The translations under genes and the position numbers were made by a program. Positions 1 to 64,000 of a DNA stretch of 64,000 bases are shown piece by piece. The number at the start of each line of letters is the position of its first letter. Within the stretch, counting starts at the first letter, position 1. The notes beneath the pieces are model-generated. The model searched no databases. It saw nothing but the letters and a program-made list of their open reading frames with translations, and was not told where the DNA came from. The DNA is from Oryzomonas sp. Its GTDB lineage: Bacteria; Desulfobacterota; Desulfuromonadia; Geobacterales; Pseudopelobacteraceae. Location: assembly GCA_031292255.1 (NCBI GenBank), contig JARLHN010000007.1:1-64000 (forward strand). The letters are read 5' to 3'.

Positions 1-329
1 AGATGTCGCGGTTTGTCGGCAGGTTCAAAGTATTTGTTCAACAGCTCGGCAGGTGTTCTTTGCAACTCCTCTTCAGGGTAGACCGCGGCAGTGACGATAT
101 CGCCGAAGTTATTGGCGCTGTCATGATCGGTGGCGTCGATGCGCAGGTTCTTGAAACCGAAGGGGTTCAACTTTTCCGCAAAGATCATGGCGATGGTGTA
201 GGTCTCCTGGCCCAATGCGCAGCCGGCGTCCCAGATTTTGATCCTGCTTCTGCCGCTGGCATAGGGAATCATATGGTCCGCGGCATGCTCAAGAGTCGGC
301 TGATCCCGCATGAAGAACGTGAAAGCCAC
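1..329 (-). CDS. CheR-type protein methyltransferase, C-terminus outside window
   Basis: The reverse strand reads from a GTG at 329 into the window edge (about 109 codons visible, no stop). The product begins VAFTFFMRDQPTLEHAAD and continues with IKIWDAGCALGQETYTIAM, the S-adenosylmethionine-binding motif I (DAGCALGQE) of CheR methyltransferases, and a second acidic motif, RIDATDHD. CheR proteins transfer methyl groups to glutamates of chemoreceptors. The GTG start is chosen because GGGGAG lies seven bases upstream; the next candidate is an ATG six codons in. The usual N-terminal all-alpha CheR domain is missing, so this looks like the short, SAM-domain-only variant. The C-terminus is cut by the window, so substrate class cannot be judged. 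Confidence 0.75.
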   Translation of the reverse strand, partial: MAFTFFMRDQPTLEHAADHMIPYASGRSRIKIWDAGCALGQETYTIAMIFAEKLNPFGFKNLRIDATDHDSANNFGDIVTAAVYPEEELQRTPAELLNKYFEPADKPRH

Positions 330-568
330 GTAAATTCTCCCCAAGACTATTGGTTTTGCTGTTTCTGATCGGTAATGTTTTCAAAGCGATACAAGCAGCG
401 TGCCATAAACATCTTGAGGCGGATTCAAGGCTAAAATAGTATTAATATCATGTTGTTGAATAATATTAATCTTGTGGGGAAGGTCTTGGGGGACAAGGAA
501 GAGGTGTGTCATGAAACACAAGTGTTTCAAGTGCGTGGCACGCATGTGTTCCAGGGTGCAACAGAATA

Positions 569-677
569 CTACCACCCCCGGCCCTTTAGGCCCCAGAGGG
601 TCCTCCTAAACGAGGAGAGGAGGAAAATCGCCCAGTTCTTCCCCCTCCTTGATAAGGAGGGGGGCAGGGGGGGGTGA
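569..677. repeat. Dispersed GC-rich intergenic repeat, family 1, copy 1
   Basis: This stretch begins CTACCACCCCCGGCCC, contains nested hairpin arms (CCTCCTAAACGAGGAG and CCCCCTCCTTGATAAGGAGG) and ends in GGGGGGGGTG, roughly the reverse complement of its start. Closely similar copies lie at 45113-45246 and 52207-52304. The inverted ends and intergenic location suggest a REP- or MITE-like non-coding element. The rest of the 330-727 gap shows no convincing gene; the small reading frames there look spurious. Confidence 0.75.
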
Positions 678-727
678 GAATTTTTCTGCGAATGGGGTGA
701 AGGAGAGAACGGGCAAAGGCCCCGACA

Positions 728-2422
728 CTAGGGGGGGGGATCATGAAGCATGCGATAGAGGGTCGAGCGGCTCAATCCAAGCAGACGGGCCGCCTTGGCC
801 TTGTTTCCGCCTGCCTTCTCAAGAGCCGCTTCAATGCTCATGATATTCTGAACCATGGGAGGGCGAACCTCGTCGGTTCGATTATGAAGGAGTGAAACTA
901 TCAAATCTTGCGGCAGATTTTTTTCGGTTATGATTGTGGAGGAAGAGAATACCGTTGCATATTCGATTACGTGTTCCAGCTCACGCACGTTACCCGGCCA
1001 GGAATACCGCATCAACAACTCCATCGCCTCCTGGGCTGCCGTGCACACTGGCCTGTTAAACTTCTGGCTGAACTTATTCAGAAAATGTTCGACCAACAGG
1101 GGGATGTCATCCTTGCGATCTCTCAGCGGAGGTATGACAAGACGAATTACGTTTAACCGGTAGTAGAGATCCTGCCGGAATGTACCCATGCGTACCTTTT
1201 CAGCCAAGTCCTGATTGGTCGCTGCTATGACGCGGACATCTACCTTGATTGGGTTTGCATCACCGACTTTTTCAAATTCATGTTCCTGAAGCACTCGTAG
1301 CAATCTCATCTGCATGGCGAGAGAGATGTCGCCGATTTCGTCAAGGAGGATCGTCCCCCCATCCGCTTTTTGAAATCGACCGGTCTTATCGGCTATCGCG
1401 CCGGTAAACGCGCCCCGCACATGGCCGAAAAGTTCACTCTCCAGAAGGTGTTCCGATAAAGCGGAACAGTTCACCTTCACAAAAGGCCTCTTACTTCTGG
1501 CTCCTTGGTGATGCAGGGCTGCTGCCACCATTTCCTTGCCGGTGCCGCTTTCGCCATTTATGAGAACCGTCGTCTGGACATTGGCGAGAGCATCGATGAG
1601 GGAAAACATTCGCTGCATCGAGCTGTCCTTGCCGATTATCCCGGCATATTCATTTTTCCGGGATACTTGCTTTTCAAGGTATTCCAGCTGTGTGTCATCG
1701 CGAATGAAAGCCGCGGCACCGCTAACGATCCCGTCATTATCGACAACAGTGGTCGCATTGAAGCTGAGTATCCGTTTTGATCCATCATCCCTGCTGCATT
1801 CCAGGCGACGGAGATGGCACGGGGTGCCGCTAATGAGCACACTAACCAATTTTTGCCTGCAGGCTCCTGTACAGCCGGTTTGGATGGACTGAATGGGGGT
1901 GTTGATGTGCTCGGCTGCGTAACCACACGACTTGAAGGCCGCTTCATTGGCCTGTATCAGCCTGTTTTCGTTATCAATGAGGATTATGGCTTCAGTTGCG
2001 CAGCGGAATATCGCATCCAGATTCGCCTGTTTACGCCGGTTTTCTTCAATAAGAGCTTTGCTTCTCAAGGCACGCTTTGCCGTGCTGATGACCTGATGAG
2101 GGTAGAGAGGTTTCATGAGGTAGTCAAAGGCGCCAAGCCGCAGCGCCTCTGTGGCCGTTTCAAAGTCAGGTCGTCCGGTAATCAGGGCAATGTGGGCCTG
2201 TTCATCATGATCCCGCAAATGACGCAGGATCTGCAAACCATTTTCTCCGTTGCCGAGATGAATATCGAGAAGGACAAGATCGTATCTTCCTGTCTGTATA
2301 AAGGAATCTACTTCCAGAGAGTTCGATGCGCAATCAACGACAAAGCCCTCTTGGGACAGAAATATTTTGAGAAGCCGTTGAATTGATAGCTCGTCGTCAA
2401 CAACCAGTGCGCGTGGATTCAT
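728..2422 (-). CDS. Sigma-54-dependent response regulator with PAS domain
   Basis: A 564-residue NtrC-like activator. Residues 1-120 are a receiver domain (VVDDE, phospho-acceptor in LVLLDIH, invariant lysine in LMKP). Residues about 135-245 form a PAS sensor domain ([19 protein letters not shown]). Residues about 265-500 are the AAA+ sigma-54 domain with Walker A GESGTGKE and an intact GAFTGA loop near residue 336, so it should activate sigma-54 RNA polymerase. A Fis-type helix-turn-helix ([16 protein letters not shown]) closes the protein. It is the last gene of a minus-strand run with the receiver and hybrid kinase upstream, so it is probably phosphorylated by that kinase, perhaps by way of the receiver. 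The extra PAS domain between receiver and AAA+ is less usual and implies a second input. Targets are unknown. Confidence 0.9.
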
Positions 2423-2460
2423 AAAATCGGTTCCCCATGCTGTTTTAGTGTCCAGTGAGG

Positions 2461-2955
2461 TTAGTACATGCTCGTAATTTCGGCTCTTTTGTCCGCTGCC
2501 GTCGTTGCGGCTTCTTGATGTAGACCACTCGGAGTCTGTCGGATAGCTATTGAATGATCGGTGTCAACTGTCTTCTTGTTGTTATTCCCGCTCAGCAATT
2601 TGTTGATTGTTTCCAGCAGCTTCGGAAGCTGAAGCGGTTTCTGAATTACCATGTCTGCATTCATTTTTTCTCAAATATCGAGTAAATATTCCTGAACAAG
2701 ATAGGATGATCCACCAGACATAGCAATAATTTTTGGACGGTTTGGCATCTTTTCGATGGACATCAGTACCTCAAATCCATCACATTCAGGCATGATAATA
2801 TCGGTTATAACTATGTCAAAACAGCTGCCGGTCAAAATCTTCAAGCCTTCCTTACCATCGCCAGCCGATACGACCACGTGACCTTCGCGTCCCAGGAATG
2901 TCGAGAGCGTGGTGACTATTTGAGGTTCATCGTCAATTAAGAGTATTCGCGCCAT
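2461..2955 (-). pseudogene. Single-domain response regulator interrupted by in-frame TGA
   Basis: The frame opens at an ATG (2955) two bases after the upstream kinase stop and encodes a receiver: LLIDDEPQ, phospho-acceptor in DIVITDIIMPECDG and the switch serine in IIAMSGGS. It then meets a TGA at 2673-2671 directly after YLLDI. The same frame continues without gap as EKMNADMVIQKPLQLPKLLE, the missing beta5/alpha5 part with the invariant lysine (QKP). The two halves together make one normal receiver of about 120 residues plus a short tail. Without the second half the protein would lack the lysine and fold poorly. It is most likely a nonsense mutation, or possibly a sequencing error; readthrough or selenocysteine is less likely. 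It lies between the kinase and the NtrC-like regulator and would have been a phosphotransfer partner. Confidence 0.7.
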
Positions 2956-2958
2956 CTA

Positions 2959-5634
2959 TTATTTCCCTGATCTACTCCCATAGGTATTATCCAATATTTC
3001 ACGAACCTTGTTCGCCAGCACGGGAAGCGAGAACGGCTTTTGGATAAAATTAACTCCTTCGTCGAGCACGCCGTGGTGGACGATGACGTTGGCCGTATAT
3101 CCCGACATGAACAGGTGCTTTATGTGCGGAAATTCTGAAAGGAGGCATTTCGCCAGATCGCGGCCATTCATTCCGGGCATGATCACGTCGATCATGAGCA
3201 GTTGAATGGCCTCTGAGTACTCCCTTGCCAGGCGGATCGCCTCGTCGGTGGTGTTTGCGGTCAGCACGGTATAGCCCTGCATTGTCAGCATCAGCGAGGT
3301 GATTTTCAGGATGGCCGGTTCGTCTTCCACCAGCAGGATGGTTTCATTGCCGCGGGAGAGCGATTCCTTTGTCCCGTGTTTATCGGCCTGCCCGGCATTA
3401 CCCTCATGCCGGGGCAGGTATATCGTGAACGTCGTTCCCTGGTTCGGTTCGCTGTAGACGTTGATGAAACCTTGATTCTGTTTGACAATGCCGTATACCG
3501 TGGCCAAGCCGAGGCCGGTGCCCTTGCCGCTGTCCTTGGTGGTGAAGAACGGTTCGAAGATATGGGAGAGTGTTTCCTTGTCCATGCCGCGGCCGTTGTC
3601 ACTCACGACAAGACGCACGTACTCTCCAGGTAAAAATCCCAGGTGGGTGGCGCAGTAGTCTTTGTCAAAGACCCAGTTTCCTGTCTCGATGGTGATCTTG
3701 CCAACATCGTATATGGCGTCGCGGGCGTTGATGCAGAGGTTGACCAGGATCTGGTCGATCTGTGACGGATCCATCCTGACCGGCCAGAGATCATTCGCCG
3801 GATGCCAGGTGATATGCATGTCTTCGCCGATGAGCCGTTGCAGCATTTTGAACATGCCGCCCACGGTCTCGTTCAGGTCAAGCGAAATGGGCGCAATGAT
3901 CTGTTTGCGGGCAAAGGCAAGCAATTGCCGCGTGAGGCCGGCGGACCGTTCGGCAGCCTTGTGGATTTCTTCAAGGCTGGTATGGAGCGGTGAGGTCAGA
4001 TTTGCGTTCATGAGCGCCAGTTGGACATGTCCAAAGATGACGGTCAGCATGTTGTTGAAGTCGTGGGCCACGCCGCCGGCCAAGCGGCCTATTGATTCCA
4101 TCTTCTGGGCCTGCCGGAGTTGAGCTTCGAGAGTTGCTTTCTCCTTTTCTGCGACTGCTTTATCGGTGATGTCGGTGTTGACGCCGATCATTCGTTCAGC
4201 CGTGCCGTCTTTTCCATTTAAAACAAGGGCATTTGCCTTGATATGTTTTACGGTGCCATCCGGGTGACAGATGCGGAAAGTGGCGTCGAATACCTGCTCT
4301 CCGTTCAAAGCCGACCGGCATGCAGCAACAGCAGTCTCCCTGTCTTCCTGATGCAACCTGTTAACCCAGTCATCAAAGCGGTTTGTAAATGTATCGCGGG
4401 TGATCCCGTATAACTCGAACATCCGGTCATCCCAATCCATGCGGTTATCACGTACATTCCAGTCCCAAACTCCCAGATTCGCCGATGCTGTCGCCAACTG
4501 GAGCCGCAGGGAGATATTTTCCAGTTGCTCGAAGGCGAGCTTACGATCGGTGATGTCATGGATAGTGCCGATCAATGAGACCGTGTTGCCACTGCTGTCC
4601 GCATGCACCACGCCCGAACCATAAACCCATCTTGTTTCTCCATCGCCGGCACGGATGATCCGGTATTCTTTTGAAAACGGTTTTCCCTGGGCAATGACCT
4701 CTTCCCGCAAATACTGATCCAGCATGTCTCTGTCATCGGGGTGCACAAGATCCAACCACCCCCGAATACTGCGGTTGTAATTTTCGTCAATGCCGAAGAT
4801 TGCATCCAGGACTTCAGAGGATTCCCATGTGCCGGCAATGAAATCCGCCTTATAGGAGCCTATGAATGCGGCTCGCTGCGACTCCCTGAAAAAATATTCA
4901 CTTTCCCGTAGTATTGTCTCGGATTCCTTCTGACGCGTAATGTCGGTGCTGACCTCAAGGAAAGCCGAGGGTCCCCCCTGTTCATCACGTCTTACAGCCA
5001 GCAGGATCACCAGCTCAAGTTCTTTGCCATCCTTCCTCTGTCGGATAAGCTCACCTTCCCAGTAGTTATGTTCCATCAGGTCGGGCAGAATCTGCTCCAA
5101 AGGTTGGGTAAGGGTTGTCTTCAACAGCTCATCCACCAGACGCCCATGGGCCTCCTGCGCATCGAAGCCGTATAAACGGCTGCACCCATTGCTCCAGCGC
5201 ACAATCCGGCGATCCATATCGAGTGATATAAGATTCCCCATATCTAATAGGGCAAGATCCTGCTCGTGGGCGACACTGACCGCTTTTAACCACCGGGCGC
5301 GGCGGAGGCGCTCCATCAGTATGCTCAGAGTCAGGCTTACACAGAAGAATAAACCCAGAGCGACAGCGTCGTTCGGAGCATTGACGGCGAACGAATGATA
5401 CGGCGCGATGAACCAGTACGAGGCTGCGAGGCTCGACAATACGGAAGCCAGGATCCCGGGGCCTCCGCCGGAGATGCTCGCAGCCATCAGAACGGCAGGG
5501 TAGAACGTGATGAAAATCGGCATGGGGCCGAAGCTGTTCACGAGCCAACGCCGTGTCGATACAGCCGCTGCGACCAATGCCACCGTCACCGTGTAGCGGA
5601 TTGCGATGCGGGGCCAATCTGCGTTATCTTTCAC
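2959..5634 (-). CDS. Hybrid PAS sensor histidine kinase with receiver domain
   Basis: An 891-residue membrane kinase. Residues about 10-115 hold several hydrophobic helices resembling the KdpD-type DUF4118 membrane module. Three PAS/PAC units follow (about 130-245, 246-370 and 375-505; [45 protein letters not shown]). The dimerisation and phospho-acceptor motif [14 protein letters not shown] has its histidine near residue 523. The ATPase domain shows [17 protein letters not shown] and [15 protein letters not shown]-terminal receiver (about 770-885) carries the acceptor aspartate in [13 protein letters not shown] and lysine in IQKPF. The start is a GTG at 5634 with AAGGAT nine bases upstream. 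The next gene begins two bases after its stop, so the locus is an operon. The ligand is unknown; membrane-plus-PAS input suggests redox or small-molecule sensing. A palindrome at 5684-5709 lies in its upstream region. Confidence 0.9.
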
Positions 5635-5683
5635 CGTTGCGGTATCCTTGTTTCTTTAGTCTGAATTGCAAAATACACATAAA

Positions 5684-5709
5684 CCATTGTTCAATAATCC
5701 GAACAATGG
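5684..5709. promoter_or_regulatory. Perfect 9-bp inverted repeat upstream of hybrid kinase
   Basis: CCATTGTTC and GAACAATGG are perfect inverted arms separated by eight bases, 50 bp upstream of the GTG start of the kinase operon. Placement and symmetry fit a dimeric regulator's operator. The binding protein is not known and no clear -35/-10 pair was recognised nearby. Confidence 0.45.
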
Positions 5710-5912
5710 GGTCCGATTATAAAAAAATTAATGACGAATGTGTAACGTGAATGGTTGCAAAAAGATTTATCGTCATGATCATGGAAGGCTTAATAACACC
5801 TTTGAATTGTGGATTTTTTCAAAAAACGGCACGGCTACCGACCCTGAAATAGGCCAGCTGCCAGATGCATACAAATATAATGCCAAGAGAAGTAATTGTG
5901 ATGTGATCGAAC

Positions 5913-5997
5913 CTGATCAGCACTCATCTTACGCCATATTGTTCCCCCCTTTATTAAAGGAGGACTTGGTCGTTGGCGGAAGATCGACATTAATCAG
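5913..5997. repeat. MITE-like repeat, family 2, shortened copy
   Basis: It starts CTGATCAGCACTCATCTTACG and ends ATTAATCAG. It matches both ends of the longer element at 56854-57011 (read in reverse), including the TTCCCCCCTTTA...AAAGGAGGACTTGGTCGTTGGCGG interior, but lacks the middle. It is therefore an internally deleted copy of the same element. Confidence 0.7.
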
Positions 5998-6067
5998 CTG
6001 ATCGAATGATTTCAAATTACTTGAAGTTCGGTGGGGCGATGGGCGGAGGCGGCAGGATTGACGAATG

Positions 6068-6148
6068 TGTCCAGAAAGTGAACATGTCTCGATTAGACCT
6101 ATATGAAGGGCATAATATGGTATTGGCCGAGTGTATCGAATTTGGACA
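6068..6148. promoter_or_regulatory. Two imperfect TGTC-N9-GACA-like sites
   Basis: TGTCCAGAAAGTGAACA (6068-6084) and TGTATCGAATTTGGACA (6132-6148) are 17-bp imperfect palindromes related to the perfect TGTCCAGAAAATGGACA site at 13955-13971. They lie in the 780-bp gap upstream of the hybrid-kinase operon. They may be activator sites, but the distance to the gene (over 430 bp) makes the target uncertain. No other gene was recognised in 5635-6413. Confidence 0.35.
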
Positions 6149-6284
6149 CAATCAGCTTATTTTGCTGATTTTATTGGCATTGTCATGTTGTACGGAATTT
6201 GTCTTTATGTCGTCGCCGTATTGCCGCGACTTCTTATTACAGAGGCAATTAAACATATCGATGGTAGAGGCGGCGCTTGCTCCG

Positions 6285-6333
6285 CCCAATCGGGGCGCGG
6301 AAGGGGCGGGGGAGCAAAAGCCCAAACTCCAGA
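6285..6333. repeat. Intergenic repeat, family 3, copy 1
   Basis: The string GGGGCGGGGGAGCAAAAG followed by (C/T)CCAAACTCCAGA occurs here and at 24267-24297. In this copy TTGCTCCGCCC on the left pairs with GGGCGGGGGAGCAA on the right. It is non-coding and probably a REP-like hairpin. Confidence 0.55.
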
Positions 6334-6413
6334 CCCGCCTTTGTCAACGGGTGGAATTGGCCCCGGCCTTTCTTTGGGTTATAGATCCGTAAATTATTAC
6401 GTATTGGAAGGAA

Positions 6414-7718
6414 TCATCTGGGATGGTGTTGCAGTTCCAAATCCTGACGAACGAGCCTTTCCAAGGCCTCGTCCAGATATCCCCGGATACAGTTTACATC
6501 GTCGATGGAGCCGGTCTTCAATTTGCTGAAAAAACGGCAGCCCCCGAAACAGAGAGGCAGATAGGCGCACTCAAGGCATTCTTTCTTTTTCCAGATGTCC
6601 AGGTTGTGCGAGGTTCGATAGTCCTTGATCCCCTCTGCCAGGGAACCAACCCGCATTTCCTCATGCCCCATGAACACCGGGCACTTGTAAATCGAACCGT
6701 CATACCCAACCACCCAGTCCTTTGCGAACTCGATTGTACAGGCTCCTGACCTGAGTTTTGGGACCGGGAAACCTCGCCGCAGGGTTTCCTCCCGCAGGAA
6801 CAGGGCAGACTCGATCATCCATGGTTCGTTAACGGAGCAACATGCGGAGTTGAAATCTCCCGCCACGCTGCCATCGGCCTTGGGCATAACCGGTGAGAAA
6901 CAAACTGCCTTCAACTTGCCCGGATCGATTCCCTCTTCCAAAAGCAGGTCCAGCAGTTCAGGGAATCGCCGGTAGTTGTCGCAGGTGTAATTGCCGCCAA
7001 TGTCCAACGGAACCAGGCGATGGACATCCCGGACATTGGCGAGAATGCTTGCAAAGCTCCCGCTGCCCGAGACAAACGGCCGCTGGGCGTCGTGGATGTC
7101 GGATGGGCCGTCGATGGTAAGGCGTACTGCCGCCAGTCCGAGCGGGAGCAGTTCCTCCACAACCCGGCGGGTCAGCAGGACGCCATTGGAGAATATGTTG
7201 AAGGCGAATGACCTCCCCAGTTCGCGCGCGGCAGCACCAAGCCGCGAGGCAATCTCCTTGAGCAAACCCCGTTTCATCAGCGCCTCGCCGCCATAGAAAT
7301 CGACGGTTACGTCCATGCCTTCCGTCATGCGCTCAGTCAGACGTTCCACCAAAAGGTCGGCCGTGGCAGGGCTCATCACGAAGCGTCCCCGGAAGGGGTC
7401 CTCGAAGCAATAGGGGCAAGCGAGATTGCACTCAAGCGTCAAGGTAACGGTCACGGCCAGATGGCGGCTTTGGGCATTGATAGTATTGAAACTGTCCAGC
7501 ATTTCAAGCTGTTCCGCCGTACGGCTCGCAACCAGCACTCCCAGCCGTGTCAAAGTTGCAATCTCCGGTTCAGTCAGTTCTCCCCCATCGCGCATGGTTG
7601 CCCATAGGGAGTCGGAGCACTCAAGCGTGGCGCAGCGCCGGGTTGCGAATAATATGACACGGCCCGGCTTGTCGTCTCGCGGATAGATCTTCAGATAGTT
7701 TGTCGTTTCCATGTTCAT
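6414..7718 (-). CDS. Radical SAM/SPASM peptide maturase (geopeptide type)
   Basis: A 434-residue enzyme expected to modify the small peptide encoded just upstream. The radical SAM cluster motif is CNLACPYCFED (CxxxCxxC, near residues 94-101), followed by VDFYGGEALM and a TIDGP motif typical of the fold. The C-terminus has a SPASM-type cysteine set: SGACTIEF, GSIYKCPVFMG, then CLECAYLPLCFGGCRFF and a last DVNC, which would bind auxiliary iron-sulfur clusters. The first 90 residues resemble the N-terminal peptide-binding region of such maturases. The overall build and the neighbouring tiny Cys-Cys open reading frame match the family annotated in this lineage as geopeptide radical SAM maturase. 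The start is the ATG at 7718 with AAGGA just upstream. The chemistry (thioether, epimerisation or other) cannot be read from sequence. Confidence 0.85.
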   Translation of the reverse strand: MNMETTNYLKIYPRDDKPGRVILFATRRCATLECSDSLWATMRDGGELTEPEIATLTRLGVLVASRTAEQLEMLDSFNTINAQSRHLAVTVTLTLECNLACPYCFEDPFRGRFVMSPATADLLVERLTERMTEGMDVTVDFYGGEALMKRGLLKEIASRLGAAARELGRSFAFNIFSNGVLLTRRVVEELLPLGLAAVRLTIDGPSDIHDAQRPFVSGSGSFASILANVRDVHRLVPLDIGGNYTCDNYRRFPELLDLLLEEGIDPGKLKAVCFSPVMPKADGSVAGDFNSACCSVNEPWMIESALFLREETLRRGFPVPKLRSGACTIEFAKDWVVGYDGSIYKCPVFMGHEEMRVGSLAEGIKDYRTSHNLDIWKKKECLECAYLPLCFGGCRFFSKLKTGSIDDVNCIRGYLDEALERLVRQDLELQHHPR

Positions 7719-7741
7719 GGTTCCTTGTTCCCAAAATCCCA

Positions 7742-7765
7742 GCGGGGAGGGGCGCCCCTCCCCGC
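7742..7765 (-). terminator. Perfect 24-bp GC palindrome between precursor and maturase
   Basis: GCGGGGAGGGGC is followed immediately by its reverse complement GCCCCTCCCCGC, giving a 12-bp stem with no bases left for a loop unless the centre opens. It lies between the stop of the 30-residue peptide and the maturase start, and on the minus strand is followed by a weak ATTTT run. This is a plausible partial terminator or mRNA-stabilising hairpin giving more precursor than enzyme. Confidence 0.5.
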
Positions 7766-7776
7766 CACGAAAAAAG

Positions 7777-7869
7777 CTAAGTTATCTTTGCCTGACCACC
7801 TGAGGCACAACATGCCCCAACAACACCCGCTTCATGTCCTTCATCCAGAACCATTAAATCTTCACGCAT
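7777..7869 (-). CDS. Putative geopeptide-type precursor peptide (30 aa)
   Basis: A 30-codon frame opens at an ATG (7869) preceded by an excellent ribosome-binding site (AAAGGGGGTGAAGCAA). It starts MREDLMVLDEGHEAG, an acidic leader-like half, and ends GACCASGGQAKIT, a small Gly/Ala-rich half with adjacent cysteines. It sits 58 bases upstream of a radical SAM/SPASM maturase on the same strand. Size, leader/core asymmetry and the cysteine pair fit a ribosomally made, post-translationally modified peptide. The split point is not known; a Gly-Gly or Gly-Ala site near VVGA is only a guess. No exporter or protease gene was recognised in the cluster, so the peptide may act in the cell or use a distant exporter. 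Confidence 0.75.
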   Translation of the reverse strand: MREDLMVLDEGHEAGVVGACCASGGQAKIT

Positions 7870-7898
7870 TTGCTTCACCCCCTTTCTTTTCGGAAATG

Positions 7899-7941
7899 TG
7901 TCCGATCATGCTGGACATCCGACCAATGACTCTGATATGTA
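7899..7941. promoter_or_regulatory. Inverted repeat and possible promoter between geopeptide and TonB genes
   Basis: TGTCC (7899-7903) and GGACA (7913-7917) form a 5-9-5 inverted repeat in the 97-bp divergent spacer. The right arm is part of TGGACA (7912-7917), which could be a -35 box paired with TATGTA (7936-7941) 18 bases on, driving the TonB-receptor operon. A regulator bound at the palindrome would overlap this promoter and lie just upstream of the peptide gene, so it could control both directions. The boxes are inferred by eye. Confidence 0.4.
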
Positions 7942-7966
7942 TAACAAAATTCTACGAAGATAAGCC

Positions 7967-9793
7967 ATGCCAAATTTATCCATTTCATACCGTCAACGGG
8001 CGTTTGTGATGTTTCTCTGCCTGGTCGCGTGCCTTGTTCCCTTTTTGGCGTGGGGTGCGGACGACGAGGATACGCTCGGTTTTTACAACGACTGGCAGGA
8101 AGAAGCCTCTACCGCCTCGCGCTCTCCCAAACCGCTTTCCCAAACGGCCGAAAACGTGACCGTAGTCACCTCGACGGAGATCGAGGCGCTCAACGCCCAT
8201 ACCCTGGCCGACGTGCTGGATACCATACCCGGTATTCAGGTGCAACACAACGGCGGGCCGGGGGTTACGGCCTATACCTATATCCAAAGCATCAACTTCA
8301 TCTTTACGCAGGTATATGTTGACGGAGTCTCGATCACCAATCTGAGTAGCGGTTTTTCCGATGTCTCGCTGATCCCGGCCCGCATCATCGATCGAATCGA
8401 GATCGTCAAGGGAGCCGCCTCCTCGGCTTGGGGCCAGTCCTTGGGCGGGGTGATCAACGTCATCACCAAGTCGCCCGCACAACGCGTTTTGGGGGGTGTC
8501 GCCGGCGCCTCCATCGGTTCCCGTGCCACGACCGGCGACAGCCTGGAATTGACCGGTACCAGCGGCCGGACCGGATACTATCTCTCCGGCGGTTTTCTAG
8601 GATCCAGCGGCCTGCTCTCAAACACTCAGGATGCTATCAATAACGCCTATGGCAAGCTGACCTTCGAGCTTCCAAAGCATGGGTCGCTGTGGGGCACCTT
8701 CTTTTATTCTCACGCCAACATGGGGGATTTGTTTGCCCCGGCCTATGACCTGAAAGAGTTGGGGTCTAAGAGCTACCTGCTCGGATCGATCGGGCTGCGA
8801 TATCCACTTACCGATAAGCTTGAGATGGAGGCAAGCGCCCATCATACATACAATAGAGATGATGAATCCTATTTTGACATCAGCGATGGTGCGCCCTGGA
8901 CACTGCAGCCTGGTTTACCGACAGCTATTATCAAGGAATTGCAAAGCGGCGGCAGCATCAAATTGACATGGCGGGGTGATAACAATCTGCTGGTGGCCGG
9001 CAGTGAATATAACCACCTCGAAGAGTACAACAACTCCATTGATGGCAGCACGGTCAGCCCTTTCGGCCAGCGTGTAGACCGCTGGGGCCTCTTTTTGAAC
9101 GATACCGTCATCATCGGTCCCGTGGCAGTGACCCCCGGTGTTCGCCTTGACCATACCCAGACCGCCGGCGACCAGTTCAGCCCGGCCTTGGGCGCTACCT
9201 GGCAGCTGAGTGACAGCACATTGCTGCGCGCTTACACGGCCCGAGGCTATGGACTTAGCATTTTGGGCCCCACCGATACTCCGCCCGTAAAGATCTGGAC
9301 CACGCAGGTCGGAGCGGAGAGCAAAGCCGTGCCCTATCTCTGGCTGAAGGGAACCCTGTTCCGCAACCAGACCTGGAACGATTCTGTCGGACAGCAAGTG
9401 GCCCTGGGGACTGAATTCGAGGTGCGCACCACGCCGGTATATCACACCTCGCTTGCCGCCGGTTATACCTTCACCGAGACCACCAAGGCCGGTTACGAAG
9501 TTAACGATTTGCCCCGCCATACCGTACAACTGGCACTGCGTTACGACGACAAGACCTATCGGGGCGTATTGACCGGCCGCCATATCTTCTGGAACGCTCA
9601 ACCATCAGAAAACGGCAGCTACGACGGCCTGATCTGGGACCTGCACCTGGGTGCCACGCTCTACCGGCATGAGGACAATTCGCTGGAGGTGTTTTTCTCG
9701 GGCCACAACTTATTCAACGGCTCTCAGTATGAAACCAATATAATACCTAACACTCCCCGTTGGTACGAGGGCGGCATCAAGGTGGGGTTCTGA
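7967..9793 (+). CDS. TonB-dependent outer-membrane receptor
   Basis: A 608-residue protein with a Sec signal peptide (hydrophobic FVMFLCLVACLVPFLAWGA, cleavage near residue 31). The plug domain spans about 55-165 (SQTAENVTVVTSTEIEALNA, DVLDTIPGIQVQ, VYVDGV, RIEIVKGAASSAWG). A beta-barrel follows, ending in aromatic GGIKVGF. Such receptors import siderophores, cobalamin, metals or peptides using TonB energy. It is the first gene of an operon with a periplasmic binding protein and a sensor kinase, whose start codons overlap or lie within a few bases. That context suggests an inducible or signalling receptor, possibly tied to the divergent peptide gene. A small in-frame ATG 14 codons downstream is an alternative start; the one given has only a weak GAAGATAAG upstream. 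The ligand is unknown. Confidence 0.88.
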   Translation: MPNLSISYRQRAFVMFLCLVACLVPFLAWGADDEDTLGFYNDWQEEASTASRSPKPLSQTAENVTVVTSTEIEALNAHTLADVLDTIPGIQVQHNGGPGVTAYTYIQSINFIFTQVYVDGVSITNLSSGFSDVSLIPARIIDRIEIVKGAASSAWGQSLGGVINVITKSPAQRVLGGVAGASIGSRATTGDSLELTGTSGRTGYYLSGGFLGSSGLLSNTQDAINNAYGKLTFELPKHGSLWGTFFYSHANMGDLFAPAYDLKELGSKSYLLGSIGLRYPLTDKLEMEASAHHTYNRDDESYFDISDGAPWTLQPGLPTAIIKELQSGGSIKLTWRGDNNLLVAGSEYNHLEEYNNSIDGSTVSPFGQRVDRWGLFLNDTVIIGPVAVTPGVRLDHTQTAGDQFSPALGATWQLSDSTLLRAYTARGYGLSILGPTDTPPVKIWTTQVGAESKAVPYLWLKGTLFRNQTWNDSVGQQVALGTEFEVRTTPVYHTSLAAGYTFTETTKAGYEVNDLPRHTVQLALRYDDKTYRGVLTGRHIFWNAQPSENGSYDGLIWDLHLGATLYRHEDNSLEVFFSGHNLFNGSQYETNIIPNTPRWYEGGIKVGF

Positions 9794-10689
9794 TGAGGAT
9801 GCGCATGCACCGGCATTGCCTCGTGTGGCTCCTGGCCTTAGTGTTCCTGCTGCCCGCTCTGGCCCAGGCCTATGATGTTCTCGTGGTCATGGACCAGCAC
9901 AGCAAAATTTACGATACCTTGTTGCTCGGCTTCAGGAATAGCCATCATTTTAAAGAGCGTATCTTGGTATTACAGGATTATGTGGAAAACGATCTTGTCA
10001 GGATTGTGCGGGAAGATCGACCTGCCATCGTACTTGCCGTAGGGGGGCGGGCCTTGGCCGAAACACGCATGATTCGCCAGACTCCAGTCGTGTCGGTCTT
10101 TTCCTACGGCATTAACATGTCGAACCCGCCACCCAATCTTGCCCAGGTTAAGATGTTGGCCCCGGTTGAACGGTATGCTGCATTATTCCACGCATTGGGG
10201 GCCAAACGAGTCGGGACGGTGCTTTCCGGCACTGCTTCCAGTTATGCAGTCAAAGCGTCCGAGATATTCCGCAAGGCAGGTATCCATCTGGTGATCCGTG
10301 AAGCCAGAAAGCCCGGAGAAGTCGCAAAGCAACTGGAATCTCTCAAAGATACGGCTGATGCGCTCTGGTTGCTCCCCGATCCCAAGGTAGTTACCAGTGA
10401 ATCCGTTGAAGCCTTTGCCCTGTACTCGTTGCGACACCATCTCCCCTTAGTGTCTTTCACCGAGGCACATCTCAGAATAGGTGCCGCGGCTGCTTTCGCA
10501 CCCAGCCTTGAAGACCTGGGAAAGCAGGCTGCTGAAACCGCCGGCCGTATCATGGCAGGAGACCGTCCAACAGAGATCGAGGAAATTCCCCCCCGGAAGA
10601 TCCGCCTCCGTTTCAATCGTCAGGTGATGGAACACCTGGGGCTCCCGGTCAGCCCGCTTCTGCACCTTGGCGGAAGCGAGGCGGAATAA
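9793..10689 (+). CDS. Periplasmic ABC-type substrate-binding protein
   Basis: This protein of about 298 residues has a clear signal peptide (CLVWLLALVFLLPALAQA, cut before YDVLVV). It has the two-lobe pattern of the TrpX/DUF534-like binding proteins: IVLAVGGRALAETR, TPVVSVFSYGIN, GAKRVGTVLSGTASSYAVK, ALWLLPDPKVVTSESVEAFALYSLRHHLPLV split across the hinge. The ATG at 9793 overlaps the stop of the receptor gene (ATGA), so translation is coupled. No permease or ATPase is encoded nearby. With a sensor kinase starting four bases downstream, it is more likely a ligand-presenting partner for that kinase than part of an importer. The ligand is not evident. Confidence 0.8.
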   Translation: MRMRMHRHCLVWLLALVFLLPALAQAYDVLVVMDQHSKIYDTLLLGFRNSHHFKERILVLQDYVENDLVRIVREDRPAIVLAVGGRALAETRMIRQTPVVSVFSYGINMSNPPPNLAQVKMLAPVERYAALFHALGAKRVGTVLSGTASSYAVKASEIFRKAGIHLVIREARKPGEVAKQLESLKDTADALWLLPDPKVVTSESVEAFALYSLRHHLPLVSFTEAHLRIGAAAAFAPSLEDLGKQAAETAGRIMAGDRPTEIEEIPPRKIRLRFNRQVMEHLGLPVSPLLHLGGSEAE

Positions 10690-10692
10690 GCC

Positions 10693-12276
10693 ATGAGCAT
10701 TATTCAACGCTTGATTTTCATGATTAAAAGTTTCCGCTTCCGGCTTTTTGCAATCTTCTCCCTGGGTACGACATTAATCACCATAACACTGACGCTCAAT
10801 TATATTGCGCGGGAAAAGGCCGAGTTTCGCGCTCACGCTTCCGAGCGTGCACAACTGCTTGCGAAACTGCTGGCGGATAACGCCAGATTGCCGCTTTTTG
10901 CCAATGACCGGATTTCATTACAAAAGCTTGCCGAAGAGACCGCCAGACAATTAGATGTCGTAGAGGTTAAAATAAGCGATGTCAACGGCGTATCGGTTGC
11001 CGGCATTCGGCGCGGCAACGCCAATTCCAGCCGGATCAACGAGAGTCTTGCGATCACCTCGGATGCCGAGGGAGATTCCAGCAGTCTTGCCCTGATAGGA
11101 AGAAGTACCCCAATCGCTCTTGGCCGGGTATTGGTTTCCCTCGATTCCACCAGCCTCAACAATTCGATCCGTCAGATGACCATATCGATTGCCCGTTATT
11201 CATTCGCCTTCTGGCTGATGGTCACAATTTTCAGCTATTTGGTACTCACACGCATGACCCAGTCCTATGGGAAACTGATGGAAGGGCTTGCCGCCATGCG
11301 TAACGGTAATTATGCCGTGCGCATCCCGGTCAAGGATATCGATGAACCGAGCCAGGCGGCCCGTTCCCTCAATGACCTGGCTGACGCATTGCAACAGCAT
11401 GAAGCGGACAACAGGCTGCTGCAGGAAAAACTGCTCGATTCAATGCGGCTCCAGGTGCAGGAAGAAAAACGTCAGGTCATGGCCAAGCTGATCCAGACCA
11501 ACAGAATGACTTCCCTGGGCTTGCTCGTTTCCAGCATGGCCCATGAGCTCAATAACCCCAATGGCGCAATCAGGCTGGATGGGAACTTCCTGGGGAAAAT
11601 GCTGCACAACATGATGCCGGTGCTGGAAGCCGCCACCCGGGAGGATCCGGATTTCAGGCTGAGCGGACTTCGTTTCAATGAGGCCCGAGACGAAATTTAC
11701 CTTGCCCACGAGAGCATCATCCGGCACACGAATCGCATCGAAGCGGTTATAAAAGACCTTCGCGCCTACAGTTTGGGGGTGAACAACCCATTTACCCTGG
11801 ATATCGATATAAATCAGGTCGTGACCGGCGCTCTCACCATTGTCCGGGCTCATGGCCAGTTCACGAATGCCGTCATCAGCGAGGACCTGTCTTCGGGGCT
11901 CCCCGCAATAAGGGGAAGCCGCCACCAGTTGGAACAGGTCGTGGTCAATCTCCTGCTTAACGCCCTCCAGTCCCTGCCGTCCAAGGGGGGAAGGGCTACC
12001 ATCAGTACCGCCGTCAGCCGGACGGTCAACGAGGTTTTTATCACCGTCAGTGATAACGGTGAGGGGATTCCGCCGGAGCATATCGCCCGCCTCTTCGAAC
12101 CCTTTTTCTCAACCCGAATAGAATTGGGAGGGAGCGGACTCGGGCTTTACATCTCCCACTTCATTGTCAGCCAACATGGAGGCAAGCTGACATTTGAATC
12201 CAAAGTCGGCGCGGGAACCACCGTAGTCATGCACTTGCCCATATCCCCGTTCGATCCTGTTGGGCACCCGGTGTAA
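10693..12276 (+). CDS. Membrane sensor histidine kinase (HAMP, HisKA, HATPase)
   Basis: A 527-residue kinase. One membrane helix at about 15-37 and another at about 168-190 bound a periplasmic loop of roughly 130 residues. A HAMP linker (about 190-245) and coiled coil lead to the phospho-acceptor motif SSMAHELNNPNGAI with histidine 284. The ATPase domain carries NLLLNALQSLP, DNGEGIPPEH and GGSGLGLYISHF. The insert after the H-box (MMPVLEAATREDPDFRLSG) is typical of NtrB-like kinases found in this lineage with sigma-54 regulators. It begins four bases after the binding-protein gene, which probably supplies its periplasmic signal. The convergent NtrC-like gene, six bases from its stop, is the obvious partner. 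Confidence 0.88.
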   Translation: MSIIQRLIFMIKSFRFRLFAIFSLGTTLITITLTLNYIAREKAEFRAHASERAQLLAKLLADNARLPLFANDRISLQKLAEETARQLDVVEVKISDVNGVSVAGIRRGNANSSRINESLAITSDAEGDSSSLALIGRSTPIALGRVLVSLDSTSLNNSIRQMTISIARYSFAFWLMVTIFSYLVLTRMTQSYGKLMEGLAAMRNGNYAVRIPVKDIDEPSQAARSLNDLADALQQHEADNRLLQEKLLDSMRLQVQEEKRQVMAKLIQTNRMTSLGLLVSSMAHELNNPNGAIRLDGNFLGKMLHNMMPVLEAATREDPDFRLSGLRFNEARDEIYLAHESIIRHTNRIEAVIKDLRAYSLGVNNPFTLDIDINQVVTGALTIVRAHGQFTNAVISEDLSSGLPAIRGSRHQLEQVVVNLLLNALQSLPSKGGRATISTAVSRTVNEVFITVSDNGEGIPPEHIARLFEPFFSTRIELGGSGLGLYISHFIVSQHGGKLTFESKVGAGTTVVMHLPISPFDPVGHPV

Positions 12277-12282
12277 TGCTCG

Positions 12283-13707
12283 TTAGTTTTCCGTCTCGGA
12301 ATTGAGTTTCTTGAACAGGGTCGTCCGGCTGATCCCCAGTATCTTTGCCGCCATTGCCTTGTTTCCGTTCGAGGCGTGCAAGGCTTCCTCGACCATAAGC
12401 CGTTCGACATCTTCAAGATTTGGAAATGCTTCGAAAGTCGCCTGCAAACGAAAAGGCTTGTCCATGATGACCCGTAGCGTATCATGAGAGAAACCAAAAG
12501 CTGTTCCCTGGAAGTCATCGATGCTTAGATACCGTGACGTTGATAGAGTGACGGCGTTTTTCACCATATTGATAAGCTCCCGAACATTGCCCGTGAATTC
12601 GTAATCCTGCAACGCCTGAAGCACGTTTTGCGGAATGATCGGCGGGGTTTTGTCAAGTTCCCTTGCCGCTTTTTCCACAAAATGAGCAAGCAAGAGCGGA
12701 ATGTCTTCAGGGCGTTCCCGCAATGAAGGAACGTGGATTTGGTAGCCGCATAAACGAAAGTAGAGGTCGCTTCTGAATTCGCCATCACGACGCATCTCTT
12801 CGAAATTGCGGTTCGAGGCGGCAACGATCCGTGCCGTGCATTTTTTAACACTGTCTGAACCTATGCGGTAGTATTCATGCTCTTGGAGAAGGCGCAACAG
12901 CTTCACCTGGGATTTCTGTCCCAAGTCGCCGACCTCGTCGAAAAACAGAGTCCCTCCGGCCGCTTGGCTGATCAGTCCCTCCCGCGTATCCGAAGCGCCG
13001 GTAAAGGCTCCCTTTACATGGCCATACAAAGTATCGGAAAAAATCTCATCATCGTCCAGCCCCGCCACATTCACGCAAACAAGTTTTCCCGGGAGGTTGC
13101 TTGCCCGATGTATGGCGTGTGCGATCAATTCTTTTCCAACGCCGGTTTCACCGGTAATCAATATTGGGGGGCGCGTCGGTGCCACTATTTCAATTGTCTT
13201 GAGCACCCCGTGCATCTTTGGGCTGTTGGTGACGATATCTTCAAATAATTCGGGACGTGCCACAGGCGCACCCTGAAGATAAGCGGTCAATTGCTGGACC
13301 TGTTCCTCATAGGCGCTTACCTGTACCGCCTTATTCAGGCAGGAGAGAAGACGGTTCTCGTCAAGTGGCTTGGTAATATAATCGAATGCCCCTTGGCGGA
13401 TGCAATTGACGATGGTTTCGGCATCCGTTACGGCGGTCATGATGATGACGGGGATGGCGGGATGGGCAGAGACGATCTCTTGCAACAACTCGGCGCCGCT
13501 CACATGGGGCATGATCCAGTCCAGCAATATGACTGAAATCCCGCCACGGTCGAGCTCTGAAATGATCTTGCGACTATCGTCAAGCATCATGACATTGGTG
13601 CAGTTGTTCGTGATCAGCGTCCTGCGGACGCTCTCCATAAACCCGATATCATCGTCAACAATCAGGATCGTGCCGTTTATTGAATCCAGGTGAAAGGCTT
13701 CTTGCAT
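12283..13707 (-). CDS. NtrC-family sigma-54-dependent response regulator
   Basis: 474 residues. The receiver domain is at about 15-130 (LIVDDDIGF, acceptor aspartate in VILLDWIMP, lysine in YITKPLDENR). The AAA+ domain is at about 158-390, with Walker A GETGVGKE and VKGAFTGAS near residue 232, so sigma-54 contact is intact. The Fis-type helix-turn-helix is AAKILGISRTTLFKKL. It is transcribed toward the sensor kinase and ends six bases from it, an arrangement fitting a cognate pair with separate promoters. The ribosome-binding site at its ATG is poor. An array of 17-bp palindromes 250-380 bp behind its start may be its own binding sites. Likely targets are the receptor operon and possibly the peptide operon, but this is inference. 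Confidence 0.88.
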   Translation of the reverse strand: MQEAFHLDSINGTILIVDDDIGFMESVRRTLITNNCTNVMMLDDSRKIISELDRGGISVILLDWIMPHVSGAELLQEIVSAHPAIPVIIMTAVTDAETIVNCIRQGAFDYITKPLDENRLLSCLNKAVQVSAYEEQVQQLTAYLQGAPVARPELFEDIVTNSPKMHGVLKTIEIVAPTRPPILITGETGVGKELIAHAIHRASNLPGKLVCVNVAGLDDDEIFSDTLYGHVKGAFTGASDTREGLISQAAGGTLFFDEVGDLGQKSQVKLLRLLQEHEYYRIGSDSVKKCTARIVAASNRNFEEMRRDGEFRSDLYFRLCGYQIHVPSLRERPEDIPLLLAHFVEKAARELDKTPPIIPQNVLQALQDYEFTGNVRELINMVKNAVTLSTSRYLSIDDFQGTAFGFSHDTLRVIMDKPFRLQATFEAFPNLEDVERLMVEEALHASNGNKAMAAKILGISRTTLFKKLNSETEN

Positions 13708-13947
13708 GGTGATTTACCAGGGCTCTCTTATTATTTGGACGCTGTGTATTGACTGGGAAGACATACTGTAAATGACCGTTAGAAATTATCGTGAAAATAT
13801 TCTAAGATAGATCATGGGTCGCTCTGCCATTCACAAAATCCAATCCAACCTATACACAATCAAGGCCAATAAAACAACTGTACATAAGAAAGCGTAATAT
13901 AAACATATTACACGGGAAATGGTCGTTGGGGTCATGTTGTGCGTTCA

Positions 13948-14083
13948 GGTAGTGTGTCCAGAAAATGGACACACTACCGCAAATGCTTATAAGGCGGGCT
14001 CGCATGCACATGTTCAGAAAATGGACACATTCCCGTAAATGCTTATTAGACGGGCCTTCATGCATGTGTCCAGAAAATGAACA
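13948..14083. repeat. Array of three palindromes in exact 56-bp steps
   Basis: TGTCCA-GAAAA-TGGACA at 13955-13971 lies within a perfect 13-bp inverted repeat (13948-13978, GGTAGTGTGTCCA and its complement). Near copies start at 14011 (TGTTCA...TGGACA) and 14067 (TGTCCA...TGAACA), each 56 bp apart. The spacers also match (CGCAAATGCTTATAAGGCGGGC versus CGTAAATGCTTATTAGACGGGC), so this is a tandem direct repeat of 56 bp carrying a palindrome. It lies between the NtrC-like gene and pfk. Steps near 5.3 helical turns do not keep the sites on one DNA face. Activator binding or a folded RNA are both possible. No coding gene was recognised in the remaining 14084-14487. Confidence 0.6.
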
Positions 14084-14487
14084 GGTCTCTTCGCCGGCCG
14101 ATTTTATGCGATATTTGTATTTAATTACGCAATGTTCCATTAATACAGGTAAATGTGTACACTTTTACGATATCAACCCTGCATCATAGTGTAATGGAGT
14201 ATAATTACTTAATCAGTTCCCATCCGGAAACGCCGGATGAGAAACTATTGTTCAGGATGACTGAGAAGGAAAAGGGGCTCATCCAACTGAGCCTCCCGTT
14301 GGGACCCAGAGGGCCTGAAGGGGAGGAACCGATTTTAGGCTTGAGCATTCGATACGGTGTACGTCGGGCCTACAAGATGAAACATACCTTGTAATGCAAT
14401 AATGCTATGGTATATCAGGAGGGTACATAGTAACTCCTGTTGGCAAGACGGGGGATGGAAAGTACATATCGGAAAGGGTAACAAAAC

Positions 14488-15612
14488 ATGAGCAAAATGA
14501 TTGGTATCCTGACATCCGGTGGCGACAGTCCGGGACTGAATGCAGCAATCCGGGGAGTCGGCAAGGCGCTCCTGGGACGCTACGGCATGAAGGTGATAGG
14601 GTTTCGCGACGGCTTTCGCGGCATGATGGAAAACCGGACACAACTGCTGGATTCAGCCGCGCTCTCAGGCATTCTCACGCTGGGGGGCACCATTCTGGGC
14701 ACGAGCCGTGACAAACCCTACGCCATGCCCGTTGCCGGCAAACTGAGGGATATGACCGACGTCATTGTCGAAAATTACCGCAGGCACCACTTGGACGCGT
14801 TAGTCTGTCTGGGCGGTGGTGGTACGCAAAAAAACGCTTATCATCTGATGAAGCAAGGCCTGAATGTTATTACACTGCCTAAGACGATCGACAATGACGT
14901 GGTCATGACCGATGTATCCTTTGGATACGATACCGCTCTCGGCATTGCCACGGAAGCGGTAGACCGTTTGCACAGTACGGCCCATAGCCATCATCGGATC
15001 CTCGTTTTGGAGCTGATGGGCAACAAGGCTGGCTGGCTGGCATTGGGGGCCGGCATTGCCGGTGGGGCCGATGTCATCCTGATTCCTGAAATACCGTATG
15101 ATGTCAAACAAGTTGCCGCGGCAATAATGCGGCGCAGCCACAGCGGACAGGGCTTCAGCATTGTTGCCATGGCCGAAGGCGCCATTTCCCGCGAAGATGC
15201 CGTCAAACTGGCTGAAGGCGGCAAGGACAAGGGCAGCAAGAGCGGGGCCGGCAAGAAGAAAGAGCAAAAACAGCAGGCACAGGAAAGGGTTGCAGGGCGC
15301 AAGCCGGGTAATAGCCAGCATCTGGCCCAGCAACTCGAAGAACTTACCGGCCTGGAATCACGCCTCACGATTCTGGGGTACTTGCAGCGCGGGGGAACAC
15401 CTTCGGCAGGTGACCGGCTGTTGGCCACGCGACTGGGCACGGCCTGTGCCGAACTCGTCAATAAAGGCGAATTCGGCGTCATGGTGGCTGCACGGGGTGA
15501 TAGTTTCAAGCCGGTGTCGCTCAAGGACGTAGTGGGAAAGCGTAAAACAGTGCCGTTGGATCATGACTGGATCAAGAGTGCCCGCAGTGTACATACCTGT
15601 TTTGGCGATTGA
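14488..15612 (+). CDS. pfk: 6-phosphofructokinase
   Basis: A 374-residue glycolytic kinase phosphorylating fructose 6-phosphate. [18 protein letters not shown] is the N-terminal nucleotide loop; PKTIDNDV (131-138) holds the catalytic aspartate; MGNKAGWLA and the C-terminal [15 protein letters not shown] are substrate-site motifs. At the donor-selectivity positions it has GGGGT (109-113) where the ATP-type E. coli enzyme has GGDGS, and lysine 132 where that enzyme has glycine; lysine there is shared with pyrophosphate-type enzymes. The phosphoryl donor therefore cannot be assigned safely. A lysine/glutamine-rich insert of about 35 residues ([18 protein letters not shown]) interrupts the second half and is probably a surface loop. 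The ribosome site GGAAAGGG precedes the ATG. It stands alone. Confidence 0.9.
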
Positions 15613-15648
15613 TGGGGAGGGGGTAAGTTTCATCCTTTCAGGCCTAGA

Positions 15649-15787
15649 CCCGTGTGGTTAGTCGCGGGAAGTAATTCCCTTGGTGCCTGGGCACGGCGAC
15701 GTAGATGTAGCAGGGGCGACATCAAGGAGCCGCAATGACGGCAGTGGCCGAAAGAGCCGGAATACGAGTACGAACTAACCGCACGGG
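15649..15787. other. Structured intergenic element closed by 14-bp stem
   Basis: CCCGTGTGGTTAGT (15649-15662) pairs with ACTAACCGCACGGG (15774-15787), with one G-T pair. Inside lie further hairpins: GGGAA/TTCCC, GTGCC/GGCAC, CGGC plus GATGT pairing with ACATC plus GCCG, and CGGC/GCCG. This layout resembles a folded RNA or a hairpin mobile element. I could not match it to a riboswitch or intron I know. It lies between pfk and an OmpR-type regulator, 145 bp before the latter. Confidence 0.4.
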
Positions 15788-15932
15788 ACACTGGTTCCGA
15801 AACTTATTTGAAGATTGTTGGTTTGACTTTTCGGGTCGCTTTTTCGAGAAGACTGAAAAGTGATATACTTGATGCAAAACAGGGGGCAGCCATACTTATA
15901 CATGAGTATTCAAATGGAAGCGAAAGGAGTTG

Positions 15933-16700
15933 ATGGAATTGGCTTCAATTCTGATAGTAGATGATTGTGTTGAATCAGTAGCATTGATGAAAGATTGTCT
16001 TGTCATTGCGGGCTTTTCCGTGTCCACTGCCCATGACGGGGAAGAAGCACTCGGAATACTTGAGAATAATCACTTTGATCTTGTGGTTCTCGACTTGACA
16101 ATGCCAAAAATGGACGGACTTGAAGTATGTCGGATCCTGCGCGGCAAAACCCCCTATATTCCAGTTCTCATACTTTCAGCCAGAGGTGACGTAACCGATC
16201 GCATAACCGGGTTGGAAACCGGGGGCGATGATTACCTGATAAAACCGATCAATTTCATGGAGTTGCTGGCGAGAATAAAGGCGCTTCTGCGGCTGATGAA
16301 AAATATTGTCGTTGATGGCAACCCCATGTCAAAAAAAGAGGTGCAACTCGGCCATCTTATTTTTGATAAGGTGCGACGCTGCATAATCAAAGAGGATATT
16401 ATTATACCTCTTACGACTAAGGAATATTCTCTTCTTTCATATATTGCAAAGATGCCAGGCAAAGTAGTATCCAAGGAGACACTCCTTAAAAAGGTCTGGG
16501 GTTACTCACATAGTGGTTATAACCATACCATTGAAACACATATAAACAGGCTACGGTCAAAGATAGAAGAAGACCCGACTAATCCCAAAATATTATTAAC
16601 AATTTGGGGGTCAGGTTATAAACTTGTCAATACCATAACTAACGGCGATACGATTATAAAGAATGGCAATGATGTAGACAAAACATCAGATCAAATTTAA
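15933..16700 (+). CDS. OmpR/PhoB-family response regulator
   Basis: 255 residues. The receiver domain at 1-120 has ILIVDD, acceptor aspartate in LVVLDLTMPKMDG and lysine in LIKPINF. A winged-helix DNA-binding domain at about 135-230 has LTTKEYSLLSYIAKMPGKVV, ETLLKKVWGY and the recognition segment HTIETHINRLRSKIEED, ending in IWGSGYKLV. The start chosen is the ATG at 15933, just after AAGGAGTTG; a TTG at 15930 is too close to the ribosome site. No kinase is adjacent, so it is an orphan regulator. Its codon usage is more AT-rich than the genes to the left, like the PEP-CTERM region that follows, so it may be linked to surface or matrix regulation, but that is only contextual. Confidence 0.9.
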   Translation: MELASILIVDDCVESVALMKDCLVIAGFSVSTAHDGEEALGILENNHFDLVVLDLTMPKMDGLEVCRILRGKTPYIPVLILSARGDVTDRITGLETGGDDYLIKPINFMELLARIKALLRLMKNIVVDGNPMSKKEVQLGHLIFDKVRRCIIKEDIIIPLTTKEYSLLSYIAKMPGKVVSKETLLKKVWGYSHSGYNHTIETHINRLRSKIEEDPTNPKILLTIWGSGYKLVNTITNGDTIIKNGNDVDKTSDQI

Positions 16701-17363
16701 TCGAATCGAAACACAATGACGGCAATGGCCCAATAGGACGAAGCATGTAAGAACCGATAAAATCTTGAATTGAAATTGTGATCTGTGGCTACAATACCTG
16801 ATTAAACCCTCCTTTCAAAAAAATCCCCATTGCCTTCACAATAATCTGCAAAAAATACCGACAGCTCCTCGAACTTCTCGACATGCACGGATATGTGAGC
16901 TTTTTGTGAGAAGTGAAAACCTCTCAAAATGCCTAACTTCATAATATTATACACACAAATAACCAAATGACTGCCGAAGCAACGGATTTGTGCACTACCG
17001 GAAATCAAAGCACTATAAAGGCTTTCCTGTCTTACTAAGATTCAGCAACAAATATTTATGTCCATTGTGGGGCACCCTGTCGAATTTGTTGACAGTAGCA
17101 CATATATAAATAATCTCTAATTTAAATATTTAAAAATACAATGAATTAAGTAGTATGAGATTTATAATATAGATGTATTTAATGTTAAACTTATTATGAA
17201 ACTTATAGATACTGTTGAAAAATCTTACAAACAGGGTAGGTCGCAGGCATCGCAATAAAATAAGCTTTTAATTCCAGTGTGTTATGGATGGGTACGCTGC
17301 AAGCATGGTCATTACTAACATTACGAGACGATCGTAAAAAATAGAAGATGGGAGGAACATAAA
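16701..17363. other. AT-rich 660-bp intergenic region
   Basis: No convincing coding frame; a 68-codon minus-strand frame at 16802-17008 lacks recognisable features. CTGTC-N9-GACAG (17078-17096) is a 19-bp inverted repeat containing TGTC-N9-GACA. A weak -24/-12-like arrangement (GG at 17291-17292, GC at 17303-17304, ten bases between) lies about 60 bp before the PEP-CTERM start. Both would fit sigma-54 control, but the -12 part is poor. Confidence 0.4.
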
Positions 17364-18026
17364 ATGAAAAAGAGAATGGCGACATTATTGGCAGTGGCGA
17401 TGTTGACGATGGCGACGAGTTCCATGGCACTCTCGATTCCACCTGGTACTTTTACGGAAGGCGCCGTCACTTTTAGCAATTTTACATTTGTTCTCACGAA
17501 TAATGGTAATTCTACCCCGACCAGCTTAAGTGGAGTTGCAATTACTCCCGAATTTCTTGGTGCAAACCCAGGTTTTGCCATTAACGGAGGTTTCAGTGCT
17601 CAAGGTTTGGGTTCAGATGTTGATCTTATTGTCAAGTACACGGCAACCTCAACATCCCTTATATCTGATGTTGATTTAGCATTTGACGGCAGTGTATTAA
17701 CTCAAAAAGCACTTGCTTCCGTAACTGAAGATGTTTACACTGACTCAAGTTTGAGCACATTACTTGGTCAAATTAAAGTAAAGACGCCGTCACCTTTAAG
17801 CAACGACATCAATCTTTCCACTCCTGAATATTCTGTTTACGTAACAAAAGATATCAATTTGGACGCTTTAAGTTGCGGCGGTACCGTAACTCTTTCAGAC
17901 ATTGATCAAGCTTTTTCGCTGAATACTCCTATTCCCACCCCCGAGCCCGGTACCATGGTACTACTCGGCATCGGTATGCTAGGCCTCGCAGTTTGCGGCA
18001 AGCGCCGCATGAATAAAGAAACATAA
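17364..18026 (+). CDS. PEP-CTERM sorting-domain exported protein
   Basis: 220 residues with a signal peptide (MKKRMATLLAVAMLTMATSS, then MALS). A Ser/Thr- and Asn-rich beta-type middle region follows. The C-terminal sorting signal is PEPGTMVLLGIGMLGLAVCG followed by the basic cluster KRRMNK. Such proteins are exported and processed by an exosortase and often belong to an exopolysaccharide matrix. No exosortase lies in this window, so the sorting enzyme must be elsewhere. The mature domain resembles no family I recognise; the pattern of hydrophobic beta-strands (VDLIVKYTATS, VDLAFDGSV) suggests an extracellular beta-sandwich. The ribosome site GGGAGG precedes the ATG. Base composition is low-GC. 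Confidence 0.85.
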   Translation: MKKRMATLLAVAMLTMATSSMALSIPPGTFTEGAVTFSNFTFVLTNNGNSTPTSLSGVAITPEFLGANPGFAINGGFSAQGLGSDVDLIVKYTATSTSLISDVDLAFDGSVLTQKALASVTEDVYTDSSLSTLLGQIKVKTPSPLSNDINLSTPEYSVYVTKDINLDALSCGGTVTLSDIDQAFSLNTPIPTPEPGTMVLLGIGMLGLAVCGKRRMNKET

Positions 18027-18072
18027 TAATTGTCCGGTTAACCGGTAAACAAGAAATAGGCTAAAATGATTC

Positions 18073-18160
18073 CTGCTTAGCTCTCGTCTTCCGCAATATT
18101 GTTCCCCCCTTTAAAAAGGGGGGGCAGGGGGGATTTACTTTTAAAGATCGACACTTGATT
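18073..18160. repeat. MITE-like repeat, family 2, copy
   Basis: CCGCAATATTGTTCCCCCCTTTAAAAAGGGGGGGCAGGGGGGATTTACTTTTAAAGATC closely matches the reverse of 56858-57007. The ends are degenerate. It separates the two PEP-CTERM genes. Confidence 0.7.
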
Positions 18161-18211
18161 CGTGTCTGCGGATCAGGATCATTCGGAAATGAAAGAACAA
18201 GGGGGCAAGCA

Positions 18212-18781
18212 ATGAAAAAGATGATTTGTTCCATCGCGGCACTATTGCTATTCGGAATGGTCGGGGGCGCAAGTGCAACCTCTTACACCTTGACAGATAA
18301 CGACACAGCCACTATCAATGGTAGTTCTGGAACTGCGTTCACAGTATCTGGTACCTCTACAGCCACCTCTACCAGCACATTTGAAAGCGCAACATTAACT
18401 GTCTATATTGATATAACTGGTGGTACGCTTACGGCAGCTGATTTTTCCTCTTGGTTCGACAGTGCCAGGGCATTAGGCTATACTGAACAAGGAGCGACTC
18501 TTACCAACGTTGGTGGGGAGGATTATAAGCTTGTGTTTGCTCCAGTTACAAACCTTGCTTATTTCGGCAACGATAATACAGGCTCCAGTCATTGGTATGG
18601 CAGTTCACTCGTGATGGGTATAGCAGATGATTGTCAAGTTGCTTTGGACAGCGAGTCCCTTACTGTAAATTATACTAATACCGCCGCCCCTGTCCCCGAG
18701 CCCGGCACCATGATGCTGCTCGGCATCGGCATGCTAGGCCTCGCAGTTTACGGCAAGCGCCGCATGAACACAGACGCATGA
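18212..18781 (+). CDS. PEP-CTERM sorting-domain exported protein
   Basis: 189 residues from the ATG at 18212, which follows AAGGGGGCAAGC; the frame is open farther upstream but without a ribosome site. The signal peptide is MKKMICSIAALLLFGMVGGA, cut near ASA. The mature part is rich in Thr and Ser (TATINGSSGTAFTVSGTSTA). The C-terminus PEPGTMMLLGIGMLGLAVYG plus KRRMN is almost identical to the sorting signal of the preceding gene, so the two tails share recent ancestry or gene conversion while their mature parts differ. It is probably exported and anchored or released by the same exosortase. Its function is unknown. Confidence 0.85.
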   Translation: MKKMICSIAALLLFGMVGGASATSYTLTDNDTATINGSSGTAFTVSGTSTATSTSTFESATLTVYIDITGGTLTAADFSSWFDSARALGYTEQGATLTNVGGEDYKLVFAPVTNLAYFGNDNTGSSHWYGSSLVMGIADDCQVALDSESLTVNYTNTAAPVPEPGTMMLLGIGMLGLAVYGKRRMNTDA

Positions 18782-18805
18782 TACTTGTCCTGTCACTGGT
18801 TAACA

Positions 18806-18839
18806 AGAAGAGGCGCTGTCTAACTACGGCGCCTCTTCT
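18806..18839 (+). terminator. Hairpin after second PEP-CTERM gene
   Basis: AGAAGAGGCGC and GCGCCTCTTCT form a perfect 11-bp stem 25 bp after the stop. No T-run follows, so it may stabilise the transcript end instead of terminating by itself. Confidence 0.5.
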
Positions 18840-18853
18840 AAAATGATGTGCCC

Positions 18854-18888
18854 AAAAAAAGGCTTTGCGGTAAAATCCGCAAAGCCTT
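18854..18888 (-). terminator. Rho-independent terminator of tRNA-Leu
   Basis: AAGGCTTTGCGG and CCGCAAAGCCTT form a 12-bp stem, followed on the minus strand by a run of seven T. It lies 12 bp past the 3' end of the tRNA. Confidence 0.85.
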
Positions 18889-18899
18889 ATCGATTTTTA

Positions 18900-18986
18900 T
18901 GGTGCCGGAGGCCGGGGTCGAACCGGCATAGGGTTGCCCCTGCTGGATTTTGAGTCCAGTGCGTCTACCAATTTCACCACTCCGGC
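18900..18986 (-). tRNA. tRNA-Leu (anticodon CAA)
   Basis: Acceptor arms GCCGGAG and CTCCGGC pair; the anticodon stem CTGGA/TCCAG encloses loop CTCAAAA, giving anticodon CAA. A long variable arm (CAGGGGCAACCCTAT region) and GGTTCGACCCC T-arm are typical of leucine tRNA. The CCA end is encoded. Confidence 0.95.
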
Positions 18987-19103
18987 GATTTCGCAACTAT
19001 ACTGTAACCTTCCGCAGCCGTCAAGGGCAAATAGCCTTTGTTCGCTGCCACGCTCTCTTCTCGTAAGGAGAAAGCGGACACACCCGGTATGAAGCCAAAA
19101 GGA

Positions 19104-21899
19104 TTAACCCGTATTCCTCAACCCGGCTGATATGCCGCCGATGGTGGCGGCCAGCACATAGTTCAATTCTTCGCTTTCCTCTCCTCTCCTCTTTCTTCGC
19201 AATAATTCGATCTGAATCAGACTCAGGGGGTCAACATAGGGGGTCCTGAGCTGGAGCGAGTGAGCCAGAGGTGCATTGTTCTCCAGCAGGCACGACTGGC
19301 AGCTTATGGTCAGCACCATCTTTCGGGTGCGCTGGTACTCTTCGGCAATCATGGTAAATACGCGATCACGCAGTTCTTGATCCAACACCAGGGATGAATA
19401 GAGGCGGGCCAAGGGAAGATCGACCTTGGTCAAGGCCAGTTCCACGTTCCTGATCATGTCGTAGAAAAAAGGGAATCGCTGCATCATGGCGCGGAGAAGG
19501 CCTCGTTGCCGTTCCCCCTTGGCGGAAAACCGCTCCAGGGCGAATCCGGCACCGAACCAGCCGGGTACCACATGACGGCTCTGCATCCAGCCGAACCCCC
19601 ATAGAATGGCCCGCAGGTCGGCCAGCTCCCGGTTTCCTCCCCTGCGTGCCGGACGTGATCCTATCTTTGCCAGATCAAATTCCAAAACCGGTGTGGCTTG
19701 TTCGAAATAGGGAATGATATCGGGATTGTCGGCAATGCTTTGCCGGTAGAATGCATAGGCGTCAGCCGACATCTCTTCGAGCGCCTCCTCCCACTCCTCC
19801 TCCATAGCCGGTGTCACTGCTCCGGGACGCGCCAGAGCCTCCAGCGCCGCGGCCGTCATGAGTTCCAGGTTACGCTGCGCCAGCACTGCATCGGAGTATT
19901 TCCAGTTGATGACCTCCCCCTGTTCCGTGATCTTCAAGGAACCGGAGAAGGCCCCCGCCGGTTGGGCAACGATGGCCCGGTGGGTCGGACCTCCTCCCCT
20001 GCCGACCGTGCCCCCGCGGCCATGGAAGAGCACGAGCTTCACGCCGCACTGCTCCGCAACGAGATGCAGCGCTCGATGCGCCTTGTAAATCTCCCATGAA
20101 CTGGTGAGCATGCCGCCATCCTTGTTGGAATCGGAATAGCCCATCATCACCTCCTGCCGTCGTCCCCACGAGTCGAGAAATGGTCGGTAGTCGGTGGAGG
20201 TCCAGAGGGTTCGACAGATCTCCGGGGCGTTGCGCAGGTCTTCAATGGATTCAAAGAGCGGCACCGGCATCACACCCGGATCACCGCTGCCGTCGGCAGC
20301 GACACGCACTCCGCACAGCTCCATCAGCCAGACCAGGGTGAATACATCCTGGACACAGGAGGCACCGCTGATGACATAACTTTTTATGGCCGCCGGCGGG
20401 TAGGTCTGTTTCAGCCGGGCAATGGCCCGCAGGGTATCGATCAGCTCGGTGGTCTCCGACGATGGTTGCGCAGGGAGTAGAGAGGAAGATGCGGCACAGG
20501 TTGCGCAGCCGGCGGCCAGTTCATTTGCCGCTTTGGAATGAATTCGGGCATGCTGGCGGATGTCGATGCTGTGCAGGTGGAATCCAAAGGTGTCGATCTG
20601 TCTCGCCAGGGGGTCGATCAGGGAGCGGGCCAGAAGCTCTCCGTTACCGGCGGCCAGGCTTTCGCGGATAAGCCGTAAATCTGCAACGAAACCTGCGGCA
20701 TCGGGATAGGCATCGACGTGATTCGGCTCAAACAGGGTAAGCCGCAGCCGATGAAGCATGTATCCGGCAAAGCGCCGGTACGGTTCACACTCGGGAATGG
20801 TCTCCCGTTCCGGATCAGGCATGGTAAGGGCGGCGTGGTAATGTGCGACCGCGTCAGCGAGTTCAGGTGTTACCGCCACCCGGCTCAGCGACGGTGTGAG
20901 CAGGCGGCGCAGTTCATCCACAGACGCCAGGTAATTGCCGAGGATAACCTCCCGTGCTTTCTGCAAGGCTTCACTGGTGATGTCTGCGGTGACGTAGGGA
21001 TTGCCGTCCCTGTCGCCGCCGATCCACGAGCCGAATCGAACTACCGTTGGCAGGTCTGCGGGAGGAAAATCAACCCCGTAAATCTCCCGGAAGGCATCGG
21101 AAATATCCTGATACAGCTTGCCGAGGGGATTAATCAGGCAATCAGGGTAATGGTCGAGCCCCATCTTGATCTCGTCCACCACTGTGGGCTTACGCCGCCG
21201 CACCTCATCCGTCTGCCAGAGAGAGGTGATCTCGGCCAGCATCGCCTGCTGTCCCCGTGATGCCTCACTGTCGGTGAGCGGGAGGCGGTCCAGGCTCTCA
21301 AGTTCATGGGCGATGCGCCGCTGTTTGAAGTGCACGATACGCCGCGCCACATCAGTGGGGTGGGCGGTAAAAACCGGCATGATCTCTATCTCCCGCAACC
21401 ATCCCAAAGCTGTTTCCGAAGAGATTCCGGCATTGCGCATGCGGAGCAGGGTGCCGCGCAGAGAGCCGTGCTTGTCGGGACTGCCTGAGGCAAGCAGAAT
21501 CGCCCGTCTGCGCCGTTTACGATGATTGGTTTCCGCCAGGTTGGTCAACTCGAAGTAGGTGGAGAATGCCTTGACAACCTGGTATGACTCGACGACGGTC
21601 ATTCGGCCGATAATCCCGGCAGCCTGCTCCTGAAGTTCCAGTTCGCCAGGGAAATCGAGGCACGTTTCGCCCTGGTCATGGTTCAGCTTCCGGTGGCGGA
21701 TTGCCAGGTGGCGGAGTTCCTCCTCGGCCTCGAACGTACTCTGCCCAGCCTGCTCCCTTATAACCGTCCCCAGCAAAAAACCCAGGGAACGGACGTCCCG
21801 CCTAAGCGGCGCTTCCCTCACGTCGCCTTCCAGGCTCGTTAATTCCGCCAGCCGTATTGTCTGATCAACAGCTTTCCAGAACAGCTCAGTATTCGTCAT
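19104..21899 (-). CDS. ppc: Phosphoenolpyruvate carboxylase
   Basis: A 931-residue enzyme adding bicarbonate to phosphoenolpyruvate to make oxaloacetate, refilling the TCA cycle. Hallmarks are VFTAHPTDVARR (catalytic histidine), FGSWIGGDRDGNPYVT, GYSDSNKDGGMLTSSW, the glycine-rich loop FHGRGGTVGRGGGPTHRAI and the C-terminus ending GISAGLRNTG. The ATG at 21899 has AAGGAG seven bases upstream. Length matches the bacterial family. PTDVARR in place of the commoner PTEA form is a family variant. It is a single gene flanked by two tRNA genes on opposite strands. Confidence 0.96.
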   Translation of the reverse strand: MTNTELFWKAVDQTIRLAELTSLEGDVREAPLRRDVRSLGFLLGTVIREQAGQSTFEAEEELRHLAIRHRKLNHDQGETCLDFPGELELQEQAAGIIGRMTVVESYQVVKAFSTYFELTNLAETNHRKRRRRAILLASGSPDKHGSLRGTLLRMRNAGISSETALGWLREIEIMPVFTAHPTDVARRIVHFKQRRIAHELESLDRLPLTDSEASRGQQAMLAEITSLWQTDEVRRRKPTVVDEIKMGLDHYPDCLINPLGKLYQDISDAFREIYGVDFPPADLPTVVRFGSWIGGDRDGNPYVTADITSEALQKAREVILGNYLASVDELRRLLTPSLSRVAVTPELADAVAHYHAALTMPDPERETIPECEPYRRFAGYMLHRLRLTLFEPNHVDAYPDAAGFVADLRLIRESLAAGNGELLARSLIDPLARQIDTFGFHLHSIDIRQHARIHSKAANELAAGCATCAASSSLLPAQPSSETTELIDTLRAIARLKQTYPPAAIKSYVISGASCVQDVFTLVWLMELCGVRVAADGSGDPGVMPVPLFESIEDLRNAPEICRTLWTSTDYRPFLDSWGRRQEVMMGYSDSNKDGGMLTSSWEIYKAHRALHLVAEQCGVKLVLFHGRGGTVGRGGGPTHRAIVAQPAGAFSGSLKITEQGEVINWKYSDAVLAQRNLELMTAAALEALARPGAVTPAMEEEWEEALEEMSADAYAFYRQSIADNPDIIPYFEQATPVLEFDLAKIGSRPARRGGNRELADLRAILWGFGWMQSRHVVPGWFGAGFALERFSAKGERQRGLLRAMMQRFPFFYDMIRNVELALTKVDLPLARLYSSLVLDQELRDRVFTMIAEEYQRTRKMVLTISCQSCLLENNAPLAHSLQLRTPYVDPLSLIQIELLRRKRRGEESEELNYVLAATIGGISAGLRNTG

Positions 21900-22071
21900 C
21901 GATGTGCTCCTTGTTCAGAAATTGTGTTGTGCATACCACGGGCAATGAATCATTTGGGACGGTAGATTCAAAAATAGTACCATCACCGAGAGGAAGGGCA
22001 AACGCAACACAGGGATTTACAAAAGCTCAAATATACTCAAGCGTTCTTTACGGCGGTACACAAAATAATTG

Positions 22072-22101
22072 TTGACGGGAACCGCCGTTTTGTTGTATTT
22101 A
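22072..22101 (+). promoter_or_regulatory. Possible promoter for tRNA-Ala
   Basis: TTGACG (22072-22077) and TATTTA (22096-22101) are 18 bases apart, about 130 bp before the tRNA. The match is moderate and no start site is known. Confidence 0.35.
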
Positions 22102-22233
22102 ATGGAGACGATCTTGGGGCGCGGCCACGATGATCATACGACTGCCGCAGTATGCCGATTCGCACAATTTTCGCACAATCAGGGAATGGTGGGGGAGGGT
22201 TAGCGGTCGCAAGTAGTGAAGATGTTCTTAAAT

Positions 22234-22309
<76 letters not shown>

Positions 22310-22318
22310 AAACACCAA

Positions 22319-22350
22319 AGAGGTTAGCCAGGCGGCTAGCCTCTTTTTTT
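22319..22350 (+). terminator. Terminator of tRNA-Ala
   Basis: AGAGGTTAGCC and GGCTAGCCTCT form an 11-bp stem with one G-T pair, followed by a run of at least seven T. Confidence 0.85.
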
Positions 22351-22400
22351 ATGAAATTTTCAAAACTCGAATACTCTGTTGTATTCCATGAGGTAAGCCC

Positions 22401-23531
22401 ATGCTTGCATCCACCGAACGTAACGATCTGGCCGGCTACGCCTGTATCAGCGCCAACTCCCGCGGCAGGAAGCATAGCGAGGAGTTCCGCGATGACCGTC
22501 CGGCCTTCGAGCGGGACCGGGACCGTATCATCCATTGCGCCGCCTTTCGCAGGCTGGAGTACAAGACCCAGGTGTTCGTCAACCATGAGGGGGACTACTA
22601 CCGAACCCGCCTGACCCACTCCCTGGAAGTGGCCCAGATCGGCCGGGCTATCGCACGCCGCCTGCGCCTGAACGAGGAGTTGACCGAGGCCCTCGCCCTG
22701 GCACACGACCTGGGGCACACCCCGTTCGGCCACACCGGGGAGGAGGTGCTGAACCGTCTCATGGCGGGGCACGGCGGTTTCGAGCATAACCTGCAATCCT
22801 TCCGCACGGTGGATGAGTTGGAGGAGCGTTACCCCGGATTTGACGGCTTGAACCTGACCTGGGAACTGCGCGAAGGAATCGTCAAGCACTCCACACCCTA
22901 CGATGCCCCGGCGGGGATCATCGCCGAGTTCATGCCCGGTGTCGTCCCCTCCCTGGAAGCCCAGATCATCAACTATGCCGACGAGATCGCCTACAACAAC
23001 CACGATATCGACGACGGCCTGAAGTCCGGCTACATCACGCTGGAGATGCTGGAGCATATCGACATCTGGCGTCAGGCCAGCGACGGGATACGCAGGAAAT
23101 ACCCGGCCATCGATACCAAACGCCTGATATACCAGACTATCAGCGCCCTGATCGGCCTGTTGATCAACGACGTCTGCGCCACCGTTGCCGCCAACCTGGA
23201 ACAGGCAGCAATCACCTCGCTGGATGACCTGCGGCGCGTCAACCGGCCCATGGTGCATTTCAGCGACGCTATTACCGCACGGAACGGGGCGTTGAAGCGT
23301 TTCCTGTTCGAGCACCTTTACCGCCATTACAAGGTCGAAAAGATGCGGGTCAAGGCCGAGATCTTCATCACCCGGCTGTTCGAGACCTATCTCCGTTTTC
23401 CGAACCTGCTGCCGCCCAAATACCGGACCAGGATTGACCGTCTGGGGCGTGAGCGGGTGATTTGCGACTATATCGCCGGCATGACCGACCGGTTTGCGCT
23501 GGACGAATACAAACGGCTGTTCGAACCGTAA
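22401..23531 (+). CDS. dgt: dGTPase-like HD-domain triphosphohydrolase
   Basis: 376 residues. The HD-domain metal ligands are visible as the RLTHSLEVAQIGR histidine and ALAHDLGHTPFGHTGE, with a later aspartate in INYADEIAYNNHDIDDG. FRRLEYKTQVF and RDRDRIIHCAAFRRL are conserved family motifs. Members release tripolyphosphate from deoxynucleoside triphosphates, chiefly dGTP, and so tune dNTP pools. The length fits the shorter type-2 class of dGTPase-like proteins. It is followed 30 bp downstream by a second HD-type nucleotidase, so the pair may act in series on deoxynucleotides. The alternative upstream frame start is ignored because GAGGTAAGCCC lies before this ATG. Confidence 0.92.
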   Translation: MLASTERNDLAGYACISANSRGRKHSEEFRDDRPAFERDRDRIIHCAAFRRLEYKTQVFVNHEGDYYRTRLTHSLEVAQIGRAIARRLRLNEELTEALALAHDLGHTPFGHTGEEVLNRLMAGHGGFEHNLQSFRTVDELEERYPGFDGLNLTWELREGIVKHSTPYDAPAGIIAEFMPGVVPSLEAQIINYADEIAYNNHDIDDGLKSGYITLEMLEHIDIWRQASDGIRRKYPAIDTKRLIYQTISALIGLLINDVCATVAANLEQAAITSLDDLRRVNRPMVHFSDAITARNGALKRFLFEHLYRHYKVEKMRVKAEIFITRLFETYLRFPNLLPPKYRTRIDRLGRERVICDYIAGMTDRFALDEYKRLFEP

Positions 23532-23561
23532 GTTCCAAATCCCTAAGAGCGGAGCTGAGAA

Positions 23562-24173
23562 ATGACGCAGCATGCACAGAAAGAGGCAGGCACCTACGAT
23601 TTCTTCGCCTTCCTGGCGCGTATGCGCTACATCAGCCGCTGGGGCCTGATGCGCAACACGGTCCCGGAGAATATTCAGGAACACAGCCTGGATGTGGCCG
23701 TGATCGCCCATGCCCTGGCCATGATCCGAAAGACGTATTTCAACGGTGACCTGGACCCCTCCCGGGCCGCGATGTACGGCATCTTTCACGATGCAAGCGA
23801 GATCTTCACCGGTGATATGCCCACCCCGGTGAAACACTTTAACCCCAATTTCAAGCGTTCCTTCCACCTGTTGGAGGACCGGGCGCGCCACAAGCTGTTG
23901 GCGATGCTGCCGCCCGAGATGGCCGAAGAGTACGAGCCGCTTTTCTTTTTCGAGGGTGACGAGGAGTATTATGCCCTGGTCAAGGCGGCCGACAAAATCG
24001 CGGCGCTGGCTAAATGCATCGAAGAGGGTAAATCGGGGAACATGGAGTTCCGGAGCGCCGGGGCCGAACACCTGGAGGCCCTTTCCAACAGCCCGCTGCC
24101 CGAGGTGCGCTACTTCCTGGAAAAGTTCCTGCCCGGCTACCGGCTGTCCCTGGACGAGCTGCGGCTGGGATAA
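23562..24173 (+). CDS. yfbR: YfbR-like 5'-deoxynucleotidase (HD domain)
   Basis: 203 residues, the usual length. Metal-binding motifs are IQEHSLDVAVIAHALA and IFHDASEIFTGDMPTPVKH, plus KAADKIAALAKCIEE. RMRYISRWGLMRNT near the N-terminus is characteristic of the family. YfbR proteins remove phosphate from deoxynucleoside monophosphates. The gene lies 30 bp after dgt with GGAGCTGAGAA before the ATG, so both probably share a transcript and a role in clearing surplus deoxynucleotides. Confidence 0.9.
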   Translation: MTQHAQKEAGTYDFFAFLARMRYISRWGLMRNTVPENIQEHSLDVAVIAHALAMIRKTYFNGDLDPSRAAMYGIFHDASEIFTGDMPTPVKHFNPNFKRSFHLLEDRARHKLLAMLPPEMAEEYEPLFFFEGDEEYYALVKAADKIAALAKCIEEGKSGNMEFRSAGAEHLEALSNSPLPEVRYFLEKFLPGYRLSLDELRLG

Positions 24174-24219
24174 TCCTCAGCGACCTGTAACGGTTCCTTC
24201 TCCCTTTACATGAGGGGTC

Positions 24220-24296
24220 CTGGAGTTTGGACATATTCAAAGGTTCTAAACCCCCCCCTCCCTCAAGGGGCGGGGGAGCAAAAGTCCAAACTCCAG
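24220..24296. repeat. Intergenic repeat, family 3, copy 2 with inverted ends
   Basis: CTGGAGTTTGGAC (24220-24232) is the exact inverse of GTCCAAACTCCAG (24284-24296). The interior GGGGCGGGGGAGCAAAAG matches copy 1 at 6303-6320. The 13-bp terminal inverted repeat and 77-bp size suggest a non-coding MITE-like element. Confidence 0.65.
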
Positions 24297-24353
24297 ATCT
24301 CTCTTGACTCCGGTCTATACACCCGCAAGGGGGGAGGGGATTATATTCAACAC

Positions 24354-24389
24354 AAAAAACGCGCCCGGCTTATCAACCGGGCGCGCTTT
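24354..24389 (-). terminator. Rho-independent terminator of the PP-loop gene
   Basis: CGCGCCCGG and CCGGGCGCG form a 9-bp stem around CTTATCAA-type loop bases. On the minus strand the right side is a run of T (24354-24359). A weaker TTTT on the other side could also serve transcripts from the left. Confidence 0.8.
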
Positions 24390-24416
24390 TGTTTGCGGAT
24401 CGTCAGTATCCATGGA

Positions 24417-25424
24417 TCATGCTATCAGGTACGGGGTGACGGCCGCCTCGTTCATGTCGTTGGTAACGAAGATAATATCTTCGCTGCCGTTGCACCGGAC
24501 CTTGATCCGACACGGTACAGCCGGCTCGGCCTTGGTGTAGCGCAGGAGGATGCGGGCCGCCAACCCGGTGTCCGCCGGCCCCTGATCGCCGGTTATGATG
24601 CCAGCGGGCGTGTTGCCGTCCATCCAGGTGATGGCCGTTTCATCCGGATTGAGGACGTTTTCCAGCATGGCGTTATCCGCCTCGTTGCGGCCGATGATGA
24701 CTTTGGTGCGTTCACCTATGCGGAAGTGCCGGCCGATCTTGAGCAAGCGGCAATCACGAAGGTTAAGTTCATCATTGTGGTCGAGAACGTCCTGAACCTT
24801 GGGAACAAAAGAGAGCTCGGTCAGAAGGCAGCCGCCGGCGGGGCAGGGGTAGTTCCTGACGTCCATCTCGTCCGCAAGCTCAATCTGTTCTTTGCGGGAA
24901 CGCCCCCTGATGGCGAGGAGCTTGTCCCGGTCGATCCACCCCTCCCGCTCGGGGAGCGTCGGGGGGAAGAATTGGGCCGACAACGGCCGCACCAGCAGGT
25001 CTTCCAGGCCGCTCTCCCGTTCTATAACCCGCATGGCGTCGCGACGCTGGCTCATGGGGCGCTGCCCCAGCACCTCGCCGGTGATGATGAAATCGGCACC
25101 GCTCTCGACCATGTATTCCTTTGCCTTGCGCAACAGGTAGATGCGGCAATCGATGCAGGGATTGAGTCCTTTGCCGTAGCCGTGGCGCGGATTGCGGACA
25201 ACCTCCAGGTAGTCGAGCCCCTTGTTCATGACCTTGATGGGGATGTGGAACTCCTCGGCGACGCGAACCGCCTCGGACTTGCAGCCGGCGTTCTTTCCGG
25301 TACAGGTGCAGAAGGGTGAGGTAAAGTTGAGGGCCTCCACGTCAACGCCCAAATCGAGCATCAGCCTGACGGCAAGGGTGGAATCGAGCCCGCCGGAAAG
25401 GAGGGCCAGCGCTTTGCGTTTCAT
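24417..25424 (-). CDS. PP-loop ATP-pyrophosphatase, MnmA/ThiI-like tRNA sulfurtransferase
   Basis: A protein of about 335 residues. LALLSGGLDSTLAVRL is the PP-loop that activates a substrate with ATP. Cysteine pairs follow: FCTCTGKNAGC, NPCIDCR and YPCPAGGCLLTE, in places where related enzymes hold catalytic or cluster-binding cysteines. ADFIITGEVLGQRPMSQRRD is the conserved second ATP-site motif. These features fit a tRNA thiolation enzyme; the exact position modified cannot be decided, and it differs from canonical MnmA and ThiI in lacking their RNA-binding domains. The start at 25424 is chosen for GGAG six bases before; the frame is open 19 codons farther. Confidence 0.75.
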   Translation of the reverse strand: MKRKALALLSGGLDSTLAVRLMLDLGVDVEALNFTSPFCTCTGKNAGCKSEAVRVAEEFHIPIKVMNKGLDYLEVVRNPRHGYGKGLNPCIDCRIYLLRKAKEYMVESGADFIITGEVLGQRPMSQRRDAMRVIERESGLEDLLVRPLSAQFFPPTLPEREGWIDRDKLLAIRGRSRKEQIELADEMDVRNYPCPAGGCLLTELSFVPKVQDVLDHNDELNLRDCRLLKIGRHFRIGERTKVIIGRNEADNAMLENVLNPDETAITWMDGNTPAGIITGDQGPADTGLAARILLRYTKAEPAVPCRIKVRCNGSEDIIFVTNDMNEAAVTPYLIA

Positions 25425-25521
25425 TGTGAACTCCTGGGGCTCCATGATGCGGCCTATCGAGAACAGGTGGTGTCGCATCACAGGACCGATAGTATTTTGA
25501 GGCGATTTATGCGTGGTACTA

Positions 25522-26895
25522 TCAGATACTGTGGCGTTTTATCTTTTCGACCAGGGTTGTCCTGTTGATGCCGAGCAGTGCGGCGGCCCTGGCCTTCACC
25601 CCCCCGGCCATGGCGAGGGACTGGGCGATCAATGCTTTTTCTATGGCCGCCAGGGAATTCACCAAATCGATCCCCTGTTCGGTCAGCTCGATGCAGGGTC
25701 CATCGGCGGCTCTCCTCTGACCGGCGATCCCCGGCGGAAGGTCCTCGAACCTGATGACGTCACCCTCGGTCAGCGCGACCAGCCGCTCCACCATGTTTTC
25801 CAGCTCCCGCACGTTGCCCGGCCAGGCATAAGCTTCCAGCGCCTCCAGGGCGGGCTTGCTGATGGTCATGGGGGGGTGCGACATCACCCGGCAGCACTTT
25901 GTCAGGAAATGCTCCACCAGCGCCATGATGTCATTCTGGCGCTCCCGCAGGGGAGGGAGGTGCAGGGGGATGACGTTGAGCCGGTAGTAGAGGTCCTCGC
26001 GGAATCTGTTTTGACGAACCTGTTGTTCAAGGTCCAGGTTGGTGGCAGAGATAATCCTGACGTCGAGTTTGACCGGTTTGTTCGAACCGACCCGTTCCAA
26101 CTCCTGTTCCTGAAGCACCCGCAAGAGTTTGGTCTGCAAGTGCTGGGGCATGGTGCCGATCTCGTCCAGGAAGATGGTCCCGTAGTTGGCTGCCTCGAAT
26201 TTTCCCGCCTTGTCCCTGATGGCGCCGGTAAAGGCGCCGCGCACATGGCCGAACAGCTCGCTCTCCAGCAGCGCTTCCGGTATGGCTCCGCAGTTGACGG
26301 CAATGAACGGCTTTTCCCGGCGTCTGCCGTTGAAATGGAGGGCACGGGCGACCAGTTCCTTGCCGGTGCCCGATTCGCCGGTGACCAAAACCGTCGAGTC
26401 GGTCTTGACGATGCGCCCCATCCGCTCGAAAACCCGCTTCATGGCTGAAGAACTGCCGATGATGTTGCTGAACTCGAAACGTTTCTGGAGCTGTTTGCGC
26501 AGGTAGATATTCTCGGAAAGAAGCTGCTGCTTCTCCAGGGCCTTGCCGAGGACGATCTTCAACTCGTCGAAGTTGACCGGCTTGGTTATATAGTCAAAGG
26601 CGCCTTCCTTCATGGCCCGCACCGCTGTTTCAGCGGAGGCGTGGCCGGTGATGACGATCACCTCGGTGGAAGGGTAGAGGACGCGGGCATTTTGCAGGAT
26701 GTCGATCCCGTTCATGTCCGGCAGGAACAGGTCGGAGACAATCAGTTTGAACTGCTCCTGGGCCATGAGTTCGTGGGCAGCTTCGCCAGTGGCAGCCGGT
26801 ACGACGTCGTAACCTGCCGATTTAAGGAGCAGTTCCAGGGCCTGTCGCCCTGAGTCGTCGTCATCGATCAGGAGGATACGGGTGTCGTGTGCCAT
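25522..26895 (-). CDS. NtrC-family sigma-54-dependent response regulator
   Basis: 457 residues. The receiver is at 1-120 (ILLIDDDD, acceptor aspartate in [13 protein letters not shown], lysine in YITKPVNF). The AAA+ domain is at about 143-380, with GESGTGKE and an intact RGAFTGAI near residue 219. The helix-turn-helix is [20 protein letters not shown] lies eight bases before the ATG. No kinase gene is adjacent, so it is an orphan; the upstream spacer has only a repeat-like stretch. Orphan regulators of this kind are common in the group and often respond to distantly encoded kinases. Targets are unknown. Confidence 0.9.
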
Positions 26896-26924
26896 GGTGC
26901 GAACCTCAGATAAATCTATTGCGG

Positions 26925-27010
26925 GGCCGGTCTGCGGCGTTGCCGCTCGCTCACAAGCTCAACGTACCGATGGGTACGCCTCGCTTCCTCACTCGCTTGC
27001 GCCTTGCATA
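26925..27010. repeat. Repeat-like palindromic spacer
   Basis: GCGGGGCCGGTCTGCGGCGTTG is followed by GTACCGATGGGTAC, an interrupted palindrome, and GCTTCCTCACTCGCTTGCG. The style resembles dispersed intergenic elements, but only this copy is in the window, so repeat status is an inference. Confidence 0.35.
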
Positions 27011-27042
27011 CCAACCTCATCATGACGATTTAGAAAAACCTG

Positions 27043-28137
27043 TCAGACATTAAAACGGAAATGCATCACATCGCCGTCTTTTACTAGATACTCCTTGCCT
27101 TCCAGCCGCATGAGCCCTTTTTCCTTGGCCCCGGCTTCGCCGTTGCAGGAGATGAAGTCCTGGTAGGCGATCACTTCGGCCCGGATAAACCCCTTTTCAA
27201 AGTCGGAGTGGATCACGCCGGCGGCCTGAGGCGCCTTGGTGCCGTTGACAATGGTCCAGGCCCGTACTTCCTTGACGCCGGCGGTAAAATAGGTGATCAG
27301 CCCCAGGAGTTCGTAGCCGCTGCGGATCAGGCGGTCCAATCCTGGTTCTTCCAGCCCCATATCGTGGAGAAATGCCTGTTTCTCCTCTCCGTCCAACTCC
27401 GATATCTCGGCTTCGAGCTTGCCGCAGATCACCACCGCCCCGGCGCCTTCCGCCGCAGCGATCTCCCGTACCTGGGCCACAAAGGGGTGTTCGCCGTGTA
27501 GGTCGTCCTCCGCCACGTTTGCCACGTACAGGACCGGTTTGTCGGTCAAAAGGTGCAGGTCGCGCAGCCAAAGCCGCTCATCTTCGTTTTCCGCCACGCC
27601 GCGAAGCTTTTTGACCTGTTCCAGAAGCCCCTTGACCCGCTGATAGAAGACAACCTCATCCTTGGCCTTTTTGTCCCCGCTGCGCGCCATCTTTTCGGCA
27701 CGCTGGATCTTTTTGTCCACAGTGTCCAGATCGGCCAGTGCCAGCTCGGTATTTATCACTTCGATGTCGTCTGCCGGCGAGACCCGGCCACTGACATGCA
27801 CCACGTTATCGTCGTCGAAACAGCGCACCACGTGGACGATGGCATCCACGCTGCGGATGTGGCCCAGGAACTGGTTGCCGAGCCCTTCTCCCGAACTGGC
27901 GCCTTTGACCAGGCCGGCGATGTCAACGAACTCAATTGTGGTGGGTTGGATCTTTTGCGGCTTGACGATGGCGGAGAGCCGATCCATGCGAGGATCGGGC
28001 ACCTGAACGATTCCCACGTTGGGATCGATGGTGCAGAAGGGGTAGTTGGCCGATTCGGCGCCTGCCGAGGTCAGCGCGTTGAAGATGGTGGATTTGCCCA
28101 CGTTGGGAAGCCCGACAATGCCGCAATTAAAACCCAT
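27043..28137 (-). CDS. ychF: YchF/OLA1 family redox-related ATPase
   Basis: 364 residues, the standard length. [15 protein letters not shown] is the P-loop; DPNVGIV and [20 protein letters not shown] are switch motifs; the family's noncanonical G4 region and C-terminal TGS-like domain ([44 protein letters not shown]) are present. YchF binds ribosomes and hydrolyses ATP in preference to GTP. AAAGGTGAAATC precedes the ATG. It closes the prs, rplY, pth, ychF set. Confidence 0.96.
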
Positions 28138-28197
28138 GATTTCACCTTTACTATCAAAAGTACTGTTAAAACGTTATGTCTGCCGTGTTTTGTTATT

Positions 28198-28779
28198 TCA
28201 CTTTTCCAGGAAATTGCGGTTGTTGAACATGCTCATTGCCTTGGGCAGTCCCTCGTTCAGCATCATCTCCAACATGTCCAGCCCGCCGTCCAGCACCAGG
28301 GGAAGAGTCTCCATCTGCTCCGGCGGGATATGCCCCAGTACGTAATTGGCCGTATCGCCGTGGACTGGCTTGCCGATACCGATACGCAGCCTGATAAAAT
28401 CTCCCTTGCCGAGCTGTTCCATGATGGAACGCAGGCCGTTGTGCCCGCCATGTCCGCCCCCAAGCTTGAAACGTGCCGCTCCGAACGGCAGGTCGAGCTC
28501 GTCGTGGACGACGATCAGGTGCGACAGGGGAAGTTTGTAAAACTGGAGTGCCTGCATGACCGACCTGCCGGAGAGGTTCATGAAGGTCTGCGGCTTGAGC
28601 AGGACCAGGCGGTTGTCACCGCGGTTCCATTCGCCCGCCAGTCCGGAAAAGGACTTGCGGGCTATGGCGATATTTTCCAGGTGAGCCAGGCGGTCCAAAA
28701 AAAGGAAACCCGCATTGTGGCGGGTCCATTGGTACGTGGGGCCGGGATTGCCCAGCCCCGCTATGAGTAGCGTCTTCAT
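28198..28779 (-). CDS. pth: Peptidyl-tRNA hydrolase
   Basis: 193 residues. LIAGLGNPGPTYQWTRHNAGF contains the catalytic histidine and asparagine; KPQTFMNLSGRSV and VVHDELDLPFG hold further active-site residues; GGGHGGHNGLRSI is the conserved glycine-rich motif. It recycles peptidyl-tRNA released by stalled ribosomes. It lies 20 bp after rplY on the same strand. Confidence 0.96.
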   Translation of the reverse strand: MKTLLIAGLGNPGPTYQWTRHNAGFLFLDRLAHLENIAIARKSFSGLAGEWNRGDNRLVLLKPQTFMNLSGRSVMQALQFYKLPLSHLIVVHDELDLPFGAARFKLGGGHGGHNGLRSIMEQLGKGDFIRLRIGIGKPVHGDTANYVLGHIPPEQMETLPLVLDGGLDMLEMMLNEGLPKAMSMFNNRNFLEK

Positions 28780-28799
28780 GAATAGGTATACGGACCCGG

Positions 28800-29420
28800 C
28801 TAAGCGGTTGCTCCGGCGGGGGCTTTCTCTTTTTCTTCTTTTTCTTCTTCCTCTTCTTCCTTGATCCTGCCGAGAACGCTGACCACGGGGGTTTTGGGGC
28901 TTTCCAGCAATTTGACCCCTTCCGGAAGAACGATTTCATTTATGTGGATCGAGTGGGCGATCTGGAGATCGGTTATATCGATTTCGATGTGGTCGGGGAT
29001 GTTGCCCGGCAAACACTCCACGTGCAACTCGTGATGGGCCAGGTCCAACAGGCCGCCTTCCTTGACCCCTGCCGCGGCGCCCTTCAGGACGACCGGAACC
29101 GTGATGCGCAGTTTTTCGTTCATGTTGATGCGGTGGAGATCAACGTGACGGTAGGTGCCCTTGAGCGCATCGCGCTGCATGTCGGCAATAATGGCCATGC
29201 TCTGGTCGAGGCTGCCGCCTCCCACCAGGGTAATCAGGTTGTTCTGGCCGCCTTCTCCGGCCAGGGCGTTCTGAAGATCGCGGTATTTGATGCTTACCGC
29301 GACCGGATCCATTCCCTTGCCGTACACGACGCCGGGAACCATGTCCGCACTTCTCAACTGGTGGCTGATACCCTTGCCGGTCTTTGATCTCAGTTCGATG
29401 TTCATCTGTTTCTGTTGCAT
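28800..29420 (-). CDS. rplY: 50S ribosomal protein L25 (general stress CTC type)
   Basis: 206 residues from an ATG with GGGAGG six bases upstream. The N-terminal 5S-rRNA-binding domain starts [16 protein letters not shown] and holds VPGVVYGKG. The long CTC C-terminal domain ([18 protein letters not shown]) makes it the two-domain form. The last 25 residues are almost only Glu and Lys followed by APAGATA, an acidic tail. It binds 5S rRNA in the large subunit. Confidence 0.95.
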
Positions 29421-29523
29421 ACTGTTCCTCCCAAGTAGTGATGGGGCGAGCCCCACCCTGTACATTTATAGAAATATGTCCCGAGTGTCATGAACGGTTA
29501 ATTCGGACAAGCCGCACAGGACA

Positions 29524-30468
29524 CTATACAAATAGTGAACTGACGGACTCGTCCTCGTGGATGCGCCGGATTGCCTCTGCCAGAAGGCCCGATACGGACA
29601 GCATCGTGATCTTCGATGTCATGCTTTCCTTGTCTCCCAGCGGGATGGTGTCGGTCAGCACGATCTCGGCGATTTCCGAGTTGTTGATACGCTCGATGGC
29701 CGGGCCGGAGAGCACGCCGTGGGTGGCGCAGGCGTAGACGGCGGTGGCGCCGTTATCTTTGAGCGCTTTGGCCGCCTGGGTCAGCGTTCCGGCAGTATCG
29801 ACCATGTCGTCCAGAATGACGGCGATCTTGTCGCGCACATCGCCGATCAGGTGCATGACCTCGGCTACGTTGGGGCTGGTGCGGCGTTTGTCGATCACCG
29901 CCAGGGTGCATCCCAGCCGTTTGGCAAAGGCCCGTGCACGCTCCGTACCGCCCGCATCCGGGCTCACCATCACGACCGGTTGGCCGTCGAAACGGTTTTT
30001 CAGATGATTGAGGATAACGGGCGCTGCATAAAGATTGTCCACCGGGATGTCAAAAAATCCCTGGATCTGGCCGGCATGCAGGTCCACCGTCACCACCCGG
30101 TCGATCCCGGACTTGGTGATCAGGTCGGCAACAAGCTTGGCGGTGATCGGGGTGCGAGGCGCGGCCTTGCGATCCTGCCGGGCATACCCGTAATAGGGAA
30201 TCACGGCGGTGATGGTCGCCGCAGAGGCACGTTTGAGTGCGTCGGTCATGACCAGCAGTTCCATCAGGTTGTCGTTAGTAGGGGCGCAAGTGGACTGGAT
30301 GACATAGACATCGCGGCCACGCACGTTTTCGTTGATTTCAACCATGACCTCGCCGTCCGAAAACCTGCGCACACGGGCCGCACCCAGCGGCACCGTAAGG
30401 GCGGCGCAAATCTTCTGGGCGAGGGTTGGGTTGGAATTGCCGGAAAAGATTTTGATCTTGTCGAGCAT
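29524..30468 (-). CDS. prs: Ribose-phosphate pyrophosphokinase
   Basis: 314 residues. [51 protein letters not shown] (ATP site), [14 protein letters not shown] and the PRPP signature [13 protein letters not shown] are all present. It makes phosphoribosyl pyrophosphate for nucleotide, histidine and tryptophan synthesis. In this lineage prs usually follows ispE and tRNA-Gln; here about 4 kb of other genes lies between. Confidence 0.96.
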
Positions 30469-30689
30469 CTTTGTTTGTCTGCCTCTCTGCCGAAAAGGAT
30501 TAAACCGAGCTCTGCGCGCGGAAATCCCTGTATTTCCAAAAAGGAAATGAAAGATATACTAAAACGACCGTCAAAATGCAACCTCTTTCAACCATGGGCC
30601 GCTTATTCTTGTCGGATGCCGAAAAAACAGGTTTAGGAAAATTGTTGCGGCCGCACTGTGCGGGAGGACTATTACATCGGATTCAGGCA

Positions 30690-32537
30690 TCAGGCCGGCA
30701 GCACGATCCCCTCATCCAGGGCAAAGAGAAGAAAACGCCTGATCTCGTCAGGCTGAAGCCCTAGTCCGGCAGCAACGTTCACGGCCGGGCTCCCGCCGGC
30801 CAAACGCTCCAAAAGGCGGAAATAAGGCTCGGCCAGGGACTCGGTGCAGACCCCGTCGCTTCCAGGGTAGATGGCGGCAAAGGAACCAACGGGGGCCAGG
30901 GCGTCGGCAAGGCGGCGGATATCCGGCACGCCGGCATCGAGTATCTCCAGGATTTCGTAGTGGAATTCCGCCAGCCGGACCGAACTTGCCAGACGCAGGG
31001 GCGTCTGCATGAGTCGGCCCTTGTCTCCTCTCCGCTTCGGCAACCGCTCCGGCGGGGTCAGCAGGGCGGCGGCATAGTGAAAGTGATAGTCCGCAAGGTC
31101 GAAGACCACCGGCAGGAGCCGTTTGAGGCCCGGCCGGTTGAACGTGCGGCCCAGGAAGCTCCGTTGGAGTTGCCAGACCGCTTGGTCGTCCAGATCACTT
31201 TCACTAATCTGTTTGCCCGTCTCCGCCAGCAGCCACTCCGAAAACCGGTGCAGAAAAGCACTGGGGGACACCTTGAGGGGTTTGGCAACTTCAAGGAACC
31301 AGGCTACTGCCTTGCCGCGGGTGTAAAAGATATCGCAGGCCGTTGCCAGGCGCTGCGCCATGGCCATGTCGTCGGCCGTGAAGGTAGGGGAGGAGAGTAG
31401 GGTGTAAGGGGGGTGTGGCAGGTGTTTGAGACCGATGGCCGCGCTCCGGTCGGCAAGGGGAGTGCCGGGCAGCACCGCCAGCGGGAAGATGTCCAGGTGA
31501 TTGGGGTAGAGCGACAGGGCAAAGTCCAGGCTGCGGCGGAAACCTGCCAGGGTATCGCCGGGCAAGCCGTAGATCAGGTCTAAGCCGAATACGGCGCCGC
31601 TTTGGTTAAGCAGGTTGATCCGTGCGGCAAAGTCGTCGGGCCGGAACGAGCGTCCTACCTCTTGCAGCACCCGGCTGTCGGCGCTTTGCAGGCCGATCTG
31701 CAAAGAGCAGGTGATCTGCGCGAAGAGTCGGGCCAGTTCCGGGTCGATGAATTCGCTGCGAACCTCAAAGTGAAAATGTATGCCGGGCGCGACCTTTGCA
31801 ATCAGCCTCAGAATGGCCTTGGCCCTTGTGATATCCTGGTTGAACGTGGAATCGAGCACAAAGACCTGGGAAACCCCGCTTTTGGCGAAATGCCGCAGCT
31901 CGGACTCGATCCGTTCCAGAGAGAACCGCCGCACGCCGTGCTGGCCGCGGGAGTCGAAACAGAAATCGCAACTGAAGCCGCATCCGCGTGAAAGCTGCCA
32001 CAGGATGCCCGGATAACGGCCACAGTCCAGAATGCCTTCCAGGTAGGGGGATGGGATGGCGTCAAGAACGGCCAAGGGCGCCGAAGGGGAGAAGGGGTGC
32101 GACGCCTCCTTCGAAAGTATGCCGGGGATGCCCTTCAGGGGTTGGTTGTCCTTTAGTCGCGCGCAGAGGGCCGCAAACGGGGTTTCGCCTTCTCCCACGA
32201 TGACCAGGTCCAGCGCCGAACCGTCGAGCACGCCGTGGGGATCGGCCGTCGCTTCCGGCCCTCCGGCGAAGAGCAGCGCTTCCGGCATGCAGCGGCGCAC
32301 CTCCGCCGCGATTTCCAGGCAGGCGGCGCGGTTCCACAGATACAGGGAAAAACCGACCGCGGCAGGCTGCAATTCCGCCAGCTTGTCGGCGCACGAACGC
32401 GTATCGTCGCCGCAATAGAACTCCACCAGCTCTATCTCCAGGGCTGCCTGAGCTGCAAAGCCTTTCAGGAAGGCGTTGGCAAGGGGGATTGCCTGGGGGG
32501 AAGGAGCGGGATGGAGGGAGACAAGTACGATGCGCAC
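30690..32537 (-). CDS. B12-binding-domain radical SAM protein
   Basis: About 615 residues. The first 150 form a cobalamin-binding-like Rossmann domain (GFSLYLWNRAACLEIAAEV, LFAGGPEATADP, IVGEGETPF) without an obvious DxHxxG cobalamin loop. The radical SAM core follows at about 185-400: LSRGCGFSCDFCF (CxxxCxxC), VFVLDSTFNQDITRA, LQIGLQSADSRVLQEVGR and GLDLIYGLPGDTLAGF. The C-terminal 200 residues are family-specific. The reaction is unknown; methylation or anaerobic cofactor chemistry is typical. A GTG at 32537 is preferred because AAAGGA lies nine bases upstream; the ATG at 32561 has no ribosome site. It is monocistronic. Confidence 0.8.
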   Translation of the reverse strand: MRIVLVSLHPAPSPQAIPLANAFLKGFAAQAALEIELVEFYCGDDTRSCADKLAELQPAAVGFSLYLWNRAACLEIAAEVRRCMPEALLFAGGPEATADPHGVLDGSALDLVIVGEGETPFAALCARLKDNQPLKGIPGILSKEASHPFSPSAPLAVLDAIPSPYLEGILDCGRYPGILWQLSRGCGFSCDFCFDSRGQHGVRRFSLERIESELRHFAKSGVSQVFVLDSTFNQDITRAKAILRLIAKVAPGIHFHFEVRSEFIDPELARLFAQITCSLQIGLQSADSRVLQEVGRSFRPDDFAARINLLNQSGAVFGLDLIYGLPGDTLAGFRRSLDFALSLYPNHLDIFPLAVLPGTPLADRSAAIGLKHLPHPPYTLLSSPTFTADDMAMAQRLATACDIFYTRGKAVAWFLEVAKPLKVSPSAFLHRFSEWLLAETGKQISESDLDDQAVWQLQRSFLGRTFNRPGLKRLLPVVFDLADYHFHYAAALLTPPERLPKRRGDKGRLMQTPLRLASSVRLAEFHYEILEILDAGVPDIRRLADALAPVGSFAAIYPGSDGVCTESLAEPYFRLLERLAGGSPAVNVAAGLGLQPDEIRRFLLFALDEGIVLPA

Positions 32538-32723
32538 GGGCGCGGATCCTTTCAAAAGCATTGATATTTCTACTACGTGCTGAAGCCAAAGTCAATAGTG
32601 AAATCAATAAGTTTGCTTCTGCAAGGCCGTGATGCGCCTGGCGTGCCGGCTCATTGATTACAGGACAAACGCCCTGAAATAGGCGGACTAATATAGGTAA
32701 GCTGCCGTCAAGCGGCATTTTTA

Positions 32724-32760
32724 TTGACAATTTGTGATTGATTTATGATACGTATATAAA
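32724..32760 (+). promoter_or_regulatory. Probable promoter of HU gene
   Basis: TTGACA at 32724-32729 and an overlapping TTGTGA (32732-32737) lie before TATAAA (32755-32760). The second pair has the ideal 17-base spacing. About 140 bp of leader follows before HU. Confidence 0.45.
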
Positions 32761-32902
32761 AAATAGGAAGTAAGTGGCATTTATTAACTTGTGAGGGATT
32801 GCCACACAGGGTTGTCCTGATCAATAAAAAGAAGCAATGCTTCGATTCATTTTAGGGGCCTTCGTTACGAAGGCCAATTCGTAAACTCGAAAGGAGAGCA
32901 CA

Positions 32903-33250
32903 ATGACCAAGGCAGAGCTGGCAGTAAAGATCGCAGAGGCTGCAGGAATCACCAAGGCGCAGGCTGAAAAGGCCCTCAAGGGGTTCATCGATGCTACAAC
33001 CGCAGCACTCAAGAGTGGCGAAAAGGTCACCTTGATCGGCTTCGGCACCTTCAGTGCGGTCACGCGAAAGGCTCGTACCGGCAGGAATCCCCAGACTGGG
33101 AAGGCCCTCAAGATTCCAGCCAAGACCGTTGGCAAGTTCTCCGCAGGCAAACCCTTGAAAGACCTTAAGGCTGTTGTCTCGAAGAAGGCCGCTCCCAAAA
33201 AGGCAGCGGCACCCCAAAAAGTGGCTCCCATAAAGGCCAAAAAGAAATAG
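32903..33250 (+). CDS. hup: HU-family DNA-binding protein with lysine-rich tail
   Basis: 115 residues. Residues 1-90 are a normal HU fold (MTKAELAVKIAEAAGITKAQ, VTLIGFGTFS, RNPQTGKALKIPA on the DNA-binding arm). About 25 further residues form a basic Ala/Pro/Lys tail (SKKAAPKKAAAPQK). Such tails resemble histone-H1-like extensions and may add DNA affinity. AAAGGAG precedes the ATG and a terminator follows. HU bends and compacts DNA. Confidence 0.93.
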   Translation: MTKAELAVKIAEAAGITKAQAEKALKGFIDATTAALKSGEKVTLIGFGTFSAVTRKARTGRNPQTGKALKIPAKTVGKFSAGKPLKDLKAVVSKKAAPKKAAAPQKVAPIKAKKK

Positions 33251-33309
33251 CCCTGAATGAAGAAGGGCCTTCTCCTGGGCCGTGATGTCCGGGAACCACG
33301 ACTCCTCCC

Positions 33310-33345
33310 AAAGGCCGTTTTCCAATAGGAAACGGCCTTTGATGT
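33310..33345 (+). terminator. Terminator of HU gene
   Basis: AAAGGCCGTTTTCC and GGAAACGGCCTTT form a stem with one bulged T, followed by GATGTTTTATCTT. Confidence 0.75.
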
Positions 33346-33384
33346 TTTATCTTCTCACAACGGCAGGCAAGGGGGAAACAGCGT

Positions 33385-33705
33385 ATGGATGACAGTCAGA
33401 CCCCTGATGTATCCACATTCAGACACGGGCTTGCCGAGATTCGCAAGCGTCGCTGGTTTTTTTTTGCTACGGTCGCAATCTATATACCGGCCATGTGGGT
33501 AATCCATTCGATTTCGCCCACCTATCGCACCATGGGCACCTCCATCGGGATATGGGTGGTTATCCTCATCGTCACCATGTTCTGGTCGGCCGTTAGTGTA
33601 TGCCCCCGCTGTGGAAACCTTTTTCATGTCAACGGCATGACCCTTCTCTATCTGCGCAAATGTCTCCATTGCCAGCTTCACATAAACGCGGACAAAAAAA
33701 AATAG
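33385..33705 (+). CDS. Small membrane protein with zinc-ribbon-like cysteines
   Basis: 106 residues. Two hydrophobic helices (WFFFATVAIYIPAMWVI and IGIWVVILIVTMFWSAV) are followed by CPRCGNLF and CLHCQL, two CxxC pairs spaced 22 residues apart that could bind zinc in the cytoplasm. GGGGGAAAC precedes the ATG. I do not recognise the family; a role in membrane or redox regulation would be a guess. Confidence 0.65.
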   Translation: MDDSQTPDVSTFRHGLAEIRKRRWFFFATVAIYIPAMWVIHSISPTYRTMGTSIGIWVVILIVTMFWSAVSVCPRCGNLFHVNGMTLLYLRKCLHCQLHINADKKK

Positions 33706-33765
33706 ATCGCCTGAAGTAATTTCGCGTGGTAATGGGGGTATAATATCGGTGGGGAAAATACTGAT

Positions 33766-33951
33766 ATGAAACTGCTCAGGACTAAAATATGGAACTGGTG
33801 GGACGTGTGGATGTTGAAGTGGTGTGCATTCTTATTTGGTATTGCTGCGGGTGCCTACTTTCATGAATATGTTGTGCCGTACATTTGGTTTATCCTTGCT
33901 GCCGCAATCCTGCTGACAATCAGGCCTGCAATTGCTTACTGGAAGGATTAA
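33766..33951 (+). CDS. Small hydrophobic protein, unknown function
   Basis: 61 residues with one or two membrane segments (WCAFLFGIAAGAYFHEYVV and YIWFILAAAILLTI). GGTGGGG lies about 11 bases before the ATG. It follows the zinc-ribbon membrane gene by 60 bp and is followed by a terminator, so both may be one short transcript. Confidence 0.5.
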   Translation: MKLLRTKIWNWWDVWMLKWCAFLFGIAAGAYFHEYVVPYIWFILAAAILLTIRPAIAYWKD

Positions 33952-33980
33952 AAAGCCGGGTTCCCTGAGGGGTTCCCGGC
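33950..33980 (-). terminator. Terminator between convergent small genes
   Basis: GCCGGG and CCCGGC close a hairpin with inner GGTTCC/GGGGTT partial pairing. The minus strand has TTTTT after it, fitting the end of the gene at 33987. Confidence 0.65.
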
Positions 33981-33986
33981 CTTGTA

Positions 33987-34244
33987 TCAGCTCTTTGCCT
34001 TCGCGCTCTGACTGATGCCCAAGTATTGATTGACGGTACTGATGTTCGTACCCATGTGGGCGGAAATTCCCGCAGCGGAATAGCCCTGGAGTTTTAATGA
34101 CCGAGCATGCGCCGCGTTTGAAATAGTAACCGTATCAGTCTGTATCGGCCGTGTTGGAGCTGTAGTGGTTGCTTGTGTCCGGGCCAGATAAATCGAATTG
34201 ATCCCGGCCGTGCTGCTAAATGATGCAGCTGGAGAGATTACCAT
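33987..34244 (-). CDS. Small hypothetical protein with HTH-like segment
   Basis: 85 residues from the ATG at 34244, which has GGGGGTG six bases before; an earlier in-frame ATG has none. The N-terminal half is Ser/Thr/Ala-rich (TQATTTAPTRPIQTD) and the C-terminal half (LQGYSAAGISAHMGTNISTVNQYLGI) reads like a helix-turn-helix with a glycine in the turn. It could be a small DNA-binding or flagellar/anti-sigma-like regulator; the family is not recognised. Confidence 0.5.
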   Translation of the reverse strand: MVISPAASFSSTAGINSIYLARTQATTTAPTRPIQTDTVTISNAAHARSLKLQGYSAAGISAHMGTNISTVNQYLGISQSAKAKS

Positions 34245-34380
34245 GACAATCACCCCCTTCTCGTTTTCCATCCCCTCTCAGTAGTAGAAATTTGTTCTTA
34301 TAATCTGCCTTTTGATAAATTTCTACAAATAATTTTTTAAAAAGAGATGTCCTGCATCAATATTTGCGTAAGATAAACAA

Positions 34381-34412
34381 ACAGGAGATTAGCAGCTAAG
34401 CTAACCTCCTGT
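34381..34412. terminator. Bidirectional hairpin after tRNA-Gln
   Basis: ACAGGAGATTAGC and GCTAACCTCCTGT pair over 13 bp with one mismatch. T-rich runs flank it on both strands (TTTGTTTATC on the minus side, TTTTTA on the plus side). Confidence 0.7.
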
Positions 34413-34418
34413 TTTTAT

Positions 34419-34493
34419 TGGCTGGGGCACCAGGGATCGAACCTGGGAATGCCGGAATCAAAATCCGGTGCCTTACCGCTTGGCGATGCCCCA
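34419..34493 (-). tRNA. tRNA-Gln (anticodon TTG)
   Basis: TGGGGCA pairs with TGCCCCA; the anticodon stem CCGGA/TCCGG encloses TTTTGAT, giving TTG. The T-arm CCAGGTTCGATCCCTGG and CCA end are encoded. Confidence 0.95.
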
Positions 34494-34516
34494 ACAAGCA
34501 AGAATGATGGATCGTA

Positions 34517-35365
34517 TCAGATGGTCTCTACAACGGCTGTGAACCAGCCGGTGTCATCGGCAAGAACGGTACGAGCCCGTTCGGCGCTTTCCCGGTCCCG
34601 GAAGAGGCCGAAAACGGTCGGACCGCTGCCGGACATCATGGCCCCTGCCGCACCTTCGCGAAGCATGGTTTCCTTGATCTCGGCGATCACGGGAAAGGCG
34701 GGAATTGTCACCGCTTCGAGGTCGTTTGAGAAGATTGAGCAGATATCCTCAATACTCCGGAAAAGCTCGCGGATTTTATCCAGACCTGTCCGGTTTGTCA
34801 ACTGTAAACTTCGATAAACCCAGGCCGTTGAAACATGCACGCCGGGATTTACCAGCAACACCCATGCGGCGGGCATGGCCGGCATGGGGGTAAGCTCTTC
34901 GCCGATACCCTCCGCCAAGGCGGTTTTTTGGAAGATGAAGAAGGGTACGTCAGCCCCCAGGGTGACGCCGATCTCCATCAGGCGCTGCTCGGAGAGCCCC
35001 AGGGCCAGCAACGTGTTCATCCCCATCAACACCGTGGCGGCATCACTGCTGCCGCCGCCCAGCCCGGCGGCAACCGGGATGTTCTTGATGATATCGATGA
35101 TTGCTCCCGGCCCGTGATCCGCCAGGTCGAGCATGGCGCGGGCCGCCTTCCAGGCTATGTTTCCCGGCCCATCGGGGACGCCTTTCTTGCCGCAGGTTAC
35201 GCTGATATCAGGGGTCTCGGTCAGGGTAATGGTGATGGTGTCGCACAGGTTGACCCGCTGCATGACCATACGCAGATCATGGTAGCCGTCAGGGCGGCGG
35301 CGGATCACCTCCAGGAGGTAGTTGACCTTGGCCGGGGCTTGTAACGTAAGACTCTTCACAGACAC
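34517..35365 (-). CDS. ispE: 4-diphosphocytidyl-2-C-methyl-D-erythritol kinase
   Basis: 282 residues of the GHMP kinase fold. [20 protein letters not shown] is the substrate-binding start, [18 protein letters not shown] the ATP loop and [13 protein letters not shown] the third motif. It phosphorylates the methylerythritol intermediate in isoprenoid synthesis. It lies 24 bp before tRNA-Gln. Confidence 0.95.
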
Positions 35366-35483
35366 TCCATTTTCGCGGGCCGCATGCCCGCGGTGATGTC
35401 GGCTGATACCGAAATTTTATTACATAACGCAAGAGCCGCACGAAAGGCAAGACCGAAGTGGGATTCGGCGCGGTTTCAACAGC

Positions 35484-37421
35484 CTATTTGATGCAAACCC
35501 GCCGCACCTCGTGGATATCGGTCAGCCCTTGCAACACCTTGGTGATGCCGTCCTGCTTGAGGCTGGTCATGCCGTCCAGCACCGCCTGCTCGTAGATTGA
35601 AGCCGTATGCGACCGGCGCTTGATCAGGTTTTTCAGCGAAGTGGTACAGTCCAGCACCTCATGGATGCCGAGCCGGCCGCGGTAACCGCTATGTCCGCAG
35701 CGTTCGCACCCCACGGCCCGGTACAGGGACAGTTCCTCCCGCTTCAGGCCGCTCAGGGCGAAATCCTCCTGGCCGTACTCGTCGATGAACTCGTCGATTT
35801 CGGATTTCGTGGGCTGATAGCTCTCCTTGCAGTCGGTGCAGAGCCGGCGGGCCAGCCGCTGGGCCAGGACGCAGAGCAGGGAGTCGGAGAAGCCGTAGGG
35901 ATCGAGTCCTATCTCCAGAAGCCGGGTAACCGTCTCGGATGCTGAATTGGTGTGCAGCGTCGAAAACACCAGATGGCCGGTCAGAGAGGCTTCAACCGCA
36001 ATGCTGGCGGTTTCCTCGTCGCGCATCTCGCCGACCATGATGACGTCCGGGTCGAGGCGCAGGAACGAACGCAGGGCGGTGGCGAAGGTGAAGCCGATGC
36101 GCGGGTTGACCTGTACCTGGCGCAGGCCCGGCTGGGTGATCTCCACCGGGTCCTCGGCTGTCCAGATCTTACGGTTGGGCTGGTTGATCGTGGCCAAGGC
36201 CGAATGAAGGGTTGTTGTCTTGCCGGAACCGGTCGGGCCGACGACAAGCACCAGGCCGTGGGGGCTTTTGAGCGCCTCCTCGAAGACACGCCTGTTGCGG
36301 TCGGTCAGGCCCAGGTCTTTGAAGCCGATCGGTTCGCCGCTGGACAGGACGCGGATGACGATGTCCTCCAGTCCGCCGACGGTCGGCATGGTCGCCACGC
36401 GCAGCTCGATGTCCAGCGGCCCGAATTTTTTGAATTCGATCTTGCCGTCCTGGGGCTTGCGTCGCTCCGCGATATCCATGTCCGCCATGATCTTGATGCG
36501 GGAAGGGATGGCGAACTTGTATTTGTACGGGATCTTCTGATAGACGGAACACTGGCCGTCAACGCGGGTGCGTACCACCACGTCCTTCTTGCCGGGATAG
36601 GGTTCGATGTGGATATCGGAGGATTTGCCGACATAGGCATCGTAGATGATCTTGTTGACCAGCTTGACGATGACGCTGTCCTTCTCGGTGACCTTTCTGG
36701 TCTCTTCCTCTATGTCGGGCTCATCGCCGAGGGATGTCTTGCTGAGCAGATCGACGATGCTGTCCGGCAGGATGTCCAGATTTACCTCGTCGCTGGCGCT
36801 GGTCGCTGTTCCATGGCTCGTGACGTTGTAGAGTTGACGGTGGGCCATCCGGATATCGTTTTCGGTCGCGACTACGGCAATGATCCTCAGGCGGATGCTG
36901 TCTTCCAGTTCCCTGATGTCGAGCTGTCTGAGGGGTGCGCTCATGGCCAGGGTCAGGGTGTTGCCGATCTTGGAGATGGGAGCGATGCGGTGTTTCTGGG
37001 CATATACGACGCTGATGTACTGGGAGAGGACTACATCCAGGTCCTGGCAGTTGATGGTGACATACGGCAGGTCATATTGCGTTGCCACCGCCTGGGCAAG
37101 CTGTTCTTCGTCGATATAGCGCAGCTTGATCAGCGCCTTTTCCAGGGGTATGTTGTGTTGCTTGCTGATCTCCCGGGCGTGCTGTGTTTTCTGGCGATCC
37201 ATCAGGCCGTTCTTGGTGAGGACGTCAACCAGTTCCGGCCGCTTGTTTTTCTGGTCGAGCACGAAACGCAGGTCGCTTTCCCTGATGAAGCCGAGTTTGC
37301 AGAGCAATTGCCCGATCGTCTGATCGGGGATGTTTTTCTGCAGATCGAGTGCCTGCTGAAGCTGTTCTTGGGAGATCAAATTCTGCTCGATCAAAATCTC
37401 GCCGACTTTTTTTAAGATCAT
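35484..37421 (-). CDS. GspE/PilB-family secretion ATPase
   Basis: About 645 residues. Two N-terminal GspE-N type helical repeats (VGEILIEQNLISQEQLQQAL and LVDVLTKNGLMDRQKTQHA) precede the ATPase. Walker A is VGPTGSGKTTTLHSA, the Asp box is KSSDIHIEPYPG, Walker B LDPDVIMVGEMRDEETA and the His box HLVFSTLHTNSA. The zinc-binding tetracysteine is CTDCKESY...CERCGHSGY. Such ATPases drive type II secretion or pilus assembly. No GspD, GspF or pilin gene is near, so the partner machine is elsewhere. Start uncertain: ATG 37421 or GTG 37433, both with weak ribosome sites. It overlaps no gene and follows a LysM gene by two bases or so, hence an operon. Confidence 0.9.
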   Translation of the reverse strand: MILKKVGEILIEQNLISQEQLQQALDLQKNIPDQTIGQLLCKLGFIRESDLRFVLDQKNKRPELVDVLTKNGLMDRQKTQHAREISKQHNIPLEKALIKLRYIDEEQLAQAVATQYDLPYVTINCQDLDVVLSQYISVVYAQKHRIAPISKIGNTLTLAMSAPLRQLDIRELEDSIRLRIIAVVATENDIRMAHRQLYNVTSHGTATSASDEVNLDILPDSIVDLLSKTSLGDEPDIEEETRKVTEKDSVIVKLVNKIIYDAYVGKSSDIHIEPYPGKKDVVVRTRVDGQCSVYQKIPYKYKFAIPSRIKIMADMDIAERRKPQDGKIEFKKFGPLDIELRVATMPTVGGLEDIVIRVLSSGEPIGFKDLGLTDRNRRVFEEALKSPHGLVLVVGPTGSGKTTTLHSALATINQPNRKIWTAEDPVEITQPGLRQVQVNPRIGFTFATALRSFLRLDPDVIMVGEMRDEETASIAVEASLTGHLVFSTLHTNSASETVTRLLEIGLDPYGFSDSLLCVLAQRLARRLCTDCKESYQPTKSEIDEFIDEYGQEDFALSGLKREELSLYRAVGCERCGHSGYRGRLGIHEVLDCTTSLKNLIKRRSHTASIYEQAVLDGMTSLKQDGITKVLQGLTDIHEVRRVCIK

Positions 37422-37435
37422 GCTTTCTTGCACCC

Positions 37436-38980
37436 TTATCTAGTGTAGATGTTGAAACCGTTTTCCAGAAGAAGGCTGCGTTCAACCCGGTCAATGGCGA
37501 GGTCGGTAAGAAACAGGCTGCCGCCGGGCAGTGAGGGGTCATCCAACCAGAATCCCGACATCTGTACCGAATAGGGGAGGCCTTCCTCGCGGATCAAGTC
37601 ATGCCGGCCATAGGTGCCCCGGATCTTCATACCCGAGAGGATCTTTTCCGTGCTCTTGCGGAAGCCGTCATTCCTGTCGAGGATAATGACGCGGTATCCC
37701 TTGGTTTCCAGGATGCGGAAGAGGGTGTAGGTGACCGCGTCACCGTCAAAGCGGGTGATGACATACTTTTGTCCGTTGCGGACGAACGACCGGTCGGCCT
37801 TGACGGAAAGCGAGATGCCGTTGTCGTCAGCCTCAAAGACGTTCAGGGGGCGGTCCCGCTCGGGCGAGACCTCAAGGGACGCCAGGATGGCATCAACCAT
37901 CTCCGGTTGGGCAAAAGCCCCTATCTGTGCGACGTTGCGCGGAGGTCGGACAATGAGCGGGCTGGGCGCGGCAAACGGTTCATAGACCGTGAAACCATTT
38001 TTTCCGAGCACCTCCCGCAAGGCGGTCGGCAGGGCATGCCGCTCGTTGTTCAACAGAATTACATCCTGGTTGATCAAGCTGTCGGCCGTCTTTTCTATCT
38101 TGAAGTCCGAATGGACGGTTACCTTGGGATCAGCGCCGAACTCCAGGTTGAAGTTTTCCTCTACCGAATAGAATCCGGCTGTTTCAAGCATGGTGGCCAA
38201 AAGCTGCCTGGCGTTCGCCGGCGCTTCGGATACGATCTGGACCGATGGCTCTTTTTCCTCGATCAGCGCCTTGACCAGGGGCGGGATGGTGTTTTTGCCG
38301 TCCACCAGGATCCGGCCGCCATCCATTGTGGCGTACATGGGATAGCGTTTGGGGTCGAGGGTCAGGGTGAATGTGGGCGAATGGAGTGTAAGCGGTTTGC
38401 TCAGTCCGTCTTTTGGGGGCACGATACTGTCCCAGACGCCTTTGATCTGCCGAAGGGTTTCCAGTTCATCATATGCAGCCGGAGAGGGGGCCGTCAGGGT
38501 AAAGGTCTTCCCAACGGCAGCAGGCTCGGCTGAAGCAGGCTCGGCCGGGGCAGGACGGTCTGTCTCACGCGCCGCGGTTGCACCTTCCATCCTGTGGTCC
38601 GGGGCAGGGATCTGGATGCGCTGGCCGACCTTCAGGTGTCTGATATTCCGGATATTATTCTTCCGGCAGATCCCTTCGATCAGTACCTCGGCCTCGTTAT
38701 CGCTCAAACCGAAACTGCGTACCAGGACCTTTTGGAGGTTGTCGCCGGGCTTTATGACATAAGTCGTGCCGTTTTTCGGCAGTTGCCCGGCGCGGGAACG
38801 GGGGTGGGCGGCATGCCTGCCGCTCTTGGCCGCAGGCTTGCGGGCCGGGGTTTCCTCAAGTGCCTGGGGGCTCAGTTCAAAACGCGGGTCCATGGCGGCA
38901 CGCAGCGGTTGCGCGGTTGCCGAAGCGGCGATGGTGAGCAGGAAAGCAAGAGTTTTACGGGTATAGGCACATGAGAACAT
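37436..38980 (-). CDS. LysM-domain exported protein
   Basis: 514 residues. A signal peptide-like start (KTLAFLLTIAASATAQPLRA) is followed by a basic linker and a LysM domain at about 72-130 (YVIKPGDNLQKVLVRSFGLS, NIRHLKVGQRIQIPAP), which binds peptidoglycan. The remaining 350 residues contain repeated segments such as KGYRVIILDRNDGF and LVNGQ-like turns without a known fold. GGAG lies five bases before the ATG. Being between a GspE-like ATPase and a receiver-like gene on one transcript, it may anchor a secretion apparatus to the cell wall. Confidence 0.75.
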   Translation of the reverse strand: MFSCAYTRKTLAFLLTIAASATAQPLRAAMDPRFELSPQALEETPARKPAAKSGRHAAHPRSRAGQLPKNGTTYVIKPGDNLQKVLVRSFGLSDNEAEVLIEGICRKNNIRNIRHLKVGQRIQIPAPDHRMEGATAARETDRPAPAEPASAEPAAVGKTFTLTAPSPAAYDELETLRQIKGVWDSIVPPKDGLSKPLTLHSPTFTLTLDPKRYPMYATMDGGRILVDGKNTIPPLVKALIEEKEPSVQIVSEAPANARQLLATMLETAGFYSVEENFNLEFGADPKVTVHSDFKIEKTADSLINQDVILLNNERHALPTALREVLGKNGFTVYEPFAAPSPLIVRPPRNVAQIGAFAQPEMVDAILASLEVSPERDRPLNVFEADDNGISLSVKADRSFVRNGQKYVITRFDGDAVTYTLFRILETKGYRVIILDRNDGFRKSTEKILSGMKIRGTYGRHDLIREEGLPYSVQMSGFWLDDPSLPGGSLFLTDLAIDRVERSLLLENGFNIYTR

Positions 38981-39059
38981 TGCATCTCCATGATCGGCCT
39001 TTGATCAAGGTTGTGCCCGTTTACGGGCCAAGGCCGATAAAAATATCCGTGACCGGTTT

Positions 39060-40505
39060 TCAGTTCAGAGACACGACAAAAGCGTGCAATTTCGAATCCT
39101 GATTGTAAAGCATCAGGTCCGCCTTGCCGGCTACACTGCCACGCACTATCAGGTAACCCCTGACGCGTTCCCGGGAGACCACTTGGTAATGGTCACTGCC
39201 CACCAGTTCCGCCAGCACCTTCTTCAGCAGTTTTTCGTCGAGGCTCTGCCGATTGTCCGGCAGTACCTGGACGGCTTTGATGCGGTTGTTCTCCCTGAAT
39301 ACCCGGCATTCGTAACCAGTTCCCGCATAACGTTCCCAGCCGGGGTGCCGGGTTGCATAGGCACTGTCGCGGCCATCGGCAGGGATAAATGCCGGCAATT
39401 TCGGCGATGGGGCAGCCGCGTTCCCAAGAGGCGGGCGCACGCTTGAAACGGCCTTGTGGACGGCAGTCGGGACAGGGGGCGGCAACGGAACAGCGGTTTC
39501 AGCCATCTGATTCCGCCGCAGCAGATACCAGGCGGCGGCACAGACTACGATGGCCAGGGCGATACCCGCGCGAAGCTTCCATTTCCTCCCAGGCAGTTCG
39601 ATGTTCTCCATGAACGGCGCCATATCGTTCTGTTCCCGCACAGCGGCGGTCGCAGCCGTCGAGGTGATGCGGAAATCGCTCGGCGCCGGTATTGGGGAAG
39701 ACGCCGAAACAGCAGGCTTCGGCTTCGGGCGATTGTTTTTTTGTGCAGTCCCGGCTGCAGGCTGGGTGCGTGCCGGCCGGGGCGGGGGAGCTGGATGTGT
39801 TGAGGACGGGGATGGGGGCGCGCTGGTTTCGGGCGGAGCCGTCGTTATTTCCGGGGAAGGAGGTTCCAGCGGCAGGCTCTTGGACGGTTTTTCGTATTCT
39901 ACGGCTAATTGTCGGGATGAGACGCTTTTGCGGCGAACGGCGACGGGCGCCTCCGCGAAATGGGGGGCGGCAACCGCGGGTGTATCGTCCGGGGGGGTGC
40001 AATTCTCCAGCGCGGTGGAACGGGCTTCGGGCATGGATGTCAAGAACTCGTCCAGTGAGTTCACGAGCACGAAGGGATCGTCTTCTTCGGCACCAGGGAA
40101 TTCCTGGGGGGGCGATGACAGGCGGACATGCTCCCATTGGGTGCCGAGAATCGATTTAAGGGCAGCGACAAGGGCCTCGGCCAGCTTTGTTTCGGGCAGG
40201 GTCAGGTCGAGCAGATGTTCGAACAGCCCCCTTACCGGTTTGGCGCTGCCGTCCCCTTCGTGCATCAGAATAAAGGAGGGCACATCGTTTCTGAGCAGCA
40301 TCTTGATGTGTCGGGCAATATCTTCGGCATTGATATCGGAGATCCGGTTCTGGATGCAGATCACAGTCGGGCGTTTCACGAAGATATCCTGCAACGCCTG
40401 GTCGATGTCCGCAACCACGTCGATCGTGACCTTGATCGTCGTTTGGAGGACTCTCTTGATATATTCCGTCTTCGGGCTGTCGGAGATGATGATGAGATTG
40501 ACCAC
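39060..40505 (-). CDS. Receiver-like/proline-rich transmembrane protein
   Basis: About 481 residues from a GTG with AAAAGG five bases upstream; an upstream TTG is possible. Residues 1-120 look like a degenerate receiver (VNLIIISDSPKTEYIKRVL, VICIQNRISDINAEDIARHI) without the usual acidic cluster. A long Pro/Ser/Ala-rich linker follows, then one membrane helix (AGIALAIVVCAAAWYLL) and an external domain of about 130 residues ending LHAFVVSLN. It is the first gene of the three-gene operon with LysM and GspE-like proteins, so a scaffold or regulator of that apparatus is plausible. Confidence 0.6.
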   Translation of the reverse strand: MVNLIIISDSPKTEYIKRVLQTTIKVTIDVVADIDQALQDIFVKRPTVICIQNRISDINAEDIARHIKMLLRNDVPSFILMHEGDGSAKPVRGLFEHLLDLTLPETKLAEALVAALKSILGTQWEHVRLSSPPQEFPGAEEDDPFVLVNSLDEFLTSMPEARSTALENCTPPDDTPAVAAPHFAEAPVAVRRKSVSSRQLAVEYEKPSKSLPLEPPSPEITTAPPETSAPPSPSSTHPAPPPRPARTQPAAGTAQKNNRPKPKPAVSASSPIPAPSDFRITSTAATAAVREQNDMAPFMENIELPGRKWKLRAGIALAIVVCAAAWYLLRRNQMAETAVPLPPPVPTAVHKAVSSVRPPLGNAAAPSPKLPAFIPADGRDSAYATRHPGWERYAGTGYECRVFRENNRIKAVQVLPDNRQSLDEKLLKKVLAELVGSDHYQVVSRERVRGYLIVRGSVAGKADLMLYNQDSKLHAFVVSLN

Positions 40506-40779
40506 GGTAACCTTTTCGATATGTTTGGCCTTGTCTGTCGTATGGTTGTTAAAAATTAGCAATTTATATAATTACCACGACTCAGCGTGAAAAAACAGTC
40601 GTTTTTTGCGGTTGGGTGTTCTACCGGCACCAGGTGCGCCAGGTTGTTTCAGGCAGGGGACACCGGCTGTTTTTGCTCCGCCAATGAAAAGCGGGCTTGC
40701 GTGGCGGCATTTCAACATACTATACTATTCCCTCCCCCTTGAAAACAGGGACGAAATATGCCTCAACAGGAGACGTAAC

Positions 40780-41805
40780 GTGAATCCGAGATTTCCCGCC
40801 GAATGGGAGGTGCAGGACGGAGTCCTGCTGGCCTGGCCCCACGAAGGTACAGATTGGGCCTATATGCTGGACGATGTCCGTCCGGTCTTTGCGGAGATCA
40901 TCCGCCAGATCATCCGTTTTGAACGGGTGGTGTTGGCGGCGCCCTGCGCCGCTTCTGCCATCGACTACCTGGGATCGGCCGGCATCGACCTGGAAAGGGT
41001 CGTTGTCTGCGAGATCCCCACCAATGACACCTGGGCGCGGGATTTTGGTCCCATAACGGTGATATTCAACAACCAGCCGGTGCTTCTGGACTTTGGCTTC
41101 AACGGCTGGGGGCTCAAGTTCGCCGCCGACCACGACAACCTCATCTCCAAAAGGCTCAAAGAGTTGGGCGTGTTGGTCCCCAATCTCAAGACCGTCGGCC
41201 TGATCCTGGAGGGGGGCAGTATAGAAAGCGACGGCCTCGGCACCATTCTGACCACCGCCGAATGTCTGCTGTCGCCCAACCGCAACCCCCAACTGGACAA
41301 GAGCGAAGTCGAGCTGGCCCTGGCCTCCCTTTTGGGGGCCGGGCGCGTGCTGTGGCTCAGTCATGGCTTTCTGGCCGGGGACGACACCGACTCCCATATC
41401 GACACCCTTGCGCGCATCTGCCCGGACAATACCATCGTCTACACTGCCTGCGACGACCCGCGGGATGAACACTTCCAGGCGCTGAAGCTGATGGAGGGAG
41501 AATTGCTCGCCTTCCGGGCTCCGGACGGCTCTCCCTATCGCCTGCTCCCGCTTCCCTGGCCCAAGGCCCGTTTCGATGATCAGGCCCACCGTTTGCCCGC
41601 TACATACGCCAATTTTCTGGTCATCAACGCTGCCGTGCTGGTTCCCACCTATCGGGACGAGGAGAAGGACCGGCTGGCCATGGAGCGCATCGGTCAGGCC
41701 TTTCCCGGCCGCGAGATCATCGGTATCGACTGCCTGCCGCTCCTGGAACAGCACGGCTCGCTGCACTGCGTGACCATGCAATTGCCCCAGGGGGTGTTGC
41801 CGTGA
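40780..41805 (+). CDS. aguA: Agmatine deiminase
   Basis: 341 residues from a GTG with AGGAG seven bases upstream. Motifs of the guanidino-group-modifying fold are WPHEGTDWAY, EIPTNDTWARDFGPI, LEGGSIESDGLGTILTT, LSHGFLAGDDTDSHIDT (catalytic histidine) and HGSLHCVTMQLP with the nucleophilic cysteine. It converts agmatine to N-carbamoylputrescine. Its stop overlaps the start of aguB (GTGA), so the polyamine pathway is coupled. Confidence 0.95.
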   Translation: MNPRFPAEWEVQDGVLLAWPHEGTDWAYMLDDVRPVFAEIIRQIIRFERVVLAAPCAASAIDYLGSAGIDLERVVVCEIPTNDTWARDFGPITVIFNNQPVLLDFGFNGWGLKFAADHDNLISKRLKELGVLVPNLKTVGLILEGGSIESDGLGTILTTAECLLSPNRNPQLDKSEVELALASLLGAGRVLWLSHGFLAGDDTDSHIDTLARICPDNTIVYTACDDPRDEHFQALKLMEGELLAFRAPDGSPYRLLPLPWPKARFDDQAHRLPATYANFLVINAAVLVPTYRDEEKDRLAMERIGQAFPGREIIGIDCLPLLEQHGSLHCVTMQLPQGVLP

Positions 41806-42689
41806 CGAAGATCCTCAGGACAGCATTGATCCAACAGGGTTGCAGCAACGATAAAGGAGCGACCCTGGACAGGACCTGCGCCATGATCAGGCGGGCCGCG
41901 GCCGATGGGGCGCTCCTGGTGGTCCTTCAGGAGTTGCATGCCGGCCCGTACTTCTGCCAGATCGAGGACCCTGCACTGTTCGATATGGCCGAGCCGATCC
42001 CCGGCGCCAGCAGTCGCGTCATTGCCGGCCTGGCCGGAGACTTGGGGGTGGTCATCGTGGCCTCGCTCTTCGAGCGCCGCGCTCCCGGCCTGTATCACAA
42101 CACCGCCGTGGTCTTCGAAAAGGACGGCTCCACGTCCGGTATCTACCGCAAGATGCATATCCCCGACGATCCCGGTTTTTACGAAAAGTTCTATTTTACG
42201 CCGGGCGACCTGGGATTCAATCCGGTCAAGACCTCGGTCGGAACCCTCGGAGTCCTGGTCTGCTGGGATCAGTGGTATCCCGAGAGTGCTCGCCTGATGG
42301 CCCTGGCCGGAGCCGATCTTCTTATCTACCCGACCGCGATTGGATGGGACCCGGCCGACAGCGCGGCGGAGAAGGGTCGCCAGCGCGACGCCTGGATCAC
42401 CGTCCAGCGCGGCCATGCCGTGGCCAACGGCCTGCCGCTTTTGGCCGTCAACCGGGTCGGTTTCGAGCCGTCGGCCCTTCACCCGGAAACCGGTATCCAG
42501 TTCTGGGGAAGCAGCTTTGCGGCCGGGCCGCAGGGGGAGTTGTTGGCCGAGGCTTCACAGGAGAACGAGGAGATCCTGATGGTGGATCTGGACCTGGCGC
42601 GGAGCGAAACCGTGCGGCGCATCTGGCCGTTTCTCCGTGACCGGCGTATCGACGCCTATGGGGATTTGTTGAAGCGATACCGGGATTAA
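41802..42689 (+). CDS. aguB: N-carbamoylputrescine amidase
   Basis: 295 residues of the nitrilase superfamily. The catalytic triad is Glu in VVLQELHAGPYF, Lys in YRKMHIPDDPGFYEKFYF and Cys in GVLVCWDQWYPE. It hydrolyses N-carbamoylputrescine to putrescine, CO2 and ammonia. The start GTG at 41802 overlaps the stop of aguA. Confidence 0.95.
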   Translation: MTKILRTALIQQGCSNDKGATLDRTCAMIRRAAADGALLVVLQELHAGPYFCQIEDPALFDMAEPIPGASSRVIAGLAGDLGVVIVASLFERRAPGLYHNTAVVFEKDGSTSGIYRKMHIPDDPGFYEKFYFTPGDLGFNPVKTSVGTLGVLVCWDQWYPESARLMALAGADLLIYPTAIGWDPADSAAEKGRQRDAWITVQRGHAVANGLPLLAVNRVGFEPSALHPETGIQFWGSSFAAGPQGELLAEASQENEEILMVDLDLARSETVRRIWPFLRDRRIDAYGDLLKRYRD

Positions 42690-42691
42690 AA

Positions 42692-42855
42692 AGGTTGTTG
42701 AAAAACAGCCATCTCGGCCTTCGTCCTCGAACGCCCTTTCGTGCGGCGTAGCGCTGCAAACCCTCACCCAATCCCTCTGGGGGAGAGATAGAGAGGGGGC
42801 CTGCCGCCTCGGGGCATTCCGCGGGTGCGACGATCTGACTATTTTTGAACAACCT
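42692..42855. repeat. Dispersed repeat, family 4, copy 1 (terminal inverted repeats)
   Basis: It starts AGGTTGTTGAAAAACAGCCAT and ends GACTATTTTTGAACAACCT. The ends are near-inverse of each other. It matches 57545-57665 but contains an inserted ACCCTCACCCAATCCCTCTGGGGGAGAG hairpin. Non-coding. Confidence 0.75.
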
Positions 42856-42895
42856 GGGTTTTTCAACAGGTGATTGATAATCTTTCGGTAAGTGT

Positions 42896-44089
42896 CTACC
42901 CCCGTAGCCCCACCTCTTGGGCCACCGCCCGCCAAGCCGGCAGGCTCCGTTCGATCATCTTTTTGTCCACGCAGTAGGCGATTCTGAAGAAGCCCGGCGC
43001 CCCGAATCCGCTTCCCGGCACCAGGAGGATGCGGTGCTTCTGGGCCAGCTTGATGAATTCCACGTCGTCGGCCAGCGGCGAGGAGGGAAAGAGGTAAAAG
43101 GCGCCGTCCGGTTTGACCAGCCTGAAGCCCATGGCAGACAACTCGTTGACCAGAAGATCACGTTTTTCCTGATACAGGCCGATGTCCACCGACTCTCCCT
43201 GCAGTTTGGCCACCAGACGCTGCATGAGGGCCGGCGCATTGACGAATCCCAGCACCCGGTTGCTGAAGACGGCGCCTTCCATGAACTGCATGGCAGTGGC
43301 CATGGCGGGGTTGATGGCCAGATAACCGATCCTTTCCCCGGGCAAGGCCAGGTCCTTGCTGTGGGAGGTGACGATAACGGCGTTCTCCACCAGGGGGAAG
43401 ATGTTGGGGACATGTATGCCGTCATAGGAGATACGAGCGTACGGTTCATCGGAGATGACGTAAATTTGGTGGCTGGTCTTCTGCTGGGCTTTCTGCAAAA
43501 GCTTGCCGAGCCGGCGCAGGCTTTCCGCAGGATAGACCACCCCGGTTGGGTTGTTGGGCGAACAGATGATAATGGCCCGCGTCTTTGGCGTGAGCGCCTT
43601 TTCGATGGCGTCGATGTCGAGTTGGAAGGTGGCGCGGTCGGTCCAGACCTCCACCGGCACGCCGCCGTGATTGTCGATGTAGAATTTGTATTCCACAAAA
43701 TAGGGGGCCAGGATGATGACCTCTTCCCCCGGATTGAGGATGGTCTTGAGCACCACGTTGAGCGCCCCTCCCGCACCGCAGGTCATGATGACGTGGTCTG
43801 CGCTGACCGGCATCCCGGAATCCCTGGCAAGTTTGGCCGCCACGGCGGCCCGGGTTTCGACGTAGCCCGCATTGTTCATGTAGCTGTGCATGCCTGGCAG
43901 GGGATGCTGTGCCAAAGCCAAAAGCTCGCGGTTGAAGGCTTCGGGCGGGTCCACGTCCGGGTTTCCCAGGGTGAAGTCGTAGACGTTGTCGGGGCCGTAT
44001 TCCCTGCGCAGGATATCTCCCTCCTCGAACATCTTGCGAATCCAGGACGAGCGTGAGATGAATCCGGCGATTTTGGTGGCGATGGCCAT
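42896..44089 (-). CDS. PLP-dependent aminotransferase, class I/II
   Basis: 397 residues. FTLGNPDVDPPEAF, MTCGAGGALNVVLKTILNPG, CSPNNPTGVVYP, YVISDEPYARISYDG and the pyridoxal-phosphate lysine in TSHSKDLALPGERIGY are visible, with a C-terminal FFRIAYCVDK arginine for the substrate carboxylate. It probably transfers amino groups among aspartate, aromatic or branched amino acids; substrate is not decidable. GGAGG lies before the ATG region. Confidence 0.92.
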   Translation of the reverse strand: MAIATKIAGFISRSSWIRKMFEEGDILRREYGPDNVYDFTLGNPDVDPPEAFNRELLALAQHPLPGMHSYMNNAGYVETRAAVAAKLARDSGMPVSADHVIMTCGAGGALNVVLKTILNPGEEVIILAPYFVEYKFYIDNHGGVPVEVWTDRATFQLDIDAIEKALTPKTRAIIICSPNNPTGVVYPAESLRRLGKLLQKAQQKTSHQIYVISDEPYARISYDGIHVPNIFPLVENAVIVTSHSKDLALPGERIGYLAINPAMATAMQFMEGAVFSNRVLGFVNAPALMQRLVAKLQGESVDIGLYQEKRDLLVNELSAMGFRLVKPDGAFYLFPSSPLADDVEFIKLAQKHRILLVPGSGFGAPGFFRIAYCVDKKMIERSLPAWRAVAQEVGLRG

Positions 44090-44163
44090 GGATGTTTCCT
44101 CCCTGATGCCTTTTCTGATAATATGATCTTTCTTTTATTACTACAACAACTCCGGAGAACTCA

Positions 44164-45048
44164 ATGGAAATTCCGTCCTACCCCGCGTCGAGACCGCTCG
44201 ATCTTGCCGATAAACATCTGCTGGACGCTAAATTTTCCGCTCTTCAGCCGCGAGTCTCCGAGTTGACCTTTGCCGGCCTCTACCTGTTCCGCCACGCCCA
44301 TGACTACCTGCTGACCATGGTGGGGGGCTCGCTGGTGGTGCTGGGGCGCGGTTATTCGGGCGAGCGCTACTGCATGCCCCCCCTGGACGGTGACGTGGCC
44401 GGGGCGCTTGAGGTGTTGTGGGACAACGGACTGGATCTCTACGGCGCCGATGAAGCGCTTGCCGAACGCTGTCTGAAGCGGGGAGGGGTGGCTGCTGACG
44501 AAGACCGCAATGCGTTCGATTATCTCTACCTGCGGGAGGAGTTGGCCACCCTGCCGGGTAATCGTTTTCACAAGAAGAAAAACCGTATCAGCTACTTTGC
44601 CGTGCGCCATGATTACGACGTAGCGCCATTCTCGGAACAGTATCGGACCGGCTGCCGCAACCTGCTCGAAGTGTGGAAGGCTATGGCTGCGGAGGAAAAG
44701 CCGTCATTCGGGCTGGAGATCGAGGCCACCGCCGAGGCGGTTGAAAAAGCGGAACAGTTGGGTCTGGAAGGGATCGTGGTGACGGTCGACGGGGAGGTCA
44801 AGGCCTTTAGCCTGGGGGAACGGCTCAACTCCGAGACCGCGGTGTGTCATTTCGAAAAGGCCGATCCCTTCATGGAAGGGCTTTCCCAACTCATTAACCG
44901 CGAATTCGGCCGTCATTTGTTCAAGGAGTGCCGATTTGTGAACCGCGAACAGGATCTGGGGGATGCGGGATTGCGCAGCGCCAAGCTTTCCTACCATCCG
45001 GTCGAGCTGGTCAAAAAGTTCCGTATTCGCAAGGTGCCACAACCATAA
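44164..45048 (+). CDS. DUF2156 family protein (GNAT-like)
   Basis: 294 residues. The pattern LTFAGLYLFRHAHDYLLTMV, FDYLYLREELATLPGNRFHKKKNRISYF, and IVVTVDGEVKAFSLGERLN then CRFVNREQDLGDAGLRSAKLSYHP fits the phosphatidylglycerol lysyltransferase-like C-terminal domain family (tandem GNAT folds). It lacks the membrane flippase part of MprF. It may transfer an aminoacyl group, but no substrate is known. It sits divergently to the aminotransferase. Confidence 0.75.
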   Translation: MEIPSYPASRPLDLADKHLLDAKFSALQPRVSELTFAGLYLFRHAHDYLLTMVGGSLVVLGRGYSGERYCMPPLDGDVAGALEVLWDNGLDLYGADEALAERCLKRGGVAADEDRNAFDYLYLREELATLPGNRFHKKKNRISYFAVRHDYDVAPFSEQYRTGCRNLLEVWKAMAAEEKPSFGLEIEATAEAVEKAEQLGLEGIVVTVDGEVKAFSLGERLNSETAVCHFEKADPFMEGLSQLINREFGRHLFKECRFVNREQDLGDAGLRSAKLSYHPVELVKKFRIRKVPQP

Positions 45049-45112
45049 GACTATTTATAGTCAATCGGTGGTTATCACCGGTCTTTCGCAGGATGTAATC
45101 GAAGATTGCTCA

Positions 45113-45246
45113 CTACCACCCCCCGGCCCCTCCTAAACTAGGAGGGGAGGTAAATAGCCCCTGATCTTCCCCCTCCTTGATAAGGATAGGGAAGATCAGG
45201 GGGTGGTCGATCCCCCTCCCTAACCCTCCCCCGCTGGGGGAGGGAA
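45113..45246. repeat. Dispersed GC-rich intergenic repeat, family 1, copy 2
   Basis: CTACCACCCCCCGGCCCCTCCTAAACTAGGAGGGGAGG followed by CTTCCCCCTCCTTGATAAGG and GGGGGTGGT matches the other family-1 copies. An additional hairpin CCCTCCCCCGCTGGGGGAGGG follows. The remaining 45247-45461 spacer upstream of rpsF shows nothing else certain. Confidence 0.7.
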
Positions 45247-45461
45247 CCAGTATCTATTTTGGTTCCGCTTACATTATCTATCTGATTTCCCTCATCCGGC
45301 CTTCGGCCGCCTTTCGGTGGTTCACCTTGTTTCTGATAAATAGTTTGCAATCACCGGAAAAATATTGTACATAATCTGTTCTTTCAAAGACGGCATCCGT
45401 GCCGCAATCTCCTTGCTCCGGGCAGGACCGGGGCTCGAAAACCGTGAGGAGGAATTACCAC

Positions 45462-45848
45462 ATGAGGAAGTATGAAACCATTTTCATCCTCCAGCCGGAA
45501 CTTGGCGAAGACGAGATCAAAAACATCTGCGCCAAGGTCCAGGAAATCATCTCGTCGTACACTGGCGAGTGCTTCAGGCTGGACGACTGGGGGGTCAGGA
45601 AGCTGGCGTACCCCATCAGGAAGTTTGCCAGGGGGCGCTACTACTATCTGCGCTTTGATGGTGGGCCTGAAATGATCGCCGAGTTGGAACGGCGTCTCAG
45701 GCTTAACGAAAAGGTGCTTAGGTACCAGAGCGTCAATATTACCGGGGAGCCCGAGAAGGTTGCCGAGAAAAAAGCTCCCGTGGCTGAAGCTGATGCGGTC
45801 GAGGCTGTTGAAGAGACAACCGATACCGTTGAAGCGGCAAACGAATAA
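45462..45848 (+). CDS. rpsF: 30S ribosomal protein S6
   Basis: 128 residues from an ATG preceded by AGGAGG. MRKYETIFILQPELGEDEIKN, WGVRKLAYPIRKFARGRYYYL and RLNEKVLRYQSV are core S6 sequences. About 30 extra C-terminal residues are rich in Glu, Ala and Val (AEADAVEAVEETTDTVEAAN). S6 pairs with S18 encoded next. Confidence 0.96.
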   Translation: MRKYETIFILQPELGEDEIKNICAKVQEIISSYTGECFRLDDWGVRKLAYPIRKFARGRYYYLRFDGGPEMIAELERRLRLNEKVLRYQSVNITGEPEKVAEKKAPVAEADAVEAVEETTDTVEAANE

Positions 45849-45869
45849 TTTCCTGGAGGATACCCTATC

Positions 45870-46199
45870 ATGAGCGACGAAAGACCCAGCACACCCTATC
45901 AACGTCCGGCAGGCGGCTCCGGCGGCCAGCGTCCGTCAGGCCCCGGCGGCCCCGGCGGTCCCCGCAAGCGGCGTCCGTTCCAGCGCAGGAAGGTTTGCCG
46001 TTTCTGCGCCGAGAAGAACCTGACCATTGATTACAAAGAACCCCGTACCCTTCGCTACTTCATCTCGGAGCGCGGCAAGATCGTTCCCCGCCGCATCTCC
46101 GGTAATTGCGCGAAGCACCAGAGGGAAATTACCGAGGCCATCAAGCGCGCCCGCAACTTGGCGCTCTTGCCGATCGCTTCAAACCACGTGATGTCCTAG
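45870..46199 (+). CDS. rpsR: 30S ribosomal protein S18
   Basis: 109 residues. [59 protein letters not shown]-type core motifs are present in order, including CRFC and a later Cys/His that may bind zinc. The first 35 residues are Gly/Pro-rich and not part of the usual protein. It binds the 16S rRNA platform next to S6. Confidence 0.96.
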
Positions 46200-46206
46200 G
46201 GACTGA

Positions 46207-47166
46207 ATGGACCCGAACACTCAGGCCGGTTCCATCGGGGCGCGGCTGACAGCAGTTCTCGTGGGCGCCGCGGCAACGTTCGCGTTGTTTGCGGCGACTT
46301 TCGTGATACCGCCGCTCGGTTTTTTTTCTGGGATACTTGCCCCGTTCCCGGTGATGTATTTCCACTTGCGTCACGGACGCGTCATAGCGGCCATCATCCT
46401 CCTGGCGGCTGTCACCGCATTAACGGCGCTCTTTGGGGTCAATGCGGCGGCTGTCTATCTGCTGCAATGCGGGATCATGGCGCTGCTTTTGCCCGAACTG
46501 TTGCTGCGGGGCTATGGCGCTGCCCGGTCCATTGCCTGGACAACGGCTGTAAACATAGCTGTGCTGGCCGTTGCTGCCGTTATTTTTACCCAGGTCAGCG
46601 GCCAGGACCTGCAGCGGTCCCTGTCCGGCGAGATATCCACGAGCATCGCCCGTGCCTTGGCCCTGTATGAACAGAGCGGCGTCAAAGGGGACGACTTGTC
46701 CATGGTCAAGCAGTCCATGGATATGGCAGCCGCTTTGCTGATCAGGATCTACCCGTCATTGGTGACCATCCTGCTTGGGATCATGGCGGGGTGCAATCTG
46801 GCTCTCATACGCCGGCCGGCATTCCTGATGGGGTATCGATTCCAACTGGGCGACTTCAAGGAACTCAGGCTGCCTGAACCGCTGATCTGGGTTCTGATCG
46901 TAGCGGGCTTTGCACTGCTGGCACCCGACCCTATCGTCACGACACCGGCTCTCAACGTGCTGGCGGTAACGACGACGCTTTACTTTCTGCAGGGATTGGC
47001 GGTGGTTCTGACCCTCTTCGCCCGCCAGACCTTTGCCGGCATCATGCGCGTGTTTCTCTGGGTGATGCTGCTCTTGCAACCATATTTGGCGGCCATTATT
47101 GCCGCTATCGGCATATTTGATATCTGGGGAGACTTCCGTACCCCTAAAAAAAAGGAAAACCTGTAA
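46207..47166 (+). CDS. DUF2232 (YybS-like) membrane protein
   Basis: 319 residues with about eight hydrophobic helices (for example FALFAATFVIPPLGFFSGIL, LIWVLIVAGFALLAPDPIV and FLWVMLLLQPYLAAIIAAIG). Members of this family occur between S18 and L9 genes in many bacteria. Its substrate is unknown. It begins seven bases after rpsR, so the operon is co-transcribed. Confidence 0.85.
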   Translation: MDPNTQAGSIGARLTAVLVGAAATFALFAATFVIPPLGFFSGILAPFPVMYFHLRHGRVIAAIILLAAVTALTALFGVNAAAVYLLQCGIMALLLPELLLRGYGAARSIAWTTAVNIAVLAVAAVIFTQVSGQDLQRSLSGEISTSIARALALYEQSGVKGDDLSMVKQSMDMAAALLIRIYPSLVTILLGIMAGCNLALIRRPAFLMGYRFQLGDFKELRLPEPLIWVLIVAGFALLAPDPIVTTPALNVLAVTTTLYFLQGLAVVLTLFARQTFAGIMRVFLWVMLLLQPYLAAIIAAIGIFDIWGDFRTPKKKENL

Positions 47167-47191
47167 TAATCAGGCTCGAAAGGAGAGTAGT

Positions 47192-47635
47192 ATGAAGGTC
47201 ATTCTGAAGGAGAACATCGAAAGCCTCGGCCACATCGGCGACATCGTCAAGGTTGCCCCCGGCTATGCCCGCAACTTTCTGGTCCCCAAGGGGTTTGCCA
47301 TCGAGGCCACCGAAAAGAACGCCAAGGCGCTTGAACACGACAAACGCCAGTTGGCCTACAAGAAGAACAAGACCCTGGAGTCCGCCCGCAGCCTGGCCGC
47401 CAAACTGGAAGGGCTCGCCATCGAGTTGGTCCACCAGGCCGGCGAGGAAGGGAAACTCTTCGGTTCCGTCACCAATATGGAGATCGCCGCGTTTCTGACC
47501 CAAAAAGGCTTTGACATCGACCGCAAGAAGATCGTCCTTGTCGAATCCATCAAACAGGTGGGCGAGGTCAGTGTCCCGGTCAAGATTCATCCCGAGGTTG
47601 TCGCAACCCTCAAGGTGACCGTCAAGGCCGCCTGA
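47192..47635 (+). CDS. rplI: 50S ribosomal protein L9
   Basis: 147 residues from the ATG at 47192, preceded by AAAGGAG. MKVILKENIESLGHIGDIVKV, YARNFLVPKGFAIEAT and a C-terminal GLFGSV-type GKLFGSVTNMEIA with EVVATLKVTV are diagnostic. L9 anchors to the L1 stalk base. A terminator follows. Confidence 0.96.
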   Translation: MKVILKENIESLGHIGDIVKVAPGYARNFLVPKGFAIEATEKNAKALEHDKRQLAYKKNKTLESARSLAAKLEGLAIELVHQAGEEGKLFGSVTNMEIAAFLTQKGFDIDRKKIVLVESIKQVGEVSVPVKIHPEVVATLKVTVKAA

Positions 47636-47654
47636 TAACCGAACCATAGCAGAA

Positions 47655-47695
47655 CAAAAAAGAGCCTGCCGGATTTACCCGGCAGGCTCTTTTTA
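47655..47695 (+). terminator. Terminator of ribosomal operon
   Basis: AGAGCCTGCCGG and CCGGCAGGCTCT form a perfect 12-bp stem around a short A/T loop, followed by TTTTTAC. An A-run on the left side lets it also end the convergent trpG transcript. Confidence 0.9.
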
Positions 47696-47717
47696 CATGC
47701 ATGGCGCAGAATCAACC

Positions 47718-48290
47718 TCACCGCCGGCTTATCTTCAGGAAGTTTTCCAAGAGCTGCATCCCCCCCTCGGTCAGGATCGACTCGGGATGGAACTGAACCC
47801 CCCAGATGGGGAGGGTCTTGTGCCGCATCCCCATGATCTCCCCATTCTCGACCCATGCGGTGACCTCCAGGCAATCCGGCAGGCTGCTGCGCTCCACCAC
47901 CAGGGAGTGGTAGCGGGTGGCCTGGAAAGGGTTCGGAAGCCCGGCAAAAAGCTCATGGCCGTCATGGATGATGGGCGAGGTCTTGCCGTGCATCAGGGAG
48001 ACGCTCCGGACCACGTTCCCGCCGAATGCCGCCCCGATGGCCTGGTGGCCGAGACAAACGCCCAGGATCGGAATCCGGCCGGCGAATTGTTCGATTGCGC
48101 CCACCGATATGCCGGCTTCGCCGGGTGAACAAGGACCGGGAGATATCACCAGGCGTTCCGGTTGCAGGGCCTCGATCTCTTCCAGGGTGATCCTGTCGTT
48201 GCGGTGGACGAGCACATCTTCGCCTAATTGTCCGAAATACTGCACAATGTTGAAGGTGAAGGAATCGTAATTATCGATCATCAGCAGCAT
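47718..48290 (-). CDS. trpG: Anthranilate/aminodeoxychorismate synthase glutamine amidotransferase
   Basis: 190 residues. [19 protein letters not shown] is the glutaminase start; [11 protein letters not shown] the oxyanion loop; [11 protein letters not shown] holds the nucleophilic cysteine; [13 protein letters not shown] the histidine and glutamate of the triad. It supplies ammonia to TrpE and may also serve the folate pathway. It starts one base after the trpE stop. Confidence 0.95.
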
Positions 48291-48291
48291 A

Positions 48292-49767
<1,476 letters not shown>

Positions 49768-49934
49768 GGTTTTGCTCCGAAAAGGATTCAAGGTGATTGA
49801 AAAAGCTAGCACAGCCATTGGGGAGAGTCAAGTTCAGCGGGATTGCCCGCCGCCAGGTTGGATTTTTTTAAACTCTTCCCATCATTGGCATTCATTGCTA
49901 TAGTGATTCAAATCTCAACACAGAGGGCCCGGAA

Positions 49935-50879
49935 ATGAACCAGAACAAAATCCTGCTGGAGAGCGACACCAACGAACTCGAGATCGTAGAATTCAGAATT
50001 GACGAGATGGATTCCCATAATAATCCCGTGCCCTGCCACTACGGCGTCAATGTGGCCAAAGTCCGGGAGATCATCCGTCTGCCGCAGATATCCCGGGTCG
50101 TCAACGCCAAGCCGGGTGTCGAAGGGATGATAAAGCTGCGGGACAAGGTGATTACCATCATCAATCTTGCCACGGTTCTCGGCAAGAATACCGGGGATAT
50201 GGTGGCGGACCGGGTGGTGGTGCTTGAGTTCAACAACCTGATGGTTGGGGTGTTGGTTCATTCCGTTTCCCGCATCTACCGCATCTCCTGGAAAAATGTC
50301 GAGCCGCCGGCCCAGTCGGTGCACAGTGATCAGGTGACCGGACTGGTCAAGATGGACGACCGCATTATCCTGGTACTGGACTTTGAGAAGATTGTGGGAG
50401 AGCTGTGTTCGGAGAGCGCGCTCAAGCCGCTTGCGGACAGTGCCATCCTGTCATCCGTAGCGGAGGGCTGGGATCGTTCGCACAAGACGGTGCTGGTCGC
50501 CGACGACTCCCTGTTCATTCGCAACACCCTGTGCAATACCCTGCGCTCGGCCGGCTTCACCGTTGCCGAGGCACAAAACGGCGCCGAGGCCTGGGACATC
50601 ATTCAGGACCGGATAACCCGTTGCGCCCAGGACGGCAGTGATTTCAGATCCCATATCAGCATGATGATCACCGACGTGGAGATGCCTCAGATGGACGGCC
50701 TGCACCTGACCTCGCGCGTGCGTAAGGAAGAAACCTTGAAAGGGTTCCCGGTCGTGATCTTCTCCTCCCTTGCATCTGAAGACAACAAACGCAAGTGGAC
50801 CGGACTTGGGGTTGACCACATCCTGACCAAGCCCGATCTGCCCAACCTGGTCAGGGTGGCGGACGAGTTGACCCGATAG
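49935..50879 (+). CDS. cheV: Chemotaxis coupling protein CheV
   Basis: 314 residues. An N-terminal CheW-like domain (FRIDEMDSHNNPVPCHYGVNVAKVREIIR, VEGMIKLRDKVITIINL) is joined to a receiver domain (LVADDSLFIRN, acceptor aspartate in MMITDVEMPQMDG, lysine in ILTKPDLPNL). CheV links chemoreceptors to CheA and adapts by phosphorylation. A candidate promoter (TTCCCA-N17-TATAGT with TGC extended -10, 49876-49904) lies 30 bp before it. Confidence 0.93.
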   Translation: MNQNKILLESDTNELEIVEFRIDEMDSHNNPVPCHYGVNVAKVREIIRLPQISRVVNAKPGVEGMIKLRDKVITIINLATVLGKNTGDMVADRVVVLEFNNLMVGVLVHSVSRIYRISWKNVEPPAQSVHSDQVTGLVKMDDRIILVLDFEKIVGELCSESALKPLADSAILSSVAEGWDRSHKTVLVADDSLFIRNTLCNTLRSAGFTVAEAQNGAEAWDIIQDRITRCAQDGSDFRSHISMMITDVEMPQMDGLHLTSRVRKEETLKGFPVVIFSSLASEDNKRKWTGLGVDHILTKPDLPNLVRVADELTR

Positions 50880-50911
50880 CGTATCGTTCTGCCTGGATTA
50901 TAAATTTAACA

Positions 50912-50941
50912 TTGACAACTCCGTTATGGTTGTGATTTAGT
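50912..50941 (+). promoter_or_regulatory. Probable promoter of aroF leader transcript
   Basis: TTGACA (50912-50917) and TTTAGT (50936-50941) are 18 bases apart. Transcription would start within a few bases of the leader peptide ATG, leaving almost no 5' untranslated region. Confidence 0.45.
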
Positions 50942-50947
50942 ACCCAC

Positions 50948-51034
50948 ATGAATTCGAATCGTTTCTTTAACGCCTTTTACTTTTTCTTTTGGTACGGCTT
51001 TTATTTCAGGCCGTCTGCCCAGGCAAAGGTGTAA
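50948..51034 (+). CDS. Phe/Tyr-rich leader peptide of aroF attenuator
   Basis: A 28-codon frame begins [20 protein letters not shown] and ends RPSAQAKV. Eight Phe, three Tyr and one Trp fall in residues 6-20. This density is the signature of a leader peptide that stalls the ribosome when charged Phe- or Tyr-tRNA is scarce. It is followed 31 bp later by a strong terminator and then by a DAHP synthase gene. There is no ribosome-binding site before the ATG; the inferred promoter would make the message nearly leaderless. Confidence 0.8.
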
Positions 51035-51064
51035 GCGCGAGGAAGCGAACCAACTACACACCAC

Positions 51065-51098
51065 AAGCCGGGTGGACAGACAGTCCCCCGGCTTTTTT
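51065..51098 (+). terminator. Attenuator terminator before aroF
   Basis: AAGCCGGG-T-GGAC pairs with GTCC-CCCGGCTT around AGACA (12 bp with a bulged T), followed by TTTTTT. Upstream GTCTGCCC (51013-51020) can pair with GGACAGAC (51074-51081) with one mismatch, which would break the terminator, so it is a plausible antiterminator freed when the ribosome stalls on the aromatic codons. Confidence 0.75.
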
Positions 51099-51171
51099 AT
51101 TCACCGCAACAGATGCGGACAGGGCCGGGGGGAAACCTTCGGCCCTTTTGCTTGTGGGAAAGGAACGGGAG

Positions 51172-52191
51172 ATGATCATCGTAATGAAAGCGGGCGCGGT
51201 AAAGAAGGACAAGGACGAGGTGTTGAAGCGCATCAAGGAACTGGGCTACAAGCCGCATGTGATTCACGGCTCGACCAGGGATGTTATCGGTGCGGTGGGG
51301 GACGAACGGGGCAAGGCGGTGTTGCAAACCCTTGAGTCATTGCACGGCGTTGAAAACGTGGTGCCTATCCTGCAACCGTACAAGCTGGCCTCCAAGGAGG
51401 TCAAGAAGGAGGCGAGCATCGTGCGGATCAGCGATGATGTGGAGATCGGTGGGGAACGGATAATCATGATGGCCGGCCCCTGTTCCGTTGAAAACGAACG
51501 GCAGATCATCGAATCGGCCGAGGCGGTGAAGAAGGCGGGAGCCCACATCCTGCGGGGTGGCGCCTTCAAGCCGCGTACGTCGCCTTATTCGTTCCAGGGG
51601 TTGGAGGAGGAGGGGCTCAAGCTGCTGGCAAAGGCCCGCGATCTTACCGGATTGCCGGTGGTGACCGAGGTGATCAATCCCGAAACCGCCGAGTTGGTGG
51701 CAGAATACTCCGACATCCTCCAGATCGGCGCCCGCAATTCCCAGAACTTCGCCCTCCTGAAAAAGGTCGGCCAGATCGGCAAACCGGTTTTGCTGAAACG
51801 AGGCATGTCCATGACGATCCAGGAATTTCTCATGAGCGCCGAGTACATCATGAGCGAGGGAAACCAGTCGGTAATCCTTTGCGAGCGCGGCATCCGCACC
51901 TTCGAGACCGCCACCCGCAATACCCTTGATCTTTCGGCCGTGCCGGTGCTCAAGGAAAAGACGCATCTGCCGGTGATAGTCGATCCCTCCCACGGCACCG
52001 GCAATCATCACTACGTCGCCCCCATGTGCTACGCCGCCGTGGCGGCCGGAGCCGACGGCCTGATCGTGGAGGTCCACCCCGACCCGGAACGTGCTTCCAG
52101 TGACGGCCCGCAATCGTTGAAACCGGCCAAATTCCAGGCGATGATGGACAAGTTGCGCCGCTTCGCCGAAGCGGTGGACAGGACGCTGTAA
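51172..52191 (+). CDS. aroF: 3-deoxy-D-arabino-heptulosonate 7-phosphate synthase (type I, beta-class)
   Basis: 339 residues from an ATG preceded by AGGAACGGGAG; a later ATG at 51184 is possible. An N-terminal regulatory FL-like domain ([31 protein letters not shown]) precedes the barrel: [82 protein letters not shown] and [10 protein letters not shown]. The metal-binding cysteine, histidines and glutamate are visible. It condenses phosphoenolpyruvate and erythrose 4-phosphate as the first shikimate step. Control by the upstream attenuator is inferred. Confidence 0.96.
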
Positions 52192-52206
52192 GATACCAGG
52201 CTGTTG

Positions 52207-52304
52207 CTACCACCCCTGGCCCTTTAGGCCCCAAAGGGTCCTCTTAAACCAGGAGAGGAGAAAGATATTCCCCCTCCTAGATTAGGAGGGGGGCAGGGGG
52301 TGGT
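52207..52304. repeat. Dispersed GC-rich intergenic repeat, family 1, copy 3
   Basis: CTACCACCCCTGGCCCTTTAGG, CCAAAGGGTCCTCTTAAACCAGG and TTCCCCCTCCTAGATTAGG ending GGGGGTGGT match copies 1 and 2. The following 52305-52458 shows nothing recognisable. Confidence 0.75.
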
Positions 52305-52458
52305 TGAGCCCTTTTAACATATTTGTTTACCGTGGTAAGGCACGACCCCTAGTAGTTCTTCAGACCCTATTAGTTCTTTTGAACCCTCTGCAAGTCATTT
52401 ATTGCTTGTCACATTATTCCTTATCTGAGAGATATGCGGATGTAGGTAATGCAGATTG

Positions 52459-52827
52459 TCATTTATGAAAAGGTTTAAACTTGAAGTCTTTAATTTCCCA
52501 ATTTTTAATATTATCATGGATATAACTTCTAACCAATCTCGTTTCAGTCAAACGAGTACTTCCAAACCCATTTAAAACTCCATCTAATACAGCACGTTCT
52601 AGTTCATTTCCATCGCCATCAACCCCCCTAACCACAATAAAGGCTTTTCCTGAATCGTTAGGATTGTATATTTCAATCTTAATGCTTACATTTATAAAAT
52701 TACTTCTCGCATCAATATCGGTAACAGTGAAATTATCAATTTTAAGTTCTTGAATTTCATTGTTTTCGGCAAAGACCGTGCAAGTTAAAAAAATAAAAAA
52801 TAACGAAGTAATGGCAACTTTTATCAT
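52459..52827 (-). CDS. Small exported protein of unknown family
   Basis: 122 residues from an ATG preceded by GGGGGTG; an upstream ATG lacks a site. The signal peptide is MIKVAITSLFFIFLTCTVFA, cut before ENN. The mature protein (about 100 residues) contains NVSIKIEIYNPNDSGKAFIVVRG and LTETRLVRSYIHDNI, beta-rich, perhaps a FixG/CARDB-like immunoglobulin-type fold. Its AT-rich composition differs from neighbours and it borders mobile-element remains, so it may have been acquired by transfer. Confidence 0.55.
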   Translation of the reverse strand: MIKVAITSLFFIFLTCTVFAENNEIQELKIDNFTVTDIDARSNFINVSIKIEIYNPNDSGKAFIVVRGVDGDGNELERAVLDGVLNGFGSTRLTETRLVRSYIHDNIKNWEIKDFKFKPFHK

Positions 52828-52998
52828 AACCCACCCCCTGAAATATGACATATATCTTGCTTATAAATGCATCAATCTAAATTTATTGTGGTGTAGATTC
52901 TATTCGTGAGCGCACCCCATGAGCTAAGAGCAGGACATGATGGGATTTTATGGTAATGTGAGAAGCACGACCAACTCACTACCGGAAAGGAGCCTACC

Positions 52999-53070
52999 AT
53001 GTCCTACAATCATCTTACCGAAAAAGAGCGATATGTCATCAGTCATTTAAAATTGGCGCAATTCAGTTTA
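52999..53070 (+). pseudogene. Truncated IS30-family transposase start
   Basis: The frame from an ATG with AAAGGAG upstream reads MSYNHLTEKERYVISHLKLA, the N-terminal start typical of IS30 transposases, then after QFSL leaves the family pattern and ends within 130 bp. Only the first 24 codons remain. No terminal inverted repeats were recognised. Confidence 0.65.
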
Positions 53071-53143
53071 GGGTCCAACAAAGGAACAGGCGGCTTGTTG
53101 ATCCCTCGGCAAGACATTTGCTGCTTGTCCTCTTAATGTCTAC

Positions 53144-53528
53144 CTAGCGATTGCTGAAGGTAAGACCGACTGCTTCTCGGAGTGCTCTTGAGATGATAGT
53201 CGATTTGCCACTGCCGGTGGTTGAGAGTCTGACCAACGGCATGCCCGCGAGTTTGAAAACATTGTTCTTGATCTCGTCGCGCACCGACTGGAGTGAGCCT
53301 GGTCGATAAAATGCCCACCTATCCACTTCGATGCCGATCAGCGGAAGCTTGCCAATGGTATCGTAGATCAACATGCGACCAAGGGTTGGTCACGAACTGC
53401 CGCTCGCGTTCTGATAATTCTGATGTCCCGTCATCAAGCCCAAGCCACGCGAGGGGCACATGCCGAAGGCAACCGAGACTCCTGCGGGCAAATTCAGGAC
53501 TGATTAGCATGTCTTTAATAAAAACCAA
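53144..53528 (-). pseudogene. Frameshifted remnant of a helicase-associated nuclease domain (DUF2726-like)
   Basis: Reading inward from about 53528, one frame gives LSERERQFVTNPWSHVD and stops making sense near 53366-53371. A second frame continues LIYDTIGKLPLIGIEVDRWA, FYRPGSLQSVRDEIKNNVF, and LAGMPLVRLSTTGSGKSTI. Together these resemble the C-terminal DUF2726 nuclease-like domain found on superfamily-1 helicases (IEVD, then RDxxK, then PLxRxxTTGSGE). A small indel breaks the frame and the helicase part is absent. Decayed defence or mobile DNA. Confidence 0.55.
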
Positions 53529-53581
53529 TAAAAAGCTGCAATTACATCACACTTCGCCCCGGACCCCCTCCATGGAAGGAT

Positions 53582-55300
53582 TTAATCAGGTTGCCGTGCC
53601 GGCGAGGCGTAGCTGAGCAAAAGCGGCAATATGTCTTCCGGCGGCAAGGGGCGGCTCATCAGGAACCCCTGCAGTTCATCGCATTTGCGGCTGTGCAGGA
53701 AGGAATACTGCTTCTCGTGCTCAACCCCCTCTGCCACAACGTTGAGCTTGAGGGAGTGGGCCATGACGATGATCGCCTCGGCGATGGCCTCGTTATCCTC
53801 GCCCGGAGTGATATCCTGCACGAAAGAGCCATCGATTTTGACCCGGTCGATGGGAAAATGCTTCAGGCAGGAGAGGAAGGAATAACCGGTGCCAAAATCG
53901 TCAATGGCCACCGAAACGCCCATTTCCTTCAGTTTTGTCAGGATAAGGAGGTTTCTATCGCCCTGTTCCATGATGGTGCTTTCGCTCAGCTCAAGCTCAA
54001 GGCAACCGGCCGGCAGATCCGATTCCTCCAGGGCCGACTGGACGATGCCGATGAAGCTGTCGTGCTTGAACTGGCAGGCTGAGATGTTGACGGATATGCG
54101 CAAGCCATCCGAGCGGCACTGGTTCCATTGCCGGGCCTGCCGGCACGCCGTCCGCAGAACCCATTCGCCGATGGGAATGATCATGCCGGTCTCTTCGGCG
54201 ACGTTGATGAATTGAGGCGGCAGCATGTCCCCGTGTTGGGGGTGCCGCCAGCGAATCAGCGCTTCAAACCCGATGATCGTGCGGCTTGCGATGTCGAAGA
54301 GCGGCTGGTATACCAGGAAAAACTCATTTTGCGTTATGGCATGGCGCATACTCGACTCGATCACCTGCCGCGCAAGCGCCTGTTCATTCATCTCTTCGGA
54401 GAAGAACTGATAGTTGTTGCGTCCTGTTTCCTTGGCCTGATACATGGAGATATCGGCATTTTTCAACAGCTCGTCAACCGTTGAGCCGTTCTTGGGATAA
54501 AGGGCGATACCGATGCTGGCGCTGGTGTAGATGGTGTGATTTTCGAATTGAACCGGCTTCCTGAGCGTTTCGAGGATCTTGTACGCGACCTTGGGCACAT
54601 CCTCGGTCCCCGAAAGCAGGGGGAGGATGACGACGAACTCGTCGCCGCCGATGCGGGCAACGGTGTCGGAACCGCGCAGGCACCCCTGGATGCGATTGGC
54701 GCTGATCTTCAGCAGACGGTCGCCGTAGGCGTGTCCCAGGGTGTCGTTGATGTATTTGAACCGGTCGAGATCGAGATACAGGAGCGCCAGACCCTTTTTG
54801 TCGCGTTCCGCCATGACAATGGCCTGTTTGAGTCGGTCGCTGAACAGCACCCGGTTGGGGAGCCCGGTCAGCGCATCGTAGTAGGCCAGTTTCTTTATCT
54901 CCGCCTCGGCCCGCTTGCGTTCGATGGTGTAGCGGATTGCGCGGCTCAGCAGATTAATGTCGAGCTGCCCCTTGATCAGATAATCCTGGGCGCCGTGCCG
55001 CATGGCCGCGAGGGCCATTGTATCGTCGGCAATGCCGGTCAGGACGATGATCGGGATGTCGGGTGCGTGGTTATGCATGCGGCGAAGCGTCTCGATACCG
55101 AAGCTGTCCGGCAGCGTGAGGTCGAGCAGGATGACGTCGAAGAATTTATCCGTGACGAGTTGTATCGCGGATTCGATGCTGACGGCATCGTGGATCAGGA
55201 AGAGCACGTCTGCGACTTTAGAAAAATATTCTCTAAGCCTCCGGATATCGGCGGGGTTATCTTCGACCAATAGCACTCTGATGATTTCTACGTGGGGCAT
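53582..55300 (-). CDS. Receiver-GGDEF-EAL cyclic-di-GMP response regulator
   Basis: 572 residues. The receiver at 1-125 has VLLVEDNPAD, acceptor aspartate in VILLDLTLPDSFG and lysine in YLIKGQLD. The diguanylate cyclase domain at about 135-300 has an intact GGDEF near 217-221 (ARIGGDEFVVIL). The phosphodiesterase domain from about 320 has FEALIRW near 343-349, ELSESTIMEQ, DDFGTGYSFLSCLKHFPIDRVKIDGSFV and VVAEGVEHEKQ. Both catalytic motifs appear intact, so it may make or destroy c-di-GMP depending on phosphorylation. No kinase is adjacent. Confidence 0.92.
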   Translation of the reverse strand: MPHVEIIRVLLVEDNPADIRRLREYFSKVADVLFLIHDAVSIESAIQLVTDKFFDVILLDLTLPDSFGIETLRRMHNHAPDIPIIVLTGIADDTMALAAMRHGAQDYLIKGQLDINLLSRAIRYTIERKRAEAEIKKLAYYDALTGLPNRVLFSDRLKQAIVMAERDKKGLALLYLDLDRFKYINDTLGHAYGDRLLKISANRIQGCLRGSDTVARIGGDEFVVILPLLSGTEDVPKVAYKILETLRKPVQFENHTIYTSASIGIALYPKNGSTVDELLKNADISMYQAKETGRNNYQFFSEEMNEQALARQVIESSMRHAITQNEFFLVYQPLFDIASRTIIGFEALIRWRHPQHGDMLPPQFINVAEETGMIIPIGEWVLRTACRQARQWNQCRSDGLRISVNISACQFKHDSFIGIVQSALEESDLPAGCLELELSESTIMEQGDRNLLILTKLKEMGVSVAIDDFGTGYSFLSCLKHFPIDRVKIDGSFVQDITPGEDNEAIAEAIIVMAHSLKLNVVAEGVEHEKQYSFLHSRKCDELQGFLMSRPLPPEDILPLLLSYASPARQPD

Positions 55301-55724
55301 GTCAACACTCTCACCTTCCAGGAAGTTTCAGATGGAAAATTTGAATTACCTTGTTGATTTATATGTGTTTATTTAAATGCAAAAACAATGCCGGTCCCGG
55401 TAGGCTTAGGTGAAGGAGCGCCTGTGCATGATTTTACTGAAAAGCCCGAAACAGCCCAGAGTATCCAGGTTGTGCACCGTCAGCGATACGGCCGGGGTTG
55501 TCGAAGGCCGGCGCATACAGTTGACGGCATTGGACATATCGCCGGCCAACGTCCTGACGAGGACAGAACGCTGACTGTTGGCTACGACAACGGAATTTCA
55601 TTTTTTTCGAGTTGCGTATACGCTGCAATTCCTCTAACATGCGGGAAAAAAATGGAGGATGCGGCAATGTTTCACCCTGCGTTGCCTGCCGTCTTCCTGC
55701 GTTCCGTAGTGGGGGAAATAAATC
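55301..55724. other. Intergenic region upstream of gcvT
   Basis: A 424-bp gap between the c-di-GMP regulator and gcvT, on divergent transcripts. I looked for a glycine riboswitch and did not find its conserved core. No coding frame is convincing; a 114-codon plus frame runs into gcvT but lacks features. Confidence 0.5.
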
Positions 55725-56816
55725 ATGGATGAACAGCTCAATAAAACGCCGCTCTGTGAGCGGCATGAGGCGCTGAAGGCGCTGATGGCACCCTTCGGCG
55801 GTTGGAACATGCCGATCCAGTACGAAGGTATCATCGCGGAACACGCCTGGTGCCGTGCCAAGGCATCGCTTTTCGATATCTGCCACATGGGTGAATTCCT
55901 CTTCGAGGGGGATTTTGCGGACGGCGGCCTGGAAGATGTTTTCACCTTTTCGGTCGCAACGATCCCGGTCGGCCGTTCGCGCTACGGTTTCCTGCTCAAC
56001 GAAAACGGCGGTATCATCGACGACCTGATCGTCTTTCGCATTGCCGCCGATAAGGTCATGATCGTGGTCAATGCCGCAACGGCCCCCAAGGACTTCGTTG
56101 CCATCAAAGAAAGGCTGAAGGGGGGAACCTTTACCGATATCTCGGCCAAGACCGGCAAACTGGATATCCAGGGGCCACTCTCCCGCAACGTCATGGTGGA
56201 TGCCTTCGGCGCGGCAATCGCCTCAATCCCTTATTTCAAGTTCACCACCATGAACATCCTCGGGGTCGAGGCCATCGTCAGCCGCACCGGCTACACCGGC
56301 GAGCTTGGGTACGAGATCTTCATCCCCACGGAGAAGGCCGGCGAATTGTGGGATCTGCTGCTGAAGGACGATCGGGTCAGGCCTGCCGGGTTGGGAGCCC
56401 GTGACGTGCTGCGTCTTGAGGTGGGCTATTCGCTCTACGGCAGCGATATCGATGAGGACACCACACCACTGGAGGCCGGGCTGGAGGGGTTTGTGGACCT
56501 GGCAAAGAGCTTTGTCGGCAAGGATGCGCTGCTGCGCCAGATGGAGCAGGGCGTGAGCCGCAAAAAGGTGGCTTTCGAGGTGACCAGCCGTCGCTCGCCG
56601 CGCCACCACTACGAGCTGTGCTTCAGCGGCGAGAGCGTCGGTACGGTGACCAGCGGCGTGTTCTCCCCCATGCTCGGCCGCGGCATCGGCCTGGGATTCG
56701 TCAGGCCGGACCTGGCCACGGTCGGCACGCCGCTTACCATCATCCACGAACGGGTCAGCATGGAAGGCACGGTCTGCGAACTCCCCTTTTACCGGGGCGG
56801 ATCGCTCAGATCGTAG
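55725..56816 (+). CDS. gcvT: Glycine cleavage system aminomethyltransferase (T protein)
   Basis: 363 residues. TPLCERHEALKALMAPFGGWNMPIQY is the N-terminal motif; FDICHMGEFLFEG, GIIDDLIVFR, SRTGYTGELGYEIF and GLGARDVLRLEVGYSLYGSDI follow in order. It transfers the aminomethyl carbon from GcvH to tetrahydrofolate, releasing ammonia. GGGGGAAAT precedes the ATG. First of the gcvT, gcvH, gcvPA, gcvPB set. Confidence 0.96.
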   Translation: MDEQLNKTPLCERHEALKALMAPFGGWNMPIQYEGIIAEHAWCRAKASLFDICHMGEFLFEGDFADGGLEDVFTFSVATIPVGRSRYGFLLNENGGIIDDLIVFRIAADKVMIVVNAATAPKDFVAIKERLKGGTFTDISAKTGKLDIQGPLSRNVMVDAFGAAIASIPYFKFTTMNILGVEAIVSRTGYTGELGYEIFIPTEKAGELWDLLLKDDRVRPAGLGARDVLRLEVGYSLYGSDIDEDTTPLEAGLEGFVDLAKSFVGKDALLRQMEQGVSRKKVAFEVTSRRSPRHHYELCFSGESVGTVTSGVFSPMLGRGIGLGFVRPDLATVGTPLTIIHERVSMEGTVCELPFYRGGSLRS

Positions 56817-56853
56817 GGATTGAGACTGATTGAGCCACGGAGAAAGACAAAAT

Positions 56854-57011
56854 ATTTCTGATTAACGTCAATCTTCCGCTAACGATCAAGTCCCCCTTTA
56901 ACAAAGGGGGATTTAGGGGAATTTGCCCTTGATCTTTAAAAGCAAATCCCCCCTGTCCCCCCTTTTTAAAGGGAGGAACCATGTTGCGGGAGATGAGCGT
57001 TAATCAGGAAA
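56854..57011. repeat. MITE-like repeat, family 2, full copy
   Basis: CTGATTAACG at 56858-56867 is the exact inverse of CGTTAATCAG at 56998-57007, with further near-matching flanks. The 158-bp element holds two long G/C hairpins and no gene. Shorter or diverged copies are at 5913-5997 and 18073-18160. It sits between gcvT and gcvH. Confidence 0.8.
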
Positions 57012-57171
57012 TCATTTAACAGGGATGAACAGGATGAGAAGGATAGGACCTGAAATCCAATAAATATGGATTTTATCCCCTTCATCCCCGTAAATGAGGT
57101 TTTCTCTGTGTCTCTGTGGCAGCATGTACTGATTTTTTATCCAATATCCATATAAAGGAGGAGGTACCGAC

Positions 57172-57543
57172 ATGAGCATCTATTTCACCAAGGAGCACGA
57201 ATGGGTCAAGGTAAAGGATGGGATCGGCGCGGTCGGCATCAGCGAACATGCCGCCCATGAACTGGGGGATATCACCTTTGTGGAGCTTCCCGCCATCGGC
57301 AAGGTGATCAAGCAGTTCGAAGTGCTGGGGGCCATCGAATCGGTCAAGGCTGCCAGCGACATCTATTCGCCGGTTTCCGGCAAAGTGGTCAAGATCAACG
57401 AGGCCTTGAACGATGCCCCGGAGATCGTCAACGAAAGCGCGGAAGACGCAGGTTGGCTGGCATGGATCGAGATCAGCGACGAGAAGGAGCTGCAGAGCCT
57501 GATGCCCCGGGAGCAGTACGACGAATACCTGAAAACCGTGTAG
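57172..57543 (+). CDS. gcvH: Glycine cleavage system lipoyl carrier (H protein)
   Basis: 123 residues. YFTKEHEWVKVKDGIGAVGI and LPAIGKVIKQFEVLGAIESVKAASDIYSP with the lipoylated lysine in ESVKAASD are diagnostic. The ribosome site AAAGGAGGAGG is strong. It carries the aminomethyl arm between P, T and L proteins. Lipoate is supplied by the genes at 60559-62249. Confidence 0.96.
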   Translation: MSIYFTKEHEWVKVKDGIGAVGISEHAAHELGDITFVELPAIGKVIKQFEVLGAIESVKAASDIYSPVSGKVVKINEALNDAPEIVNESAEDAGWLAWIEISDEKELQSLMPREQYDEYLKTV

Positions 57544-57544
57544 G

Positions 57545-57665
57545 AGGTTGTTGAAAAACAGCCATCAGGCCTTCGTCCTTGAACGCCCTTTTGTGCGGCG
57601 TAGCGTTGCTACGCCTCCGCGGGGCTTTCTGCGGGTGCGACGATCTGACTATTTTTGAACAACCT
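57545..57665. repeat. Dispersed repeat, family 4, copy 2
   Basis: AGGTTGTTGAAAAACAGCCATC...GCCTTCGTCCTTGAACGCCC...GTGCGACGATCTGACTATTTTTGAACAACCT parallels 42692-42855 with the same near-inverted ends. It lies between gcvH and gcvPA. Confidence 0.75.
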
Positions 57666-57720
57666 CAAGTTTTCCAACAGCCAGATAGGGTCGAATACCG
57701 CCTTTTTCAGGAGAGCATAC

Positions 57721-59076
57721 ATGAATGACAGTCACTACTGCCCCCACACCGAGGAAGAGATCAGGGAGATGCTCTCGGTCGTCGGCGCTTCCAGCGTCGA
57801 GGAGCTGTTCGCGCCGATCCCTCCCGAGTTGAGGGCCAAGACCTTCAATATCCCCCCGGGCATGTCCGAGTTCGAGACATTTGCCCGGATGCAGGACATT
57901 GTTGCCGATAACGGCGCCGCCATGGTCAATTTTATCGGAGGCGGTTTTTACGACCATATTATCCCTGCCGTGGTCGATCACCTGTCCGGTCGGGCCGAAT
58001 TCTACACCGCCTACACCCCCTATCAGCCCGAGTGCTCCCAGGGGACCCTGCAGGCCCTGTTCGAGTACCAGACCGCCATCTGCCGCCTGACCGGCCTGGA
58101 TGTGTCCAACGCCTCGCTCTACGACGGCGCCACGGCATGCGCCGAGGCGGCCATGATGGCCCTGCGGGCGACCGGCCGAAACCGTATCGTGGTTGACGGC
58201 TGCGTCAGCCCTTTTTCCCGGCAGGTGCTCAAAACCTATCTCTACAACCAGGATGTGGAGGTGGTGGAGATCACGCCTCTGGACGGCCTGTTGAACCGCG
58301 CCGCCCTGGCTGCTGTGCTGGATGGGCGGGTTGCGGCCGTGCTGGTGCAGAACCCCAATTTCTTCGGCGGCATCGAGGATCTGAGCCCCCTGGCGTCGCA
58401 GATCCACGCCGCGGGCGCACTGCTGGTGGCTTCCGTCTATCCGGTCTCCCTTGGCCTCATCAGGTCACCCGGCGAGATGGGGGTCGATATCGCCGTGGGG
58501 GACGGCCAAAGCTTGGGTAACCCGCTCTCCTTCGGCGGTCCTTCCTTCGGCTTCATCGCCGCAAAAAAGTCCCTGATCCGCAACATGCCGGGCCGCATCG
58601 TTGGCGAGACCATCGACAAAAACGGCAAACGCGGCTTCGTTTTGACCCTCCAGGCACGGGAACAGCACATCAAACGCCATAAGGCCACCTCCAACATCTG
58701 CAGCAACCAGGGGTTGTGCGCCCTGCGCGGCCTGATCTTCCTGTCGTCCGTGGGCAAGGAAGGTCTGGCCGACCTGGCCCGCCTCAACTGGGACAAGGCC
58801 GAGTACGCCAAGGCCCGTTTGGCCGGGATTCCCGGCGTGACCGTACTGCAATCGGCGCCGACCTTCAACGAGTTTACGCTGTTTTTGCCCGGACCGGCCG
58901 CACCAATCGTGACGGAACTGCTCAAGCAGGGCATTGCCGCCGGCGTGCCGCTGGGGGATTACTACGAGGATTCGGTCAACACCCTGGTGGTGACGGTCAC
59001 CGAGAAGAGGACGAAGAAGGAGATCGACCGGCTGGCCGATGCATTGCAGGCCGAGTTGGAATGCGGGCATATTTGA
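57721..59076 (+). CDS. gcvPA: Glycine dehydrogenase (decarboxylating) subunit 1
   Basis: 451 residues from an ATG with AGGAGAG five bases upstream. [51 protein letters not shown] and [19 protein letters not shown] are P-protein motifs of the N-terminal half. The split two-subunit form is usual in this group; subunit 2 follows. It binds no cofactor lysine itself. Confidence 0.96.
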
Positions 59077-59094
59077 TCTTGGAGAGACAATCTT

Positions 59095-60537
59095 ATGGAA
59101 CTAATCTATGAAAAATCCGTTCCCGGCCGCAGGGGGGTAAAACTGCCGGCCTCGGACGTACCTTCCGCTTCCGCCTTGCCGGAAGGTCTGCTGCGTACGG
59201 AACCCGCCGGGTTGGCGGAGATTTCCGAGCTGGACCTGGTGCGGCACTTTACCAACCTGTCCCGCCGCAACTTCTCGGTGGATACCAATTTTTATCCGCT
59301 GGGGTCCTGCACCATGAAGTACAACGCCAAGGTGCTGGAGAACACTGCGGCCCTGTTTGCCCCCTTCCACCCCATGACGGCGCTTCTGCCGGGGGGGGAA
59401 GAGTTCTGCCAGGGAAGCTTGGGGATGCTCTACGACCTGGGGCAGATGCTGGCGGACATCACCGGCATGGACGAGGTGACCTCCCAGCCGCTGGCAGGCG
59501 CCCATGGCGAGATGACCGGCATCCTGCTGATCTCCGCCTACCACCGCGCCAAGGGGAACAGGAAGAAATACGTACTGGTGCCCGATTCGTCCCATGGTAC
59601 CAACCCGGCCTCGGCCACCATCGCCGGCTACGAGGTCATCACCGTGCCGACCGCGCCCTACGGCGACATGGACATGGAGCTGTTCAGGCAGGCCATGAAC
59701 GACGAGGTGGCGGCGGTGATGATGACCTGCCCCAACACCCTGGGGCTGTTCAACCCGCACATCAAGGAGATCAGTGACATTGCCCACTCTTTTGACGCCC
59801 TGATGTACTACGACGGCGCCAACCTGAACGCCATCATGGGCAAGGTCAAGCCGGGCGACGTGGGTTTCGATGTGGTGCACGTCAACCTCCACAAGACCTT
59901 CGGCACGCCCCATGGCGGCGGCGGTCCGGGTTCAGGGCCGGTTGGGGTCAAGAAGGCCCTGATCCCGTTTCTGCCCCAGCCGCGCATCGTCATGGACGAC
60001 GATGGCGTCTTAAGCCTGGAGACCTTCCGGCCCGGCTCCATCGGCCGCGCGGCCAATTTTTTCGGCAACTTCGGCATCATGGTCAGAGCCTACGCCTACA
60101 TCATCATGCTGGGCCGGGAGGGGTTGATCCGGGTGTCCGAGCAGGCGGTGCTCAACGCCAATTATATCATGGAACGCCTGAAACCCTTCTACGATCTCCC
60201 TTACGACCAGACTTGCATGCACGAGTGCGTTTTCTCCGCATCCCGGCAACTGGCCCACGGCGTGCATGCCATCGATATCGCCAAATTCCTGATCGACCGG
60301 GGTTTTCACCCCCCCACGGTCTACTTCCCGCTGATCGTCAAGGAAGCGATCATGATCGAGCCGACGGAGACCGAGAGCAAGGCTGCCATGGATGCCTTTA
60401 TCGAGGTGATGATAGAGGCCGCCAGGACAGCCGGGAGCGATCCCCAGGCATTGCTGGACGCACCGCTGACCATGCCGGTCTCGCGGCTGGACGAGACCAA
60501 GGCGGCCAGGGAGCTGAATGTCTGCTGCCTGGTGTGA
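59095..60537 (+). CDS. gcvPB: Glycine dehydrogenase (decarboxylating) subunit 2
   Basis: 480 residues. FSVDTNFYPLGSCTMKYN, SLGMLYDLGQMLADITGMDE, PDSSHGTNPASATIAGY, DALMYYDGANLNAIMGK and the pyridoxal-phosphate lysine in VHVNLHKTFGTPHGGGGPGSG are visible. It decarboxylates glycine and passes the aminomethyl group to the lipoyl arm of GcvH. Confidence 0.97.
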   Translation: MELIYEKSVPGRRGVKLPASDVPSASALPEGLLRTEPAGLAEISELDLVRHFTNLSRRNFSVDTNFYPLGSCTMKYNAKVLENTAALFAPFHPMTALLPGGEEFCQGSLGMLYDLGQMLADITGMDEVTSQPLAGAHGEMTGILLISAYHRAKGNRKKYVLVPDSSHGTNPASATIAGYEVITVPTAPYGDMDMELFRQAMNDEVAAVMMTCPNTLGLFNPHIKEISDIAHSFDALMYYDGANLNAIMGKVKPGDVGFDVVHVNLHKTFGTPHGGGGPGSGPVGVKKALIPFLPQPRIVMDDDGVLSLETFRPGSIGRAANFFGNFGIMVRAYAYIIMLGREGLIRVSEQAVLNANYIMERLKPFYDLPYDQTCMHECVFSASRQLAHGVHAIDIAKFLIDRGFHPPTVYFPLIVKEAIMIEPTETESKAAMDAFIEVMIEAARTAGSDPQALLDAPLTMPVSRLDETKAARELNVCCLV

Positions 60538-60558
60538 AGCGAAGCGGTCCGCGTACTG

Positions 60559-61377
60559 ATGGCTGACAAAGCGACAACCTGGCGCCTCATCGAGGACGAA
60601 CCGCGTACCGGTCCGGAAAACATGGCCATCGATGAGGCCCTCCTGCGTTCATTCGACCCTGCTGCATCGCAGCCGGTGCTGCGTCTGTACGGCTGGCGGC
60701 CGCCGGCTCTGTCTCTGGGCCGATTCCAGCGGGCAGCCGAGGTGCTGGACCTGGGACGCTGCCGGGCCGGAGGGGTGCCCATCGTGCGCCGCATCACCGG
60801 CGGCGGGACGATCTATCACGCCGATGAGGTGACCTATGCCATCGTCTGCTCGCCGGAGCAGATCCCGCCCGCTTCATCGATCAAGGATTCATTCCGCGTA
60901 TTGACCGGTTTCCTGATCGCCCTGTACCGCGACCTGGGACTTGAGGCCTCCTATGCCCAGGATGCCGTCTCCCCTGAAGCGCGTCTGGGCGAACGGACCG
61001 CCTTCTGTTTGGCAGGCAAGGAGAGTTTCGATATCCTTGTGGGGGGCAGGAAGATCGGCGGCAATGCCCAGCGCCGCAAGAAAGGAATCATCTTTCAGCA
61101 CGGCTCGCTGCCATTGGTGAACCGGGCCGCAATGGGGCTGTCGTTCATGAGGGATCGGGAACCCGGACTGGCGGAAGGCGCAGCCAGCCTGGAACAATGC
61201 GGCATCCCCGCGGATTACGGCTTGGTGCGGCGGAAGCTGACCGAGGCCTTTCAAAGAAACCTTACCGTGCGACTTTCGCCCCAGCCGCTCACGGAGCAGG
61301 AACGCTCCCTGGCGGAAGGGTTGCTGGTAGGGCGATATGCTACGGATCGATGGAATCTGGAAGGGGTGGAGGCATGA
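60559..61377 (+). CDS. Lipoate-protein ligase A/LipM-type octanoyltransferase
   Basis: 272 residues of the biotinyl/lipoyl-transferase fold. GPENMAIDEALLRSFD, PPALSLGRFQ, GVPIVRRITGGGTIYHADEVTYAIV and GGRKIGGNAQRRKKGIIFQHGSLPL are visible. FCLAGKESFDI puts a cysteine at the place of the LipM acyl-thioester nucleophile, so octanoyl transfer to GcvH is favoured over free-lipoate ligation. It lies 21 bp after gcvPB and overlaps lipA by four bases, linking glycine cleavage to its cofactor. Confidence 0.82.
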   Translation: MADKATTWRLIEDEPRTGPENMAIDEALLRSFDPAASQPVLRLYGWRPPALSLGRFQRAAEVLDLGRCRAGGVPIVRRITGGGTIYHADEVTYAIVCSPEQIPPASSIKDSFRVLTGFLIALYRDLGLEASYAQDAVSPEARLGERTAFCLAGKESFDILVGGRKIGGNAQRRKKGIIFQHGSLPLVNRAAMGLSFMRDREPGLAEGAASLEQCGIPADYGLVRRKLTEAFQRNLTVRLSPQPLTEQERSLAEGLLVGRYATDRWNLEGVEA

Positions 61378-62249
61378 AGGTGGCAAGGAAACCCGAATGG
61401 TTGCAAAAGCGCGTGAATCCCGGAGAACAGGCCGGGATGCGGGCGCTGTTGGGGGAGCTGCGCCTGAACACGGTCTGCCAGCAGGCGCTCTGCCCCAATA
61501 TCTCGGAGTGTTTCCGCTGCGGCCAGGCCACGTTTCTGATCCTGGGAAGGCTCTGTACCCGTCAATGCTCCTTCTGCAACGTGGACAAGGCACAGCCGCA
61601 GCCGGTGGATAGCGGGGAGCCGGCCAGGGTGGCCGAGGCGGTTGCCCGGCTGGGACTGAGCCATGTGGTGATTACCAGTCCGACCCGCGACGACCTGCCG
61701 GATGGCGGGGCTTCCATCCACGCCGCCACGGTGGCCGCCATCCGCGCTGTCTCGCCGGCAACGCGCATAGAACCGCTTATCCCGGATTTCCGGGGGGACC
61801 GCCACAGCCTTGCGACCGTCATGGCATCGAGGCCAAATATTGTCGCCCATAACGTGGAGACGGTAGGGCGGCTGTATCATATCCGCAGCGGCGCCGATTA
61901 CGGCCGTTCCCTGGATGTGCTTAGCACCTGCCGGGATTTGTCGCCGGAAACCCCGGTCAAATCGGGCATCATGCTGGGAATGGGTGAGACGGGAGACGAG
62001 GTCGTACAGGTGCTCGGCGACCTGCGCGGGGCAGGGTGCGCCTATCTCAGCATCGGCCAGTATCTGGCCCCCAGCCGCAACCATTACCCGGTGCAGGAGT
62101 ATATCCGGCCGGAGGTATTCGAGACGTTGCGAGAAACAGCTCTCGGCATGGGGTTTTTGCACGTTGAGAGCGGCCCCTATGTCCGTAGTTCCTATCATGC
62201 CGGGCAGTACCTGGCGGATACCGGGGCTGATGACAATTCTCGAAGATGA
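61374..62249 (+). CDS. lipA: Lipoyl synthase
   Basis: 291 residues from an ATG inside the previous stop (ATGA). CQQALCPNISECF is the auxiliary cluster motif (CxxxxCxxxxxC); TRQCSFC with the preceding cysteine is the radical SAM motif; the C-terminal RSSYHAGQYL holds the serine that ligates the auxiliary cluster. It inserts two sulfurs into octanoyl-GcvH. Preceded by a GGAGG. Confidence 0.96.
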   Translation: MKVARKPEWLQKRVNPGEQAGMRALLGELRLNTVCQQALCPNISECFRCGQATFLILGRLCTRQCSFCNVDKAQPQPVDSGEPARVAEAVARLGLSHVVITSPTRDDLPDGGASIHAATVAAIRAVSPATRIEPLIPDFRGDRHSLATVMASRPNIVAHNVETVGRLYHIRSGADYGRSLDVLSTCRDLSPETPVKSGIMLGMGETGDEVVQVLGDLRGAGCAYLSIGQYLAPSRNHYPVQEYIRPEVFETLRETALGMGFLHVESGPYVRSSYHAGQYLADTGADDNSRR

Positions 62250-62361
62250 TTGGACTCTCCATAAGATAATTTTATAAAGGCTGAACGGCCTCCATATGTA
62301 TCGCCATGATTGCAATTGCCAACATCAAAATGAGGCTGTTTATCATGAGGGGGGACTTTGA

Positions 62362-64000
62362 ATGGATGCAGGTCATGTAATGCCGAGCAGTTACATGGAA
62401 CATGGTTTCTGCCTTAATTGGGAAAGATCCCTTGTCGCCCTCCATGTGGGATCCGACATCATCATCGGCATCTCCTATTACTCCATCCCGCTTGCCATGT
62501 TTTATTTCGCCTATCGGCGGCGTGACCTTCCGTTCCTCAAGATATTCATCATGTTCGCGCTTTTCATTCTTTCGTGCGGGACCACCCATTTTTTAGCCGC
62601 TTACACCATATACCGGCCGGATTATTGGATTGAAGGCTATATTAAGGCGTTGACCGCTTCAATTTCCGCTGTGACGGCGATAATCTTCATTCCTCGAATC
62701 CCGGATGCCATTGCCCTGCCGAGTATCATCAACTCTCTGGAAGAGAATAAAAAGCTCATACGCGAACTCGGCACAAAGAATGCCGAGTTACAGTTGGCAA
62801 ATTTGTCAATTGAGAACGTCCTCGACCCTGTTTTCTGGATCACGGCGGATTCCCGGGTAATGCGTGCCAATGGAGCGGCATGCAAATCGCTTGGTTATAC
62901 GCATGAAGAAATGCTGGGATTATCGATTGCCGACTTGAATCCCCACCTTCCGCTGGAACGCTGGCTGGAACACTGGCGTCATCTGAAGGCAAGCGGTTCC
63001 CTGAGGTTTGAAACTCAACACCGGGCAAAAGACGGGCGTCTCCTGGATGTGGAGGTTTCCGCCAATTATATTTCCTACGAAGGACAGGAGTACAATTGCG
63101 CCATAATCCGCGACGTAAGCGCCCGCAAACGGATAGAAAGGGAACTCAGAGCCAACGAGAAACGCATGGCCAGTCTGTACAGTATTTCTCAGCATCCCTA
63201 CACCGGTGAGCACGATTTCCTTGACCATGCCCTCAATGAGGTGATTGAGCTGACCGAGAGCAAAATCGGCTACATCTACCTGTACAATGAAAAAACCAGC
63301 CAGTTCTCCCTTAGCTCTTGGTCGCATGACATCACGGGAGAACGTTCCGGCCTGGAGCCAAAGACCATGTACGAACTCGAGAACACCGGACTCTGGGGCG
63401 AGGCCGTGCGCCAGAGAAAACCTATTCTGATTAACGATTTCCAGGCTCATCATCCGCTCAATAAGGGATATCCCGATGGATACGCCGATCTCATGCGTTT
63501 CGTCACGCTTCCCATAATTGTCGACGAGGAGATAGTTGCCGTTGTTGGGATCGCCAACAAGGAAGGAGAATATACCGATACTGATGTGATGCAGTTGAAG
63601 CTGTTCATGGATTCCGTCTGGATGATCACCATGCGTAAACGGGCGGAAGATGATCGCGTCAAGCTGGAAAAACAGCTCCTCCATGCGCAGAAGCTGGAAA
63701 GTCTCGGGGTACTTGCCGGCGGTATCGCCCATGACTTCAACAACATCCTAATGGCGATTGTCGGCAATGCGGATTTGGCATTGATGAAACTCGTCCCTGA
63801 ATCGCCTGCCATAGGAAACCTGCGTGACATTGAGAAGTCGGCGGCTCGGGCTGCCGACCTTGCCAAGCAAATGCTTGCCTATTCAGGCAAGGGGAAGTTC
63901 ATTGTCGAAGCCATCGACCTGAATCGATTGCTGGAAGAAATGCTGCATATGCTGAAGGTATCCATCTCCAAAAAAGCTATATTACGTCTTGTCCCCGCCC
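62362..64000 (+). CDS. Ethylene-receptor-like sensor histidine kinase, C-terminus outside window
   Basis: About 546 codons visible, running off the window with no stop. An ATG with GGGGGGAC before it opens a protein whose first 115 residues hold three membrane helices: about 29-50, 58-84 and 92-111. Their sequence, VGSDIIIGISYYSIPLAMFY then FALFILSCGTTHFLAAYTIY, matches the ethylene-binding domain of plant ETR1 and bacterial homologues. Using a constant offset of seven, every pocket residue of ETR1 that I recall lines up: Asp32, Tyr39, Ile42, Pro43, Ile69 and the copper-binding Cys72 and His76. A PAS domain (about 155-255; NVLDPVFWITADSRVMRANG), a GAF domain (about 283-430; YIYLYNEKTSQFSLSSWS) and the acceptor motif GGIAHDFNNILMAIVGNADL with histidine 457 follow. 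The ATPase domain is cut. Ligand binding is not shown, only sequence agreement. Confidence 0.85.
   Translation, partial: MDAGHVMPSSYMEHGFCLNWERSLVALHVGSDIIIGISYYSIPLAMFYFAYRRRDLPFLKIFIMFALFILSCGTTHFLAAYTIYRPDYWIEGYIKALTASISAVTAIIFIPRIPDAIALPSIINSLEENKKLIRELGTKNAELQLANLSIENVLDPVFWITADSRVMRANGAACKSLGYTHEEMLGLSIADLNPHLPLERWLEHWRHLKASGSLRFETQHRAKDGRLLDVEVSANYISYEGQEYNCAIIRDVSARKRIERELRANEKRMASLYSISQHPYTGEHDFLDHALNEVIELTESKIGYIYLYNEKTSQFSLSSWSHDITGERSGLEPKTMYELENTGLWGEAVRQRKPILINDFQAHHPLNKGYPDGYADLMRFVTLPIIVDEEIVAVVGIANKEGEYTDTDVMQLKLFMDSVWMITMRKRAEDDRVKLEKQLLHAQKLESLGVLAGGIAHDFNNILMAIVGNADLALMKLVPESPAIGNLRDIEKSAARAADLAKQMLAYSGKGKFIVEAIDLNRLLEEMLHMLKVSISKKAILRLVPA

Follow-up and report, generated by a model that had tools for sequence, protein, structure and literature searches.

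A predicted ETR1-type ethylene receptor kinase in Oryzomonas sp. and its relatives in the Geobacterales

Domain architecture and genomic setting of the kinase gene

The 64,000-nucleotide stretch of Oryzomonas sp. DNA analysed here (the window; contig JARLHN010000007.1, assembly GCA_031292255.1) ends within a gene encoding a membrane-bound histidine kinase (Table 1). Followed across the window boundary, this gene reaches its stop codon at contig position 64812 and encodes a protein of 816 aa. The PAS, GAF, and kinase domains that an earlier note on this DNA had proposed were all found by Pfam; missing from that description was a C-terminal receiver, which lies outside the window and makes the protein a hybrid kinase. 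The HisKA match (aa residues 451 to 508) reached 19.1 bits, under the Pfam cut-off of 26.9; the kinase motifs (H457, N, G1, F, and G2) are intact, and the receiver residues D704, D705, D750, and K800 are all present.

Table 1. Features of the hybrid histidine kinase gene (window coordinates).
Feature	Position	Strand	Basis or remark
Hybrid histidine kinase gene, first 546 codons	62362..64000	+	ATG at 62362, frame open at window end
His/Met-containing N-terminal tail, residues 1-13 (H5, M7, M12), probably extracytoplasmic	62362..62400	+	
HGxC motif, residues 14-17, preceding helix 1	62401..62412	+	H, G, and C conserved together in 43 of 45 aligned domains
ETR1_N (PF25487) ethylene-binding domain, residues 24-119	62431..62718	+	Pfam, 113.9 bits, cut-off 27
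PAS domain, about residues 150-253	62809..63120	+	Pfam
GAF_2 domain, residues 283-421	63208..63624	+	Pfam, 88.1 bits, cut-off 28.6
Start of kinase module, HisKA region with phospho-acceptor H457	63712..64000	+	Pfam and motif reading
HATPase_c, residues 555-677	beyond window		69.9 bits, above Pfam cut-off
Response_reg receiver, residues 700-810, D750	beyond window		80.4 bits, above Pfam cut-off

The hydropathy profile contains three hydrophobic stretches within aa residues 24 to 123, in line with the three membrane helices previously noted for this front end, and an Arg-rich loop separates the first two. This loop carries four K/R residues, versus one in the first 26 residues of the protein, a hydropathy and charge pattern that suggests three transmembrane helices with the N-terminus outside. 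A further hydrophobic stretch (aa residues 377 to 399) falls inside the GAF domain.

Upstream of the gene, glycine-cleavage and lipoate genes were read by eye, and a PilZ protein is encoded downstream, past the window. A promoter scan of the upstream region detected no sigma-70-like site. Among the neighbours listed (the block for the window being complete), no ORF beside the gene recurred meaningfully near its relatives, setting aside ORFs that overlap the gene and a single mechanical ORF that locus L062 also has. No ethylene-linked genes were seen in the neighbourhood. As judged by eye, the gene is followed by a receiver-like ORF in AzoEtr1 and several relatives.

The ethylene-binding domain, its distribution, and its pocket residues

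The identity of the N-terminal domain and its family membership are fully supported. Residues 1 to 115 had been read earlier as an ETR1-type domain, and the profile search bore this out with an E value of 4.2e-33; this match is the real test against chance, rather than shuffling, in which none of 200,000 permutations of the 115 residues restored all seven pocket residues and the best restored five. None of 14 control genomes matched the ETR1_N profile. Searching PDB sequences with the domain yielded nothing at E values up to 1, and an AlphaFold2 model built from seven sequences had a mean pLDDT of 58.1, with residues 1 to 39 below 50, and lends no support to the geometry of the copper site.

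The strongest single comparison was with AzoEtr1, taken as the 525-aa frame in plasmid ABSP7_p1 DNA of Azospirillum brasilense Sp7 (locus L070), which is identical to the window domain at 52 of 107 positions (49%) without gaps. The seven residues named beforehand (D32, Y39, I42, P43, I69, C72, and H76) all stand where they had been placed, and the helix-3 lysine, K95, is present as well. The proposed constant offset of seven agrees with the ETR1 numbering of these seven residues. Independently of this, the gapless alignment places D35, C75, H79, and K98 of AzoEtr1, the published counterparts of ETR1 D25, C65, H69, and K91, on D32, C72, H76, and K95. Y32 is the remaining member of the seven essential ETR1 residues, next to those documented below.

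According to the published account of AzoEtr1, its first 130 residues bind 14C-ethylene saturably, ETR1 C65, required for copper coordination, aligns with AzoEtr1 C75, and, in the model given there, D25 (AzoEtr1 D35) positions H69 (H79) and bonds with K91 (K98) (PMC11819568). The copper site of ETR1 is described as Asp25, Cys65, and His69 (PMC12643061), and I35, P36, and I62 belong to a set of seven that ETR1 requires to bind ethylene (PMC6586836). By homology to this proven bacterial binder, the window protein likely binds Cu(I) and ethylene.

The ETR1_N profile matched 23 of the 141 genomes of the order (17 of the 103 good ones) and 10 of its 29 genera; within the window's genus, 3 of 6 genomes matched. 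In an even sample of the phylum (297 genomes), four matched at E 0.001 and two lay above the cut-off, one being the window's own. The scan of close relatives returned seven loci in all, among them L010 of Geomonas sp. Red32, L008 of Geomesophilobacter sediminis Red875, and loci in an uncultured Geobacteraceae bin. The profile also matched 19 of 72,556 plasmid records, 7 of them from Azospirillum, and no phage-borne copy was found among 50,697 phage records at E 1e-5. Two of the plasmid copies, L084 and L085 from Acaryochloris, look broken: an annotated IS1 transposase follows the L084 domain, and L085 is split into several short genes in its annotation.

The alignment of 45 rows represents all 25 above-cut-off places of the order scan, plus L009, and takes in sequences from 15 of the 19 matching plasmid records. 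Near-duplicates were retained (three Azospirillum rows, L051/L052, L063/L066, L084/L085, and L082/L089), and L044, L046, and L056 are truncated at contig ends. Dropped before counting were L045, L048, and L054 (the same genes as L010, L008, and L007), L067/L039 (G131; below the cut-off, with no tblastn match), L041 and L042 (below the cut-off), and L013. The last of these, in the uncultured Geobacteraceae bin (2329-2448), matches over its first 19 residues only, after which its frame departs from the family, owing either to a break or to an assembly joint.

Across the 45 rows, Y39, I42, I69, C72, G73, and H76 never vary; D32 occurs in 43 rows and K95 in 40, and 29 rows have the full set of seven ETR1 residues. 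The two rows without D32, L053 (genome G013) and L086 (a Rhodovastum plasmid), have N and S at this position, and both carry Asp in place of the helix-3 Lys, as does none of the other 43. This swap is consistent with the contact modelled between D25 and K91, as though the acidic residue had been relocated to helix 3.

A Geobacterales clade marked by its pocket proline and N-terminal tail

In a tree of 36 domain sequences, the 24 from this group formed one clade with an ultrafast bootstrap of 100, and two other members of the order (L044 and L053) fell outside it. All 24 clade members retain D, Y, I, I, C, H, and K at the pocket and helix-3 positions. The position of ETR1 P36 is changed in 13 of them, being P in 11, A in 10, T in 2, and G in 1, versus P in 20 of the 21 rows outside the clade. 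The window protein, which keeps P43, and its paralogue are of the proline kind, and two other genomes of the genus (L063 and L066) carry the alanine kind. The node uniting the proline-changed sequences had a support of only 39, and the tree would allow one or a few changes. Since P36 is counted essential in ETR1, the clade, with receptors carrying or lacking this proline, offers a natural test of whether the residue is needed or the ligand has shifted. From the sequences, the ligand, or the need for one, may have shifted in the proline-changed relatives. A strict link between the proline change and architecture was considered and rejected, as fused receivers occur in both kinds.

A Pfam scan of 27 proteins with the ethylene-binding domain (EBD) found a fused receiver in nine. 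Three of the 27, all from Geobacterales relatives (L047, L049, and L063), carry PocR, placed after the ethylene-type domain and ahead of the kinase. The founding paper on PocR, going by its title, reportedly predicts sensing of simple hydrocarbon derivatives. Elsewhere in the phylum, L068 (genome G256) joins the ethylene-type domain to PAS-GGDEF-EAL, a possible link to cyclic-di-GMP.

The window's own genome has nifD, nifK, and a fused nifEN above their cut-offs, that is, a Mo-nitrogenase, an enzyme that reduces acetylene to ethylene, and with these genes encoded the organism may carry out this reaction. A P-type ATPase with two HMA domains passed the heavy-metal model (372.2 bits, cut-off 346.25) and fell just short of the copper model (380.5 bits, cut-off 397) over the part scanned. 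Neither the nif genes nor the ATPase shows that ethylene is the signal. A search for reductive dehalogenases (PF13486) gave no match in the 141 genomes, nor in the controls, and is uninformative. Also in this genome (locus L080, contig C44, about 21.6-24.3 kb) is a long nitrogenase-like fusion ORF, of which 953 aa were scanned and which reached the cut-off of none of the NCBIfam models listed.

It is possible, if doubtful, that ethylene is only a surrogate and that the ligand sensed at this Cu(I) site is a different small molecule, for example acetylene, CO, or some other alkene. The altered proline in much of the clade, the PocR-containing relatives, and an encoded enzyme that turns acetylene into ethylene would all suit such a sensor, but the window protein itself retains all seven ETR1 residues.

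The second clade feature is the tail that precedes the HGxC motif. This motif stands directly before helix 1, and the Pfam match begins after it; to our knowledge, it is absent from Arabidopsis ETR1. Ahead of it, all 24 clade members carry a short His/Met-rich tail, in which H and M make up 76 of 261 residues (29%), with at least three per tail, although the members are related and the counts therefore not independent, even with 22 of the 24 tails differing. When the Met of a shared Y-M is left out, the share is 52 of 237 (22%). Outside the clade, H and M account for 6 of 158 residues in nine tails and for 13 of 295 in an enlarged set of 18, or about 4%. The background, 154 mechanical ORFs (250 codons or longer) on fragments of the same group, contained 4.5% H and M, and 3 of these ORFs had three or more such residues at positions 2 to 13. 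An M-x-H start occurs in 16 of the 24 clade tails, versus none of the 9 outside and 3 of the 154 background ORFs; in the enlarged non-clade set it occurs in 1 of 18 (L083). These counts take the ATG nearest the expected place, with starts chosen by hand for the added rows, so that single starts may be wrong, and they omit L044 (no start in frame), L053, and L088 (both without HGxC).

By the positive-inside rule, the tail would lie outside the membrane. It resembles the His/Met tail of Ctr1 copper importers, and it may capture copper. A tail and motif of this kind ahead of the site could also belong to a sensor of copper or silver availability that reads whether its Cu(I) site is filled, any ethylene binding being incidental; we consider this unlikely, since the ligand-side residues Y39, I42, and I69, which a plain metal site does not need, are invariant throughout the alignment.

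The genome encodes a second receptor-like protein (contig C23, 12629-14941; 770 aa) with the order EBD-PAS-PAS-kinase-receiver. The two copies are 65% identical over their first 270 residues and 39% identical in their kinase-receiver parts, and both keep all seven pocket residues and the helix-3 Lys. Across the genus (six genomes), the best 19 other matches to the full window protein (66-73% identical) start only at about its residue 417 or later. The same kinase-receiver module thus stands behind many different front ends, indicating an exchange of sensors among kinase modules; other kinases probably use the same output path. Such promiscuity would also suit a domain that is a relic and merely holds the kinase in the membrane while PAS and GAF do the sensing, but this is very improbable given pockets preserved in both copies despite such divergent kinase modules.

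Proposed mechanism and comparison with known receptors

Taken together, the window protein is probably a membrane-bound hybrid histidine kinase of the ETR1 ethylene-receptor type, with ligand binding and signalling predicted from its sequence. Counting against this reading are the proline changes within the clade, the lack of ethylene-linked neighbours, the low pLDDT of the model, and the HisKA score under its cut-off. Ethylene as the natural signal of a Geobacter-type bacterium is plausible, a weaker claim than the binding itself in view of that neighbourhood and the 13 changed prolines.

In the proposed mechanism, the receptor is probably a dimer, in which the three N-terminal helices would hold Cu(I) through C72 and H76, and D32 would position H76 and contact K95. 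The His/Met-rich tail may help to load the copper. Ethylene would bind on the copper, and the resulting change would pass via PAS and GAF to the kinase, which would phosphorylate its own C-terminal receiver and then a downstream carrier. Copper at the pocket residues and ethylene binding are carried over from the published work on homologues, and we infer the dimer, the topology, the direction of the signal, and ethylene, rather than another small olefin or alkyne, as the natural ligand.

Two features of its clade, the proline changed in some members and the His/Met tail, lift this receptor above the routine. A broader proposal, which we put forward tentatively and to which we give rather low credence, is that the Geobacterales hold a receptor branch of their own. 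The extracytoplasmic tail and HGxC would load copper without help, a task done for plant receptors by RAN1 and chaperones, and the branch would be split by the proline into a classic ethylene kind, to which the window protein would belong, and a P36A/T/G kind whose specificity has shifted to a different small ligand, together amounting to a sense for hydrocarbon gases. Removal of the tail would show whether a receptor itself can encode copper loading. If ethylene is bound, Geobacter-type sediment bacteria, which are anaerobes, would join the organisms that perceive a plant hormone gas. Among the papers listed from open-access main texts, Geobacter and ethylene receptor or ethylene-binding occurred together only in unrelated passages or reference lists, and an earlier listing of Geobacter ethylene-domain sequences is quite possible.

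An ethylene receptor here is not unique among bacteria, such receptors having been published for Synechocystis and Azospirillum (PMC11819568). AzoEtr1 shares with the window protein the domain, its D, C, H, and K, and the PAS and histidine kinase that follow; it differs in its length of 525 aa, in having the receiver as a separate gene according to its published description (PMC11819568), in the absence of a GAF domain by Pfam, and in a tail that is not His/Met-rich. Arabidopsis ETR1 has the seven pocket residues and three helices followed by GAF, kinase, and receiver, whereas its published layout is without the PAS domain found in the window protein (PMC6586836); it is an ER-membrane protein supplied with copper via RAN1 (PMC12744750). 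SynEtr1 of Synechocystis PCC 6803, represented in our comparisons by the cyanobacterial plasmid relatives L071, L073, L084, and L085, is likewise described as a bacterial ethylene receptor signalling by phosphorelay, but it is also a light sensor (PMC11819568).
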